A stretch of DNA of 52,850 nucleotides from Flavobacteriaceae bacterium (GTDB taxonomy: Bacteria; Bacteroidota; Bacteroidia; Flavobacteriales; Flavobacteriaceae), in NCBI GenBank assembly GCA_021648265.1, contig JAKITD010000013.1, positions 1 through 52,850 on the forward strand. The letters run 5' to 3'. This document shows, piece after piece, positions 1 to 52,850 of this stretch; the first letter of the stretch is position 1, and every line of letters starts with the position of its first letter. A model generated the notes under the pieces. The model was not told the origin of the DNA, did no database searches, and saw only the letters and a program-made list of their open reading frames with translations. Position numbers and translations under genes: made by a program.

Positions 1-110
1 ACCTGATGATTTCATTGAGTTAAATTATTGGTTATCAGTATAATATACAAATAATTAATAACATAAAACAATTAGTTATCAGTTAAATAAGTGATTTAAT
101 TATTTTAAAA

Positions 111-127
111 AGTATGATTCTGCCCTG
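111..127. repeat. Terminal-inverted-repeat-like sequence, possible end of a second MITE copy
   Basis: AGTATGATTCTGCCCTG matches the right end of the element at 523-666 (AGTATGAGTTTGCCCTG) at 15 of 17 positions and is also preceded by an A-rich TTTTAAAA stretch. No partner end is visible between here and position 1, so it would be the right end of a copy whose left end lies outside the window, or a solo relic. Confidence 0.4.
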
Positions 128-167
128 TTTCGATACTCCCGACAATTCGGGACTCGCATACTCGAAA
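128..167. repeat. Nested palindromic repeat of TCCCGA-TCGGGA type
   Basis: An outer arm TTTCGA/TCGAAA (128-133 and 162-167) encloses the hairpin TCCCGACAATTCGGGA (137-152). Similar TCCCGA...TCGGGA palindromes recur at 29089-29104, 44647-44664 and 52666-52681, so this is a dispersed small palindrome. Bases 1-110 hold only AT-rich sequence with two GTTATCAGT words and no gene that I can support. Confidence 0.5.
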
Positions 168-243
168 CACTCAATAATCTTTGATTGTTACTCAAAAAAC
201 ACCGTGAATATGTGACGTAGCAGCGTGTATCGAAGACCCTATT

Positions 244-483
244 TTAGCAACCATATTTCTTTTTCCATTCGGTAATATCAATTTTTTCAATCTCTTCTAA
301 TCTTTGTTTTTCCGATTTTTGATAAGAATAATTTATATACCCAATCCAAATGATAAAACTTAAGCAAAATATTATTAACCTCTGTTTAAATTTTAAAAAA
401 TAATTATCTGTTTTTAAATTAAATAAATTATAACGACTAAATAAGTGGGGTTTCAAAAATATTATTGGTCCGAATAAAAACAA
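244..483 (-). CDS. Small hypothetical membrane protein
   Basis: Not recognised. The 79-residue reading frame has a hydrophobic stretch at about residues 36-50 (LIIFCLSFIIWIGYI), then a charged, coil-like tail (SEKQRLEEIEKIDITEWKKKYGC). That is a plausible single-pass inner-membrane topology with a cytoplasmic C-terminus. It sits alone between palindromic repeats and a MITE-like element. No strong promoter or ribosome-binding site is evident. It may be a real small gene or the C-terminal remnant of a longer one. The composition is as AT-rich as the noncoding DNA around it, which lowers confidence. Confidence 0.35.
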   Translation of the reverse strand: MFLFGPIIFLKPHLFSRYNLFNLKTDNYFLKFKQRLIIFCLSFIIWIGYINYSYQKSEKQRLEEIEKIDITEWKKKYGC

Positions 484-522
484 AACAATTATTTCCCAAA
501 CCTTATAACTCTCTGTTTTATT

Positions 523-666
523 CAGGGTAAACTCATACTCTTTAATTGTAACAGATAATCAGGGAGTTATGAAATCTCAATTTACAAGATTATAAGTTTC
601 TTGAAAGAAAGCCTATTGATATCATTGACTTTCTATTTTTTAAAATGAAAGTATGAGTTTGCCCTG
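523..666. mobile_element. MITE-like element with 17 bp inverted ends and 10 bp target duplication
   Basis: The left end CAGGGTAAACTCATACT (523-539) and the inverted right end (650-666) match at 16 of 17 positions. The element is flanked by a perfect 10 bp direct repeat CTGTTTTATT at 513-522 and 667-676, the signature of transposition. The 144 bp interior has no credible ORF, so it is non-autonomous. Ends starting CAGGG with a roughly 10 bp duplication would fit an IS4-like transposase, but that is inference because no parent element is present. Confidence 0.8.
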
Positions 667-681
667 CTGTTTTATTGTTTT

Positions 682-886
682 CTAACCAATTTCTTGATTA
701 TATTGCTCTATTTCCTCGCCAATTCCGTTTAATATTTCTTCTTGCTTACTTTCTGAAATTCCTCTTTTTAATATTCTAATTTGGCTTGATTAATTGCTTC
801 TTGTTGCCAATGATCTATTGTTGAATTTGAAATTATTATCAAATCTACAACTGTACGTTCAGAAAAAGGAGGAATAAAATCTGCCA
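682..886 (-). pseudogene. Frameshifted small protein gene downstream of rdgB
   Basis: An ATG at 886 opens MADFIPPFSERTVVDLIII and reads to QAKLEY, then stops. In the next frame the text continues as LKRGISESKQEEILNGIGEE and ends at the TAG at 682. One extra T after GAATAT would restore a single protein of about 67 residues. From memory, its pattern (FSERT, WQQEAI..A..E..KRGIS) resembles the N-terminus of Bacteroidota membrane proteins that begin with a short helical motif. It starts 4 nt after the rdgB stop, so it was probably co-transcribed. The target duplication of the MITE lies 5 nt beyond its stop. Confidence 0.55.
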
Positions 887-890
887 TAAA

Positions 891-1463
891 TTATTTCAAA
901 AAATATGCAATCAACAACCTAACCACCTTTCCTCGATGTCCAATCTCAGATTTTTGTTCTAAGGTCATTTCAGCGAATGTTTTATTAAATCCTTTGGGTT
1001 GGAAAATGGGGTCGTAACCAAAGCCATCTGTTCCCCTTTTCTCTTTGGTAATTTCTCCTTCGCAGATTCCTGTAAAGAGTTGATGCCTTTCTTTTAATAT
1101 TAAAGCAATCACGGTTTTGAATCTTGCGTTTCGGTTGGGTTTATTTTCGAGATTTTCCAATAACTTATTCATATTGGATTCTGCATTATTTTCTGGACCT
1201 GCATAACGTGCACTATAAACTCCTGGCTCGTTGTTTAATGCTGCTACTTCCAAACCTGTATCGTCTGCAAAGCAATCGTAACCGTAATTTTCTTTTACGA
1301 AATTGGCTTTTATTAGTGCGTTTCCTTCAATGGTTTTGGAAGTTTCTGGAATTTCATCATAACAACCAATATCGGTTAAACTTAATAACTCGATATGCGG
1401 AGGCATTAAGGCTTTTACTTCCTTTAGTTTGTTTTTATTGTGGGTTGCGAATACTATTTTCAT
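891..1463 (-). CDS. rdgB: dITP/XTP pyrophosphatase (RdgB/HAM1 family)
   Basis: This cytosolic enzyme hydrolyses non-canonical purine nucleoside triphosphates (dITP, XTP) to the monophosphate and pyrophosphate, keeping them out of DNA and RNA. Family motifs are in order: the N-terminal nucleotide-binding ATHNKNKLKE, ADDTGLEV at about 69-76, GVYSARYAG at about 84-92, GTDGFGYDPIF at about 147-157 and GHRGK near the C-terminus. I chose the ATG at 1463 because MKIVFATHNKNK is the canonical start; a frame nine codons longer (to 1490) adds non-conserved residues. The 190-residue length is normal. A small broken gene follows 4 nt downstream. Confidence 0.96.
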   Translation of the reverse strand: MKIVFATHNKNKLKEVKALMPPHIELLSLTDIGCYDEIPETSKTIEGNALIKANFVKENYGYDCFADDTGLEVAALNNEPGVYSARYAGPENNAESNMNKLLENLENKPNRNARFKTVIALILKERHQLFTGICEGEITKEKRGTDGFGYDPIFQPKGFNKTFAEMTLEQKSEIGHRGKVVRLLIAYFLK

Positions 1464-1515
1464 AACTGCCCGTGAAAACGGGTATCTCATTAATTTTAAT
1501 TACTATTTTTTAGTT

Positions 1516-1535
1516 CTGCCACAGAGTTACACAGA
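1516..1535. repeat. CACAGAGTTACACAGAG-type intergenic repeat
   Basis: GCCACAGAGTTACACAGAG lies between rdgB and the TrmH gene. It resembles the CTTTGTGTAACTTTGTG words around the B12 transport genes at 29340-31915, with G in place of some A. Such words are commonly seen in intergenic DNA of Bacteroidota. No function is assigned. Confidence 0.4.
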
Positions 1536-1548
1536 GAAATATAAGTCT

Positions 1549-2199
1549 TTACTTTTCTTTATACCTTCCCATAATATCATCAATACTCTTGATCGTTTTT
1601 TTTGTCCAATCTATTAATAATTCGAGTTTTTCCCCTTCAGATAATTTCCAGTCAACTTCAGATTGTTTCAACTTAGTTACAACATATTGTAAAATGATGG
1701 CTGCGGAAACCGATATATTCAAGCTTTCGGTAAAACCATACATAGGTATTTTTATAAATCCGTCGGCTTCCTTCATAACAGTATCACTCAATCCATCTCT
1801 TTCTCTTCCGAAGAAAAAAGCCGATTTTTTTGTAACATCAAAATCGTGTAGTAATTGTGAATCATTATGCGGTGTGGCTGCGATAATTTGATAGTTTTCT
1901 TTCCGAAGTGAATCTATACAACTCATAGTCGAACCGTACCTATTAATATTTACCCACTTCTGAGCGCCCATCGCGATTTCTTTATCGATCCTTTTGCCAT
2001 ATTTTTCTTCAATTACATGCAATTCTTGAATTCCGAAAACATCGCAAGAACGCATTACTGCACTGGTATTATGCAACTGAAATACATCTTCAGAAACTAC
2101 CGTAAAATGCCTAGTTCGTTTTGATACCACTTCATCAAAAAGTTCTTTTCTCCTTTCCGTAATGAAAGATTGTAGGTATTCTAATAACTGTTTATCCAA
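1549..2199 (-). CDS. trmH: TrmH-type SPOUT tRNA 2'-O-methyltransferase
   Basis: A 216-residue SPOUT-fold methyltransferase using S-adenosylmethionine. All three SpoU motifs are present: NTSAVMRSCDVFGI (about 44-57, with the conserved Asn and Arg), FFFGRERDGLSD (about 128-139) and the knot motif IPMYGFTESLNISVSAAI (about 151-168). The N-terminal helix (LEYLQSFITERRKELFDEVV) and compact size match the TrmH branch, which methylates the 2'-OH of G18 in the tRNA D-loop, rather than the rRNA RlmB branch with an extra N-terminal domain. The exact target nucleotide is inferred. It is a single gene, divergent from the sirtuin gene. Confidence 0.85.
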   Translation of the reverse strand: MDKQLLEYLQSFITERRKELFDEVVSKRTRHFTVVSEDVFQLHNTSAVMRSCDVFGIQELHVIEEKYGKRIDKEIAMGAQKWVNINRYGSTMSCIDSLRKENYQIIAATPHNDSQLLHDFDVTKKSAFFFGRERDGLSDTVMKEADGFIKIPMYGFTESLNISVSAAIILQYVVTKLKQSEVDWKLSEGEKLELLIDWTKKTIKSIDDIMGRYKEK

Positions 2200-2307
2200 T
2201 AGAAATGATTATTTTTATCCTCCTTCGCTAAAGTACAGGAGATTTTGAATGCGAAGATAAAAAATATTACTAACCTTTAATGAGATACCTGCCTTCGTAG
2301 TTAATTT

Positions 2308-2991
2308 ATGATTATAACCATTTTAACAGGAGCCGGAATGAGTGCCGAAAGTGGCATTAAAACTTTTAGAGATAGCAATGGTCTTTGGGAAGGACACGAT
2401 GTGATGGAAGTAGCTTCACCGCAAGGTTGGAATGCGAATCGGGAATTGGTATTAGATTTTTATAACCAACGTAGGAAGCAGTTATTAGAAGTAAAACCTA
2501 ACGTTGCACATATTGCTTTAGCTGAATTTGAGAAAGGTTTCGATGTACAAATCATCACACAAAATGTAGATGATTTACACGAACGTGCTGGAAGCAGCAA
2601 GGTTTTGCATTTACATGGTGAGTTATTTAAAGTTAGAAGCACGGGAATTCCTTCTACAATTATAGATTGGAAAAAGGATTTAAATACGGGTGATTTATGT
2701 AAAGATGCTTACCAATTACGTCCACATATTGTTTGGTTTGGCGAGGAGGTACCTGAAATGGAAAATGCCATTAATCTCGTTAGAAAAACAGATGTTTTAA
2801 TCATTATCGGTACTTCTATGCAAGTATATCCTGCGGCAAGTTTATTGCAATTTGCACCTTTGGAAACTAAGATCTATTTTGTGGATCCGAAACCATCTGT
2901 AAACTCTTCGGAAATGATTACTGTTTTTGCCGAAAAAGCTTCGAGTGGGGTTTTAAAAGTGATTGAAAAAATAAAAGCAAATGAATACTAA
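2308..2991 (+). CDS. cobB: Sir2-family NAD-dependent deacylase (class III, desuccinylase-like)
   Basis: The enzyme removes acyl groups from lysine using NAD+, releasing nicotinamide. The Rossmann motif GAGMSAESGIKTFRDSNGLW opens the protein, followed by TQNVDDLHERAG, LHLHGEL with the catalytic His, and GTSMQVYPAA. FYNQRRKQ carries the Tyr-x-x-Arg pair that reads the acidic acyl group in SIRT5/CobB enzymes, so desuccinylase or demalonylase activity is likely. The zinc-ribbon cysteines seen in E. coli CobB are absent; only one Cys remains between LHLHGEL and RPHIVWFGE. At 227 residues it is normal for the family. It overlaps the next gene by 11 nt. Confidence 0.93.
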   Translation: MIITILTGAGMSAESGIKTFRDSNGLWEGHDVMEVASPQGWNANRELVLDFYNQRRKQLLEVKPNVAHIALAEFEKGFDVQIITQNVDDLHERAGSSKVLHLHGELFKVRSTGIPSTIIDWKKDLNTGDLCKDAYQLRPHIVWFGEEVPEMENAINLVRKTDVLIIIGTSMQVYPAASLLQFAPLETKIYFVDPKPSVNSSEMITVFAEKASSGVLKVIEKIKANEY

Positions 2992-3604
2992 ACTTATATA
3001 TCTTTCAGGAATTTTTGGTGTTTTACTATTTGTAAGTACTACAATTATTGCGACTTTTCTAAATGAGGATTATAACTCATTTTCACAATTAATTAGTGAA
3101 TTGACAGCAACTGGAGTTCCTAATGGAAAGTTGTTACGTTGGATTGGAATTATACCTAGTGGAATATTAATTAGTGTTTTTAGTCTCGCATCAATTTCAA
3201 AATTTTCAAAATCTAATTTGCTGAAAATAGGTTTTATTGGATTTGGAATTTTCTACGGAATTTCTACAATTATCGTAGGTTTTTTTCCTTGTGATGAGGG
3301 ATGCAGTACCGATTTAACCAATATAAGTATTTCACAAATCATACATTCTTTATCTGGACTATTAACCTATATTTTTGTTCCATTAAGTTTATTTTTAATT
3401 GGATTAGGGTTTCTGAAATTAAAAGATTTTAAACGGTTTGGGATTCTAACTTTAGGATGTGCTTTACTCAGTTTGTTTTTTGTATTTCTTTTTTTTAACA
3501 CCTTAGATTCTACCTTTTTAGGAATTACACAACGAATTACCGAAGGATTATTTTTGTTTTGGATTGTAATGTGTTCTCTTAAAATTAAAAATAATTCCGT
3601 TTGA
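2981..3604 (+). CDS. DUF998-like six-helix membrane protein
   Basis: A 207-residue polytopic membrane protein. Hydrophobic segments fall at about 5-25, 47-70, 78-100, 122-142, 152-172 and 178-198. The first loop has the DUF998-type pattern (DYNSFSQLISELTATGVPNG), and there is a Cys pair in FFPCDEGC after helix three. DUF998 proteins have no established activity. The start ATG lies inside the sirtuin gene (11 nt overlap) and the stop overlaps the next gene's TTG start, so the three genes form a tightly coupled operon. A link to NAD-dependent deacylation cannot be inferred. Confidence 0.8.
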   Translation: MNTKLIYLSGIFGVLLFVSTTIIATFLNEDYNSFSQLISELTATGVPNGKLLRWIGIIPSGILISVFSLASISKFSKSNLLKIGFIGFGIFYGISTIIVGFFPCDEGCSTDLTNISISQIIHSLSGLLTYIFVPLSLFLIGLGFLKLKDFKRFGILTLGCALLSLFFVFLFFNTLDSTFLGITQRITEGLFLFWIVMCSLKIKNNSV

Positions 3605-4191
3605 AAATAATATGTTTTCATAATCAACTTTCCAATCTTACCGCTCATAAAAAAGCAAGGTTAGAAATTTCAGAATTGGTTATTTCAAACCCTGAATTAT
3701 TTCCTGAATTGTTAAAATATTGCTTTCAAACAGAAAAAAAGATTTCATATAAAGCAGCGTGGATATTGGAATTGGTATGTGAAAAAAAACTTTCATTGTT
3801 GATTCCTTACTACGGAATATTTTTCAAAAACATTCCAAAAACCACCAAAGACCAAGCTCTTAGACCATTGTCAAAAATATGTTTATTTCTAACTGATAGG
3901 CATTACAAAAAAAGAAACATTTTATTAGAATCAAAATATAAAGAAACTATTATCGAATGTTGTTTTGATTGGTTAATTACTAATCAAAAAGTGGCTACGG
4001 AAGCCTATGCAATGCGATCTTTATATTTTCTCGGGATAGAATTTGATTGGATTCATCCAGAATTAAAAATTATTATCGAGCAAAACACACCTTTAAAAAC
4101 TTCTGCTTATGGAGCTCGTGGTAGAATGACCATCGAGAAAATTCGTAAATTTCAAAATAAGAAAAAGCAATCATTTATAAAAACTTCATGA
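3601..4191 (+). CDS. Hypothetical helical protein in the sirtuin operon
   Basis: Not firmly recognised. It is 196 residues, soluble, rich in Lys, Ile and Leu, and predominantly helical, with HEAT/ARM-like alternation (ISYKAAWILELVCEKKLSLL, QKVATEAYAMRSLYFLG). Related short proteins upstream of purB in flavobacteria are, I believe, sometimes mislabelled adenylosuccinate lyase because of the neighbour. Nothing here resembles the PurB active site. The start is a TTG at 3601 overlapping the DUF998 TGA (TTGA), and no in-frame ATG occurs for over 100 codons, so translation probably depends on coupling. Confidence 0.75.
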   Translation: MKIICFHNQLSNLTAHKKARLEISELVISNPELFPELLKYCFQTEKKISYKAAWILELVCEKKLSLLIPYYGIFFKNIPKTTKDQALRPLSKICLFLTDRHYKKRNILLESKYKETIIECCFDWLITNQKVATEAYAMRSLYFLGIEFDWIHPELKIIIEQNTPLKTSAYGARGRMTIEKIRKFQNKKKQSFIKTS

Positions 4192-4285
4192 GATCACTTC
4201 GCTTAAAAAAAAGCTCGTGAAGACTGTTCAATAAAACACTATAATTTTCAAACAACTATCAACATATTAAAAACATGAAAAGAAG

Positions 4286-4293
4286 TATCTTTG
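4286..4293 (+). promoter_or_regulatory. Bacteroidota -7 element for purB
   Basis: TATCTTTG matches the TAnnTTTG -7 consensus and lies 19 nt before the purB ATG, giving a very short leader. No clear TTTG -33 box sits at the usual spacing, so the call rests on the -7 box and its position. Confidence 0.5.
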
Positions 4294-4312
4294 AATTTTT
4301 AAAAACAAAATT

Positions 4313-5656
4313 ATGTCAAGCCACGCATTACAAGCCATTTCACCTATCGACGGTCGTTATGCTTCAAAAACAAGTTCGTTAATTCCTTTCTTTTCTGAAG
4401 AAGCCTTAATCAAATACCGTGTTCAAGTAGAAATTGAATATTTTATTGCTTTGGTAGAATTAGAATTACCTCATCTTAGTGGTTTTGATATTTCTCTTTT
4501 TCCAGAATTACGTACTATTTATACACAATTTTCAACGATTGATGCGGTAAAAATAAAAGATATTGAAAAGGTAACCAACCACGATGTAAAGGCAGTAGAA
4601 TATTTTATCAAAGAAAAATTTGACGATTTAAATCTTCAGAAATTTAAGGAGTTTATTCATTTTGGATTGACTTCTCAAGACATTAATAATACAGCCGTTC
4701 CTTTATCTTTAAAAGAAGCGATGAACGAGGTGTATGTTCCGCAATTATTAGAATTAAAAAACAAATTACAAACTTTGGCAACCGATTGGGCAGATATTCC
4801 AATGTTAGCAAGAACCCACGGACAGCCAGCTTCTCCAACGCGTTTAGGAAAAGAAATTGAAGTGTTTGTAGTTCGGATTGAAGAGCAATTCGATTTACTA
4901 AACGATATAAAAAGTGCTGCCAAATTTGGAGGAGCCACTGGTAATTTTAATGCACATAAGATTGCATATCCAAACGTGGATTGGAAAGATTTTGCACAAA
5001 AATTTGTTCACGATAAATTAGGTTTATACCACTCCTTCCCTACTACACAAATTGAGCACTACGACCATATGGCTGCTTTGTTTGATAGTTTAAAGCGTAT
5101 TAATAATATCATCATAGATTTAGATCGTGATATTTGGACGTATGTTTCGATGGAATATTTCAAACAAAAAATCAAAAAAGGTGAAGTAGGTTCTAGTGCG
5201 ATGCCTCATAAAGTAAATCCGATTGACTTTGAAAACAGTGAAGGAAATTTAGGAATTGCCAATGCTATTTTTGAACATCTTGCTGCTAAACTTCCCATTA
5301 GTAGATTGCAACGTGACTTGACAGATAGTACTGTTTTACGAAACATTGGAGTACCAATTGGACATACAATTATTGCTTTTCAATCTACTTTAAAAGGCTT
5401 GAATAAATTACTATTGAATGAACCTAAATTTGCCGAAGACTTAGAGAATAATTGGGCGGTGGTTGCAGAAGCGATTCAAACTATATTAAGAAGGGAAGCC
5501 TATCCAAATGCGTATGAAGCATTAAAAGGATTAACTAGAACCAACGAAAAAATCAACGCGCAATCCATTGCTGCTTTTATTGAAACTTTAGAGGTTTCGG
5601 AAAGTGTGAAAGCAGAAATGAGAGTGATTACACCTTCTAATTATACGGGAATATAG
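4313..5656 (+). CDS. purB: Adenylosuccinate lyase
   Basis: The enzyme cleaves SAICAR to AICAR and adenylosuccinate to AMP, releasing fumarate in de novo purine synthesis. The fumarase/aspartase superfamily signature GSSAMPHKVNPIDFEN is at about 298-313, with the catalytic Ser in the flexible GSSAMP loop. The catalytic His regions are LTSQDINNTA (about 122-131) and ARTHGQPASPT (about 164-174). TQIEHYDHMAALFDSL is the subfamily-specific stretch. The 447-residue length is typical of Bacteroidota and E. coli-type PurB. It has its own -7 box and ends at a strong bidirectional hairpin. Confidence 0.97.
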   Translation: MSSHALQAISPIDGRYASKTSSLIPFFSEEALIKYRVQVEIEYFIALVELELPHLSGFDISLFPELRTIYTQFSTIDAVKIKDIEKVTNHDVKAVEYFIKEKFDDLNLQKFKEFIHFGLTSQDINNTAVPLSLKEAMNEVYVPQLLELKNKLQTLATDWADIPMLARTHGQPASPTRLGKEIEVFVVRIEEQFDLLNDIKSAAKFGGATGNFNAHKIAYPNVDWKDFAQKFVHDKLGLYHSFPTTQIEHYDHMAALFDSLKRINNIIIDLDRDIWTYVSMEYFKQKIKKGEVGSSAMPHKVNPIDFENSEGNLGIANAIFEHLAAKLPISRLQRDLTDSTVLRNIGVPIGHTIIAFQSTLKGLNKLLLNEPKFAEDLENNWAVVAEAIQTILRREAYPNAYEALKGLTRTNEKINAQSIAAFIETLEVSESVKAEMRVITPSNYTGI

Positions 5657-5706
5657 TTTGAGCTAGAAGACGGAAGCTGGAAGACAGAAGTTCTTAAAAA
5701 ATAAAA

Positions 5707-5737
5707 AGACCTACTAGGTTAAAAACCTAGTAGGTCT
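5707..5737. terminator. Bidirectional terminator between purB and the DUF4252 operon
   Basis: A perfect 14 bp stem (AGACCTACTAGGTT, 5707-5720) pairs with 5724-5737 across an AAA loop. A-rich sequence precedes it, so the minus-strand transcript has a U-rich tail. It lies between convergent genes. Confidence 0.75.
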
Positions 5738-5759
5738 AGTAATTAAAAATATTCTTCTT

Positions 5760-6302
5760 TTACATATCAAAAATATTCCCAATTGATTTTAAGGAAGATA
5801 TATCCATATCTCCTTTTTCGATAGAATTCATTAATTTTATTATTTGAGCAGGATTTATATTTTTTCCTAAAAGCCGAAACAATGCAAATCCTTTTTCATC
5901 ATCACTTACAAATATAATAACCTCATCAATAGATTCTTCTTCACCTAAATACTTTAATACAGCACCTTTATTATTTGAGTCAAATTTCATTAAAGTTTTG
6001 TACTGTTTTTGATTTATGATGTCTTTCAGTTCTTTCTTTTTTACTTCATAATTTGCCACGTTTTCTCCTTTTAAAGGAAAAGCAACTACATTAATTTTCT
6101 TTACAGTTGCTAAGATATCTTTTTCTTCTTGAGAAAAATCAGCATCTTTTGCTTGTAATAAACTCGCCGCAATATCTACTTTCAAAAAAGCATCATCGTC
6201 TTGTCTGTCAACTAAATACCGTTGCAGTGATTGTTCGTTGCTACAGCTAAATAATGTTAGCACTGCCAATCCAATTCCTATTACATATTTTATAAGTACC
6301 AT
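5760..6302 (-). CDS. DUF4252 lipoprotein
   Basis: A 180-residue lipoprotein: the signal peptide ends in LTLFSCSNEQ, a lipobox with Cys at about residue 20, so it is predicted to be membrane anchored. The rest is a DUF4252-like domain with the recurring pattern VNVVAFPLKGEN-type strand, KKELKDIINQKQYKTLMKF and DEVIIFVSDDEKGFALFRLLGKN. DUF4252 proteins are Bacteroidota-specific and their function is unknown. It is the last gene of a four-gene unit with an ECF sigma factor and is 3 nt from a second DUF4252 gene, so the pair probably serves one envelope-related response. Confidence 0.82.
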   Translation of the reverse strand: MVLIKYVIGIGLAVLTLFSCSNEQSLQRYLVDRQDDDAFLKVDIAASLLQAKDADFSQEEKDILATVKKINVVAFPLKGENVANYEVKKKELKDIINQKQYKTLMKFDSNNKGAVLKYLGEEESIDEVIIFVSDDEKGFALFRLLGKNINPAQIIKLMNSIEKGDMDISSLKSIGNIFDM

Positions 6303-6305
6303 ATC

Positions 6306-6836
6306 TTAGTGTTTTTCTACATTCTTTAATTCTTCGCTTCCTGGCATATTAAGATCGCTGGTAAGTTTCGATATTTTTTTCAAATCTATGTTTCCAGTAA
6401 TACTCATTATAATGGTTCTTTCTTCTCCATCAATGTTTCCTGTAAGGTGCATTAACAGTTCACTTACATAATTATCATTCTTTCCTTCTTTTGAATAAAA
6501 CTTAATGTTTTTACCATCGTCTTTTACACGCATTAATTCTGAAAGACTTTTATTCTCCGCTAAATATGTTACAACTGCAGCATCCATTCTTTTAGCTACC
6601 TCTACATTTTCGGTAGTATAAATTTTGATATTATCGAGGTTGTTTATCAACTCTAAATATTCTTTTGCTTCGGGATCGCTGGAGTCTAGATCTATTTTAC
6701 TCAATAGTTTAAACATATTTTTGGTAACGACTACCGAAGTTACATCGTTTTCATCTTCGAAAGCATCGAAGGCATTTTGAGCATTCACCAACATTGGTGT
6801 TACTACTAAGGCTAATAATATTGCTAACTTTTTCAT
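6306..6836 (-). CDS. DUF4252 secreted protein
   Basis: A 176-residue paralogue of the following gene. The first 19 residues (MKKLAILLALVVTPMLVNA) form a Sec signal peptide without a lipobox Cys, so this copy is probably periplasmic. The mature part has the DUF4252 features: SVVVTKNMFKLLSKI, NIKIYTTENVEVAKRM, LMRVKDDGKNIKFYSKE, and ISKLTSDLNMP near the end. Function is unknown. It is co-oriented with the sigma factor and anti-sigma genes, 36 nt after the latter. One soluble and one lipid-anchored DUF4252 protein in tandem is the usual arrangement. Confidence 0.82.
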   Translation of the reverse strand: MKKLAILLALVVTPMLVNAQNAFDAFEDENDVTSVVVTKNMFKLLSKIDLDSSDPEAKEYLELINNLDNIKIYTTENVEVAKRMDAAVVTYLAENKSLSELMRVKDDGKNIKFYSKEGKNDNYVSELLMHLTGNIDGEERTIIMSITGNIDLKKISKLTSDLNMPGSEELKNVEKH

Positions 6837-6872
6837 TTTTCTTGTTTATTAAATTATTTGTTTTTTGATTAA

Positions 6873-7316
6873 TTATTTTAAAATTTTGTTTTTGGCTATG
6901 GTAAACTCACCTAAGACTGCCAACTCTCCAGTGCCTTTATTAAAGCTATTTGAAAGCAACAACAACGTTTCTTTTGTTTTATTAAACTCTGCAAGGGCTT
7001 GTTCTTCTTCGGGAGTTAGCTGGTTGTTATTTTCTGAAAATTGCAATCCAACAACTCCTAAAACAATTACCACGGAAACAGCTACAGACAACCACCGTCT
7101 TCTGTTGGAAGAATTGGTAACTTTAGGAAGAATTACTTCTTTTTCTGAAACTTCAGCTTGTGCATTTTTTAATCCTATAAATAAATTTTTATACGCTTCT
7201 AAATGTGGTGCTACTTGGTTTCCTGAAAAATATTCACGAAGCATTTTCTCTTCAGCTAAGGTAGTTTCACCTTCAAAATAACTGTCTAATACCGATTCTA
7301 TTTTAGCTAATTCCAT
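6873..7316 (-). CDS. Putative single-pass anti-sigma factor
   Basis: A 147-residue protein. Its N-terminal cytoplasmic segment (VLDSYFEGETTLAEEKMLRE) resembles the short helical heads of Bacteroidota membrane anti-sigma proteins. One transmembrane helix lies at about 73-93 (WLSVAVSVVIVLGVVGLQF), followed by a periplasmic tail with a Glu-rich segment (LTPEEEQALAEFNKTKE). It overlaps the 3' end of the ECF sigma gene by 14 nt, the classic layout of a sigma/anti-sigma pair. No FecR or zinc anti-sigma motif is seen, so the role is inferred from position and topology. Confidence 0.7.
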   Translation of the reverse strand: MELAKIESVLDSYFEGETTLAEEKMLREYFSGNQVAPHLEAYKNLFIGLKNAQAEVSEKEVILPKVTNSSNRRRWLSVAVSVVIVLGVVGLQFSENNNQLTPEEEQALAEFNKTKETLLLLSNSFNKGTGELAVLGEFTIAKNKILK

Positions 7317-7809
7317 AATTATATTGTTTTATTAATTGTTCCCTAACTACTTTTCGAGCTCTAGATAATGCTACTCTTATAGCAGTTTCGTTTATTTCTA
7401 ACATTTGAGATATTTCAGCAAATTCAAATTGTTCAATATCTCGTAATTGCATGATGATTTTTTGTTTTTCGGGAAGGTTTTTCATGATTTTTGTAACCAA
7501 CTCTACTCCTTCATTTGCTTCCAAATCACGTTCAATGTTTTCTGAATTTTTATAATTATTATGAACGATTTTTAAATTAGATGCCTGTCTAGATTTTAAC
7601 CTGTCTAAGCAATAATTTTTGGTCATGGTAATCGCAAAAGCTTCCGGACTTTTATAATTCTGAATTTTATCACGACCCTTCCATAATTTCAAAAACACTT
7701 CTTGTACAGCATCTTCAGCTTCATCTTTCGACACCAATAATCTTTTTGCAAGCCTAAACAACTTATCCTTGCAAGGAAGTATGGTTTCTAAAAATTCTAT
7801 CTGGTTCAC
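7303..7809 (-). CDS. ECF-type RNA polymerase sigma factor
   Basis: A 168-residue group 4 sigma-70 factor with only regions 2 and 4. Region 2 has DEAEDAVQEVFLKLWKGRDK and AFAITMTKNYCLDRLKSR (-10 recognition). Region 4 has LPEKQKIIMQLRDIEQFEFA and ISQMLEINETAIRVALSRAR (the -35-binding helix-turn-helix). The start is GTG at 7809, since no in-frame ATG lies upstream. It heads an operon with a putative membrane anti-sigma protein and two DUF4252 proteins, so it probably controls that unit and perhaps itself. The inducing signal is not readable from the sequence. Confidence 0.92.
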   Translation of the reverse strand: MNQIEFLETILPCKDKLFRLAKRLLVSKDEAEDAVQEVFLKLWKGRDKIQNYKSPEAFAITMTKNYCLDRLKSRQASNLKIVHNNYKNSENIERDLEANEGVELVTKIMKNLPEKQKIIMQLRDIEQFEFAEISQMLEINETAIRVALSRARKVVREQLIKQYNYGIS

Positions 7810-7938
7810 GTTAACGATTTTTATTTGCTGTTACAATAAGATGACGAGTTACCAATAATTTTGTTACATTTTATTTTCAGATTGTAATAATGTGACTATT
7901 TTAGTGGTTTAATTCAATATCGAATATACCGACTTCCT

Positions 7939-9330
7939 ATGAAAAAGAAAATCTTCCTACTCCTTATTATTATTTCATCTGTATTTGTTTCCTGTTTTGA
8001 AGACTTAGATGACAACATTCAAATCGCTTCAACACAAGATATTCAAAATTTTATTTATCGAGGTCTGAATTACTTCTACCTTTATAAAGCAGATAACACC
8101 GAATTAAATGCAAATTTACAAGGGCAAGAATTAACTGACTTTATTGATTCTTACGATTCTCCCGAAGCATTGTTTGAGTATTTAAAATCTCCACAAGATC
8201 GTTTTAGTTTGTTAGTGGACGATTATATTGAATTGGAAAATACTTTAAGCGGAATTACATTAAACCACGGAATGGAATTCGGTTTGATATTTTACCCAGA
8301 CGGAAGCGATAATGTTTTTGGCTATGCAAGATATGTTTTACCAAATTCTGATGCTGCTGCAAAAGGAGTTGAAAGAGGAATGATTTTCAATACCATCGAT
8401 GGTCAACAAATAACCGAAAATAATTTTAAAAATTTATTAGAACCTGATACTTACATTATTGGTCTTGCAACTTTAGATGATGAAGATGTAAATCCAACGG
8501 GTGAGAGTATAGAACTTGCAAAACAACAATACACCGAAAACCCAATATTTATTGCTGAAACCTTAACCATTGATGGTCAAAAAATTGGCTATATAATGTA
8601 TAATGCTTTTACCAGAGGTTTTGATCCACAATTAAATGCAGCATTTGGGCAATTTAAAGCCGATGGTGTTTCTGAATTAATTTTAGATCTTCGCTACAAC
8701 GGTGGTGGTTCTGTAGAAACTGCCATAGATTTATCGAGTATGATCACAGGGCAATTTAACGGACAATTATTTGTAAGTGAGCAATGGAACGCAGATCGTC
8801 AAGCTGAATATGCAAGTGATAAGTTATTTAATAATGAAATTTCAACAGGTGAAGGCATTAACAGTCTTAATTTAAATAGAGTTTATATTCTTACTTCAGG
8901 ACGTTCTGCATCTGCAAGTGAATTGGTCATTAACGGATTAAATCCATATATTAATGTAATGCAAGTTGGAGGAACCACTACTGGGAAATTCCAAGCTTCC
9001 TTTTTATTATACGATGCACCTGCTCCTAATTTTAGTCGAAGTCAGGCAAATACAGGACATACCTACGCAATGTTACCCTTGGTTTTTAAAACCGCCAACT
9101 CCGTAGGATTTACAGATTTTGTAGATGGCTTAGATCCAGATATTGAATACTTAGAAGATTATTCCAACTTAGGGGTTTTAGGCGATGTAAACGAACCTTT
9201 ATTGGCTACTGCACTGAATGATATTTTTGGCTTACCGCAACCACAACCTTTTACTAGCAATCAATTTGAAGAGATTTCGGAAAGTAAAGCGATGTTACCT
9301 GCTTACCAGTTGATGATTGCTGAGGAGTAA
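7939..9330 (+). CDS. S41-family C-terminal-processing-type protease, lipoprotein
   Basis: A 463-residue lipoprotein (SVFVSCFEDLDD, lipobox Cys at about 19, followed by acidic residues that favour surface export in Bacteroidota). A PDZ-like domain lies at about 90-185 (GYARYVLPNSDAAAKG, GMIFNTIDGQQIT). The S41 domain follows: IGYIMYNAFTRG, LILDLRYNGGG at about 248-258, then LTSGRSASASEL with the nucleophile Ser at about 325, and TTGKFQAS with the candidate general-base Lys at about 349. The substrate is unknown; related flavobacterial enzymes are envelope proteases. It is a single gene, divergent from the ECF operon. Confidence 0.88.
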   Translation: MKKKIFLLLIIISSVFVSCFEDLDDNIQIASTQDIQNFIYRGLNYFYLYKADNTELNANLQGQELTDFIDSYDSPEALFEYLKSPQDRFSLLVDDYIELENTLSGITLNHGMEFGLIFYPDGSDNVFGYARYVLPNSDAAAKGVERGMIFNTIDGQQITENNFKNLLEPDTYIIGLATLDDEDVNPTGESIELAKQQYTENPIFIAETLTIDGQKIGYIMYNAFTRGFDPQLNAAFGQFKADGVSELILDLRYNGGGSVETAIDLSSMITGQFNGQLFVSEQWNADRQAEYASDKLFNNEISTGEGINSLNLNRVYILTSGRSASASELVINGLNPYINVMQVGGTTTGKFQASFLLYDAPAPNFSRSQANTGHTYAMLPLVFKTANSVGFTDFVDGLDPDIEYLEDYSNLGVLGDVNEPLLATALNDIFGLPQPQPFTSNQFEEISESKAMLPAYQLMIAEE

Positions 9331-9403
9331 TATGGGTTTTACTTTTGGAAGAAAATTTATATAGCAAAAAAAAACAGCACCAACTATTTTTGACCACATT
9401 ACC

Positions 9404-9631
9404 ATGATTTCTACAAAAATTACAGATAATTTTTTAGATAGTTTGTTTAATGAATTTGAATTTTTAGTTGAAAACCCTCATTCTTTTCAAGTTAAATATA
9501 AAAATACACGAGTTAGGTGTTTAAAACAATTCCCTTTTGGTGTTCATTATCTTATACAAGAAAATAGTATCGAAATATTAGCTATAATTCATACAAGTAA
9601 GAACCCTAAAACTTGGTTAAAAAGCAAATAA
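9404..9631 (+). pseudogene. Truncated ParE/RelE-like toxin fragment
   Basis: The 75 residues match the C-terminal two thirds of the ParE/RelE toxin fold: FEFLVENPHSFQVKYKN, VRCLKQFPFGVHYLIQEN, then IEILAIIHTSKNPKTWL. Complete family members run about 95-100 residues and begin with helices that are missing here. The frame is closed by a TAG 42 nt upstream of the ATG, so the N-terminus cannot be recovered in place. No antitoxin gene lies upstream or downstream. It is most likely an inactive remnant, although a short functional protein cannot be excluded. Confidence 0.6.
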
Positions 9632-9657
9632 AGACACCCTATTTCACAAGATGTCTT
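9631..9657. terminator. Hairpin between the ParE fragment and rimO
   Basis: AAGACA (9631-9636) pairs with TGTCTT (9652-9657) around CCCTATTTCACAAGA. Its sequence resembles the hairpin at 25903-25926 after the BtuG-like gene. It lies between convergent genes and could terminate either transcript; the stem is short. Confidence 0.45.
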
Positions 9658-9672
9658 TTGCTAAATAGTTTA

Positions 9673-10983
9673 TCACTCCGACGGAATAACCTCCCCATAC
9701 AAATCAAAATCCTCAGCACCTGTAATTTTTACCATTGCAAAATCTCCTGTTCGTATATAATCTTTTTCAGCATTAATTAAAACTTCATTATCAACATCTG
9801 GGCTGTCAAATTGAGTTCTTCCAACAAAATAACCTCCTTCTTTACGATCGATAACGACTTTGAATTCCTTCCCTATTTTTTCTTGATTGAGTTCCCAAGA
9901 AATTTGAGATTGGATTTCCATAATTTCGTTGGCACGCTGCATTTTAACTTCTTCAGGAACATTATCTTCTAACAAATAAGCGGTAGTATTTTCTTCATGA
10001 GAATAGGTGAAGCAACCTAAACGTTCAAAACGCATATCTTGAACCCATTGTTTTAGTTCTTGAAAGTTTTCTTCCGTTTCTCCAGGGTAACCTACAATTA
10101 ATGTAGTTCTTATAACCATTCCCGGTACTTTTTCTCTAAAGTCTTTGATTAAGTTGTTAATTTTTTCTTTTCCAAAACCACGTTTCATCGATTTTAAAAC
10201 GGAATCTGAAATATGTTGCAAAGGAATATCAATATAATTACAAATTTTAGGTTCCTCTCGCATCACCTCTAATACATCCAATGGAAAACCTGTTGGAAAT
10301 GCATAATGCAACCGAATCCATTCGATTCCTTCAACTTTTATTAGTTTCTTTAAAAGCTCAGCAAGGTTTCTTTTTTTATAAATATCGAGTCCGTAATAGG
10401 TTAAATCTTGTGCGATAAGGATCAATTCTTTTACACCTTTAGCAGCCAATTTTTCTGCTTCAATTACCAAATCTTCCATTGGTTTACTTTTATGCTTTCC
10501 TCTCATTATAGGGATTGCACAAAACGAACAAGGACGATCACAACCTTCCGCAATTTTTAAATAGGCGTAATTTTTAGGTGTAGTTGTTAAACGTTCACCA
10601 ATTAGTTCATGTTTGTAATCTGCCCCTAAAGCTTTTAGTAAACTTGGTAATTCGGTAGTTCCAAAATACTGATCTACACTCGGTATTTCTTTTTGCAAAT
10701 CAGGCTTGTATCTTTCGGAAAGACAACCAGTTACAAATACTTTATCGACCGTTCCTTCTTCCTTTTTCTTAACAAACTCAAGAATGGTATTGATGCTTTC
10801 TTCCTTGGCATTTGCAATAAATCCGCAAGTATTAATAACCACAATATTCCCTTCTTCTTCGTGAACTACCTCTTTGTTATTAGCCTTCAATTGACCCATT
10901 AACACTTCGCTATCGTACACATTTTTTGAGCAACCAAGGGTTACTACGTTGATCTTATTTTTTTTGAGAGTTTTTGTTCGCAT
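9673..10983 (-). CDS. rimO: Ribosomal protein S12 methylthiotransferase RimO
   Basis: A radical-SAM enzyme that adds a methylthio group to the conserved Asp of ribosomal protein S12. At 436 residues it has the N-terminal UPF0004 domain with three iron-sulfur cysteines (VTLGCSKNVYDSE, INTCGF, TGCLSERY), the radical-SAM CxxxCxxC in AEGCDRPCSFCAIP (about 153), and a C-terminal TRAM domain. The motif CDRPCSFCAIPIMRG and early LGCSKN are typical of RimO; MtaB, found at 49305-50624, has LGCKLN. It is monocistronic, with hairpin repeats upstream of the start. Confidence 0.95.
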   Translation of the reverse strand: MRTKTLKKNKINVVTLGCSKNVYDSEVLMGQLKANNKEVVHEEEGNIVVINTCGFIANAKEESINTILEFVKKKEEGTVDKVFVTGCLSERYKPDLQKEIPSVDQYFGTTELPSLLKALGADYKHELIGERLTTTPKNYAYLKIAEGCDRPCSFCAIPIMRGKHKSKPMEDLVIEAEKLAAKGVKELILIAQDLTYYGLDIYKKRNLAELLKKLIKVEGIEWIRLHYAFPTGFPLDVLEVMREEPKICNYIDIPLQHISDSVLKSMKRGFGKEKINNLIKDFREKVPGMVIRTTLIVGYPGETEENFQELKQWVQDMRFERLGCFTYSHEENTTAYLLEDNVPEEVKMQRANEIMEIQSQISWELNQEKIGKEFKVVIDRKEGGYFVGRTQFDSPDVDNEVLINAEKDYIRTGDFAMVKITGAEDFDLYGEVIPSE

Positions 10984-10990
10984 AATAACT

Positions 10991-11006
10991 CTCCACGAAA
11001 GTGGAG
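10991..11006. repeat. CTCCACGAAAGTGGAG hairpin repeat upstream of rimO
   Basis: A 6 bp stem with a GAAA tetraloop is followed on the plus strand by A and nine T, the form of an intrinsic terminator, yet no plus-strand gene ends here. A reverse-complement-like copy is at 11120-11133 (CCCACTTTCGTGGG). The pair bracket an ungened 150 bp stretch. Confidence 0.5.
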
Positions 11007-11119
11007 ATTTTTTTTTAAAACTTTATTAATCTTTGCCAAAGTTTAAAACTTTGATAAAGTTAAAAGTAACGTTTATAAGATTCCTGCCTTTGAGGAATTT
11101 GAGTGAAGTTTATAAGACA

Positions 11120-11133
11120 CCCACTTTCGTGGG
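11120..11133. repeat. CCCACTTTCGTGGG hairpin repeat after ftsY
   Basis: A palindrome related to 10991-11006 in opposite orientation (CCAC...GTGG around GAAA/TTTC). It lies 5 nt beyond the ftsY stop and could act as its terminator, although the minus-strand tail is only weakly U-rich. Confidence 0.45.
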
Positions 11134-11137
11134 TATG

Positions 11138-12091
11138 CTAATTAAAAAAAGAATCTACAAATTCAATTTTATTAAAAACTTGAAGGTCATCAATTCCTTC
11201 TCCTACTCCAATATATTTTACGGGTATTTTAAACTGGTCACTTATTCCAATTACCACACCACCTTTTGCTGTTCCATCTAATTTAGTTACGGCAAGTGAA
11301 GTAACTTCAGTAGCTGCTGTAAATTGTTTGGCTTGTTCGAAAGCATTTTGTCCTGTAGATCCGTCTAATACCAATAATACTTCATTTGGGGTATTAGGAA
11401 TCACCTTCTGCATTACTCGCTTAATCTTAGTCAACTCGTTCATTAAGTTTACTTTATTATGAAGTCTTCCTGCTGTATCTATAATTACTACATCTGCATT
11501 TTGGTTGACGGCACTTTCCAAGGTGTCGAAAGCTACAGAAGCAGGATCACTTCCCATACTTTGCTTTATAATAGGAACATTAGAACGATCTGCCCAAACT
11601 TGTAATTGTTCTATTGCTGCGGCACGAAAAGTATCTGCTGCTCCTAAAACAACTTTTTTTCCAGCCTTTGTAAAATGATGGGCTAATTTTCCAATAGTGG
11701 TGGTTTTACCAACACCATTTACACCAACTACCATAATTACATAGGGTGTATTTTGTTCTGGCACCTCAAATTCTGTAGCATTACCTGTATTGGTTTCGCT
11801 TAATAGATTCGCAATTTCTTCTCTTAATATTGCATTGAGTTCTGTAGTACCAAGGTATTTATCTTTAGCTACTCTAGCTTCTATTCGGTCAATAATTTTC
11901 AAAGTAGTATCTACTCCAACATCACTTGACACTAATACTTCTTCTAGATTATCTAATACATCATCATCTACTTTGCTTTTTCCAGCAACTGCTTTGCTAA
12001 ACTTGTCAAAGAAGGAAGATTTTGTTTTTTCCAGTCCTTTATCTAAGGTTTCTTTTTTTTCTTTTGAAAATATTTTTTTAAAAAAACTCAT
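11138..12091 (-). CDS. ftsY: Signal recognition particle receptor FtsY
   Basis: The SRP-receptor GTPase docks ribosome-Ffh complexes at the inner membrane. At 317 residues it is a short form without the long acidic A-domain; the N-terminus has only a Lys-rich segment (MSFFKKIFSKEKKE). NG-domain motifs are in order: GVNGVGKTTTIGKLA (P-loop, about 121), DTFRAAA, DTAGRLHNKVNLM, LAVTKLDGTAKGG, and the terminal GVGEGIDDLQVF. It lies just below the rpmB-rpmG-DUF4295 unit, separated from it by a terminator. Confidence 0.97.
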   Translation of the reverse strand: MSFFKKIFSKEKKETLDKGLEKTKSSFFDKFSKAVAGKSKVDDDVLDNLEEVLVSSDVGVDTTLKIIDRIEARVAKDKYLGTTELNAILREEIANLLSETNTGNATEFEVPEQNTPYVIMVVGVNGVGKTTTIGKLAHHFTKAGKKVVLGAADTFRAAAIEQLQVWADRSNVPIIKQSMGSDPASVAFDTLESAVNQNADVVIIDTAGRLHNKVNLMNELTKIKRVMQKVIPNTPNEVLLVLDGSTGQNAFEQAKQFTAATEVTSLAVTKLDGTAKGGVVIGISDQFKIPVKYIGVGEGIDDLQVFNKIEFVDSFFN

Positions 12092-12173
12092 TGGATAGTT
12101 TTTTAGTATAGTTAAATTTTATGCAAATATACGATTTCAAAATATTTCAGAAATCGAAATCATTAAAAATAGA

Positions 12174-12203
12174 AAAAGCCACTCTTATAAAAAAGTGGCT
12201 TTT
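12174..12203. terminator. Terminator of the rpmB-rpmG-DUF4295 operon
   Basis: AAAAGCCACT (12174-12183) pairs with AGTGGCTTTT (12194-12203). On the minus strand the stem is followed by TTTTTCTATTTTT, consistent with intrinsic termination 20 nt after the DUF4295 stop. Confidence 0.75.
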
Positions 12204-12223
12204 ATTCTATATGTTATAACGAA

Positions 12224-12376
12224 TTACTTTTTACTTAACCAACCGCTTACTTGGTCTGGAGCCATAATAGACTCAACAAAAGTATAAGCTCCTGTTTTTT
12301 CAGACTTCACCATTTTAATGGCTTTAGTTAAACGATTAGATCCTGTTTGTAACGATGCTATTGATTTCTTTGCCAT
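12224..12376 (-). CDS. DUF4295 small basic protein
   Basis: A 50-residue basic protein, MAKKSIASLQTGSNRLTKAI to DQVSGWLSKK. DUF4295 is a Bacteroidota family of constant length, nearly always next to rpmG and rpmB as here. The consistent linkage to L28 and L33, the basic composition (pI clearly high) and the size suggest a ribosome-associated protein, but that role is inference. The start is 7 nt after the rpmG stop. It is the last gene of the operon, before a terminator. Confidence 0.93.
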   Translation of the reverse strand: MAKKSIASLQTGSNRLTKAIKMVKSEKTGAYTFVESIMAPDQVSGWLSKK

Positions 12377-12383
12377 GTCTTAC

Positions 12384-12566
12384 TTATTTTATCTCTTTAT
12401 GAACCGTCATCTTTTTAAGAATTGGGTTGAATTTTTTAATCTCCATACGATCTGGAGTGTTTTTTTTGTTCTTTGTAGTAATGTAACGTGAAGTTCCTGG
12501 TTGACCAGAATTTTTATGCTCTGTACATTCTAAAATCACTTGTACTCTATTTCCTCTTTTAGCCAT
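12384..12566 (-). CDS. rpmG: 50S ribosomal protein L33
   Basis: A 60-residue large-subunit protein with the L33 pattern: [40 protein letters not shown], and [15 protein letters not shown]. Only one Cys is present, so this is the zinc-independent (C-minus) type that lacks the four-Cys ribbon. It is co-transcribed with rpmB upstream (30 nt) and the DUF4295 gene downstream. Confidence 0.97.
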
Positions 12567-12596
12567 TGTTATAGACTTTTAATATTATTGATGCAA

Positions 12597-12836
12597 TTAT
12601 TTGTTAAGAAAGCCATTTGCACGAGCTTTTTTTACAACTGCAGTAATTCCTTTTTTGTTAATTGTTTTTAATGCTGAAGCAGCAACTTTAATGGTAATCC
12701 ATTTATCTTCTTCAGGTAAATAAAAACGTTTTTTGATAAGATTTACATTAAATCTTCTTCTCGTTTTATTCATTGCATGAGAAACATTATTCCCAAACAT
12801 TGCTCTTTTTCCAGTAAGTTCACAAACTCTTGACAT
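12597..12836 (-). CDS. rpmB: 50S ribosomal protein L28
   Basis: A 79-residue large-subunit protein: [20 protein letters not shown], then [20 protein letters not shown] and [14 protein letters not shown]. The length and sequence are typical of Bacteroidota L28. It is the first gene of the rpmB-rpmG-DUF4295 operon, with a good Bacteroidota promoter about 40 nt upstream. Confidence 0.97.
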
Positions 12837-12870
12837 TCCTTAAAATCTTTTAGTTATTTTAAACAGGGTG

Positions 12871-12901
12871 CAAATTTAAGTAAACTTATTGGTATGAGCA
12901 A
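12871..12901 (-). promoter_or_regulatory. Promoter of the rpmB operon
   Basis: On the minus strand TAAATTTG (12871-12878) matches the -7 consensus TAnnTTTG. A TTG (12899-12901) lies 20 nt upstream as the -33 box. The leader to rpmB is about 30 nt. Confidence 0.65.
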
Positions 12902-12911
12902 CAAAAGAAAG

Positions 12912-14159
12912 TTAGTTTTTTAAAATTTCTTTTCGAACCATTTCTAATGCTTTTAAAGTTGCTTTTGCAATTACTTTTTCTCGGGGCTGCCCAAAGTTAT
13001 ATTTTTCTGAAATCACTCCTGAAGGTGAGGCTATTGCTATAAAAACCGTTCCTATTTCATCATCGGCATCTCCTTTATTTGGTCCTGCGTTACCCGTTGT
13101 TGAAATTGCATAATCCGATTTAAATATTTTTGCAGATTGTATTGCCATCGCTTCGGCAACTTCTTTACTTACGACCGTATATTTTTTTATTAAAGATTCT
13201 TCTACTCCTAAAACCGATGTTTTTACCTTAGTTGCATACGCTACAATACTTCCTCTAAAAAATGAAGAAACTCCAGACTGTGCCGTTATTTGTTCTACTA
13301 TTGCTCCTCCTGTACAACTTTCAGCAATACTTAAGGTTTGCTTTTTTGAAACAAATTCTTTCATTAATTGTTGCACAATAGTTGTTTCATCTTCAAATCC
13401 AATTACTATATCTTTTAGTAATTCTTTTAGTATTTCCATTTGAGAATTTACAGCAGATTTTACTTTTTCCTCATGAGTCCCTTTAGATGAAAGACGTAAA
13501 CGAACCCTTCCGAAGGATGGTAAATAAGCTAGTTTAATAGCTTCTGGTAATGCATCTTCCCATTTATGAATAATCTTTACAATCTCGCTTTCTCCCATTC
13601 CGAAAGTTAAAAGCGTTTTATAATATACAAATGGGAACTCAAATTTCTCAATCAAACGAGGAATTACTTTCGTTGAAATTAAATTTTTCATTTCGTAAGG
13701 AACACCTGGCAACGAAACAAAAGCCGTGTTGTCTTTTTCCATCCACATTCCTGGAGCTGTGCCAAACTCGTTATGCAAAATAGTCGCTTTTGAAGGCACT
13801 AATGCTTGGTATAAACTTTCTGGAAGCAAAGGATGTTTTGCGTGAATTTTATACAATTTCTTTACATGCTGAAGAACTTTGTCGTCTTCAACCAAAGTGT
13901 CATTTAAAAACTCGCAAAAAGTCTGCTTGGTAATATCGTCTTTTGTAGGTCCAAGACCTCCAGTTACAATAACAATATCTACTTTATTTTTAGCATCTTT
14001 TAAAGCTTGTAAAATATGTTCTCGATCGTCTTGAATTGAAGTAATTTGATAAACCTGAACCCCTATTTTATAGAGTTCTTTTGAAATAAAAGCCGAATTT
14101 GTATCAACAATCTGTCCGATTAAAATTTCATCGCCAATTGTAATAATTTCAGCTAACAT
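12912..14159 (-). CDS. cinA: CinA-family protein (nicotinamide mononucleotide deamidase)
   Basis: A 415-residue two-domain protein. The N-terminal molybdopterin-binding-like (COG1058) domain has TIGDEILIGQIVDTNS, VTGGLGPTKDD and SLPGVPYEMKNL; in related enzymes this half has ADP-ribose pyrophosphatase activity. The C-terminal PncC-like amidase domain (about 250-415) has SIAESCTGGAIVEQ, FFRGSIVAYATKVK and STTGNAGPNKG; it converts NMN to nicotinate mononucleotide, recycling pyridine nucleotides. Gly-rich catalytic segments are intact. Its ATG abuts the HPt stop (TAAATG), so it is the last gene of a FAH-HPt-cinA unit. Confidence 0.93.
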   Translation of the reverse strand: MLAEIITIGDEILIGQIVDTNSAFISKELYKIGVQVYQITSIQDDREHILQALKDAKNKVDIVIVTGGLGPTKDDITKQTFCEFLNDTLVEDDKVLQHVKKLYKIHAKHPLLPESLYQALVPSKATILHNEFGTAPGMWMEKDNTAFVSLPGVPYEMKNLISTKVIPRLIEKFEFPFVYYKTLLTFGMGESEIVKIIHKWEDALPEAIKLAYLPSFGRVRLRLSSKGTHEEKVKSAVNSQMEILKELLKDIVIGFEDETTIVQQLMKEFVSKKQTLSIAESCTGGAIVEQITAQSGVSSFFRGSIVAYATKVKTSVLGVEESLIKKYTVVSKEVAEAMAIQSAKIFKSDYAISTTGNAGPNKGDADDEIGTVFIAIASPSGVISEKYNFGQPREKVIAKATLKALEMVRKEILKN

Positions 14160-14501
14160 TTATATATTAAAATCATGTTTTAAATCGTCTATTGCAAGAC
14201 CAACTTTTAAAATAACTTTTGAAAGATTGTCTTCAATTGAAGTTTTATTCTTTAATGTTTTTGTCCAAGACTCAATAGCGGTAATATCTTTTTGAAGATT
14301 TAAACCAAACATTTCTAAATTAGGCTTCATTTTGTGTGCAAATTGATAAGCCAATTCTCTATTATTATTTTCAATAGCTTCTTCCATCGCAGATAAATCT
14401 GGTGGAATTTCTTCTAAGAATGTTTTGGCAACAATTAGCATAAATTCTTGATCGCCACCAGCGATTTCGCTTAAGCTTTCTGCGGAATAATTTTCACTCA
14501 T
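14160..14501 (-). CDS. HPt (histidine phosphotransfer) domain protein
   Basis: A 113-residue stand-alone HPt four-helix bundle. The phosphorylatable His is in YQFAHKMKPNLEMFGL (His about 56), matching the HxxKxxxxxxG core of the family. ELAGGDQEFMLIVAKTFLEE-like helix one and EEAIENNNRELAYQFAHKMK are typical. It would shuttle phosphate between receiver domains, but no kinase or receiver gene is in the window. It sits flush between the FAH-fold gene (adjacent start and stop) and cinA. Confidence 0.85.
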   Translation of the reverse strand: MSENYSAESLSEIAGGDQEFMLIVAKTFLEEIPPDLSAMEEAIENNNRELAYQFAHKMKPNLEMFGLNLQKDITAIESWTKTLKNKTSIEDNLSKVILKVGLAIDDLKHDFNI

Positions 14502-15113
14502 TTATTTAACTTTTATAGAGAATAGTTCGTTTTCTTCGACAAAGCCTTTTAAAATATCGTTGGAATTAACTTTTCCAACTCCTGAAGGCGTGCCTGTAAA
14601 TATAACATCTCCTATCTTTAAAGTAAAATATTTTGAGATATATTCGATTAACTCATCAATTTTCCACAACATTAAGGACGTATTTCCGACTTGTTGCACT
14701 TCTCCATTCTTTTCTAAACTAAAATTAATATCATTTACATCTTTAAAATCACTCTTCGGAAGAAAATTTCCGATCACCGCTGCTCCATCAAATGCTTTTG
14801 CTTTTTCCCAAGGAAGTCCTTTTGCTTTTAATTGAGCTTGAAGATCACGAGCGGTAAAATCGATTCCTAATCCTATTTCATTATAATATTTATGAGCAAA
14901 TTTCCGATCGATATGTTTTCCTATTCTATTAATCTTCACCAATATTTCTACTTCATGATGAACATCATTAGAAAATTCAGGAATAAAAAAAGGTTGTTTC
15001 TTTAAAAGTATCGAAGTATCAGGCTTTAAAAACAACACAGGGTCTCTTGGAACCGAATTGTTTAACTCTTCTATATGTTTTACATAATTTCTACCAACGC
15101 AAATTATTTTCAT
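14502..15113 (-). CDS. Fumarylacetoacetate hydrolase-fold family enzyme
   Basis: A 203-residue single-domain FAH-fold protein (acylpyruvase/oxaloacetate tautomerase-like size). Metal ligands are in HHEVEILVKINRIG (two Glu) and GLGIDFTARDLQ (Asp). Other signatures are PVLFLKPDTSILL, KGLPWEKAKAFDGAAVIG and GDVIFTGTPSGVGKV. Such enzymes act on 2,4-dioxo acids or enol-oxaloacetate; the substrate cannot be read here. Its ATG is immediately preceded by a copy of the four-copy leader element (15114-15201), whose micro-ORF stop overlaps this ATG. Confidence 0.9.
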   Translation of the reverse strand: MKIICVGRNYVKHIEELNNSVPRDPVLFLKPDTSILLKKQPFFIPEFSNDVHHEVEILVKINRIGKHIDRKFAHKYYNEIGLGIDFTARDLQAQLKAKGLPWEKAKAFDGAAVIGNFLPKSDFKDVNDINFSLEKNGEVQQVGNTSLMLWKIDELIEYISKYFTLKIGDVIFTGTPSGVGKVNSNDILKGFVEENELFSIKVK

Positions 15114-15201
15114 AAGCCTTTAATATTTGTTAATTTGGTCATATGCTGTTCGCTATTTACAATTTTCATTAACGATAAGGTATTTAACTTGCTCGTTTCA
15201 T
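15114..15201 (-). repeat. Conserved leader/micro-ORF element, copy 1
   Basis: On the minus strand it begins TGAAACGAGC (the TGA is the stop of the exonuclease gene) and carries TAGCGAACAG at 15146-15155. The spacing is 28 nt from the first uORF stop to that box and 32 nt from the box to the FAH start. The frame running ETSKLN...MKIVNSEQHMTKLT is open throughout and ends TGA overlapping the FAH ATG. A competing ATGAAACGAGCAAGTTAA (MKRAS) starts at 15201. This copy lacks the internal ATG seen in copies 2-4. Confidence 0.7.
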
Positions 15202-16025
15202 TTCGTATTAAATTTATTTTTCAACATATCTAAACTATCATTGGTAATTGGTCCTGCAGGTTTGTTGTTAATTCTATCTTTTAAATCTCGTAAAACCTTT
15301 TTGGTGTACATTGGAAAATCTGCATTTTGAATCCAACTAAAATACCCTGGTTCCGATTTAAACAATTCCTCGATTATCTTCCCTTTATGTTTTCCAAAAG
15401 TTATTATTTCTTTACCATCTTTGTTGTAACCTATAAAGCCTGCAAAATCAGCAAAATCCTGGTAAGAGCTAATTTTAGAAAGGAATGGAATATCATTTTC
15501 TAGTTCATCATACCTTTTTACTTGTGCAACAAATATTTCGTAAGTTGCCAAAGTATCAGCTTCGGCACTGTGTGCATTTATAAGTTCCTTATTACAATAA
15601 AATTCATAAGCAGCACCAAGTGTTCTTTTTTCCATTTTATGAAAAATAGTCTGTACATCTACCGCTAAATTTTTCTTTAAATCAAAATCTATTTCTGCTC
15701 TTAATAATTCTTCTGCTAACAAAGGAATGTCAAATCTATTGGAATTAAACCCTCCTAAATCGCTGTCCTTTATTAAGTCATACACTTTAGGGGCTAGTTC
15801 ATTAAATGTAGGCTCATTGACTACCATCTCGTCCGAAATACCGTGGATAGCAGTAGTTTCTGCAGGTATTTTCATTTCTGGATTCACACGCCAAGTGTAG
15901 CTTTCTTTATTTCCGTTGGGAAAAATTTTTAGGATAGAAATTTCTACAATCCTATCTTTTGAAACATTGATTCCTGTTGTTTCTAAATCGAAAAAACATA
16001 TTGGTTTGCTTAATTTTAACTCCAT
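15198..16025 (-). CDS. DEDDh 3'-5' exonuclease (DNA polymerase III epsilon-like)
   Basis: A 275-residue protein with a complete DEDDh exonuclease domain: FFDLETTGI (Asp, Glu), AIHGISDEMV, GGFNSNRFDIPLLAEEL (Asp) and NAHSAEADTLATYEIF (His, Asp). The C-terminal 70 residues (ITFGKHKGKIIEELF, YFSWIQNADFPMYTKKVL) resemble a DUF3820-type domain. It could be a proofreading subunit or a stand-alone nuclease; DnaQ proper usually lacks this tail. The stop TGA lies within the leader element before the FAH gene. A TATCTTTG box lies 38 nt upstream of its ATG. Confidence 0.88.
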   Translation of the reverse strand: MELKLSKPICFFDLETTGINVSKDRIVEISILKIFPNGNKESYTWRVNPEMKIPAETTAIHGISDEMVVNEPTFNELAPKVYDLIKDSDLGGFNSNRFDIPLLAEELLRAEIDFDLKKNLAVDVQTIFHKMEKRTLGAAYEFYCNKELINAHSAEADTLATYEIFVAQVKRYDELENDIPFLSKISSYQDFADFAGFIGYNKDGKEIITFGKHKGKIIEELFKSEPGYFSWIQNADFPMYTKKVLRDLKDRINNKPAGPITNDSLDMLKNKFNTK

Positions 16026-16062
16026 AATTATATAAAAAATAACGGTATTATTATTGCGTTAA

Positions 16063-16070
16063 CAAAGATA
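16063..16070 (-). promoter_or_regulatory. -7 element for the exonuclease gene
   Basis: CAAAGATA on the plus strand reads TATCTTTG on the minus strand, the -7 consensus, 38 nt before the exonuclease ATG at 16025. No TTG lies at the expected -33 position. Confidence 0.4.
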
Positions 16071-16089
16071 ATATTAATATTGTGAAGCC

Positions 16090-16710
16090 ATGAAGATTAC
16101 CATTATTTCTTTCTTTTTTTTACTTTTTTGTTTTGGTAGTTTTTCTCAAACTAACGATGACCGAGTAAAACTAACTATTACAGAAAATGGAAAAAGAACT
16201 ATTTTTTTTGCAGAAAACACCTCTCAAGATACGCTAAGAGCATTCTTAATACTAAAGCCTGTTGGATATCGAAGAAGTTCTTCAAGACCTATATTAAAAG
16301 ACATTCCTCCAAAAACTAAAGTAGCAATGACTACGATTATTGAAACATCTAACGTTCCTTCAAGCTATACCTATCAATTTATTATTGATGAAAAAAGAAT
16401 TAATCTTGACGATATTCGCAAAAAATCTAGCAAAGATATTTCTAAGTTAATCGAAAACAGGTTGGTGATTTTTTATGAAGGTGATTGCGAAAAATGCGTC
16501 TTGCTTTCTGATGCTTTAAAAAAGAACCGTATCAAACATCGTGTTTTTGATATTAATCAAGACCAAAAACTTTATGACCAATTTGTTAAATTTATTAGAA
16601 ATCGTTTTCCTGATAAAACCGAATTTAATCTTCCCATAATATGGAATAAAAATAAGGCGGTTTTTGGATATGATAATCTTGATTTAATGCTTAATAAATT
16701 TTCAAACTAA
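16090..16710 (+). CDS. Secreted protein with a glutaredoxin-like C-terminal domain
   Basis: A 206-residue protein. A Sec signal peptide ends near SFSQ (residues 1-20). The middle (about 25-115) is a beta-rich segment (FFAENTSQDTLRAFLILKPV, PPKTKVAMTTIIET). The C-terminal 90 residues look like a thioredoxin/glutaredoxin fold: LVIFYEGDCEKCVLLSDAL with a CxxC (Cys-Glu-Lys-Cys, about 136-139), KHRVFDINQDQ, and LPIIWNKNKAVFGYDNLDLM. An envelope redox role is inferred. It is divergent from the exonuclease gene. Confidence 0.72.
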   Translation: MKITIISFFFLLFCFGSFSQTNDDRVKLTITENGKRTIFFAENTSQDTLRAFLILKPVGYRRSSSRPILKDIPPKTKVAMTTIIETSNVPSSYTYQFIIDEKRINLDDIRKKSSKDISKLIENRLVIFYEGDCEKCVLLSDALKKNRIKHRVFDINQDQKLYDQFVKFIRNRFPDKTEFNLPIIWNKNKAVFGYDNLDLMLNKFSN

Positions 16711-16759
16711 GTTAATAATCAAAAGCACCATTGACTACTAGCTATCGATTTACTGAATA

Positions 16760-18091
16760 CTAAACCTCTCGATTTACATCCCAAGCCTCCAAATAATCGG
16801 CAACTGCTTTAACGAATTGTCCACCTAGAGCTCCATTAACAACCCGATGGTCGTAAGAATGTGACAAAAACATTTTATAACGGATACCAATAAAATCGCC
16901 TTCAGGGGTTTCGATAACCGCAGGAACTTTTCTAATAGCTCCTAAAGCTAAAATTCCTACTTGTGGCTGATTAATAATTGGTGTTCCCATAATACTACCA
17001 AAGGTTCCAACATTAGTAACTGTATAAGTACCTCCTTGAATATCGTCTGGTTTTAATTTTCCAGAACGTGCTCTTCTCGCTAAATCATTTACCGCTTTAC
17101 TCATCCCTACCAAGTTTAATTGGTCGGCATTTTTAATTACCGGAACAATTAAATTCCCGTCGGCTAAGGCAGCAGCCATTCCTAAATTGATGCTTTTTCG
17201 TTTGATGATTTTATCGCCATCTACTAAAACATTCAACATTGGATAATCTTTCAAGGCTTTTGCAACCGCTTCCATAAAGATTGGAGTGAACGTTAAGTTC
17301 TCCCCTTCGCGCTTCATAAAATCAGCTTTTACTTTTTTACGCCAATTCCAAATATTAGTAACATCTACTTCAATAAAAGATTGAACGTGTGCAGCAGTCT
17401 GAACACTTTGTACCATATGATGAGCAATGAGTTTCCCCATACGCGTCATTTCTATAATTTCATCTCCTTCGTTTATTGGAACTGAAGTTGATTTTGTTTC
17501 GGCACTTCGACTCCGCTCAGTGACCGCACTTTTATTTTGTTCGACAACAACATTTGAAGTTGTTTTTTGTTGAACAGATTGTGAAGAACGATTTTCAACA
17601 TATAAAAGAATATCATTTTTGGTAACTCTTCCGTCTTTTCCTGTTCCTGATATACCGTCTAATTCTTGTTGTAAAATCCCTTCAGATTTAGCAATATTTT
17701 TTACTAGTGGCGAATAAAAACGAGTGTCTGAACTCTGTACAACAGTTTCAGCAACCTCTTTCATTGGAGCTTCTACTTGAGCAATCACCTCTTTTAAAGG
17801 GGTTGCTACTGCAACAGTTTCTGAAGGAGTTACATCTGTAGTGGCAGTTCCTTCAATTTCAATTACTGCAATGGTTTGACCTACTTGAATTACATCATCT
17901 ACTTCAAAAAGCTTTTCCACCAATACACCAGTAACCTCACTTGGAACCTCGCTATCCACTTTATCGGTTGCGATTTCTAATACTGCTTCATCCTCTTCAA
18001 TAGTATCTCCTACTTCTTTTAACCAAGCAGTTAAGGTTGCTTCTGCAACACTTTCTCCCATCTTCGGTAACTTTAATTCAAACTTTGCCAT
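16760..18091 (-). CDS. 2-oxoacid dehydrogenase E2 component (dihydrolipoamide acyltransferase)
   Basis: A 443-residue acyltransferase core of a 2-oxoacid dehydrogenase. The N-terminal lipoyl domain carries EIATDKVDSEVPSE (lipoyl-Lys about 43). A peripheral-subunit-binding domain follows at about 125-165 (SPLVKNIAKSEGI, GTGKDGRVTKNDIL). The catalytic domain (about 215-443) has GTYTVTNVGTFGS and LSHSYDHRVVNGALGG with the active-site His. Branched-chain or 2-oxoglutarate specificity cannot be decided, and no E1 or E3 gene is nearby. The linker before the catalytic domain contains an in-frame genomic repeat (AVTERSRSAE, 17501-17529). Confidence 0.9.
   Translation of the reverse strand: MAKFELKLPKMGESVAEATLTAWLKEVGDTIEEDEAVLEIATDKVDSEVPSEVTGVLVEKLFEVDDVIQVGQTIAVIEIEGTATTDVTPSETVAVATPLKEVIAQVEAPMKEVAETVVQSSDTRFYSPLVKNIAKSEGILQQELDGISGTGKDGRVTKNDILLYVENRSSQSVQQKTTSNVVVEQNKSAVTERSRSAETKSTSVPINEGDEIIEMTRMGKLIAHHMVQSVQTAAHVQSFIEVDVTNIWNWRKKVKADFMKREGENLTFTPIFMEAVAKALKDYPMLNVLVDGDKIIKRKSINLGMAAALADGNLIVPVIKNADQLNLVGMSKAVNDLARRARSGKLKPDDIQGGTYTVTNVGTFGSIMGTPIINQPQVGILALGAIRKVPAVIETPEGDFIGIRYKMFLSHSYDHRVVNGALGGQFVKAVADYLEAWDVNREV
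17501..17529 (-). repeat. Dispersed repeat inserted in frame in the E2 gene
   Basis: GGCACTTCGACTCCGCTCAG continuing TGACCGCAC reads on the minus strand as AVTERSRSAE. It shares TCGACTnCGCTC with 29208-29230, inside the cobalamin riboswitch. It falls in a flexible interdomain linker, where insertion is tolerated. Confidence 0.65.
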
Positions 18092-18156
18092 AATAATTTA
18101 TCTTACTAGAAGGATTTATTTTAACGATGCAAAATTAGTTAAAATTTATATGTTTT

Positions 18157-19290
18157 TTAGATGGATTTTCTTAAAAAAACCAACACAGACCCTTTTTGGT
18201 CGCTTTGATCGCTTCCGAGAATAAAATTACAGCCAGGAGGAGAAATACGAAATGTGTTGCCTTTTCCTCTTAATTTTCGCATTACCATAAAAATTTGGGA
18301 ATATGACATGTAATCTACATCAAAAATAAAGTTGGAATTTATCAAAACCTCATCGCTAAAAATAGTCTTTGAAGTAGTCTTTATTTCAGTATTAATATTT
18401 TCTGAAATATTTTTTAGGAGTATTATATTTTCAGTTAATACGTAAGTAATCTTATTTGTAATTGAAGTTTCGTTTTTATTTTTTGAAGTGTTTTTAAAAT
18501 TTTTAGCTACAAAAACTCCCAACTTCACAAATGAATCGAACAGAAAATTGGTATTAAAATGCTTCTTATAAAATATATGCATCGCTCCATAAAAACAATC
18601 AAAATAAGCGGCATCTTTTTGTGTGCTTTCTCCTTTGTAGTGAAGCATTACACTACTTCCTAAATAGTGATTTTTATAACCTGCTTTTGTTATTTTATAC
18701 GAGAAATCTATATCCTCTCCGTACATAAAATAGTCTTCATCAAAACCCTTAACTTCATTGTAAACACTTTTTTTTAATAACATAAAAGCGCCAACTAAAA
18801 CAGCTACTTCACCGTTTTCATTTTTTAAAATATCGTTTGCATAATAGTCCTTTCCCAATCCTAATAATTTTAAAATAGAGGCTTTTGGTGTTGGTAAATT
18901 TCGTTTGCTTTCGGGAAGAAAAGAACCTGTTCCATCCATTAAATAGATTCCTAAAGCTCCTAATTTTTTTATGGATTCGGCATATTTTAAGGAAACAATA
19001 AAAGTATCTTCTGCTACTGCTGTATCGGGATTTAAAATACAAACATACTCCCCTTTTGCAATGGCGACAGCTTGATTGTTTGCTTTACTGAAACCAACAT
19101 TTTCTTTGTTTTCGATTAAGGTAATTTCAGGGAATTTAGTTTTCATCATCGCACAACTCTCGTCTGGAGAATTGTTATCTATTACTATAATTTCTGCATC
19201 AATTCCTTTAATACTTCGTTGTACACTTACTATACATTGCTCTAAAAAATATTGAACATTATAATTAAGTATGATGATAGATAACTTCAT
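18157..19290 (-). CDS. Family 2 glycosyltransferase (rhamnosyltransferase-like)
   Basis: A 377-residue GT-A enzyme. N-terminal MKLSIIILNYNVQYFLEQCI, then IIVIDNNSPDES and ILNPDTAVAEDT (the nucleotide-sugar-binding Asp region), with GEDIDFSYKITKAGY as the acceptor/catalytic motif. This is the WbbL-like layout of rhamnosyltransferases in surface polysaccharide synthesis; donor and acceptor are inferred only. The last ~95 residues (after KNFKNTSKNKN) form an unusual basic then beta-rich tail. No hydrophobic anchor is visible. Its ATG overlaps the end of leader element copy 2. Confidence 0.87.
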   Translation of the reverse strand: MKLSIIILNYNVQYFLEQCIVSVQRSIKGIDAEIIVIDNNSPDESCAMMKTKFPEITLIENKENVGFSKANNQAVAIAKGEYVCILNPDTAVAEDTFIVSLKYAESIKKLGALGIYLMDGTGSFLPESKRNLPTPKASILKLLGLGKDYYANDILKNENGEVAVLVGAFMLLKKSVYNEVKGFDEDYFMYGEDIDFSYKITKAGYKNHYLGSSVMLHYKGESTQKDAAYFDCFYGAMHIFYKKHFNTNFLFDSFVKLGVFVAKNFKNTSKNKNETSITNKITYVLTENIILLKNISENINTEIKTTSKTIFSDEVLINSNFIFDVDYMSYSQIFMVMRKLRGKGNTFRISPPGCNFILGSDQSDQKGSVLVFLRKSI

Positions 19291-19402
19291 AGGTCTATAA
19301 CATTTATTAAATCGGACATATCCTGTTCGCTATTCGTCCCCGTATCAAGTACTGGACAGGCTATATTATTGTTTGATGAAAATTTTAACATGCTCGTTTC
19401 AA
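19291..19402 (-). repeat. Conserved leader/micro-ORF element, copy 2
   Basis: The minus strand begins TTGAAACGAGCATGTTAA (19385-19402), starting 3 nt after the recR stop. It carries TAGCGAACAG at 19323-19332, then 32 nt to the glycosyltransferase ATG. The uORF-to-box spacer is 52 nt, 24 more than copies 1 and 3, and a multiple of three. The long frame MLKFSSNNNIACPVLDTG, then TNSEQDMSDLINVIDL, has its ATG in AGCATGTTA and ends with TGA overlapping the next ATG. Confidence 0.72.
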
Positions 19403-19404
19403 TA

Positions 19405-20025
19405 TTATGAACTTTTTAATGATGCTTCAAAAGGAATTCTATTTAAAATACTTCTGCCTAAAGTTACCTCATCCGCATATTCTAATTCGTCTCCTACTGA
19501 AATTCCTCTGGCAATCGTGGTCGTGGTTATTTTAAAATCTTCAATTTGACGAAAAATAAAAAAATTGGTCGTGTCTCCTTCCATTGTGGAACTTAAAGCA
19601 AAAATAAGTTCTTTTACTTTTCCTAATTTTACTTTTTCGACTAATGAAATAATATTTAATTCCCCAGGACCAATGCCATCCATTGGCGAGATCTTCCCTC
19701 CTAAAACGTGGTATTGCCCTCTGAATTGACTCGTATTCTCGATTGCCATTACATCACGAACATCTTCAACTACACAGATAATTTCTTTATTTCGGTTTGG
19801 GTTACTACAAATCTCACATAGTACTTTATCAGAAATATTATGACAGCTTTTACAAAAAATGATTTCTTCTCGCATTTGTTGTAAGCTTTCGGTAAGTTGC
19901 TGGGTATGGCTTTGAGGTTGTTTCAATAAATGCAATACCAAACGCAATGCTGTACGTTTACCAATGCCAGGAAATTGTGACATTTCGTTGACTGCATTTT
20001 CAAGAAGTTTTGATGAAAAATCCAT
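19405..20025 (-). CDS. recR: Recombination mediator protein RecR
   Basis: A 206-residue protein that works with RecF/RecO to load RecA on gapped DNA. N-terminal helix-hairpin-helix ([20 protein letters not shown]), the four-Cys zinc motif [16 protein letters not shown] (about 57-72) and the Toprim domain ([35 protein letters not shown]) are all present. The Walker-B-like C-terminal [16 protein letters not shown] is intact. The length is typical. It ends just before leader element copy 2. Confidence 0.97.
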
Positions 20026-20054
20026 TTACTTATTATTGGCAGCAATATAAAAAA

Positions 20055-20089
20055 AATGCTTCAGATAAAGTGATTTTACCTGAAGCATT
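20055..20089 (-). terminator. Terminator of the T9SS propeller gene
   Basis: AATGCTTCAG (20055-20064) pairs with CTGAAGCATT (20080-20089). On the minus strand the stem is followed by eight consecutive T, a strong intrinsic terminator 20 nt after the stop at 20109. Confidence 0.8.
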
Positions 20090-20108
20090 CTTTTGAAATT
20101 CAATCTTG

Positions 20109-22592
20109 TTATTTTTTAATTAGTTTCTTAGTTATGGAACCTGCATCTGAGTTAATTCGGATAAAATAAATACCGTTATTTAATTTAGAAACATCAATAG
20201 TATATTCTTCAGAAATTGAAATATTAGGTTGATAAATTACTAGTTTTCCTAAAACATCAAACACGCTAAAGTCTGCTTCAACTCCTTTATTAAAAGTAAA
20301 TTTTACTGTATTATTAGTAGGATTTGGATACATAAACACCTCTTTTTCAGAAAGAAAAGAATTCACACTTAATACAAAAGGTACAATTGGTGAAGCCCAA
20401 AGGCCTCTTCCGTATGAGGCTGCATAGATTTTTTCATCTACACTATTAATTTCTAATTCGTTGATAATTACATTTGGTAAATTGTTATTGTAAGGCTGCC
20501 ATTCAGTAAAAGTATTGTCTATATAAAACAACCCATAGTCCATTCCTAAGTACAAACCATCATTATCATGATTATCCCAAACCAATGCTAATGCAGAAAA
20601 ATTAGGTAAGTTAAATTTGTAGTTTATCCAAGTTACTCCTCCATCTTCTGAAACAAGCACTTTATTTGAACTATTTGTTGCTACAGCAATTTTATTAGGA
20701 TTTGTTGGATGAATTGCAATAGAATTTATAATTTCTCCAGGATTTGCCAACTGTACCCAATTAGTTGCACCTCCATCTTCGGTTTTGTAAATTAATGCAC
20801 TTCTAGATGCATACATTACTTGATTATTTGAAGCTGCAATTTTTAAATGATTTAATTCATTTCCAAAATCTTGAGAAATAGCTGACCATGAATTCCCCTT
20901 GTTTGTAGATTTATAAACGTTTTTCAATCCTATATATATAGTGTTTGTAACTTGAGGATCTTGCTCAAAAGGAGTTACCCAATTTCCACTAGCAGGTGTT
21001 GATACATAAGAGATGGAACCTGCAGCATTATCTGTTTTGTATGTGCCTCCGTATTGAGTCATTCCGTACATCGTATTTGTATTGTCTTTATCTACAAAAC
21101 CTTCCATGCCGTCTGCACCAATCCAGTCTATCCAACCGTTTACAGCTGTATAGAAAGAAGAACCATTATCTTGTGAACCTCCAGTAATTACAACATCTGT
21201 TGTTTGAGAAATACCTATTTTATAAAATTGCCTAATTCCTAAACCCTTAGTAATATCTTCATAATAATTAGCAGTAATATTTGCGGTATTTTCAGCTTTA
21301 AAAATACCTCCATCTGTACCTGAATATAAAGTAGTTCCGTCAAAGACTAGAATATCTACATCGGCGTGGTTATAACCAACATTTGCATTTGCTGCATTTC
21401 CTGGAACCCAATCCGATGTGTTTTCAAAAGTAACTCCACCATCCATAGAACGCCAAGTTAAAATTCCTGCAATATGTACTTCATTTACATCTGTTGGGTT
21501 AACAGCTATATCCATATCTCGAGGTGCTTGCCCACCAGAATCAAATCCAGCAGTATCATATCCAAAATAATTTCTTCCGGTATGATCTAGTTCAGTAAAA
21601 CTATCTCCTGAATCTATAGATTTATAAAAACCCCCAAAGCTACCGTTATTTGCTTCAAGAAGATATACGATTGTATCATCATCTGGAGAAACCCCTACCA
21701 TTTTAGCTTGAGAAGGAAAACTTCCTGTACTTGTAAAAGTAGCACCTCCATCTATAGATTTATGAAAACCATAACCTGAAACATACACTACGTTAGAATC
21801 TCCTGGTTTGAACTCAATATCATAACATTTGTTATCGTTTAGAGGCGATGTCCAGGTTACTCCACCATCTGTGGTCATGTACATTCCTGCATTCTGACTT
21901 GAAGCATAAATAATATTACTATCCGTAGGATGAATTAAAATCTTATTTACCAAAGAATTACTTAAATCTGCTAATTGAGACCAAGTTGCTCCAGCATCAA
22001 TAGATTTATATATTAATCCACTAGAAGAACCAAAATAATAGGTATTTGAATCTTGTGGATCTATAGTAACAGCATACACACTCAGGTTTGAGAAATAATC
22101 TCCCATTGCGGCCCACGATGCTCCGGCATCTGTAGTTCTCCAGACGCCTCCAGTATTTGCACCTACAATTATATGGTTTGCATCAATAGGGTCTATCGCA
22201 ATAGATGTAATCCTACCAACACCTGGATTCCAACTTGTGGTAGAGTTCCAATCTGTTGGTCCTAATTCCTCCCAATTATCTATTAAAGGTTGTCTGCTCC
22301 CTGAAGTTTCGTTTAGGTAAGCATTAAAACTTTCAACTTCTATTAATGTTTCAGTTATAGAGGGTAGCATTCCGTTTTCGTTCATTAAACGAGTTGCATT
22401 GTATTCCCAACGTTTAAATTGAACATATCCTGAACCTCTGCCTTTGTCTTTGTTTTCAAAATAAGTTTCTGCATTGTCAATAATTTCTTGAACGGTGAAA
22501 TTCTCTGCTTCAATCATTTCAAAATATTCTTGTGAATGAATAGTAACCGAAATAAATAATGCTCCAATAAATAATAATAATTTTGTTTTCAT
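20109..22592 (-). CDS. T9SS-secreted BNR/VPS10-like beta-propeller protein
   Basis: An 827-residue secreted protein. A signal peptide (MKTKLLLFIGALFISVTIHS) is followed by a long array of BNR/Asp-box-like repeats (TDAGASWAAMG, SIDAGATWSQLA, TTDGGVTWTS, SIDGGATFTS, SEDGGVTWIN), as in sortilin/VPS10 and photosynthesis-stability-factor-like propellers. The C-terminal ~80 residues are a type A sorting domain (MYPNPTNNTVKF, FSVFDVLGKLVI, NGIYFIRINSDAGS, KKLIKK), which targets the protein through T9SS. Function is unknown; such proteins are often surface adhesins or hydrolase-associated. Leader element copy 3 precedes its ATG. Confidence 0.88.
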   Translation of the reverse strand: MKTKLLLFIGALFISVTIHSQEYFEMIEAENFTVQEIIDNAETYFENKDKGRGSGYVQFKRWEYNATRLMNENGMLPSITETLIEVESFNAYLNETSGSRQPLIDNWEELGPTDWNSTTSWNPGVGRITSIAIDPIDANHIIVGANTGGVWRTTDAGASWAAMGDYFSNLSVYAVTIDPQDSNTYYFGSSSGLIYKSIDAGATWSQLADLSNSLVNKILIHPTDSNIIYASSQNAGMYMTTDGGVTWTSPLNDNKCYDIEFKPGDSNVVYVSGYGFHKSIDGGATFTSTGSFPSQAKMVGVSPDDDTIVYLLEANNGSFGGFYKSIDSGDSFTELDHTGRNYFGYDTAGFDSGGQAPRDMDIAVNPTDVNEVHIAGILTWRSMDGGVTFENTSDWVPGNAANANVGYNHADVDILVFDGTTLYSGTDGGIFKAENTANITANYYEDITKGLGIRQFYKIGISQTTDVVITGGSQDNGSSFYTAVNGWIDWIGADGMEGFVDKDNTNTMYGMTQYGGTYKTDNAAGSISYVSTPASGNWVTPFEQDPQVTNTIYIGLKNVYKSTNKGNSWSAISQDFGNELNHLKIAASNNQVMYASRSALIYKTEDGGATNWVQLANPGEIINSIAIHPTNPNKIAVATNSSNKVLVSEDGGVTWINYKFNLPNFSALALVWDNHDNDGLYLGMDYGLFYIDNTFTEWQPYNNNLPNVIINELEINSVDEKIYAASYGRGLWASPIVPFVLSVNSFLSEKEVFMYPNPTNNTVKFTFNKGVEADFSVFDVLGKLVIYQPNISISEEYTIDVSKLNNGIYFIRINSDAGSITKKLIKK

Positions 22593-22680
22593 GTATCTAT
22601 ACTATTTAATAATTCGGTCGCATGCAGTTCGCTATTAGTCATTCCCCTGGGTGATAAACTTTTTAACATGCTCGTTTCAT
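22593..22680 (-). repeat. Conserved leader/micro-ORF element, copy 3
   Basis: The minus strand carries ATGAAACGAGCATGTTAA (22663-22680), a 28 nt spacer, TAGCGAACTG (22625-22634) and 32 nt to the ATG at 22592, the same spacing as copy 1. The long frame MLKSLSPRGMTNSELHATEL continues LNSIDT and stops at TGA overlapping the ATG. Unlike copies 1, 2 and 4, no same-strand gene ends just upstream, so the element stands alone here. Confidence 0.72.
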
Positions 22681-22803
22681 AGCTTAATTAAAATTGAGGT
22701 GTTACTCTTCTAATTTTCAATAAGTTTCAAATATACTAAGAAAATGGTTTTCTAATTTGTTAATATTTGTATTTTTACCAATCAACTTAATCACTTATAA
22801 AAT

Positions 22804-24264
22804 ATGAAACCTCACTATATACTATTACTAATTACTGGTTATTTTGGGGTGCTATTTTTAATTTCAATCCTTACTGGGAAAGAAGATTCAAACGAGGCAT
22901 TTTTTAAAGCTAACAGACAATCTCCTTGGTATCTTGTTGCTTTTGGGATGATTGGCGCCACCCTATCTGGAGTTACTTTTATATCGGTTCCAGGTACTGT
23001 AGAAACTGCACAGTTTAGCTATATGCAAATGGTTTTTGGGTATATTTTTGGAATGATAATTATTGCTTATGTATTGCTTCCTATTTATTATAAGTATAAT
23101 GTCACATCCATTTACGAATATTTAAATGATCGTTTGGGAAGTAAATCTCACAAAATCGGTGCCTTTTTCTTTTTACTTTCAAGAACAATTGGTGCTGCTT
23201 TCAGAATATTTTTAGTAGCACTAGCGATGCAATATTTAATTTTTGATGAATGGAATGTGCCTTTCATTATTACCGTGATATTTTCTATTTTACTTATTTG
23301 GATTTATACCCATCGTGGCGGAATTAAAACAATCGTATGGACCGATACACTTCAAACTTTCTTTATGCTTTCGGCAGTAATTTTAGCCATCTATTTTATA
23401 AATGATAAAATTGGCTGGAGCTTTTCTGAATTTTTTGCTTCGGAAGAATTAAAACAATACAATAAAATTTTGTTTACGGGTGATGTAAATAGCAAATCTT
23501 ATTTTTTGAAATCATTTTTTGGAGGAATTTTCATTACGGTAGCAATGACAGGTGTTGACCAAGATATGATGCAAAAAAATCTAACTTGCAAAAACTTAAA
23601 AGAAGCTCAAAAAAATATGCTATCGATGGTAAGTTTATTGGTGGTTGTAAATTTTGTGTTTCTACTTTTAGGTGCCTTACTTTATATCTACATTAACAAA
23701 TTTGGTTTGGAAGTGCCTGTAATTGATGGTGTAAGAAGAACCGATTTATTATTTCCATTAGTGGCTGTAAAAAGCGGATTGGGAATTCCGTTAGCAATGG
23801 TATTTATTTTAGGGATTATCGCTGCTGCTTATTCAAGTGCAGATTCAGCTTTAACCTCCTTAACTACTTCTTATTGTGTAGATTTTTTAGATATTGAAAA
23901 GAGAGATAAATCTATCCAGAAATCACTTCGTAAAAAGGTGCATATTGCAGTTTCTGTGATTTTAGTTTTAGTGGTAGTTTTATTTAATAGTGTATTGGAA
24001 CGTGATGTAATTACAGGATTGTTTACCATTGCTTCTTATACGTATGGGCCACTTTTAGGATTGTTTTTCTTTGGAATTTTTACTGAATTTAAAGTAAAAG
24101 AAAAATATGTTTTAATAGTTTGTATTGTTTCGGTAGCCTTGAGTTATTTCTTAAATATTTATTCTGAAGATTTATTTAACGGCTATCAGTTTAGTTTTGA
24201 ATTATTAGGATTAAACGGATTATTTACCTTTTTAGGCTTGTATTTAATTAGGAAGAAAGGGTGA
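22804..24264 (+). CDS. Sodium:solute symporter (SSS family)
   Basis: A 486-residue inner-membrane transporter with about 13 hydrophobic helices and the LeuT-like fold of the SSS family. N-terminal [53 protein letters not shown] and [17 protein letters not shown] (Na2-site helix) are diagnostic. It couples Na+ entry to uptake of an unknown solute. It is a single gene with no strong promoter consensus. After the TGA stop, the same frame stays open for 30 acidic codons (24265-24357). Confidence 0.9.
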
Positions 24265-24357
24265 GAAGAAATTGAAGCTGAAACCGAAGTTGAAGTTGAA
24301 GTTGAAATCGAACTTGAAATAAAGCATTCTGAGTTTTCTACAAAGAAGGAAGTATGA
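24265..24357 (+). repeat. GAAGTT hexanucleotide tandem repeat in frame after the symporter stop
   Basis: An imperfect (GAA-nnn) microsatellite immediately follows the symporter TGA. In frame it would read EEIEAETEVEVEVEIELEIK and end at a second TGA (24355-24357). It may be simple-sequence DNA or a C-terminal extension cut off by a nonsense change. Confidence 0.5.
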
Positions 24358-24368
24358 ATAAATCATTC

Positions 24369-24728
24369 CTAATACTGTCCCGTACTCAAAAGCACCAAAG
24401 TACAAGCTGCTTCATAACTTATTTTATTCTTATCTAATATTTTATAAAACTCAGGATTTTCCGTGCCGGGATTAAAAATTACTCGTTTTGGTTTTAAAGA
24501 AAGAATGTACTGGTAATAATCTACTTGGCGTTTAGCGTTTAAATATAAAGTCACAGTATCAATTTTTTGAAACAATTCTTTTTCCTTTTTTATAGTAACT
24601 CCTGCTACAGTTCCTTCCCGCAAACCAACAGCAACAACAGGATGCCCTTTATCTACCAAACGGTTTATTGCCATAAAGGAATACCTTGAAGGGTTTAAAC
24701 TCGCACCAATGACTAAACTCTTTTTCAT
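24369..24728 (-). CDS. CoA-binding domain protein
   Basis: A 119-residue Rossmann-fold protein of the CoA-binding (YccU-like) family. The start KKSLVIGASLNPSRYSFMAI carries the nucleotide-binding loop. GHPVVAVGLREGTVAGV and YILSLKPKRVIFNPGTENPE are diagnostic, and AACTLVLLSTGQY ends it. These proteins bind CoA-like dinucleotides; their role is not defined. It is a single gene flanked by repeats and a hairpin. Confidence 0.85.
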   Translation of the reverse strand: MKKSLVIGASLNPSRYSFMAINRLVDKGHPVVAVGLREGTVAGVTIKKEKELFQKIDTVTLYLNAKRQVDYYQYILSLKPKRVIFNPGTENPEFYKILDKNKISYEAACTLVLLSTGQY

Positions 24729-24873
24729 TTATCAAATATCTTATAATACTTTGTTAAAATGATAAATATATGTAACATTTCTTAATTTGTTACGTCTATA
24801 CAATAGAAATATTTCTTTCTTTACTGTGTGATTTTTACGTTGATGGTTAGTGTTAATAATCGCAGTAAAGTTT

Positions 24874-24901
24874 CAAGCCCAAAGTTTATTCTTTGGGCTT
24901 G
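24874..24901. terminator. Hairpin between the CoA-binding and DUF808 genes
   Basis: A perfect 11 bp stem CAAGCCCAAAG (24874-24884) and CTTTGGGCTTG (24891-24901), loop TTTATT. It lies 31 nt beyond the DUF808 stop on the minus strand, and the following AAACTTTACT is only weakly U-rich. Confidence 0.6.
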
Positions 24902-24932
24902 TTTGTTAAAGAACCTAAAGCCCGTTACCTGT

Positions 24933-25802
24933 TTATTTTCTTATTTCCTTCACCAATTCAACTAAAATATAAGCAACAAATCCAACAGCCAATCCCATAA
25001 TTAATTCGGAAACTATTGAAGGTATCGAATGAAAGAAATCGTAAACCTGAGGGATATTATGAACAAACATTCCGCCACCCACCAATAGCATTGCAATGGT
25101 TCCAACTATTGCTAATAATTGAATTAGTTTAGGTAAAACCCAAATATGTGTCATTCCAACTCCGTACCATATTTTTTTTGCTAACCCTTTTTTATTTTCA
25201 GAAATTTCAACCATTTTAAAACCACCGTCGTCCATCCGAACCATTAAAGCAACAATACCATAAACTCCAACAGTTGCAATAATTGCCACAATAGTAACAA
25301 CAATAATTTGAGTAAATAATTCAAATTCTGAAACTGTCCCTAAAGCGATCATTATAATTTCTAACGAAAGAATGAAATCGGTAATAATGGCTGATTTTAT
25401 TTTAGATTTTTCAGCAATAAGCAGCTCTTCTTCTGTTCTAATATTTTTAAAATCTACTCGTTTATATTTTTTATGAAAGAAGGTATGGATAATTTTTTCA
25501 ACTCCCTCAAAACTTAAATAAACACCACCAAGTAATAAAATAGGCACAATTGCTTGAGGTAAAAAAGCACTTAGTAAAAAGGCAAACGGAAGGATAATTA
25601 ACTTATTTAAAAAAGACCCTTTGGTAATTGCCCAAATTACGGGTAACTCTCTGGAGGCTCTAAAACTGGAAGCTTTCTCTGCTCCTACTGCCAAATCATC
25701 GCCTAGAACACCTGCTGTTTTTTTAGTGGCAACTTTGGTCATCACGGTAACATCTCCCATTAAAGAAGCAATATCATCTAAAAGCGCAAAAAATCCTGAC
25801 AT
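24933..25802 (-). CDS. DUF808 (YedI-like) membrane protein
   Basis: A 289-residue polytopic membrane protein. DUF808 markers are SGFFALLDDIASLMGDVTVM, TKVATKKTAGVLGDDLAVGA, PVIWAITKGSFLNKLIILP and LGGVYLSFEGVEKIIHTFFH. About seven hydrophobic segments follow (ILPFAFLLSAFLPQAIVPILL, IVVTIVAIIATVGVYGIVAL and others). The function is unknown. It is monocistronic. Confidence 0.88.
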   Translation of the reverse strand: MSGFFALLDDIASLMGDVTVMTKVATKKTAGVLGDDLAVGAEKASSFRASRELPVIWAITKGSFLNKLIILPFAFLLSAFLPQAIVPILLLGGVYLSFEGVEKIIHTFFHKKYKRVDFKNIRTEEELLIAEKSKIKSAIITDFILSLEIIMIALGTVSEFELFTQIIVVTIVAIIATVGVYGIVALMVRMDDGGFKMVEISENKKGLAKKIWYGVGMTHIWVLPKLIQLLAIVGTIAMLLVGGGMFVHNIPQVYDFFHSIPSIVSELIMGLAVGFVAYILVELVKEIRK

Positions 25803-25895
25803 AAATAAACTTTTATTATAAGAACAAAGTTAAGCTATTGTTTAGAAAATTTTATAAAACTGAAATTATTGAAGTTTAAATAAACCGAGAGTTAT

Positions 25896-25926
25896 AAAAA
25901 AAGACATCCTATTTTCACAGGATGCC
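25896..25926 (-). terminator. Terminator of the btuB-BtuG unit
   Basis: GACATCCT (25903-25910) pairs with AGGATGCC (25919-25926), allowing one G-T pair, around ATTTTCAC. On the minus strand it is followed by seven T (25896-25902), 34 nt after the stop at 25961. Confidence 0.7.
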
Positions 25927-25960
25927 TTCAGTATAACAATTTTTCGTATTCAATTATTGT

Positions 25961-27166
25961 CTAATTATTAAAATAAACACCTCCTGGGATAATACCAACT
26001 TCAATACTTTCAATTTCAAGATTGGTGGTTAAATCAAATATTTTTAAAGTTCCGTTACTATTAAAATCTGCGGCATCTGTTGCAAATAACTTTCCATCGT
26101 TTGCAGTCATAGAATAGAAGAAACCTGAAATAATACTTGCAGAAGGTAATTCGGTACTGCTAGCTTCCTTACTATAAACCGCTCCATTTAAACTATAGAT
26201 TAAATTAACATCGTCCATTGTTAAGCCACTTGGATGTTCGGTTGTTTCAAAATTAAAAGTTTGTGAAACGGTGTCAGAATCAACATCAATTTCTACTAAT
26301 TCTCCGTTGGTTTCATTTCCTGTAAATTCTGGATTTCCTCCACAAAGAACCCATAAGCTACCGCTTAAAATCACCATAGAATTTGGAACATCACCAACAG
26401 TAATTGTTGTTAAAAATGTATTTGTTTCGGTGTTAAAAACAGATATTATATTATTTTGTCCCCAGCCTCCTTTGTGAGCAACATATAATTTACCTCTACT
26501 TATAAGTACATTCTCTGGTCCAAAATCGACCGAAATTGTTTCAATAACCTCGTTGGTTATCAAGTCTATTATAGCAATAAAATCATCCGAATTATCACCA
26601 GGATCACCCCAATTACTCACATAACCAAAGTTTCCTTCTGAAACAAAAAATCTGGGATTATCCAATCCGTCCGAAATAGTTGCAATACTCTCAAAAGTGT
26701 ATCTATTTACAACTTCAATTTTATGTGAATTATTTATAACAATATAAGCTTTTCCATCATTAAAACCCATAGACTGAACAACATTACCTAAATCGGTTTC
26801 ATTTACATTATTAAAAATAGCTTGTTCTACGTAACTGTAATCTTCAGAGATAAAAGATACGGTTCCCGTTCCTGTTCCAAAAGGCCCTTCGTTGGTAACA
26901 AATAATCCATTTTGAAAATCTCCCAAAAATGAATCTGTTGGGTCTGTACCGTTTTCACATTCCGTTAGATTATTTATACCATCACCATCACAATCTTCTA
27001 AACCTAAAGAATTATCAGGATTCTCTGTTAAAAGCACACAAATATCTACTGTACCATCTATTACATCTTCACATGTTGGTAAAGTAACAACATCATCATC
27101 ACTGCTACAAGATGTCAAAATTAAAGTGGCAATTAATACATAAGTAATTCTTTTTAATAGTTTCAT
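25961..27166 (-). CDS. BtuG-like surface lipoprotein, YncE/DUF5074-type beta-propeller with a thrombospondin type 3 insert
   Basis: A 401-residue lipoprotein. The signal peptide ends LILTSCSSDDDVV, where a lipobox Cys followed by Asp residues is a Bacteroidota surface-export signal. Residues about 50-80 contain a Ca-binding thrombospondin type 3 motif (DCDGDGINNLTECENGTD). The rest is a seven-bladed YncE-like propeller (FVTNEGPFGTGTGTVSF, GYVSNWGDPGDNSDDF, VAHKGGWGQNNIISVF, LWVLCGGNPEFTG). In Bacteroides, BtuG is a surface propeller lipoprotein that binds cobalamin very tightly and passes it to BtuB. The gene is 5 nt from the btuB-like gene under the same riboswitch, so this role is likely. 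Confidence 0.85.
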   Translation of the reverse strand: MKLLKRITYVLIATLILTSCSSDDDVVTLPTCEDVIDGTVDICVLLTENPDNSLGLEDCDGDGINNLTECENGTDPTDSFLGDFQNGLFVTNEGPFGTGTGTVSFISEDYSYVEQAIFNNVNETDLGNVVQSMGFNDGKAYIVINNSHKIEVVNRYTFESIATISDGLDNPRFFVSEGNFGYVSNWGDPGDNSDDFIAIIDLITNEVIETISVDFGPENVLISRGKLYVAHKGGWGQNNIISVFNTETNTFLTTITVGDVPNSMVILSGSLWVLCGGNPEFTGNETNGELVEIDVDSDTVSQTFNFETTEHPSGLTMDDVNLIYSLNGAVYSKEASSTELPSASIISGFFYSMTANDGKLFATDAADFNSNGTLKIFDLTTNLEIESIEVGIIPGGVYFNN

Positions 27167-27171
27167 TTTTT

Positions 27172-29001
27172 TTAAAATTTAAAGTTTATAAAGGTTTGAA
27201 AATTTCTGTTAGGCATCGGCCTGTATGCAACATTTTCGTAATATTTATTAAAAATGTTGTTTAACTTTATTCCTATTTTTATAGGAAATTTATTTTTTTG
27301 AAATGTATAATCTATTCCGAAGTTTGAAACCGAATATGCTTCTACTATTCCTAAATTATCGGTAGTAGTAAATACCGTTCCATTATATAATAATTGATAG
27401 TAGGCTGAAATATTGTTGAAGGTATAGTTAAGCAAACTAGTTGTTTTATGATATGGAACATAAATAAGTTGCTTGTCCTTTTCTTTATCAATAGCCGAAG
27501 TATAAGCGTAATTTATTGACGTAGAAAATTGGTGTTCTTTAAATGCTATTAAATAGTTTGCAGAAACTTCTGCACCATAATTTTCTGCTTCCGAAATATT
27601 TATCGGCATCCACAAACCACTATCAGAAGGTTGCCATTTTATCAAATTTGTTGAAGTAATGTAAAATGCGTTCAATTGAAACTGAAAATTTTTCCAAGTA
27701 AATTTATTACCAAAATCTGCTTGATAAGAAGTTTCTGGTTGTAGATTTTTATTTCCGCCAGCATCCCAGAACAAATCATTAAAAGTTGGCACTCGGTAAT
27801 TTTTGGAACCATTTAATGTTACCGAATACCAATTTAATAATTGATAACTTACATCGAAGGCAACTAAAAATGGATTCTTAAATTCATTTAAAAATTCTTG
27901 ACGCAAATTTAATCCGTAACTTAGTTTTTTACTTACTTGATGTTTCAGTAAAAAAACGGCAGCCAAAGTATTTCGGTCGTTATTTCCTATATTACTTCCT
28001 TCCGAATTTATATAGGTATAATTTAATACCGAACTAATTTTTAGATTATCCAACAGATTGTATTCCAATAAATAATCGCCAATAAACGTGTTCGATTTAC
28101 CTTCAAAAAAAAACTCTTTTTCTTTGTTCGGAGAATACCGATAGCGTTCAAAAAGGTGCGCTACTTTTAAGGTAGAACTTAATTTATTCCTGTTAGTTTT
28201 CCAACTTACAAGGTTACGTGTAGTTATATCCTTATAGTTATCATTGGAAGGTGCAGTAATACTTCCCGAAAAATTACGGTCGCTTACAAAGTAATTACTA
28301 TTCCAGCTTAAGAAACCTTTTTTTGTTTTCGAACCTGCGTTTGCTGAAATATTAAGTCTTGAAAATTCACCATTTTCATTTTTCTGATCTAAGTTTATAA
28401 AATCATAATCATTTTCAGAATCTATAAAATCAATACCCAAATCAAAATATTTTTTTTCGTTAGATTGTACCGTTTTAAAATTCCCTAATAAGGTCGAAAA
28501 GCTTCCGTAGCCAATATTAAGATCATTTTTATGCTGTTTTTTAAATACTAAATCGTTGTTTAAATGAATGCTCCCACCTACAGCTCCACTCCCATATTGA
28601 GTACTTCCGCCTCCGCTTCGTATAATAATATTATTGAATGAATTTATTGAAATGGTATTAAAATCGGTTTGTCCCGTTAGGTTTGAGTTTATATTAATAC
28701 CGTTCCAGATTACAGCGGTTTGTGCCGCATTGGTTCCTCTAAAAGATGGTGAAGAAACCATTCCGTAACCATTTTCTTTAAAATATATAGTGGAGTTTAA
28801 GCGTAATACGTCTGTGAGTGAAGCCGAATTTCGTTCAATTAACGTGTCAGATATTTTGGTAAGCTTATAGCCGCTTGCGTATTCGTTTAATTTAGAATCT
28901 AGGATCAAAACTTCCTTTAATTCCTGAATAGAATCCAATTGTGCATACAAAGGTGTAGCACAAAAAAATGTAATTAATATAAAATGATAAAATCGACTCA
29001 T
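27172..29001 (-). CDS. btuB: TonB-dependent cobalamin receptor, BtuB-like
   Basis: A 609-residue outer-membrane receptor: signal peptide (ITFFCATPLYAQ), an N-terminal plug (LTDVLRLNSTIYFKENG, PSFRGTNAAQTAVIWNGIN, IIIRSGGGSTQYGSGAVGGS), then a beta-barrel of about 22 strands ending in aromatic Phe (FQTFINFKF). YRVPTFNDLFWDAGGNKNLQ is the receptor family signature. It imports a large ligand across the outer membrane with TonB energy. A cobalamin riboswitch immediately upstream makes B12 or another corrinoid the ligand. It is co-transcribed with the BtuG-like gene. Confidence 0.93.
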   Translation of the reverse strand: MSRFYHFILITFFCATPLYAQLDSIQELKEVLILDSKLNEYASGYKLTKISDTLIERNSASLTDVLRLNSTIYFKENGYGMVSSPSFRGTNAAQTAVIWNGININSNLTGQTDFNTISINSFNNIIIRSGGGSTQYGSGAVGGSIHLNNDLVFKKQHKNDLNIGYGSFSTLLGNFKTVQSNEKKYFDLGIDFIDSENDYDFINLDQKNENGEFSRLNISANAGSKTKKGFLSWNSNYFVSDRNFSGSITAPSNDNYKDITTRNLVSWKTNRNKLSSTLKVAHLFERYRYSPNKEKEFFFEGKSNTFIGDYLLEYNLLDNLKISSVLNYTYINSEGSNIGNNDRNTLAAVFLLKHQVSKKLSYGLNLRQEFLNEFKNPFLVAFDVSYQLLNWYSVTLNGSKNYRVPTFNDLFWDAGGNKNLQPETSYQADFGNKFTWKNFQFQLNAFYITSTNLIKWQPSDSGLWMPINISEAENYGAEVSANYLIAFKEHQFSTSINYAYTSAIDKEKDKQLIYVPYHKTTSLLNYTFNNISAYYQLLYNGTVFTTTDNLGIVEAYSVSNFGIDYTFQKNKFPIKIGIKLNNIFNKYYENVAYRPMPNRNFQTFINFKF

Positions 29002-29045
29002 ATTTCCCTTGCTTTTATCCCGAAAGCTTACTGTTAAATTATAAA

Positions 29046-29265
29046 TATGGCAGGTCTCCTGGCTCTCTTTTTAACTAATTGCCTTCCCATCCCGAAACGT
29101 CGGGACAGTGACTTAAGATTATTAGTTATTCTCAATTATAAATTGAAAATCAGATTACAGTTGCGGGAACAGCTTCGGAATTAAACCGAATTCCCTTTTA
29201 AGAGTTTGTCTGTTCGAGCGCAGTCGAGAACTAATTCTCTTACGTAAACTCAACAAACATCACTC
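29046..29265 (-). ncRNA. Cobalamin riboswitch
   Basis: Reading the minus strand: GAATTCGGTTTAATTCCGAA is followed by GCTGTTCCCGCAACTGTAA (29154-29172), then CACTGTCCCGA and GGGATGGGAAGGC, then the B12 box GCCAGGAGACCTGCC (29049-29063). This is the conserved core of the cobalamin riboswitch, ending 45 nt before the btuB ATG, so it likely controls translation or transcription in response to adenosylcobalamin. Two peripheral stems are repeat-like: TCCCGACGTTTCGGGA between the CACTG and GGGAAGG segments, and TCTCGACTGCGCTCGAA (29208-29230) inside the GAGTTT-AAACTC arm. Exact 5' boundary is approximate. Confidence 0.93.
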
Positions 29266-29279
29266 ACCAAAATTCTCTG

Positions 29280-29287
29280 CAAAAGTA
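29280..29287 (-). promoter_or_regulatory. -7 element upstream of the riboswitch
   Basis: On the minus strand TACTTTTG fits TAnnTTTG and would start transcription just ahead of the riboswitch core. No TTTG box at -33 is evident. Confidence 0.4.
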
Positions 29288-29346
29288 ACATTTTATTTAA
29301 TTGACTATTCTATTAAGTAACAATTATTTTATTTAATTTCTTTGTG

Positions 29347-29354
29347 TAGCTTTG
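29347..29354 (+). promoter_or_regulatory. TAGCTTTG -7-like box in a CTTTGTG repeat before btuF
   Basis: CTTTGTGTAGCTTTGTG (29340-29356) contains TAGCTTTG, 41 nt before the btuF ATG. The same kind of word precedes btuC and btuD. A second CTTTG follows at 29361. Confidence 0.4.
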
Positions 29355-29395
29355 TGCCTTCTTTGAACCCTTTGTAGTTTAACAAAATAACATTT

Positions 29396-30532
29396 ATGAT
29401 TAAAAATATATTTTTCCTATTCCTTTTCGCTTCTATTTTTTCTTGTAATGAAAAAGTAAAGGATGAAAAACTTTCTGAAAAAACAATTAAAAATTCAAAC
29501 ATAGAATTCGCTAAAGGATTTGATATCTCCTACCACGAGGGCTATAAAATTATCACTTTAAAAAATGCTTGGCCAGGAGCTGATAAAGAATTTAAATATG
29601 CTTTAATTGAAAGCGGAATCGTTTTAGAATCTCCCGAAGAATATGATGCTATTGTTACCATTCCGATAGACGAAATTGTGGTAACCTCAACCACTCACAT
29701 TCCTTCTTTAGAAATGTTACACATTGAAGAAACCTTAATTGGCTTTCCTAATTTGGATTATATTTCTTCAGAAAAAACAAGAAAACGTATTACTGAAGGG
29801 CACTTAGTAGAACTCGGAAAAAATGAAGCCATCAACACCGAAGTACTTATTGAAATCAATCCAGATTTAGTGGTTGGCTTTGCTGTTGATGGTAATAACA
29901 AGCCGCTAAACACCATCAAAAAAACAGGAATTCCGGTAGTTTATAATGGCGATTGGACCGAAACAACGCCTCTCGGAAAAGCAGAATGGATTAAGTTTTT
30001 TGCAGCTTTTTATAATAAAGAAGAAAAAGCCAACGAGCTATTTACAGAAATAAAAACCGAGTATAAAAAAGCAAAAAAGCTGGCAGAAAATGCAAAATCC
30101 ACTCCTACCGTTTTAATAGGTGCGATGTACAAGGATGTTTGGTATGTACCACAAGGAAAAAGCTGGGCAGCACAATTTATTACTGATGCTAACGGAAATT
30201 ATCTTTGGAGTAATACCGAAGGGACAGGAAGCCTATCTTTAAGTTTAGAAAGTGTTTTAGACAAAGCAGAACACGCAGAAATTTGGATAGGACCAAGTTA
30301 TTATACCAATTTAAAACAGCTTCAAAAAGCACACGCGGTTTACGAACAGTTTGATGCTTTTAAAATTAATAAAGTATATAGCTTTACCAATAAAGTAGGA
30401 GAAACTGGCGGACTTTTATATTTTGAATTAGCTCCCAACCGTCCTGATATTGTTTTAAATGATATGATTAAAATTTTGCATCCAGAGTTGTTACCTGATT
30501 ATGAGTTATACTTTTTTGATAAACTGAAGTAG
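29396..30532 (+). CDS. btuF: ABC transporter substrate-binding lipoprotein, BtuF-like
   Basis: A 378-residue class III periplasmic binding protein. A lipoprotein signal ends ASIFSCNEK (Cys about 17). The fold follows the BtuF/FecB pattern: VVTSTTHIPSLEMLHIEETL, LVELGKNEAINTEVLIEINP, DLVVGFAVDG, GIPVVYNGDWTETTPLGKAEW and a final helix-rich lobe (RPDIVLNDMIKILHPELL). It would bind cobalamin delivered through BtuB and hand it to BtuCD. It is divergent from btuB but has no riboswitch of its own. The btuC start is 244 nt downstream, an unusually long gap for such a set. Confidence 0.88.
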   Translation: MIKNIFFLFLFASIFSCNEKVKDEKLSEKTIKNSNIEFAKGFDISYHEGYKIITLKNAWPGADKEFKYALIESGIVLESPEEYDAIVTIPIDEIVVTSTTHIPSLEMLHIEETLIGFPNLDYISSEKTRKRITEGHLVELGKNEAINTEVLIEINPDLVVGFAVDGNNKPLNTIKKTGIPVVYNGDWTETTPLGKAEWIKFFAAFYNKEEKANELFTEIKTEYKKAKKLAENAKSTPTVLIGAMYKDVWYVPQGKSWAAQFITDANGNYLWSNTEGTGSLSLSLESVLDKAEHAEIWIGPSYYTNLKQLQKAHAVYEQFDAFKINKVYSFTNKVGETGGLLYFELAPNRPDIVLNDMIKILHPELLPDYELYFFDKLK

Positions 30533-30705
30533 AAATTATTATACTGATATACTTATAGTTACACAAAGTTTTAAAAAAACTCCTAGTAAAATTTATTTGT
30601 CAGTCTGCTCCAGCAATCATTCGTGATAATTAGTGTAATTCGTGTCCTTTTTAAAATCTGCCCATACATACATTTTTTTCTAAGAGACTTCTTTAAAACT
30701 TTGTG

Positions 30706-30713
30706 TAACTTTG
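30706..30713 (+). promoter_or_regulatory. TAACTTTG -7-like box in a CTTTGTG repeat before btuC
   Basis: CTTTGTGTAACTTTG (30699-30713) holds TAACTTTG, 63 nt before the TTG start of btuC. The btuF-btuC gap also has the words GTTACACAAAG and ATTAGTGTAATTCGTG, both repeat-like. A strong TTTG -33 box is not present. Confidence 0.4.
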
Positions 30714-30776
30714 CATTTCACTTCGCATCCCGATAGTTATTAGGACTGTGTTATAACAAAAACCTCTTATTAATTA

Positions 30777-31808
30777 TTGAAAACCCAAAAATCATATAAA
30801 ACCCATTTTCTAGTTTTAGGAATTCTATTACTACTTTCATTTTTGCTAAATGTTAGTTTGGGGTCGGTTGCTATTCCTTTTAGCGAAATCATTTCTGCAC
30901 TTTTTGGAGGAGAAACCTCAAAAGCTTCCTGGGAATTTATCATCTTAGATTATCGGTTACCAAAAGCAATTACTGCGATTTTAGCAGGTGGCGGATTGGC
31001 AGTTTCAGGATTGTTAATGCAGACACTTTTTAGAAATCCGTTGGCAGGTCCTTTTGTTTTAGGATTGAGTAGTGGTGCGAGTTTAGGAGTTGCTATTTTA
31101 ATATTAGGAGCAGGAATTTTTGGCGGTGCTATAGGCGGATTATTACTAAGTTCTTGGAGCCTAGTCATCGCTTCTGCCTTGGGAAGTTTTTTAGTGTTGT
31201 TAGCTGTCTTATCGGTTTCTTTTAAGGTAAAAGACACAATGACTTTACTCATAATCGGATTGATGTTTGGTAGTGTTACCGCTGCAATCGTATCGGTTCT
31301 CTCCTACTTTAGTAATGCCGAACAATTACAGCAATTTGTATTCTGGAGTTTCGGAACTTTAGGAAATGTTTCATGGCAGGGGATTTTTATATTATTTACC
31401 AGTGTTGTTATTGGGTTGGGATTAAGTATTATTTCAGTAAAACCACTAAACGCATTATTATTAGGTGAAAACTATGCGAGAAGTATGGGAATCAATATTA
31501 AAAAAACAACCCTTTTTATCATATTAGCAACGAGTTTATTAGCGGGTGGAATTACTGCCTTTGCAGGACCCATTGCTTTTGTAGGCTTGGCAGTTCCGCA
31601 TTTAACTCGGCAGTATTTTACGACTTCCAATCATTTAATTTTACTGCCAGCGGTTTTGCTTAGTGGCGCTGTATTAATGTTATTATGTGATACCGTAGCA
31701 CAATTACCGTTTACTGAATACACCTTACCAATTAATGCAATAACGTCCTTGATTGGTGCGCCAGTGGTAATTTGGTTGCTGGTTAGGAAGCGGAAAATGT
31801 TATTTTAA
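30777..31808 (+). CDS. btuC: FecCD-family ABC permease, BtuC-like
   Basis: A 343-residue inner-membrane permease with about ten helices. Family motifs are YRLPKAITAILAGGGLAVSG, LFRNPLAGPFVLGLSSGASLG, GLMFGSVTAAIVSVLSYFSN, LLGENYARSMGINIKKT and AGPIAFVGLAVPHLTRQ. It forms the translocation path for cobalamin or a siderophore; the riboswitch-linked neighbours favour cobalamin. The start is TTG at 30777, since the first in-frame ATG would remove the first two helices. Confidence 0.9.
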   Translation: MKTQKSYKTHFLVLGILLLLSFLLNVSLGSVAIPFSEIISALFGGETSKASWEFIILDYRLPKAITAILAGGGLAVSGLLMQTLFRNPLAGPFVLGLSSGASLGVAILILGAGIFGGAIGGLLLSSWSLVIASALGSFLVLLAVLSVSFKVKDTMTLLIIGLMFGSVTAAIVSVLSYFSNAEQLQQFVFWSFGTLGNVSWQGIFILFTSVVIGLGLSIISVKPLNALLLGENYARSMGINIKKTTLFIILATSLLAGGITAFAGPIAFVGLAVPHLTRQYFTTSNHLILLPAVLLSGAVLMLLCDTVAQLPFTEYTLPINAITSLIGAPVVIWLLVRKRKMLF

Positions 31809-31893
31809 AATTATAACACAAAGAACTACGAAGACTCACAAAGTTCCACAAAGAAAGAGTCAAAGGACTTCGTGCAACTTTGTGTACTTTGTG

Positions 31894-31901
31894 TAACTTT
31901 G
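31894..31901 (+). promoter_or_regulatory. TAACTTTG -7-like box in a CTTTGTG repeat before btuD
   Basis: ACTTTGTGTAACTTTGTG (31886-31903) contains TAACTTTG, 37 nt before the btuD start. It is part of a longer stretch of CTTTGTG/CACAAAG words filling 31812-31905. Confidence 0.4.
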
Positions 31902-31937
31902 TGCTACAACTAAATGGTCGCATCAATTTAAAAATGA

Positions 31938-32729
31938 GTGAAAAACAATAAAGAAAATATAGTTATTGAAGCTTCCTGTTTAAATGTAGGTTATATCACA
32001 AAAAAGAAAAACCTAGTAATTTCTGAAGGAATCAATTTTTCAATTAAACAAGGAGAATTGATTGGATTGGTTGGAACTAACGGTATTGGAAAATCTACAT
32101 TATTAAGGACTTTAGCTGGTATGCAACCTTTATTAGAAGGTGTTATTTCAATAAACGGAAAAACATTAAATAATATTTCAGCTTCAGAATTAGCTTCCGA
32201 TTTAAGTGTTGTTTTAACCGAAACTCCTGCTTCTCAAAATCTTTCAGTTTTAGAATTAGTTTCCTTAGGAAGACATCCATATACCAATTGGGTAGGCAGC
32301 CTTTCTGAAAACGATCAAGAAATTATCAATACAGCTATTTCGTCCACCAAAATTGAAGAATTACTTCATAAAAAATGTTATGAATTGAGTGATGGTCAGT
32401 TACAAAAGGTATTAATTGCACGGGCATTAGCACAAAATACTCCCATAATTTTGTTAGACGAACCCACCACACATTTAGATATATTTCATAGAGCTTCCGT
32501 TTTAAAACTATTGAAAAAGTTAGCTTCAAAGAACGAAAAAACCATCCTTTTTTCAACCCACGAAATAGATTTAGCGATTCAAGTTTCAGATAAAATGTTG
32601 GTAATGACAAAGGGTAACACATTCTTTAATACTCCTGATAATCTAATATCACAAGGTTGTTTTAATGATTTATTTCCTGAAGAAATCATTAGTTTTGACA
32701 CCCACTTAAAACGTTTTGTTTTAAAATAA
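31938..32729 (+). CDS. btuD: ABC transporter ATP-binding protein, BtuD-like
   Basis: A 263-residue cytosolic ATPase: GLVGTNGIGKSTLLRTLAG (Walker A about 49-56), the signature ELSDGQLQKVLIARALA (LSDGQ instead of LSGGQ), IILLDEPTTHLDI (Walker B) and LFSTHEIDLAI (H-loop His). VVLTETPASQNLSVLELVSL is the Q-loop region of the iron/B12 subfamily. It powers the BtuC permease. It opens with GTG at 31938. An ATG at 31934 starts a frame, MSEKQ, that stops at once; one more A in the A5 run would join it as MSEKNNKENIV, suggesting a single-base loss near the start. Confidence 0.9.
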   Translation: MKNNKENIVIEASCLNVGYITKKKNLVISEGINFSIKQGELIGLVGTNGIGKSTLLRTLAGMQPLLEGVISINGKTLNNISASELASDLSVVLTETPASQNLSVLELVSLGRHPYTNWVGSLSENDQEIINTAISSTKIEELLHKKCYELSDGQLQKVLIARALAQNTPIILLDEPTTHLDIFHRASVLKLLKKLASKNEKTILFSTHEIDLAIQVSDKMLVMTKGNTFFNTPDNLISQGCFNDLFPEEIISFDTHLKRFVLK

Positions 32730-32753
32730 GTACTTTCGTATTCCCAATTTGAA

Positions 32754-33467
32754 ATGATCATTACTTTGAAACCAAAAACCTATTATTTTATCCTATTTCA
32801 ACTGCTTTTTATAAGTACTTGTTTCTCGCAGTCCTTTATAAAAACTTGATTATTACTTTAGAAAATATTTTTACCGAAGAGCAGGGTTTAAAAATTTATA
32901 ATCCAAAATTCTTGGTGTTTGATGTTGATAAATTTTTATGGCTTTTTGGAAAATAAAATACTAATTTTAAATGTAGGAGAAGACAATCATTTATTACAAC
33001 GGTTTAATGGAGCTAATTTTGACAATATTCCTTTGCCAGATACTCATTTAGTAGCAAGTCAAGATATTTATCTAACAAAATTAAATGATGGATTGATCTA
33101 TGCTGTTTTTAAAAAACATCAAGATTCTAGACTTTATATTCTACATCCTAAAACTGTTATTTTTAAAGATTATAAAGAAAATATTGCCATACAGGATACC
33201 GATAAAAATTACAGGAAGTTTTTCCGTTTTTCTAAAAACCTCCATCAAACCAGATTTTTCATACCATAAAAAATAATATTATATCGCCACTTGCAACAAT
33301 AACTAATATTGAAGTGTTTGATATTTTAGGAAGAGTAATTACAACTACAACCGTAGCAAACAAATTTAGTTGTCAATTAGATTTATCTAATCTTAACAAA
33401 GCGATGTATTTTGTACAGGTTAGTACAAATGATGGCAGTGTTACAAAACGTATTATTAAAAAATAAC
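32754..33467 (+). pseudogene. Shattered T9SS-secreted protein gene
   Basis: Fragments of one gene in different frames. An ATG at 32754 starts a signal peptide (TYYFILFQLLFISTCFSQS) and stops within 32 codons. FTEEQGLKIYNPKFLVFDVD then KFLWLFGK in another frame resembles the first blade of two-component-regulator propellers. An open 33000-33269 piece follows (NHLLQRFNGANFDNIPLPDT to NLHQTRFFIP). From 33270 on, in phase with that piece but beyond its TAA, comes a type A sorting domain (IEVFDILGRVITTTT, MYFVQVSTNDGS, KRIIKK) ending at 33467. At least two frameshifts and one stop disrupt it. A terminator-like hairpin follows. Confidence 0.75.
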
Positions 33468-33484
33468 GCATTGTTTTTGCATTT

Positions 33485-33517
33485 ATTCACACCGTGATTT
33501 TGAGTCACGGTGTGAAT
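33485..33517. terminator. Hairpin after the T9SS pseudogene
   Basis: A perfect 13 bp stem ATTCACACCGTGA (33485-33497) pairs with 33505-33517 around TTTTGAG. It lies 17 nt past the pseudogene stop. It lacks a long T-tract, so it may be a fold-back relic. Confidence 0.6.
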
Positions 33518-33591
33518 TATTAATTCAAAAAAGGATTATCAAAGAGTAATGTCATTTACCTAGTTTAGGTATTTATTTGTTGTAAGAAGAG

Positions 33592-33625
33592 AAAAGCCGT
33601 TTCAATTAATTTTGGAGCGGTTTTT
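33592..33625 (+). terminator. Second hairpin with a T-tract upstream of rmuC
   Basis: AAAAGCCG (33592-33599) pairs with CGGTTTTT (33618-33625, one G-T pair) and is followed by further T. This is a plausible intrinsic terminator for the pseudogene transcript, 70 nt before rmuC. Confidence 0.5.
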
Positions 33626-33693
33626 TTTAATGCAATAAATTCCGAAATTTAATTCCGAAATTACTTAACTTTAAAAATTCAAAAACTTCAACT

Positions 33694-35013
33694 ATGTCTG
33701 AAACCTTATTATACATACTTTTCGCAATCATTACAGGTATTACTGGTTTTTTTATTGGAAAAACAATCATACGTTTAAAACAAAAATCGGAAACTGGACA
33801 ACTCGAAGCTAGTCTTTTACATTCTAAAGAGGAAACTGCAAAACTTGAAAATAAAGCCTCGACCTTAGTTAAAGAAAAAGAAAACATCCGAAACGAAAAA
33901 GAAAACTTAAACCTAGAACTTACCAAAAGAACTTCCGAACTTCAAAACCTAGAACAAAAACTTCAAGAACAAAAAGCAGAAGTCGATAAATTGAATGAAA
34001 AATTCACTAAAGAATTTGAAAATTTAGCCAATAAAATACTAGATGAAAAGTCTGCAAAATTTACGCGCCAAAATAAAGAAAATTTAGATTTATTATTAAA
34101 TCCTCTTCAGAAAAAAATAGAATCTTTTGAGAAAAAAGTATCCGATTCGCAAACCGATAGTGTGAAGATGCATTCTGCTTTAAAACAGCAATTAGAAGAT
34201 TTAAAAGACCTGAATCAAGAGATGAGTAAAGAAGCCATCAACCTTGCCAACGCCTTAAAAGGAGATAGCAAAGCACAAGGAGATTGGGGCGAAGTACAGC
34301 TGGAAATCATCTTGGAAAAAGCGGGATTATCTAACGGAGTGCATTTTACAACCCAAGGTGGTTACAGAGATGAAGATGGAAATTTAAAAAAGCCTGATTG
34401 CATTATTAATCTTCCAGATAATAAACATTTAGTTGTCGATTCTAAAGTCTCTTTAACCGCTTATGAAGGCTATTATTCTGCTGAAGAGGAGGAATTAAAA
34501 GAAACGAATTTAAAAAAACACGTTGCCAGTATTCGAAAACACATTAAAGAGTTAAGCGATAAACGCTATACCGACCTTTACGGAATAAACGCCCCCGATT
34601 ATGTATTGATGTTTGTACCTATTGAAGCTGCGTTACTGCTTGCTTTAAACGAAAACAACAATCTTTACCTAGAAGCATTTGATAAAAATGTGGTCTTGGT
34701 TTCTACTTCTACCCTATTGGCAACTTTAAGTACGGTTTCTTCTATTTGGAAACAGGAAGATCAAAAGAAAAACGTGATGGAAATCGCTCGCCAAGCGGGT
34801 GCTTTGTATGATAAGTTTTCTGGACTGATTGAGGATTTAATGGGAGTAGGAAAAAAACTAGATGCTGCTAAAACTGATTATTCTGCGGCTATGAACAAAC
34901 TTTCAACAGGTAACGGAAATTTAGTTACTAGCGTTGAAAAAATTAAAAAATTAGGAGTGAAAACTAAAAAATCGCTTCCAGAAGTTCTTTTAAAACGAGC
35001 AGAAGAAGAATAA
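33694..35013 (+). CDS. rmuC: DNA recombination protein RmuC
   Basis: A 439-residue protein: an N-terminal membrane helix (LLYILFAIITGITGFFIG), a long coiled coil at about 30-120 (KEKENIRNEKENLNLELTKR, LEQKLQEQKAEVDKLNEKF), then the RmuC nuclease-like domain (GDWGEVQLEIILEKAGLSNG, YRDEDGNLKKPDCIINLPDN, HLVVDSKVSLTAYEGYYSAE). The KPDCI...VVDSKVS part is the PD-(D/E)xK-like core. RmuC limits DNA inversion events in E. coli. It is a single gene with a normal length. Confidence 0.93.
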   Translation: MSETLLYILFAIITGITGFFIGKTIIRLKQKSETGQLEASLLHSKEETAKLENKASTLVKEKENIRNEKENLNLELTKRTSELQNLEQKLQEQKAEVDKLNEKFTKEFENLANKILDEKSAKFTRQNKENLDLLLNPLQKKIESFEKKVSDSQTDSVKMHSALKQQLEDLKDLNQEMSKEAINLANALKGDSKAQGDWGEVQLEIILEKAGLSNGVHFTTQGGYRDEDGNLKKPDCIINLPDNKHLVVDSKVSLTAYEGYYSAEEEELKETNLKKHVASIRKHIKELSDKRYTDLYGINAPDYVLMFVPIEAALLLALNENNNLYLEAFDKNVVLVSTSTLLATLSTVSSIWKQEDQKKNVMEIARQAGALYDKFSGLIEDLMGVGKKLDAAKTDYSAAMNKLSTGNGNLVTSVEKIKKLGVKTKKSLPEVLLKRAEEE

Positions 35014-35042
35014 TTTGTAACTTAGCACAAATCAAATAGTTT

Positions 35043-35408
35043 ATGAAAAAAGCACTTTACAAAATACTCGCTGTAATTATTTTATTAGCAATTGCTTGGT
35101 TTGCATTTATTTATTTTGTGCCTTATAGTGAAGGAACTCGCTCTGGTGAATTAATTAAAATAACCCATAAAGGAGTCATCTTTAAAACTTGGGAAGGTGA
35201 AATAAGCCAAGGAATTAGTGGTGCTCAAATTTTTTCTTTTTCAATACTTGATAAAGACGAACAAATCATTAATGATTTAAAAGAGTACCAAGGAAAATAC
35301 GTAAAACTAACTTATATAGAACGCTATGCTTCATTTGTGTTTTGGGGAGATACAAAGTATTTTATTACTGAAGTAGAAAAAGAGACTTCTCCTCATTTTA
35401 ATAAATAA
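35043..35408 (+). CDS. Membrane-anchored hypothetical protein
   Basis: A 121-residue protein with one N-terminal transmembrane helix (ILAVIILLAIAWFAFIYFVP), then a short beta-rich domain (GTRSGELIKITHKGVIFKTW, EGEISQGIS, YVKLTYIERYASFVFWGDTK). I believe homologues in flavobacteria are sometimes named 6-phosphogluconate dehydrogenase; nothing in the sequence supports that. It starts 29 nt after rmuC and could be co-transcribed with it. Function unknown. Confidence 0.85.
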   Translation: MKKALYKILAVIILLAIAWFAFIYFVPYSEGTRSGELIKITHKGVIFKTWEGEISQGISGAQIFSFSILDKDEQIINDLKEYQGKYVKLTYIERYASFVFWGDTKYFITEVEKETSPHFNK

Positions 35409-35427
35409 ACCAATAGAGTTACTTAAT

Positions 35428-35790
35428 TTATAGGATTTTAAATGAAAGTTTTAAAGTAACGAATTCTTTTTGACCTTTCTCAACATCAATGGTTCTTTCA
35501 GATAATATTTCAACATAATCGTCACCTTCATAATCTAATTGAGGTTTGTATTTGTATGATATATTCCCATTGCTTTCATTTTGATAATATTCACTTATTT
35601 CAAAATGTAGTGCTTGTGTTGTTATTTCAACTTCGTCGCCTTCTTCTATAAATCGACCTAAATAGTATTGGTACGATAAATTACTAGAAAGGTTAATAGT
35701 AATCTCTTTTGTTTTGTATATTATATCATCTTCTTTTGAACAAGAAACAAACAACACAAATACTAATATTATAACAATTATCCTTTTCAT
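35428..35790 (-). CDS. Hypothetical lipoprotein
   Basis: A 120-residue lipoprotein: signal peptide MKRIIVIILVFVLFVSCSKE with lipobox Cys at 17, followed by Glu-Asp-Asp. The mature part is beta-rich (EITINLSSNLSYQYYLGRFI, EEGDEVEITTQALHFEISEY, FVTLKLSFKIL). I do not recognise a family. It converges with the gene at 35043-35408, with a 19 nt gap, and stands alone. Confidence 0.7.
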   Translation of the reverse strand: MKRIIVIILVFVLFVSCSKEDDIIYKTKEITINLSSNLSYQYYLGRFIEEGDEVEITTQALHFEISEYYQNESNGNISYKYKPQLDYEGDDYVEILSERTIDVEKGQKEFVTLKLSFKIL

Positions 35791-35901
35791 TTTTTACAAA
35801 ACAATTTTAATCGCAATATACAACTTTACCAATTTTTTTTTATCAACAGCTTTTCAAATTAAAAAGTCATCTACCAAAATTATTATTTTAAAAAATTAAA
35901 G

Positions 35902-36786
35902 TTAAAAAATCCTTATTAAATTAAATCCAAAAAAGAAATCACCATCACCCCAATCGCCCTGAGCTTGCGTAATAAATCCTTCTTCGACCATTGCTTGGGA
36001 ATTGGAAAAATGTAATTGAAAAACGTGATCTCCCAATTCTAAATCGGTACCAATTGATAGCGGATTTCGATATACTGAATTACTGTTTCTATTCATATGG
36101 ATTCCGTAATCCATTGTAATACTCACCACATCCGAAATTTTATAACGACCTCCTAATCCTACAGCAAATTGATCGTTTTCTTCATCGTAAGTTAGTGTTG
36201 TTCCATCTGATTGCTCTACAAAACTTCTAGTTGCTAAATTTTCATGAATATAGGTTGGTGACACTAATAAAGATAAGCTTTTATTAATTTTTCTTGAAAA
36301 AATAACCTGTGACGTATAAGTTAATCGATCTTGAAAATCTAAATTTGGATAAATATCATCGTCAAGAGAAGTATTTGCAGAAATAAAATGATAACCTACA
36401 ATCGTTACTGGAAACCCATCTTTTTCTTGTTGTTTTAACCGATATTTTACTTGAAGTCCATATTTTTTTTGATTAGACGTTCTTGAAATACCCACGTTCA
36501 ACCAATCATAAAATCCATAAATAAATTTAAATTGAGTAACCGAGTTATCCAAACCAAAAAAGTCATCAATTCCGTTTTGAACAGATCCGAAACGGTGTGA
36601 GATGATCATATATAAATCGCCTTTATAAGCCAGTTTAGTGCTTTCAAAATTGATTACTTTTAAGGAATTAAAAACTCCATAAACCGGTATTTTTTCTTTT
36701 TTCACTTCTTCTTCTTTTTCTTCTGCTTCAGTTTGAGAAAATGATAATACAGGAACTATCAATAATAAAAATATAATTTTTTTCAT
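35902..36786 (-). CDS. DUF5777-like outer-membrane beta-barrel protein
   Basis: A 294-residue protein with a signal peptide (LLLIVPVLSFSQ) then a Glu/Lys-rich linker (EKEEEVKKEK). The barrel region has alternating strands (NFESTKLAYKGDLYMIISHR, FKFIYGFYDWLNVGIS, YRLKQQEKDGFPVTIVGY) and ends DFFFGFNLIRIF with terminal Phe, as expected for an outer-membrane barrel. DUF5777 proteins have no assigned activity. It lies 11 nt after the haem-c lipoprotein gene, in what looks like a two-gene operon, perhaps an envelope electron-transfer or YceI-linked module. Confidence 0.8.
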   Translation of the reverse strand: MKKIIFLLLIVPVLSFSQTEAEEKEEEVKKEKIPVYGVFNSLKVINFESTKLAYKGDLYMIISHRFGSVQNGIDDFFGLDNSVTQFKFIYGFYDWLNVGISRTSNQKKYGLQVKYRLKQQEKDGFPVTIVGYHFISANTSLDDDIYPNLDFQDRLTYTSQVIFSRKINKSLSLLVSPTYIHENLATRSFVEQSDGTTLTYDEENDQFAVGLGGRYKISDVVSITMDYGIHMNRNSNSVYRNPLSIGTDLELGDHVFQLHFSNSQAMVEEGFITQAQGDWGDGDFFFGFNLIRIF

Positions 36787-36797
36787 AATGCTATTAG

Positions 36798-37172
36798 TTA
36801 ATTTTCTAATAATCCGTCGTTATTCCATTCAATAATCAAATCGATAGAAGATTGTGGTAGTCTTGGTCCACCTAAAGGCATCAATCCATTATCGCCCACA
36901 TTTTTACTAATCTTACTTATTAAGTCTCGATTTTGAACAGCTTCTTTTACATGCTCAAAAGAAACCAAAGACATGGGTGCTCCATTTTGTGGTGGATTAC
37001 TATGGCAAGCTATACAAGCACCGTCAATAATATATTTTACATCTTGATAAGTAACAATTTCTGGAATAGGATTGGTTTCTTCTTCAATATCATCGTAGGT
37101 GTTTTGAGAACAGCTAAATATTGAGAAAATTAATGGAATAACAAATATATTACGGAGTTGTTTTATTTTCAT
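36798..37172 (-). CDS. Cytochrome c-like lipoprotein
   Basis: A 124-residue lipoprotein. The signal peptide ends IFSIFSCSQNT (Cys about 21). One haem-c attachment motif is visible (GACIACHSNPP, Cys-Ile-Ala-Cys-His), with MSLVSFEHVKEAVQNRDLIS and LMPLGGPRLPQSSIDLIIEW after it, containing a candidate axial Met (GLMPLGG). It resembles the single-haem domain in Bacteroidota c-type cytochromes. It is co-oriented with, and 11 nt from, the DUF5777 gene. The partner is not known. Confidence 0.82.
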   Translation of the reverse strand: MKIKQLRNIFVIPLIFSIFSCSQNTYDDIEEETNPIPEIVTYQDVKYIIDGACIACHSNPPQNGAPMSLVSFEHVKEAVQNRDLISKISKNVGDNGLMPLGGPRLPQSSIDLIIEWNNDGLLEN

Positions 37173-37258
37173 TAGTGATTTGTTGTTGTTCTGTAAAAAA
37201 CAAGATAATCATGAATTATCCTACCTTTTATAATAAATTTAAGAAATATAAAATTAGT

Positions 37259-37285
37259 AACGGCGTAACTTAAAGTTACACCGTT
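37259..37285 (-). terminator. Hairpin after carB
   Basis: AACGGCGTAACT (37259-37270) pairs with AGTTACACCGTT (37274-37285) with one mismatch. It lies 19 nt beyond the carB stop; the minus-strand tail ACTAATTTTAT is weakly U-rich. Confidence 0.5.
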
Positions 37286-37304
37286 GCATGTATTATCACT
37301 AATT

Positions 37305-40157
37305 TTATTTACTTAAGTACATCTTTCTACGAGAATATAAATTGTAAAATTCATCGTCTTTTAAACTGTCGATAAATAATATACTTTCTCCAGTACTTTT
37401 CATTTCTGGACCTAATTGCTTATTCACATTCGGAAATTTATCAAAACTAAAAACCGGCTGCTTGATTGCGTATCCTTCTAACTGAGGATTAAAGTCAAAA
37501 TCGGTCACTTTATTATGACCCAACATTACTTTGGTAGCATAATTTACATAAGGCTCGCCGTAGGCTTTTGAAATAAATGGTACTGTCCGAGAAGCTCTAG
37601 GATTTGCTTCAATAATATATACTGTATCGTCTTTAATGGCAAACTGAATATTAATCAATCCTACCGTATTTAAAGCCAAGGCAATATTTTTGGTATGATC
37701 TTTTATTTGCTGCATCACAAATTCCCCTAAATTAAAAGGAGGCAATGTTGCGTTTGAATCTCCCGAGTGAACTCCACAAGGTTCAATGTGTTCCATTATA
37801 CCAATAATATACACATTTTCTCCATCACAAATTGCATCTGCTTCTGCTTCTATTGCTCCATCTAAATAATGATCTAAAAGCAATTTATTATTTGGCATTT
37901 TCCGAAGAATATCAATCACATGTTCTTCTAATTCCTTTTTATTAATTACAATTTTCATTCCCTGACCACCTAGTACATAAGAAGGTCTAATTAATAATGG
38001 AAAGTCTAGAACATCTGCTAATTTTAGAGCTTCCTCAGCAGTTTCAGCTACTCCAAACTCTGGATATGGAATATTAATATTCTTCAGAATAGTAGAAAAA
38101 CTTCCCCTATCTTCTGCTAAATCTAATGACTCAAAACTAGTTCCTAAGATTTTGATTCCGTAGCGTTCTAATTTTTCAGCTAATTTTAAAGCAGTTTGTC
38201 CGCCTAGCTGAACAATAACTCCTTCTGGTTTTTCATGCTGAATAATATCATAAATATGTTCCCAGAAAACAGGTTCAAAATATAACTTGTCTGCAACATC
38301 AAAATCGGTTGAAACGGTTTCAGGATTACAATTAATCATAATGGTTTCGTAACCTAATTCTGAAGCAGCTAAAATTCCGTGTACACAACAGTAATCAAAC
38401 TCAATACCTTGACCAATTCTATTTGGTCCCGAGCCTAAAACAATGACTTTCTTTTTATTGGTAACAATACTGTCGTTTACAGAAATACGATTTCCATCGG
38501 CAGTTTCCATTTCATTTTCAAAAGTGGAATAATAATAAGGAGTTTCTGCTTTAAATTCCGCCGCACAAGTATCTACTAATTTGAAAATACGTTTTACTTT
38601 AAGTTCCTCACGTTTTTTATACACCATACTTTCCACGCAGCCTAACATATGTGCTATCTGGCGGTCGCCATAGCCTTTTTGTTTAGCTTCTAAAAGTAAA
38701 TCTCGAGGTAACGTATCTATTTTATTTTTTGATATTTCTTTCTGAAGAAAATACAACTCTTCATATTGTTTCAAGAACCACATATCGATTTTCGTAATCT
38801 CATAAATACGGCTTAATGGAATTCCCATCTGAATCGCATCGTAAATTACAAATACTCGATCCCAACTTGCGTGGGTTAATTTATCGATAATTTGATCGTA
38901 ATTTTTATAGCCTTTTCCGTCAGCACCAATTCCATTCCGTTTAATTTCAAGTGATTGTGTTGCTTTATGCAATGCTTCTTGAAAGGAACGTCCAATTCCC
39001 ATTACTTCACCAACAGATTTCATTTGAATACCTAAAGTTCTATCTGATCCTTCAAATTTATCGAAATTCCAACGTGGTATTTTTACAATAACGTAATCTA
39101 AAGTAGGTTCAAATAAAGCCGAAGTAGATTTAGTGATCTGATTATTTAATTCATCTAAACTATAACCAATGGCCAGTTTTGAAGCAATTTTTGCAATTGG
39201 ATAACCTGTCGCTTTAGAAGCTAAAGCAGAAGAACGCGAAACACGTGGATTGATTTCAATAGCAATAATATCTTCTTTTTCATCAGGGCTCACCGCAAAT
39301 TGCACATTACAACCTCCGGCAAAATCACCAATACTTCGCATCATATGTATCGCCATATCACGCATTCGTTGATAACAAGTATCGCTTAAAGTCATTGCAG
39401 GAGCAACTGTAATGGAATCACCTGTATGAATTCCAATAGGATCCATGTTTTCTATAGAACAAATAATAACAACATTATCATTTGCATCTCTAAGCAATTC
39501 TAATTCAAATTCTTTCCAACCAATTAAAGCCTTATCAATCATTACTTCATGAATAGGAGAAATTTCCAAACCTCGTGTAAGCAACTCATCAAAATCTTCT
39601 TCTTTATGGACAAAAGAAGCACCAGCACCTCCCAATGTATAAGAGGCTCTAATTATCAAAGGGAAACCAAATTCCTGAGCAATTTCCTTACCTTTTAAGA
39701 AAGAATTTGCAGTAGCTTGTGGAGCCATAGGAATTCCTATTTTAAGCATCAATTCTCTAAACTGTTCTCTATCTTCAGTAACATTAATGGCAGCAATATC
39801 AACTCCAATCATTTCTACATCAAAATCTTTCCAAATTCCTTTATCATCTGCTTCAATACAAAGATTTAAAGCTGTTTGTCCTCCCATTGTTGGTAAAACA
39901 GCATCGATATTTGGATGTGCCTTTAATATCTTTATAATAGATTTTGTCGTTAATGGAAGCAAATAAATATGATCAGCCATAGAAGGGTCGGTCATAATAG
40001 TTGCTGGGTTCGAGTTAATTAAAATGGTTTCAATTCCGTCTTCACGTAAAGAACGTAACGATTGTGAACCTGCATAATCAAATTCACAAGCTTGACCAAT
40101 TACAATAGGTCCTGATCCAATAATAAGGATTGAAGAAAGGTTGATGTTTTTAGGCAT
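37305..40157 (-). CDS. carB: Carbamoyl-phosphate synthase large subunit
   Basis: A 950-residue enzyme that makes carbamoyl phosphate from bicarbonate, ammonia (from CarA) and two ATP for pyrimidine and arginine synthesis. Two ATP-grasp halves are present: SGPIVIGQACEFDYAGSQSL and SSALASKATGYPIAKIA in the first; GSGPNRIGQGIEFDYCCVHG, LLIRPSYVLGGQGM and EANPRASRTVPFISKAYGEP in the second. The oligomerisation segment is between. It ends soon after GPEMKSTGESILFIDSLK, so the C-terminal MGS-like allosteric domain of E. coli CarB (about 120 residues) is missing. carA is not in the window. Confidence 0.96.
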   Translation of the reverse strand: MPKNINLSSILIIGSGPIVIGQACEFDYAGSQSLRSLREDGIETILINSNPATIMTDPSMADHIYLLPLTTKSIIKILKAHPNIDAVLPTMGGQTALNLCIEADDKGIWKDFDVEMIGVDIAAINVTEDREQFRELMLKIGIPMAPQATANSFLKGKEIAQEFGFPLIIRASYTLGGAGASFVHKEEDFDELLTRGLEISPIHEVMIDKALIGWKEFELELLRDANDNVVIICSIENMDPIGIHTGDSITVAPAMTLSDTCYQRMRDMAIHMMRSIGDFAGGCNVQFAVSPDEKEDIIAIEINPRVSRSSALASKATGYPIAKIASKLAIGYSLDELNNQITKSTSALFEPTLDYVIVKIPRWNFDKFEGSDRTLGIQMKSVGEVMGIGRSFQEALHKATQSLEIKRNGIGADGKGYKNYDQIIDKLTHASWDRVFVIYDAIQMGIPLSRIYEITKIDMWFLKQYEELYFLQKEISKNKIDTLPRDLLLEAKQKGYGDRQIAHMLGCVESMVYKKREELKVKRIFKLVDTCAAEFKAETPYYYSTFENEMETADGNRISVNDSIVTNKKKVIVLGSGPNRIGQGIEFDYCCVHGILAASELGYETIMINCNPETVSTDFDVADKLYFEPVFWEHIYDIIQHEKPEGVIVQLGGQTALKLAEKLERYGIKILGTSFESLDLAEDRGSFSTILKNINIPYPEFGVAETAEEALKLADVLDFPLLIRPSYVLGGQGMKIVINKKELEEHVIDILRKMPNNKLLLDHYLDGAIEAEADAICDGENVYIIGIMEHIEPCGVHSGDSNATLPPFNLGEFVMQQIKDHTKNIALALNTVGLINIQFAIKDDTVYIIEANPRASRTVPFISKAYGEPYVNYATKVMLGHNKVTDFDFNPQLEGYAIKQPVFSFDKFPNVNKQLGPEMKSTGESILFIDSLKDDEFYNLYSRRKMYLSK

Positions 40158-40210
40158 AATAATAAATCTTTTTCAGTGGGTTAAATTACGATACAAAAGG
40201 GTATAAAAAA

Positions 40211-40237
40211 AAGGTGTTGCTCTAAGAACAACACCTT
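40211..40237 (-). terminator. Terminator of rpmH
   Basis: AAGGTGTTG (40211-40219) pairs with CAACACCTT (40229-40237). On the minus strand the stem is followed by TTTTTTTTATAC, 21 nt past the rpmH stop. Confidence 0.8.
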
Positions 40238-40257
40238 TTTATATGTATTTATCAACA

Positions 40258-40419
40258 TTATTTTTTGTGACGAGTTTCAGATGAAACAGAAATTTTCTTT
40301 CTGCCTTTCGCTCTACGTGCTGCTAGCACTTTTCTACCACTTACAGATGCCATACGCTCTCTGAATCCGTGTTTGTTTCTTCTTTTTCTTTTTGAAGGCT
40401 GAAATGTTCTTTTTGGCAT
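40258..40419 (-). CDS. rpmH: 50S ribosomal protein L34
   Basis: A 53-residue protein: [53 protein letters not shown]. The first 44 residues are the universal L34; the C-terminal [12 protein letters not shown] extension is typical of Bacteroidota. It has a textbook Bacteroidota promoter and its own terminator. Confidence 0.97.
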
Positions 40420-40491
40420 GTCTTGTATTTTTATAATCTAATATAGTAATCTCTTATTTAGTATTGAAACTATATGCCTCAAAACCGAGTG

Positions 40492-40522
40492 CAAAGATAC
40501 AATCATTTTTTACTTACACAAA
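40492..40522 (-). promoter_or_regulatory. Bacteroidota promoter of rpmH
   Basis: On the minus strand TTTG (40519-40522), 19 nt, then TATCTTTG (40492-40499): a perfect TTTG-N19-TAnnTTTG. The leader to rpmH would be about 66 nt. Between here and 40746 the DNA is AT-rich with only a second TACCTTTG word on the plus strand (40556-40563). Confidence 0.85.
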
Positions 40523-40746
40523 CCAAAATAATAAATTATTTCGAATAGTTTTTTATACCTTTGACACACATACAAGATGTAACTTTTGTCCAAACTAAAA
40601 TTAATTTTGTTTAAATTTAATTAATGAATTCACAAAAACTATATATTAATAAAGTACTACCTTATATAACTAATATTTAAAAAATGTGAAATCTACAGCT
40701 ATGAAATTAAAAACATTGAGCAATAATTAGCAGAGTCTTTAAATAA

Positions 40747-41100
40747 AAAAACATTCACGAGGTACTAGATATCCCTGATTTTAAAGATGTAAAAGACAAT
40801 AAAATATTGCCCAAAGTTCTCAATATTGCAATAAAAAAATTAAAATTATCTAAAACAATAGAATTTATTAGACTAGACAACAAAAAAATTATACGCATGG
40901 ATAACAAAAATTATCAGCTAGTTGTTTTTTGTATGGGAGAAGTTCCAAAAATATGTTATACTGAAAAAAATATTATTTTCTTTTTGTATCAACCTGGTTT
41001 TAATAAAATCTACTATTGTGGTAAATTATTTTTAAAAAAAGAAGAACTTACAACTACATCTCATGATTTTACAAATTTTGAAGTTTTAGAAATATGTTAG
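40747..41100 (+). pseudogene. Hypothetical R-M island protein, 5' end damaged
   Basis: Not recognised. An open frame from 40747 (KNIHEVLDIPDFKDVKDNKI) runs to the TAG at 41098-41100. The ATG-proximal part is lost; TTG at 40807 would be a late start. Just upstream, an ATG frame MKLKTLSNN then a stop, then AESLNK in a third frame, reads as if the gene once began there and suffered frameshifts. The body is basic and beta-rich (YQLVVFCMGEVPKICYTEKN, LYQPGFNKIYYCGKLFLKKE). It overlaps the methyltransferase ATG by 7 nt (ATGTTAG), implying a former operon. Confidence 0.55.
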
Positions 41101-41372
41101 AAATTAAAAATAAAAATTTAAAAGACCTTTCTTTTATCGACCTATTTGCTGGTATAGGGGGATTTCATTATGCATTAAGCTCATTTGGAGCAAATTGTGT
41201 TTATGCTTCTGAAATAGATAGTAAAGCTTCTGAAACATATCTAAAAAATCACAGTTTAAAACCATTTGGAGATATTACAAAAATAAAAGAAGAAAACATT
41301 CCTAAGCATGATATTTTATGTGGTGGATTTCCTTGCCAAGCATTTTCTATTTTTGGAAAGCAAAAAGGGTAA
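41094..41372 (+). pseudogene. Truncated cytosine-C5 DNA methyltransferase
   Basis: The first 92 residues of a C5-methyltransferase: motif I LSFIDLFAGIGGFHYAL (AdoMet binding), motif II region ASEIDSKASETYLKNH, and motif IV ILCGGFPCQAFSIFGKQKG with the catalytic Cys. A TAA follows directly, where the family would continue GF-D-RG-LFF. Normal enzymes have 300-400 residues, so about three quarters, including motif VI and the target-recognition domain, is missing. The DNA after the stop resembles no continuation in any frame, pointing to a deletion. It cannot methylate on its own. Confidence 0.88.
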
Positions 41373-41408
41373 CCTTGTTTTAAAAATAAAATAAACAATT
41401 ATGTATAT

Positions 41409-42118
41409 ATGAATACTAGGGATAAGCTAATAGTAACTGGGCTTTATCTTTCTAAATATAGTCAACTTGGATTAAGAGAACTCGGGTTTCATTCTTTTCA
41501 AGAAGCTTTTAACATTCTAGGTTTTGCTTTAGGAGGCAAACCTAGCTCAATAAAAAACTACAGAGATGAGTTTGATCCATTGTTTCCAAATAAAAGAAAA
41601 GGATGGCATAAAAGAAAAATTCGAGACTATTGCAAAGTCTTTTATGATGAATACAACTCTATTGATTTTGTGGTATTCTCAAGTCTAATAAAATCCTTAT
41701 CATTAAAAAATTATGAGTTAGAAAAATTCATAAAAACAATTGAAAAAAAAGATTATTAACAGGCAAAGCCGCTGAAGAATACTTTAAAGCTGAATATACG
41801 AAAATAGAAAAGTTTAACTCTCTTAAAATATATGACACAACATTAATGGCCTGCGGGTTTGATTATAAACTTTCTTCAAATTCAAATTTTTACTGTGTAG
41901 AAGTAAAAGGCTTAAATGAATTAAAAGGAAATATTCAATTAACAGAAAAAGAATATAGTATCGCAGAGAGTTTAAAATCAAACTATTGTTTATTTATTGT
42001 GAAAAATTTTAAAGAAAAGCCTTTTCACGAAATTATATTTGATCCACTAAATTCTCAATTGAATTTTAAAATAGCTAACAGAAAGGTGATCCAAGTAAGT
42101 TATAATGCAACAATATGA
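41409..42118 (+). pseudogene. DUF3883-type PD-(D/E)xK nuclease gene with a frameshift in an A-tract
   Basis: An N-terminal piece (41409-41759, HSFQEAFNILGFALGGKPSS, KGWHKRKIRDYCKVFYDEYN) ends at a TAA. The text continues in another frame: TGKAAEEYFKAEYTKIEKFN, ACGFDYKLSSNSNFYCVEVKG, ending VSYNATI. The second part is a DUF3883-like domain; GFDYKL and VEVKG supply the Asp and Glu-x-Lys of the nuclease core. One A added to the A8 run at 41742-41749 joins them as EKKRLLTGKAAEEYF. Alone, the product would be inactive. It likely encoded the endonuclease of the restriction system beside the methyltransferase. Confidence 0.72.
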
Positions 42119-42279
42119 TAAAGTATAAAGAATGCAGCTGTGAAGAACATTATTGGGAAGAAATAGTAGTTAATAAAGATGAAAATTATCAAACGAAAAC
42201 TGTGGTTTATTTTCATTGCTCTCACTGCGGAATAGATTTTAGAATTGAAGATTTTGAAACGGGTAAAAGATTACTATAA
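42115..42279 (+). CDS. Small zinc-ribbon-like protein
   Basis: A 54-residue protein whose ATG overlaps the preceding stop (ATATGA). It reads MIKYKECSCEEHYWEEIVVN, then VVYFHCSHCGIDFRIEDFET. A Cys-x-Cys near the N-terminus and Cys-x-x-Cys in HCSHCG could bind one zinc ion. Small zinc ribbons are common beside restriction genes, but I do not know this family. It follows the DUF3883 gene and precedes another nuclease remnant, so it belongs to the same operon. Confidence 0.6.
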   Translation: MIKYKECSCEEHYWEEIVVNKDENYQTKTVVYFHCSHCGIDFRIEDFETGKRLL

Positions 42280-42305
42280 AACTAAAACAAGCAATAGACG
42301 TTTAA

Positions 42306-42814
42306 AATGTTCAAGTAAAATTGGTTAGTAACCTTAAAGGTTTTAATCAAATTGATAAAAGGTGGATTGATAAATATACTGAAATGTGCAAATCCCAAAT
42401 AATATTTCAAATCTATTAAAACAATATACTGGTGAAGTGTTGCCGTTAATATCAAATCCAAAAGACAAAAGACGTACTTTTGCAAATGAATTTAGTTCTG
42501 AAAATCAAAAATCAATTTTAAATTGGTTAATTAATAATAAAACACTAATTATTAGTGATCTATTAAAAGGAAGAGGTAAATTTTCTGCAGAATGGATGTT
42601 AGTAGCTCAAAAAGCAGATAACTCGGCTAGATGGGTTTTAAAGCCAATGAATTATTGCTTAAATTTTTTTGGAAATGGTGAAATTGAAATAACAAAACGA
42701 GGAAACTTTAAAATAGGAAAAATAACAATGCAACGAAAAGGTGGTGATGGAGGTAGAAAAACTGCACAGATGCTTCAATTTAAAATTAATCCAGCAGAAT
42801 TATTTATTGATTAA
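42306..42814 (+). pseudogene. C-terminal remnant of a type II restriction-endonuclease-like protein
   Basis: An open frame from 42306 reads VQVKLVSNLKGFNQIDKRWI and DKYTEMC, then shifts. A second frame from 42386 (GTG) reads QIPNNISNLLKQYTGEVLPL, KDKRRTFANEFSSENQKSIL, SDLLKGRGKFSAEWMLVAQK and ends NPAELFID. One extra G in ATGTGC would join them as TEMWQIPNN. The combined 160-residue text matches my memory of the C-terminal part of type II restriction enzymes (SVKLVSN.KGFNQIDKRW, SD.LKGRG.F.AEWMLV). No N-terminal half is present. A specific named family is not claimed. Confidence 0.65.
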
Positions 42815-42850
42815 ACAACTAAATTTACCTTTCTTTGCAAAAAACATTTA

Positions 42851-43423
42851 ATGTTCAATAAAAATATAAAATTAGTTTTAACAGCATTAATAATAGCTGT
42901 AGCCGTTTGGCAATTTGTAGAAGGAAATATAGGAAACGGAATTATGTACATTCTACTTTCTTCTATGTTCGTTTTTCTATATTTTAAAAATGAAATCATT
43001 CTTTTAGCCTTTCTTCAATTACGAAAAGAAAATTTTCCAGGGGCAAAAAAATGGCTAGATAAAATTAAAAACCCAGAAGCTTCCTTAGTAAAAAAACAAG
43101 AAGGTTATTATAACTACCTAAATGGTTTAATGGTCTCTCAAACCAATATGAATGAAGCTGAAAAATACTTTAAAAAAGCCCTAAGCTTAGGATTATCAAT
43201 GGATACCGATATGGCAATGGCTAAATTGAATTTGGCTGGAATCGCCATGTCTAAAAATCGTAAAAGAGAAGCACAAAACCTTTTAACGGAAGCAAAAAAT
43301 TTAGATAAACATAGTATGTTAGCCGATCAGATTAAAATGATGAAAGACCAAATGAAAAAAGCTGGACAACCAAGACAACAGTTTGGCAAGGCTGCAAGTC
43401 GTGGTAGTGGTCGTCGTTTTTAA
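42851..43423 (+). CDS. Membrane protein with TPR-like repeats
   Basis: A 190-residue protein. Two N-terminal membrane helices (IKLVLTALIIAVAVWQFV, IMYILLSSMFVFLYF) are followed by a cytosolic domain with TPR-like helices (LQLRKENFPGAKKWLDKIKN, EAEKYFKKALSLGLSMDTDM, REAQNLLTEAKNLDKHS). The tail is rich in Arg, Gly and Gln (QPRQQFGKAASRGSGRRF). It is a conserved flavobacterial gene type, function unknown. It follows the R-M relic by 36 nt in the same orientation. Confidence 0.82.
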   Translation: MFNKNIKLVLTALIIAVAVWQFVEGNIGNGIMYILLSSMFVFLYFKNEIILLAFLQLRKENFPGAKKWLDKIKNPEASLVKKQEGYYNYLNGLMVSQTNMNEAEKYFKKALSLGLSMDTDMAMAKLNLAGIAMSKNRKREAQNLLTEAKNLDKHSMLADQIKMMKDQMKKAGQPRQQFGKAASRGSGRRF

Positions 43424-43540
43424 TAACAATATTTTCTTGCCATTACTTTAAATTAATCCGTATTTATTGTAGTTCATCGAATATATTTTTTTTTACAGAA
43501 AACTCTTTTACCTTTATAGTCAGTTATTTAACTATTGCCT

Positions 43541-44239
43541 ATGGGTAGAAAACTACTTTATCTATTCTTGTTAATTTCTTTTTCAGCACTAACACAAAAC
43601 TTAGAACCTAGAAATCTATTTTCTAAAGTTATTGGCGACAACATAAAAACCTACAGAGCAAAATCTCAAGAAGCTTATACAGATAGTGATTTTGAACGGG
43701 CTGATTTTTTATTTGATTCATTAATAAACAATATCGTTAACGGTAGTTATTTAGATAATTTTAAAGTTAGAAAATTATCTGGAAGAAAAATAGAATTGTA
43801 CGACTTTGACAAACCAGTATTTTTAATGACTTATGCTTCGTGGTGTTCTCCTGGTTCTGGGGAAATTCCAGCATTAAATGAAATTGCTAAAAAACATCAT
43901 AAGGAAATTGATTTTGTAATTCTATTTTGGGATGAAAAAAGTAACGTAAAAAAAGCAACTAAGGATTATAATAAGCACATTACTATTGTATATGTTGATG
44001 AAAAGGAAAACACCAACGATCATATTGTTGAAACTATGAAACACAGCTTGGGATTTCCTACTTCTTTCTTTATTAATGAAGATAAAATGATTCAAGATGT
44101 TAGACGAGGAGTTTTACACTATTATAATGAAGAATTTGAAATTTCTTTTGAACTGAATTACAGTTCATTTTTAAACGGAATTTCATTATTAAAGAACAAG
44201 AATTCTGATAAAAACAAATTAAGTTCTAAAGATAAATAG
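43541..44239 (+). CDS. Secreted thioredoxin-fold protein lacking the resolving Cys
   Basis: A 232-residue protein with a Sec signal (LLYLFLLISFSALTQ) and a TlpA-like thioredoxin domain: GRKIELYDFDKPVFLMTYAS, then WCSPGSGEIPALNEIAKKHH. Where TlpA proteins have WCxPC, this has WCSPG, so only one Cys remains and the usual disulfide cannot form. DFVILFWDEKSNVKKATKDY and GFPTSFFINEDKMI (cis-Pro loop) complete the fold. I chose the ATG at 43541; a TTG two codons upstream is also possible. It might act as a single-Cys or structural protein. Confidence 0.85.
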   Translation: MGRKLLYLFLLISFSALTQNLEPRNLFSKVIGDNIKTYRAKSQEAYTDSDFERADFLFDSLINNIVNGSYLDNFKVRKLSGRKIELYDFDKPVFLMTYASWCSPGSGEIPALNEIAKKHHKEIDFVILFWDEKSNVKKATKDYNKHITIVYVDEKENTNDHIVETMKHSLGFPTSFFINEDKMIQDVRRGVLHYYNEEFEISFELNYSSFLNGISLLKNKNSDKNKLSSKDK

Positions 44240-44244
44240 TAAAA

Positions 44245-44619
44245 TTACTTCCCAAAAAACATTTTAAAAGCAGCTATTAAAAGTATCACTCCAAATATTT
44301 TTTTAAGCATATCTTGGTTAATGGAAATTGCTAATTTAGAACCAAAATAACCACCTACCACAAAACCAATTGCTATAATTAAAGCAAATTTCCAATTGAT
44401 ATAACCCTCGGAATAGTAATTATAGGCGGCTAAAAAAGTAACTGGAACAGCAAGTACTGCAAGGCTTGTTCCTTGTGCTGCATGTTGTGAATATCCTAAA
44501 ACAACCACCAATAAAGGAATCATTATAACGCCTCCTCCTACTCCAATTAATCCACTAAGCATTCCTGCCAAAACTCCAATAATTAATAAGGATACAATAA
44601 CTGTTGCACTCATTTTCAT
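44245..44619 (-). CDS. Half-size TauE/SafE-family membrane protein
   Basis: A 124-residue protein with four hydrophobic segments, equal to one half of the usual eight-helix TauE/SafE exporter. Diagnostic text is LLIIGVLAGMLSGLIGVGGG and YSQHAAQGTSLAVLAVPVTF. The C-terminal half has VGGYFGSKLAISINQDMLKK. Half-size members probably pair to make a transporter; the substrate (sulfite or sulfonate type) is inferred from the family only. Leader element copy 4 precedes its start. Confidence 0.88.
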   Translation of the reverse strand: MKMSATVIVSLLIIGVLAGMLSGLIGVGGGVIMIPLLVVVLGYSQHAAQGTSLAVLAVPVTFLAAYNYYSEGYINWKFALIIAIGFVVGGYFGSKLAISINQDMLKKIFGVILLIAAFKMFFGK

Positions 44620-44742
44620 ATGTTTAAACTATATTTTTTAGCCGTAATCCCGATAACTATCGGGACTGTTCGCTACCTGCCACGCCAGCAGGCGGGTTAA
44701 TCATTTTCTTGTGTGATAAAAATTTTAACATGCTCGTTTCAT
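44620..44742 (-). repeat. Conserved leader/micro-ORF element, copy 4, with an inserted palindrome
   Basis: The minus strand starts ATGAAACGAGCATGTTAA (44725-44742); its TGA is the stop of the upstream lytic transglycosylase. The uORF-to-box spacer is 49 nt (+21), with an added CCTGCTGGCGTGGCAGG palindrome that keeps the frame. TAGCGAACAG is at 44666-44675. A TCCCGATAGTTATCGGGA palindrome (44647-44664) then enters, lengthening the box-to-start gap to 46 nt and ending the long frame MLKFLSHKKMINPPAGVAGS (continuing EQSR) at TAG. Confidence 0.72.
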
Positions 44743-45671
44743 TTGATGGTTTTATAATATCCTTCTTCTGGTATTTCAATATAATATTCTTTTCCTGAAG
44801 AGTTTTTTAAATAATTATCTCGCAACCAAGGATTGTGAATCTTTAAAATTTTATAATTAATACCATGTTTTATAGCAAAAGAAGCAAAATCTGTAACTGC
44901 CGTATCAACCTTTACCTTGTAAGTTGGTATAGTTTCATATAAATCGGATTCTCTAAAATTAAATCCGTATTTCTGAGGATTGGACATTATTTCTTTAAAA
45001 GCTAAAATTCTAAAAACATACCGACTTGTCTCACTATTTAACAGTAAATCATAATAACTATTTGAAGCTTGTTGTCTTATTTGTTGTTTAGCAATCCCTC
45101 CTCTTCCAGCATTATATGCAGCTGCGGCCAATGTCCAGCTTCCAAATTTCTTTTTTGCACTTATTAAGTATTCCGCAGCAACCCTTGTAGCAATTTCTAA
45201 ATTATAACGCTCATCAACATAAGAATTAATTTCCAAACCATATTCCTTTCCTGTGGCTTTCATAAAATGCCAAAACCCAGCCGCTCCAGCTGGAGAACGA
45301 TTATTCATCAAACCACTTTCAGCAACAACTAAATATTTAAAATCATCAGGAAGTCCATAATTTTTTAATAAAGGTTCAATGATTGGAAAATATTTATGAG
45401 CCCGTTTAAACAATAATAACCCGTTGGATTGCCAATAAGTGTTTACCAACAACTCTCTATCCATTCGCTCTCTAATATCAGGATTATCCAAAGGAACAGG
45501 TTCACCAGCAAAGTCCATTTTCTCTGGAATAGGTAAGGCATAAATATTATAATCATTTATTATTTTACGCTTAACGATAGCATCTGTCGGTGCTTCTTGA
45601 ACTGCATTTATAAATAAAGTGCCCGCTCCAAAGAGAAGGATTCCAAATAAAATTTTTGTTGTAAGTTTCAT
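44739..45671 (-). CDS. MltD-like lytic transglycosylase
   Basis: A 310-residue periplasmic murein hydrolase. An N-terminal signal/anchor (ILFGILLFGAGTLFINAV) is followed by the SLT domain: FKYLVVAESGLMNNRSPAGA with the catalytic Glu (VAES), AAGFWHFMKATGKEYGLEIN, YVDERYNLEIATRVAAEYL and GSWTLAAAAYNAGRGGI. It cleaves the glycan strand of peptidoglycan to 1,6-anhydromuropeptides. A short C-terminal region (about 250-310) has no clear LysM. Its stop TGA lies in leader element copy 4. Confidence 0.9.
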   Translation of the reverse strand: MKLTTKILFGILLFGAGTLFINAVQEAPTDAIVKRKIINDYNIYALPIPEKMDFAGEPVPLDNPDIRERMDRELLVNTYWQSNGLLLFKRAHKYFPIIEPLLKNYGLPDDFKYLVVAESGLMNNRSPAGAAGFWHFMKATGKEYGLEINSYVDERYNLEIATRVAAEYLISAKKKFGSWTLAAAAYNAGRGGIAKQQIRQQASNSYYDLLLNSETSRYVFRILAFKEIMSNPQKYGFNFRESDLYETIPTYKVKVDTAVTDFASFAIKHGINYKILKIHNPWLRDNYLKNSSGKEYYIEIPEEGYYKTIK

Positions 45672-45833
45672 AGCTTCAGAAATATTATAGATTAATATGA
45701 ACCTAAAAGGGGGGATTTCTTTCAGAAAAAAATTTAATTATTTTATTGAATAAAGATATTAAAAAACAGCTAAGAATTTCTATTAAATACGTTAATGATT
45801 TAGAAATTATCAAAAACTTTTCAACCTAATAAG

Positions 45834-48041
45834 TTAATCTAATTCAACATCTTTTTCGATATTTATTTCAATATCAAGATTTATTTCATTGAAGTTTTCG
45901 GAAGCTTTTACCATTAATGTAGAGCCAATGGAATGAAATAATTCATTAGTTTTAATGACAAACTGAGCTTGTTTATTAATATTGAAATTAGGAATTCCTA
46001 ATAAAGTCAAGTCTGTTGTACCAGAATATTTTCCTATTAATTCATAAAAAGGGATCTGCTCTACGGCATTATTGATGATTTTAGTTTCAACTTTAACGCG
46101 AATATCATCTACTAAATTAAGAATATTATTCTCAATAATTTCACTTTCAATATTGCTATTATTTACAAATAGAACCCGAATTACCGTCTTCGACCATTTG
46201 GGAGATTGAATGATAAAACGAGCGATATTCAACATCATTTCAGCATTTTTACTATCGGTTTCTCGCCACCATAAATCGATGGTTTGGTAATTTCCGAATT
46301 TCTTTTGTCTATCGAAATCCAAGTACAGTAAATTATAATCTAGATACAATAACTTCTGCGTCATTTCGGAATATTCTTCAGAATTCTCCAAACCCTTTGG
46401 CCAACCCATCATAATGGTATTTGGATCGACACCCGAAAAGCCAAAAATGGAAGCGATATCTTCAATTCCTTTATAAATATTATTCACTTTTATCTGACGT
46501 GCAAAAACACCAATTTTTTCAAAGTATTCTTCTTTTACAATCTGATTCGATTTTGGCAATGGCATGGTACTTTCTTTGTCTAATATTAATTTAAAATTAG
46601 TAACAATTCCTGTTCTTCCTGCTAATGTTTTTCCTAATTCAACCAAATATGTACGGTGTTCACTTTCACCACTAAAAAGAATAATATTAGGATTCCATTG
46701 ATTACTCATTTCGGTTGGTTTTGATTCTATTTTTTGCAATCCGTTGGCAACAATTTTTTTCCAAACACTTAACCAAACATCTCCTGTCATTAAAGCTATT
46801 TGTTTATGTTGTAACCAAATATAAATTCCTAAAATAATTGCAATTGAAGCAAACATTGCCAGTGCATCTAGTTTAAACATTACTCCAAAACAAGCTATAA
46901 AGCCTAAAAGTCCAATCCATTTTTTTATTTTAAAAGTGGGCTGAAAATCTGGATTTGCCCAACTTTCAAGAAAAAAGGAAAGGTTGATAAAACCATAAGC
47001 CGACAAATAAAACATAGAAACTATTCGGGCAATAACGTCTAATTCTCCAATTAAAACTCCTAATTGGGCAATTACAAAAACCATTAATAAAGCATTTACA
47101 GGTTCGTCGTTTTTACCTTTTCCTTTTCCAAAAAATTTAGGAGTAATCTTATCAATCGACATGGCTTGTAATATCCTTGGACCACCTAAAATTCCACCCA
47201 AAGCAGAGGAAAGTGTTGCTCCCCAAATTCCCGCAACAACGGCTGGAGCAAAAAGAGCGATTTTCATTAAAATATTATAATCAGATTTTAAAACTTCAGC
47301 GTCAATTTTATAATATAGAAAAACGGCTAATACAATATAAACTATAAACCCAACAGCAATAGCAGTAATGGTCCCATTTGGAATCGCTTTTTTTGGATTG
47401 TCCAAGTCGCCACTCATAGCAATTCCTGCTGTAAATCCTGTAACCGCTGGAAAGAAAACCGCGAATAACACTTCCATAGGAATGGAGTTGGGTTGAGTTA
47501 CTGTTTCTAAAACTTCAGGAATATAATCTGATGTTCCAATAAATATAGAAAACAACGAAACGACAATGGCGATTAAAATAAAAAACTGTGTTTTTAATGC
47601 AAACGAAGTACTAATTAATGCAATTGCGGTTAGTACTAACAAGGCAATGGATCCTGAAATTCGCAAGCCATTAATATTGGTTTCAAAGCCTAAATAACTA
47701 TTAAAACTTTCCGCAAAACCAATTAAATAAAGGGCTATGGAAAGCGCCGTTCCAACATACAAAGCAATACCGATAGCACCACCAATAGGAATTCCCATAC
47801 TTCTGGAAAGGATATAATAAATTCCTCCAGGACCTACTTTTTTATCTGTTGAAATGGAAGAAACACTCAATCCTGTCGAAACCGAAATAACATGAGCAAG
47901 AACAATAATCATGATAGAACCTAAAAGACCTGCATTACCAACAACCCAACCCATTCTCAGGTACATAATCACTCCTAAAATTGTTAGAATTGAGGGTGTA
48001 AATACTCCAGTAAAAGTTCCGAATTTCTTTTTTCCTGACAT
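45834..48041 (-). CDS. Cation-chloride-cotransporter-like APC transporter (SLC12-like)
   Basis: A 735-residue transporter with 12 hydrophobic helices in the first ~430 residues, in the APC fold: GVFTPSILTILGVIMYLRMG, VGPGGIYYILSRSMGIPIGG, GFTAGIAMSGDLDNPKKAIP and GATLSSALGGILGGPRILQA are strong SLC12/NKCC-type markers. A ~280-residue C-terminal cytosolic domain (NPNIILFSGESEHRTYLVEL, TIMMGWPKGLENSEEYSEMT, IRVLFVNNSNIESEIIENN) resembles the regulatory tail of these cotransporters. Substrate ions are inferred. It starts 6 nt after the hydrolase gene's stop, so they form an operon. Confidence 0.87.
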   Translation of the reverse strand: MSGKKKFGTFTGVFTPSILTILGVIMYLRMGWVVGNAGLLGSIMIIVLAHVISVSTGLSVSSISTDKKVGPGGIYYILSRSMGIPIGGAIGIALYVGTALSIALYLIGFAESFNSYLGFETNINGLRISGSIALLVLTAIALISTSFALKTQFFILIAIVVSLFSIFIGTSDYIPEVLETVTQPNSIPMEVLFAVFFPAVTGFTAGIAMSGDLDNPKKAIPNGTITAIAVGFIVYIVLAVFLYYKIDAEVLKSDYNILMKIALFAPAVVAGIWGATLSSALGGILGGPRILQAMSIDKITPKFFGKGKGKNDEPVNALLMVFVIAQLGVLIGELDVIARIVSMFYLSAYGFINLSFFLESWANPDFQPTFKIKKWIGLLGFIACFGVMFKLDALAMFASIAIILGIYIWLQHKQIALMTGDVWLSVWKKIVANGLQKIESKPTEMSNQWNPNIILFSGESEHRTYLVELGKTLAGRTGIVTNFKLILDKESTMPLPKSNQIVKEEYFEKIGVFARQIKVNNIYKGIEDIASIFGFSGVDPNTIMMGWPKGLENSEEYSEMTQKLLYLDYNLLYLDFDRQKKFGNYQTIDLWWRETDSKNAEMMLNIARFIIQSPKWSKTVIRVLFVNNSNIESEIIENNILNLVDDIRVKVETKIINNAVEQIPFYELIGKYSGTTDLTLLGIPNFNINKQAQFVIKTNELFHSIGSTLMVKASENFNEINLDIEINIEKDVELD

Positions 48042-48047
48042 ATTAGT

Positions 48048-48716
48048 TTAATAAGTGCCTTCTATAATTTTAGGCAAATTAGTGTTCAACCATTTATATT
48101 TTGTGATTAACATAATGTGGGTTCCTTCGGGAACAACAATACATTTTTTAATTTTATTAATAGGAAACACCAGGTCTTTATCACCATGAATATGAATAAT
48201 ATTTTCGATTTCTTTAGATTGGTTCCAACTTACCATTTGTTTGATTGCCCATTTTAAATAATCTGTATTTTTAACGGAAAGATAATTTTGGTATAATTCT
48301 AATTTCTTTTTAGATTTAATTCCCAATCCATATTTTACCAAACTTTTTGTGTTTTCTAAAAAACTCTTCGGTATTAAACGATACGCAGGAATCACTTTAA
48401 AGAGCTTCATTTTTCGAGGCAATTCTCTTTTGGATTTCACACTCGAAATGATAATTAATTTTCGAACATTTAAAAAAGTATTCATTTCCTGAACCATTAC
48501 TCCACCAAACGAAACCCCAATTAAAACAGGGTTTGGCTCTTTTACTTCAGCTGCCATTCGCTTTGCGTAATCTTGAATAGATTCGCTTTTTACGGGAATT
48601 AACCATTCGATAATATGGACTTCATACTTATTATCTGGAAATGAAATATGTTCAAATATTTCTTTCCCGGCAGCAAGTCCAGGTACAAAATAAATGTGAA
48701 TTTTAACTTGATTCAT
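48048..48716 (-). CDS. Alpha/beta hydrolase
   Basis: A 222-residue alpha/beta-hydrolase. The nucleophile elbow is in VLIGVSFGGVMVQEM (Gly-x-Ser-x-Gly); a candidate Asp is in IIHIHGDKDLVFPI and the His in VPEGTHIMLIT. The N-terminus is KIHIYFVPGLAAGKEIFEHI with the oxyanion region. Substrate unknown. It is in an operon with the SLC12-like transporter downstream. The start is ATG at 48716. Confidence 0.85.
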   Translation of the reverse strand: MNQVKIHIYFVPGLAAGKEIFEHISFPDNKYEVHIIEWLIPVKSESIQDYAKRMAAEVKEPNPVLIGVSFGGVMVQEMNTFLNVRKLIIISSVKSKRELPRKMKLFKVIPAYRLIPKSFLENTKSLVKYGLGIKSKKKLELYQNYLSVKNTDYLKWAIKQMVSWNQSKEIENIIHIHGDKDLVFPINKIKKCIVVPEGTHIMLITKYKWLNTNLPKIIEGTY

Positions 48717-48891
48717 ATAGCTTTATCAAGAGAATAAGGGGTTAGCTCAATAATTATTCGTAAATTTACGCTTTATAGGAAAATAATCCTAACAGTATTT
48801 TAATTTTGAATACAATACCAAAACTACCATTAAAAAATAGAATGCAAATTCTTAGCTGATAATTGCAATTAATTTAAAATCAACTCCCTAT

Positions 48892-49191
48892 ATGATTGAA
48901 GATGTAGAAATTACTGACAATGAATTTTTAAGACAATTTGAATTGGAAGTAGGCGACAATATGGCTCGCATTGAGTACGCATTACAAGACCGAAAAATTT
49001 TTCTAACTAAGTACGAAATGCCTGAAGACATGGAAGAACAAGGTTTTAGAGAAATTTTTATCAAAGCTGTATTTACTGAAGTAGAAGAGCGCAGAATCCA
49101 CTTGGTTCCTACTAGTCCTGAAATTGCTGGTTTTCTTCGTAAAAACCGTAGGAAATATAAAAAATTACTTCCTATTGGGATTAATATATAG
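48892..49191 (+). CDS. YjdJ-like GNAT-fold acetyltransferase
   Basis: A 99-residue minimal GNAT protein of the YjdJ/Gcn5L family: NMARIEYALQDRKIFLTKYE, FREIFIKAVFTEVEERRIHL, PTSPEIAGFLRKNRRKYKKL. The whole acetyl-CoA-binding core is reduced, as normal for this subfamily. Substrate and role are unknown. It is divergent from the hydrolase gene and ends 10 nt before a long inverted repeat. Confidence 0.85.
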   Translation: MIEDVEITDNEFLRQFELEVGDNMARIEYALQDRKIFLTKYEMPEDMEEQGFREIFIKAVFTEVEERRIHLVPTSPEIAGFLRKNRRKYKKLLPIGINI

Positions 49192-49201
49192 ATTTCCAAT
49201 T

Positions 49202-49301
49202 GCCACGAATTCACAAATAATTTTATTCTAATTAAGGAAGGTAATCAATTACTAGCGATTCTTTTCTTTTAAATAGAATATAAAATTAGTGTATTAGTGG
49301 C
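49202..49301. repeat. Long imperfect inverted repeat between convergent genes
   Basis: The left arm starts GCCACGAATTCACAAATAA and the right arm, inverted, starts GCCACTAATACACTAATTT; about 26 of 33 positions match, to around 49234 and 49270. The 100 bp unit fills the gap between the GNAT and mtaB stops and could act as a two-way terminator. GCCACGAATTCAC-type words are widespread in bacterial intergenic DNA. Confidence 0.55.
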
Positions 49302-49304
49302 TGT

Positions 49305-50624
49305 TTAATTTTCAAACTCAAATCTCACCAGGCCATCCTCATCAATCTTGGTTAGGTTAATTGTATGTAACGTGTTGATTAACTCGGGATTAAAAGGCGT
49401 TTTTACTTTTACATAATTTTCAGTAAAACCGTGGATATAGCCTTCTTTGTTTTCTCCTTCCAATAAAACGGTATGGCTAGTACCTAACTGACTTTCATAA
49501 AATACATGACGTTTTTTAACTGATAAACCTCGTAACATTTTGCTTCTTTTTTTCCGAATATTTATAGGTACAACTCCTTTCATTTCAACAGCTGGCGTAT
49601 TTTCTCTTTCTGAATACGTAAATACGTGTAAATAGGAAATATCCAATTTATTCAAATAATTATAGGTTTCCAAAAACAATTCGTCTGTTTCTCCTGGAAA
49701 GCCAATTATTACATCCACACCAATACAAGCTTGTGGCATTTGATTTTTTATTTCTGAAATCCGCTCTGTATATAACTCCCGATTGTAACGACGCTTCATT
49801 AATTTTAATAATTCATTGCTTCCACTTTGCAACGGAATATGAAAATGCGGTACAAATGTTTTGGAATTAGCGACGAATTGAATCGTTTCATTCTTCAATA
49901 AATTGGGTTCGATGGAAGAAATTCGCAAGCGTTCAATTCCGTTTACTTTATCTAATGCTTGAATCAACTCTAAAAACGTATGTTCGTGTTTTTTATTTCC
50001 GAATTCCCCCTTTCCGTAGTCACCAATATTTACACCAGTTAAAACGATTTCCTTAATTCCTTGTTTGGAAATTTCTTCGGCATTTTTCAATACATTTTCC
50101 ATTTCGTCGCTTCTAGAAATTCCTCTAGCAAGCGGAATCGTACAAAAAGCACATACATAATCACAACCGTCTTGCACCTTTAAAAAAGCGCGAGTACGGT
50201 CACCAATAGAATAAGAACCTACATAAAAATCAGCTTCTTCAATTTCGCAAGAATGTATTTCTCCAAAATCATTTTTAGACAAATCATTAATATAAGCTGT
50301 GATATTAAATTTTTCGGTAGCTCCTAAAACTAAATCTACACCGTTTACATTTGCCAGAGCTTCAGGCTTTAACTGTGCATAACAGCCCACAGCTGCTATA
50401 AACGCATCGGGATTTGCCTTTTGAGCTTGCTTCACAATATTCTTAAAACGATTGTTAGCATTTTCGGTTACAGTGCACGTGTTTATAACGTATATATCTG
50501 CTTTTTTAGAAAAATCTACACGATCAAAACCTTCATTGGTAAAACTCCTTGCAATGGTAGAAGTTTCACTAAAATTAAGTTTACAACCTAAAGTATAAAA
50601 TGCGACTTTTTTTCTCGGATTCAT
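49305..50624 (-). CDS. mtaB: tRNA t6A37 methylthiotransferase MtaB
   Basis: A 439-residue radical-SAM methylthiotransferase that turns t6A37 into ms2t6A in ANN-decoding tRNAs. N-terminal iron-sulfur cysteines are in YTLGCKLNFSETST, INTCTVTENANNRF and AAVGCYAQLKPEALA. The radical-SAM motif is QDGCDYVCAFCTIPLARG (CxxxCxxC, about 153). LGCKLN rather than LGCSKN, and the C-terminal TRAM domain, separate it from RimO at 9673-10983. It is monocistronic and divergent from the peptide-binding lipoprotein gene. Confidence 0.94.
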   Translation of the reverse strand: MNPRKKVAFYTLGCKLNFSETSTIARSFTNEGFDRVDFSKKADIYVINTCTVTENANNRFKNIVKQAQKANPDAFIAAVGCYAQLKPEALANVNGVDLVLGATEKFNITAYINDLSKNDFGEIHSCEIEEADFYVGSYSIGDRTRAFLKVQDGCDYVCAFCTIPLARGISRSDEMENVLKNAEEISKQGIKEIVLTGVNIGDYGKGEFGNKKHEHTFLELIQALDKVNGIERLRISSIEPNLLKNETIQFVANSKTFVPHFHIPLQSGSNELLKLMKRRYNRELYTERISEIKNQMPQACIGVDVIIGFPGETDELFLETYNYLNKLDISYLHVFTYSERENTPAVEMKGVVPINIRKKRSKMLRGLSVKKRHVFYESQLGTSHTVLLEGENKEGYIHGFTENYVKVKTPFNPELINTLHTINLTKIDEDGLVRFEFEN

Positions 50625-50699
50625 TCTTGTATTTTTGACAAATTCCCATTAATTTTGGGATTGCAAAAATACAAACTAAAATCGGTTTCAAAAAAGCAG

Positions 50700-52328
50700 A
50701 TGTACATCAAATTAAACAAACTAATCCTAACAATTTCAGTCATTTGTACTGCTTTATTTTTAGTTTCTTGTAATTCTGAAACACATTCAGATAAAGATCA
50801 CTTGGTTTTTCGTTATAACGAACATAGTAATATTGGTACGCTTGATCCTGCTTTTGCCAGTAATCCGCAACTAATTTGGCCAACCAATCAGTTATTTAAT
50901 AGTTTGGTACAATTGGATAATGAGCTTAATATCCAGCCAGATATTGCTAAAAGCTGGACGATAAACGACAGTACTTTTACTTACACTTTTATCCTTAGAA
51001 ACGATGTTTATTTTCATAAAAATATCGCTTTTGCTGAAACTCAAAAAGATTCCACGCGTTTGGTAAATGCTAATGATTTTGAATACAGTTTTAATCGCCT
51101 TTTAGATGAAAAAGTAGCTGCCAGAGGACGATGGGTTTTAAATAATGTAGAGAGTTATCAAGCAGAAAATGATACTGTTTTTTCAATAAAACTGAAACAA
51201 CCTTTTCCTGCGTTTTTAGGCTTACTTTCAATGCGTTTTTGTTCGGTAATCCCAAAAGAAGCAATTGATTTCTACGGAAATGATTTTAGATCAAATCCCG
51301 TTGGTACTGGTCCGTTTATGTTTAAACTATGGGAGGAAAATGTAAAATTAGTCCTTCGGAAAAATCCCGATTATTTTGAAGTTGACGAACAAGGAAATCA
51401 GTTACCCTATCTAGAAGCGGTTGCCATTACTTTTCTGCCAGATAAACAGAGTGAATTTTTACAGTTCATACAAGGGAAATTGGATTTTGTTTCAGGTTTG
51501 GACAATTCGTATAAAGATGAAATTGTTACTACCAAAGGAGAATTACAAGAAAAATATAAAGATCAAATTAAGTTAGTTACAAGCCCATATTTGAATACCG
51601 AATACCTTGGTTTTTTTATGGAAACGGAAGCTCCTGAAATTCAGTCGAAAAAACTTAGACAAGCCATAAATTATGGATTTGATCGCGTAAAAATGATTAC
51701 CTATTTGCGAAACGGAATGGGAATTCCTGCCGTAAACGGGTTTATTCCAAAAGGCTTACCAGGATTTAATAATATTGAAGGTTACAGCTATCAGCCAGAA
51801 AAAGCACGTGAATTAGTCAATCAATTTAAGGCAGCTACGGGAATTCAAAACCCATCAATCTCCATTGGTACTAATAGTCAGTATTTAGATTTATGTGAAT
51901 TTATTCAGCGGGAATTAGAAAAAATCGGTATTTCTGTTCATATAGATGTGATGCCACCTTCTACCCTTCGGCAAATGAAATCGTCTGGAGAATTAGACAT
52001 TTTTAGAGCGAGTTGGATTGCAGATTATCCAGATGCCGAAAATTACTTATCGTTATTTTACAGCCCAAATTTTACTCCCAATGGACCCAATTATACGCAC
52101 TTTAAAAATGAGGTTTTTGATAGTTTGTATGTGGAAGCTTTGACTATTTCAGATATAAATCAACGAAAAATACTATATACCAAAATGGATTCTATTGTTA
52201 TGGAGGAAGCTCCTGTGGTTCCTTTATTTTATGATATGGCAGTTCGGTTTGTTAATAAAAAAGTGACTGGATTAGGAATTAATCCCCAAAATTTTTTGAT
52301 TTTGAAACGGGTTCGGAAGGATAAATAG
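50700..52328 (+). CDS. Peptide/solute-binding lipoprotein (SBP_bac_5 family)
   Basis: A 542-residue class II binding protein of the DppA/OppA type. I chose the ATG at 50700, which gives MYIKLNKLILTISVICTALF and the lipobox LVSCNS; a TTG 15 codons upstream adds charged residues before the signal. Family segments: DPAFASNPQLIWPTNQLFNS, VYFHKNIAFAETQKDSTRLV, FRSNPVGTGPFMFKLWEENV, RKNPDYFEVDEQGNQLPYLE, and the C-terminal FRASWIADYPDAENYLSLFY. It would capture peptides; no ABC permease genes follow in the window, so an orphan or distant partner is likely. Confidence 0.9.
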   Translation: MYIKLNKLILTISVICTALFLVSCNSETHSDKDHLVFRYNEHSNIGTLDPAFASNPQLIWPTNQLFNSLVQLDNELNIQPDIAKSWTINDSTFTYTFILRNDVYFHKNIAFAETQKDSTRLVNANDFEYSFNRLLDEKVAARGRWVLNNVESYQAENDTVFSIKLKQPFPAFLGLLSMRFCSVIPKEAIDFYGNDFRSNPVGTGPFMFKLWEENVKLVLRKNPDYFEVDEQGNQLPYLEAVAITFLPDKQSEFLQFIQGKLDFVSGLDNSYKDEIVTTKGELQEKYKDQIKLVTSPYLNTEYLGFFMETEAPEIQSKKLRQAINYGFDRVKMITYLRNGMGIPAVNGFIPKGLPGFNNIEGYSYQPEKARELVNQFKAATGIQNPSISIGTNSQYLDLCEFIQRELEKIGISVHIDVMPPSTLRQMKSSGELDIFRASWIADYPDAENYLSLFYSPNFTPNGPNYTHFKNEVFDSLYVEALTISDINQRKILYTKMDSIVMEEAPVVPLFYDMAVRFVNKKVTGLGINPQNFLILKRVRKDK

Positions 52329-52387
52329 TTTTATCATATTTATTAAAATCACTTGACTTTTTATTTATTTTCACCTAACTTTACAAT

Positions 52388-52462
52388 CGAATAGGCGGCT
52401 GACGACCAAGTCGCCAGTACACCTCTCACACCACTAAGCGTACGGTTCTCGTACTTAGCGGT
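52388..52462 (-). mobile_element. 3' end of a group II intron (domains V and VI)
   Basis: On the minus strand GAACCGCTAAGTACGAGAAC continues CGTACGCTTAGTGGTGTGAGAGG. The first stem pairs CTAAG-TACG with CGTA-CG-CTTAG, including the 2 nt bulge that marks domain V. ACTGGCGACTTGGTCGTCAG then CCGCCTATTCGAT is a domain VI hairpin with a bulged-A region and the usual CTATTCGAT 3' end. No reverse transcriptase or 5' intron domains are visible on this strand within the window, so this is a 3' fragment or the end of an intron interrupted further on. Confidence 0.78.
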
Positions 52463-52699
52463 TCATTAAACAAAAGATAATTTTAGTTGCCCTAAATAAC
52501 TATGCCTCATATTCCGTTTCTGTTCGTCAGTTCAGACAACGTAGTCTCGCATAAAGGACTTGCACCTTTTGGACTTTCTTTACTTTATTTAAAGAACTTT
52601 ATATATTTACCATTCAAGGCACACACACCGTATAAAATTAATTTCTAGTGCAAGCCTACTTACGAATCCCGAGGCTTCGGGACTCGCGGATTTTCTATT
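52463..52699. other. Ungened stretch between intron relic and transposase
   Basis: No gene is visible. It contains an inverted pair CTTGCAC (52559-52565) and GTGCAAG (52648-52654), an unexplained GTTCGTCAGTTCAGACAACG word, and the palindrome TCCCGAGGCTTCGGGA (52667-52682). Confidence 0.4.
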
Positions 52700-52850
52700 C
52701 AGTTTGTATTTACTAAATTTGGTATTGACAAAGGTTCTCAACGTTACAAATGCAAATCCTGTAGTCGAAGTTTCACAGAATATACAGGAACTTGGATGGC
52801 AGGACTTCAGCGCAAAGATAAGATTGATGATTACCTTGTTTTAATGCTTC
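52700..52850 (+). pseudogene. Transposase fragment with a zinc-ribbon (IS1595/IS1-like), runs off the window
   Basis: The frame QFVFTKFGIDKGSQRYKCKS then CSRSFTEYTGTWMAGLQRKD and KIDDYLVLML is the N-terminal zinc-ribbon and helix of IS1595- or IS1-type transposases (GxQRYKCKxCxxSFT). Only the second Cys pair is present; the first CPxC half is missing, and no ATG precedes it: the frame is open only back to 52649, through a TCCCGA-TCGGGA palindrome. The 5' end therefore looks cut. The 3' part lies outside the window. Confidence 0.6.

Follow-up and report, generated by a model that had tools for sequence, protein, structure and literature searches.

A small, probably mobile DNA element that appears to insert at translation start codons in Flavobacteriaceae

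Four similar sequences in a contig of a Flavobacteriaceae bacterium (JAKITD010000013.1, positions 1 to 52,850; hereafter the window, meaning the whole stretch of 52,850 nucleotides that was analysed) raise the question of what kind of element can stand immediately in front of genes that are unrelated to each other. The initial annotation had described four minus-strand copies, each directly before the ATG of one of four unrelated genes, and had suggested that they might be a leader peptide, structured RNA or mobile repeat. Both this placement (Table 1) and the downstream genes as named were borne out (FAA_hydrolase, Glycos_transf_2, Sortilin-Vps10 with Por_Secre_tail, and TauE), and among the three proposals the mobile repeat gained support while the structured RNA and a coupled reading frame lost it. 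Judging from sequence comparisons, the copies probably represent (with a probability of roughly 0.78) a small non-autonomous mobile DNA element whose insertions fall, in sense orientation, at translation start codons, with a specificity that is strong, not absolute. The patchy copy number (0 to 36 in one genus), empty sites in relatives, tandem copies, and near-identical copies before unrelated genes are indicative of a mobile repeat. Genomes and loci are referred to by G and L numbers, G000 being the genome of the window.

Table 1. Copies of the element and adjoining features in the window
Feature	Position	Strand	Remark
Element copy 1, 88 nt	15114..15201	-	Runs from A(15201) of the old start codon up to the last base ahead of the new ATG
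ORF upstream of copy 1	15198-16025		Stop is copy 1's own TGA
Micro-ORF MKRAS* of copy 1	15184..15201	-	Formed by old start codon and element 5' box
FAH-fold gene (FAA_hydrolase)	14502..15113	-	ATG supplied by copy 1
Element copy 2, 112 nt	19291..19402	-	Extra stretch of ~24 nt near 19335-19360; upstream triplet TTG
Family 2 glycosyltransferase gene (Glycos_transf_2)	18157..19290	-	Start now ATGAAG
Element copy 3, 88 nt	22593..22680	-	
Sortilin-Vps10/T9SS-sorted protein gene, with Por_Secre_tail	20109..22592	-	Behind copy 3
Element copy 4, 123 nt	44620..44742	-	Two nested palindromes; site empty in G012 and G010
ORF upstream of copy 4	44739-45671		Stop is copy 4's TGA
Nested palindrome CCCGCCTGCTGGCGTGGCAGG in copy 4	44676..44696	-	
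Nested palindrome GTCCCGATAGTTATCGGGAT in copy 4	44647..44666	-	
TauE/SafE gene (TauE)	44245..44619	-	ATG supplied by copy 4

In the window, the shared opening TGAAACGAGC has four exact matches, as described, all on the minus strand (15191-15200, 19392-19401, 22670-22679 and 44732-44741), and seven matches when up to one mismatch is allowed, against a mean of 2.2 in shuffles. The spacings first reported had to be revised: the 32 nt said to separate the box TAGCGAAC from the start codon in three copies measured 34, 34, 34 and 48 nt to the ATG, and in place of a 28 nt spacer common to copies 1 and 3 the distance from TGAAACGAGC to TAGCGAAC was 35, 59, 35 and 56 nt in copies 1 to 4. The short MKRAC/MKRAS frames noticed in the copies do exist, copy 2 reading LKRAC from a TTG start. 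When the site of copy 1 was read by eye in relatives, the element was present in G012, G010, G009 and G017 (there in tandem) and decayed in G005 and G014.

Beyond the window, the genome-wide pattern search that had been suggested found an 18-mer 26 times, at up to two mismatches, in the own genome (a 2.83 Mb draft in 112 contigs), as against 0 for the reversed control pattern. A sequence-only covariance model built from 25 copies, omitting the truncated TrkA copy, found 36 matches there at E<=0.01 and 39 at E<=10. With this model the element was detected in 18/59 genomes (own included) and in 12/19 of the genus, with 0 to 36 copies each (36 in G000, 26 in G012, 20 in G007, 16 in G013, and 8 in G031). 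It was present in 54/397 genomes of a family sample, in which ten candidates were scored per genome so that copy counts are floors, and in 7/395 genomes of a phylum sample, six of the seven belonging to the same family. The exact 20-mer occurs in at least 111 stretches of GTDB contigs; the matches listed are mainly from Flavobacteriaceae (Lutibacter, Kordia, Winogradskyella, Psychroserpens, Lacinutrix, and Mariniflexile) and include one Salinivirgaceae MAG and one Cytophagales MAG. One copy (L222) is on a contig that carries the label Sulfurovum sp. NORP62, perhaps through a binning error. IMG/VR contained 0 matches to the exact 20-mer, and nothing was found in phage and plasmid records with one 88-base copy as the query. 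A literature search, which reached few subscription journals, returned no description of such an element.

When nested palindromes are absent, the element is about 88-90 nt long. The old NTG start leads into a conserved box AAACGAGCA.GTTAAAA, after which come a middle of variable sequence, a core (written GCGAACAGCATGTGACC or AGCGAACAGCATGTGACC; L069 and L071 have a GCGAGTTCCAT-like form), and a 3' leader rich in A and T that ends in ..ACACATGAA and abuts the remainder of the gene; the alignment of 25 copies has (A)TGAAACGAGCA at its 5' end and ..ACACATG at its 3' end. The new start is followed by AA in 145/147 copies, as counted by a 3'-end finder that takes no account of what follows the triplet, compared with 194/482 ordinary starts. 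The upstream distance of the promoter box TAnnTTTG (-7) from the first ATG peaks at 20-30 nt, which matches ordinary genes, and one such box lies inside the 133 elements inspected, some of which were mis-ended by the finder used. According to excerpts of PMC6847099, translation in this phylum uses A-rich upstream regions and not Shine-Dalgarno sequences, and the element consensus (A at -6, C at -3) is an imperfect match to the determinants given in those excerpts. Given such A-rich-upstream initiation, it is plausible that the element acts as a portable A/T-rich leader for translation start.

Palindromes (CCCGACGTTTCGGGAG, CCCGCCTGCTGGCGTGGCAGG, GTCCCGATAGTTATCGGGAT, and variants) occupy a similar place in L002, L004, L006, L012, L014, L019, L024-L026, and the window (44647-44696). 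They are missing from the orthologous G012 copies at L025 and at the GAPDH, DapD, and rhomboid genes (names such as GAPDH, DapD, CphA, PDHB, MnmA, AroQ, and rpmJ come from reading translations alone), and because of their absence at the latter three genes they are not considered part of the core; they may represent a second repeat with a preference for the first, or G012 may have lost them. Outside the genus, the loci L069-L071, L328, L333, L338, and L350 (in G036, G051, and another genome) hold diverged copies of the element whose core reads GCGAGTTCCAT or GCGAACACCAT.

The copies could instead be a cis-regulatory leader, that is, a leader peptide or attenuator with the MKRAC micro-ORF, defining a regulon and spread through gene control. 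Most copies do lie in sense orientation directly before a gene, and an exact MKRAC*/MKRAS* is encoded in 17/26 own-genome copies. A second frame, ETSMLK, had been proposed to be coupled to the downstream gene; its TGA does overlap the next ATG in copies 1-3 of the window, yet the coupling is unsupported across copies, as the frame is open through to a TGA overlapping the new ATG in 18/147 copies (8/26 in the own genome, by a finder that mis-ended some copies). Start-to-start distances modulo 3 number 63/47/37 (n=147). The covariation test that had been called for yielded 0 consensus pairs on 25 copies, and single RNA folds are unremarkable, the z-scores of eight copies being 0.74, 1.5, 0.82, -1.96, -0.62, -0.74, 0.65, and -0.88; the fold nearest to standing out (-1.96) is that of copy 4, which holds two palindromes. 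Rfam at the gathering threshold gave no match on any of the four copies, and a scan of 14900-22900 in evalue mode gave none on copies 1-3. The one Rfam match at the gathering threshold in the window is a cobalamin riboswitch (RF00174, 80 bits) at 29032-29250 on the minus strand, upstream of the ORF 27172-29001.

Change after insertion offers a further view on regulation. For 13 insertions shared by G000 and G012, the differences were 11/259 in the 5' box, 37/285 in the middle, 27/329 in the core, 16/286 in the 3' end, 27/779 in the upstream flank, and 86/871 at synonymous third positions, the gene rows of L018 being unreliable because its gene alignment slips. The 20-nt 5' box has changed less than both the middle (p=0.0004) and the third positions (p=0.003), although the copies were found by this very box, which lowers its apparent divergence. 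The 5' box or the micro-ORF may be kept for a purpose, and the MKRAC*/MKRAS* frame may have a minor regulatory role. As an explanation of the element itself, a regulatory leader is nevertheless quite improbable: the genes behind the copies are unrelated, their orthologues in close relatives lack the element, neither frame nor fold is conserved, the copy number runs from 0 to 36 within the genus, and both tandem copies and copies without a gene exist.

Orthologues of element-bearing genes were located in relatives and their starts compared, excluding relatives seen with the element. Among the 28 loci compared, 12 could be matched to an empty relative that is identical at 16/24 or more upstream positions (GDH, AroQ, CphA, TauE of the window, FabG, GAPDH, TrkA, L025, DapD, L258, L262, and rpmJ), and at all of these alignable loci (12/12) the best fit is at shift 0, the element's first triplet corresponding to the start codon of the empty relative. 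At the other 16/28 loci the upstream flanks have diverged or are mis-anchored (MnmA, S8), shift 0 being best in 2. At window copy 2 the upstream triplet is TTG, the empty G010 orthologue starts with TTGAAG, and the filled gene starts with ATGAAG, showing that the old start was kept and a new ATG came with the element; a one-base indel lowers the anchored flank identity of this comparison to 8/24.

The bases after the start codon were read in the same comparisons. CphA has ATGGAA or ATGGAG in 5/5 empty genomes and ATGAAA in the filled genome, LytTR-b has ATGGAA in 2/2 empties, and AA at codon 2 of DapD is absent in 7/8 empties, while GAPDH is mixed, with ATGAAG in the closest empty genome and ATGGAx in the other five read. 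The element probably brings ATGAA with it, and a preference for targets already having ATGAA is also likely; since the closest empties are already NTGAA in 21/28 loci, part of the codon-2 AA signal could be target choice or ordinary divergence. A target-site duplication of fixed length was not seen, as the left triplet is TTG where the right is ATG at copy 2 and codon 2 of CphA differs from all five empties. A ribosome-dependent mRNA nuclease that cuts at start codons, with the pieces re-joined, predicts the target's codon-2 bases on the left junction; this idea was dropped because the CphA, LytTR-b, and DapD copies carry AA at that junction.

How firmly are the copies tied to gene starts? Copies at random positions and orientations with no conserved frame had been named as the contrary case; the frame is indeed not conserved, whereas position and orientation relative to genes are tightly fixed. 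From 182 copies found, minus 9 with a weak 3' end (including L346 and L146) and 3 same-gene duplicates, 170 distinct copies were retained, of which 145 precede an ORF (at least 50 aa or running off the stretch, with the element's terminal ATG as its start), 9 precede another copy in tandem (7 by rule; L223 and L248 by eye), and 16 neither, with the finder behind this count itself scoring AA after the ATG. A finder that disregards the bases following the triplet gave 123 copies before an ORF, 6 in tandem, and 18 neither (n=147 kept of 183). In the own genome 25/26 copies precede an ORF, the exception being L021 with an 11-codon frame. Sixty or more open in-frame codons upstream were found in 0/174 copies, a set in which some 3' ends were misplaced, and the sole candidate insertion inside an ORF seen is a truncated copy behind a 404-codon open frame (L346, in G166). 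Upstream of insertion sites the sequence is similar to what precedes ordinary starts, T being somewhat more frequent at -1 (0.57 vs 0.43) and at -7 (0.55 vs 0.33). The bias of copy sites to starts is strong, not absolute.

Such a bias could also arise if the element inserted at any ATGAA and starts only seemed favoured since selection removes insertions inside genes and keeps those at starts. Nearly all new starts are ATGAA (145/147 with AA), 16/170 copies lie at such sites without an ORF, the closest empty sites are mostly NTGAA already (21/28), and the share without an ORF is larger in some genomes, where an ORF follows 5/7 (G164), 4/6 (G166), 4/6 (G051), 3/5 readable (G036), and 2/4 (G024) copies. 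ATGAA sites as such are nonetheless distributed differently. Only 395/3681 background ATGAA sites in GTDB loci are start-like, against 145/170 copies (Fisher p about 6e-104). ATGAA in the window, counted with the window copies' own ATGs and on this one window, marks 19 gene starts and otherwise lies within genes (171 sites) or between them (26 non-start sites); intergenic sites are thus as common as starts, yet the copies stand at starts and non-gene sites in a ratio of 145 to 16 (p about 1e-10 against 19 and 26). The bias holds as well in GTDB copies chosen by an intact 20-mer, which have had little time for decay (88/100 at ORF starts, some copies being mis-ended). We consider insertion at any ATGAA unlikely, with a share that was raised, and that of insertion at start codons slightly lowered, in view of a weaker bias in several other genomes.

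The relationships among copies speak for mobility. Near-identical copies precede unrelated genes (L005/L006, 96.6%; L167/L169 in a Lutibacter MAG, 96.7%), and in the most similar pair of all (98.9%) one member, L216, stands before a frame of just 47 codons. Tandem copies occur in several genomes, with a triple tandem in G036, and the FAH gene of G017 has a second copy at its current start, behind an older copy. Several insertions are common to G000 and G012 (the 13 compared), and others are private, such as CphA in G000 and L258 and L262 in G012.

Movement would probably require a trans-acting enzyme. The GTDB loci yielded no long autonomous copy, only the 5' end of L174 and L233 falling within the stretch examined, and searches for Y1 transposases, reverse transcriptases, and tyrosine recombinases revealed no mobilising gene in these draft genomes, in which an absent gene may lie in a gap. 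Y1 transposases (PF01797) occur in 4/19 genus genomes (G000, G003, G006, and G009; six genes in G000 and one in G009), do not follow copy number in the genus, and are found neither in G012 (26 copies, 83% complete) nor in G007 (20 copies, 99% complete). Reverse transcriptases (PF00078), as of a retroelement or group II intron, are present in 13/59 genomes and likewise do not follow copy number in the genus: G007 (20 copies) has one gene, G031 (8 copies) has two, and G000 (36 copies), G014, G012, G009, G013, and G010 have none. A Y1 transposase as helper and a reverse-transcriptase retroelement were accordingly rejected. Tyrosine recombinases are found in 19/19 genus genomes. A further group of them (~370-430 aa), defined by length and score (L351-L362), is present in 9/11 genus genomes with at least 4 copies and in 2/8 with 0 or 1, or in 1/8 if G011, which was not linked by blastp, is left out; it is absent from G007 (99% complete, 20 copies) and G013 (16), and no AAACGAGC box was found in 2.3-4 kb around 12 of its genes. 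The G000 and G012 versions of this recombinase are 94% identical, with a conserved neighbour. As the mobilising enzyme, this group is a weak, post hoc lead.

These searches also bear on whether the repeat is merely a known small element, that is, a MITE, an IS200/IS605 derivative, or a REP-like palindrome. Its size, copy number, and lack of coding capacity are typical of such elements, some copies hold nested palindromes, and G000 and G009 do have Y1 transposase genes. By contrast, no terminal inverted repeats are visible by eye in the 25-copy alignment, the 0 consensus pairs and the eight RNA folds gave no sign of subterminal hairpins, and a palindromic core of the REP type is absent, palindromes being present in some copies only and differing between orthologous copies (missing from G012 at GAPDH, DapD, and the rhomboid gene). 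Together with Y1 transposases confined to 4/19 genus genomes and lacking in the copy-rich G012 and G007, this makes a known small element very unlikely. We rate the element as categorically new, since the defining features tested for MITEs, IS200/IS605 elements, REP-like elements, reverse-transcriptase retroelements, and leader peptides were not found and the literature search returned no description of it.

Mobile elements usually spread at the cost of gene damage, and the known safe-site targets are tRNA genes, terminators, and attachment sites. Comparison with the empty sites shows that the element leaves the target's 5' region and original NTG start upstream of itself. Translation from the old start would end after five codons (MKRA[C/S]*), and the gene would be translated from the ATG brought by the element, by fresh initiation or re-initiation; codon 2 of filled genes begins with AA where orthologues have other bases. 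Such a replacement of the start would make an insertion nearly harmless, thereby explaining why essential-looking genes carry the element. In a wider sense, it could be a new class of mobile DNA that targets the start codon through a feature of gene starts, and not a long DNA motif, and that replaces the initiation region with its own and so enters essential genes without breaking them, a proposal for which we see close to even odds, a shade on the doubtful side. Conceivably, recognition of that feature is coupled to transcription or translation initiation. If true, an element that finds and rebuilds gene starts would be a new answer to the problem of gene damage; each carrier genome would have had tens of its genes, essential-looking ones among them, rewired in their 5' leaders, start-codon annotation and second residues would be altered in carrier Flavobacteriaceae, and discovery of the mobilising enzyme would provide a tool for directing insertions to gene starts.

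Among known systems, MITEs and other small non-autonomous elements are short, non-coding, multi-copy, patchy, and presumably mobilised in trans, all of which the present element shares, the last presumably; it differs in that no terminal inverted repeats and no classical target duplication were seen, and in being tied to start codons and bringing its own. IS200/IS605-derived and REP/RAYT elements insert in oriented fashion beside a short target, without inverted termini or classical target duplication, and are similar in these respects, but the element has no conserved hairpins and Y1 transposases do not track its copy number in the genus. Rickettsia palindromic elements are likewise small, dispersed, and tolerated in genes; they are palindromic and lie in frame inside ORFs, whereas a long open frame upstream was found in 0/174 copies here. 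The TAACTGA heptamer repeats upstream of start codons in Beggiatoaceae, Cyanobacteria, and some Bacteroidetes (PMC4679880) are, in the passages of that paper devoted to them, dispersed near start codons with no pattern in gene function, and its authors consider horizontal transmission; those passages mention no insertion junction or new start codon. In further distinction from the element, the repeats described there are tandem 7-mers of another sequence that stand at varying distances from the start.
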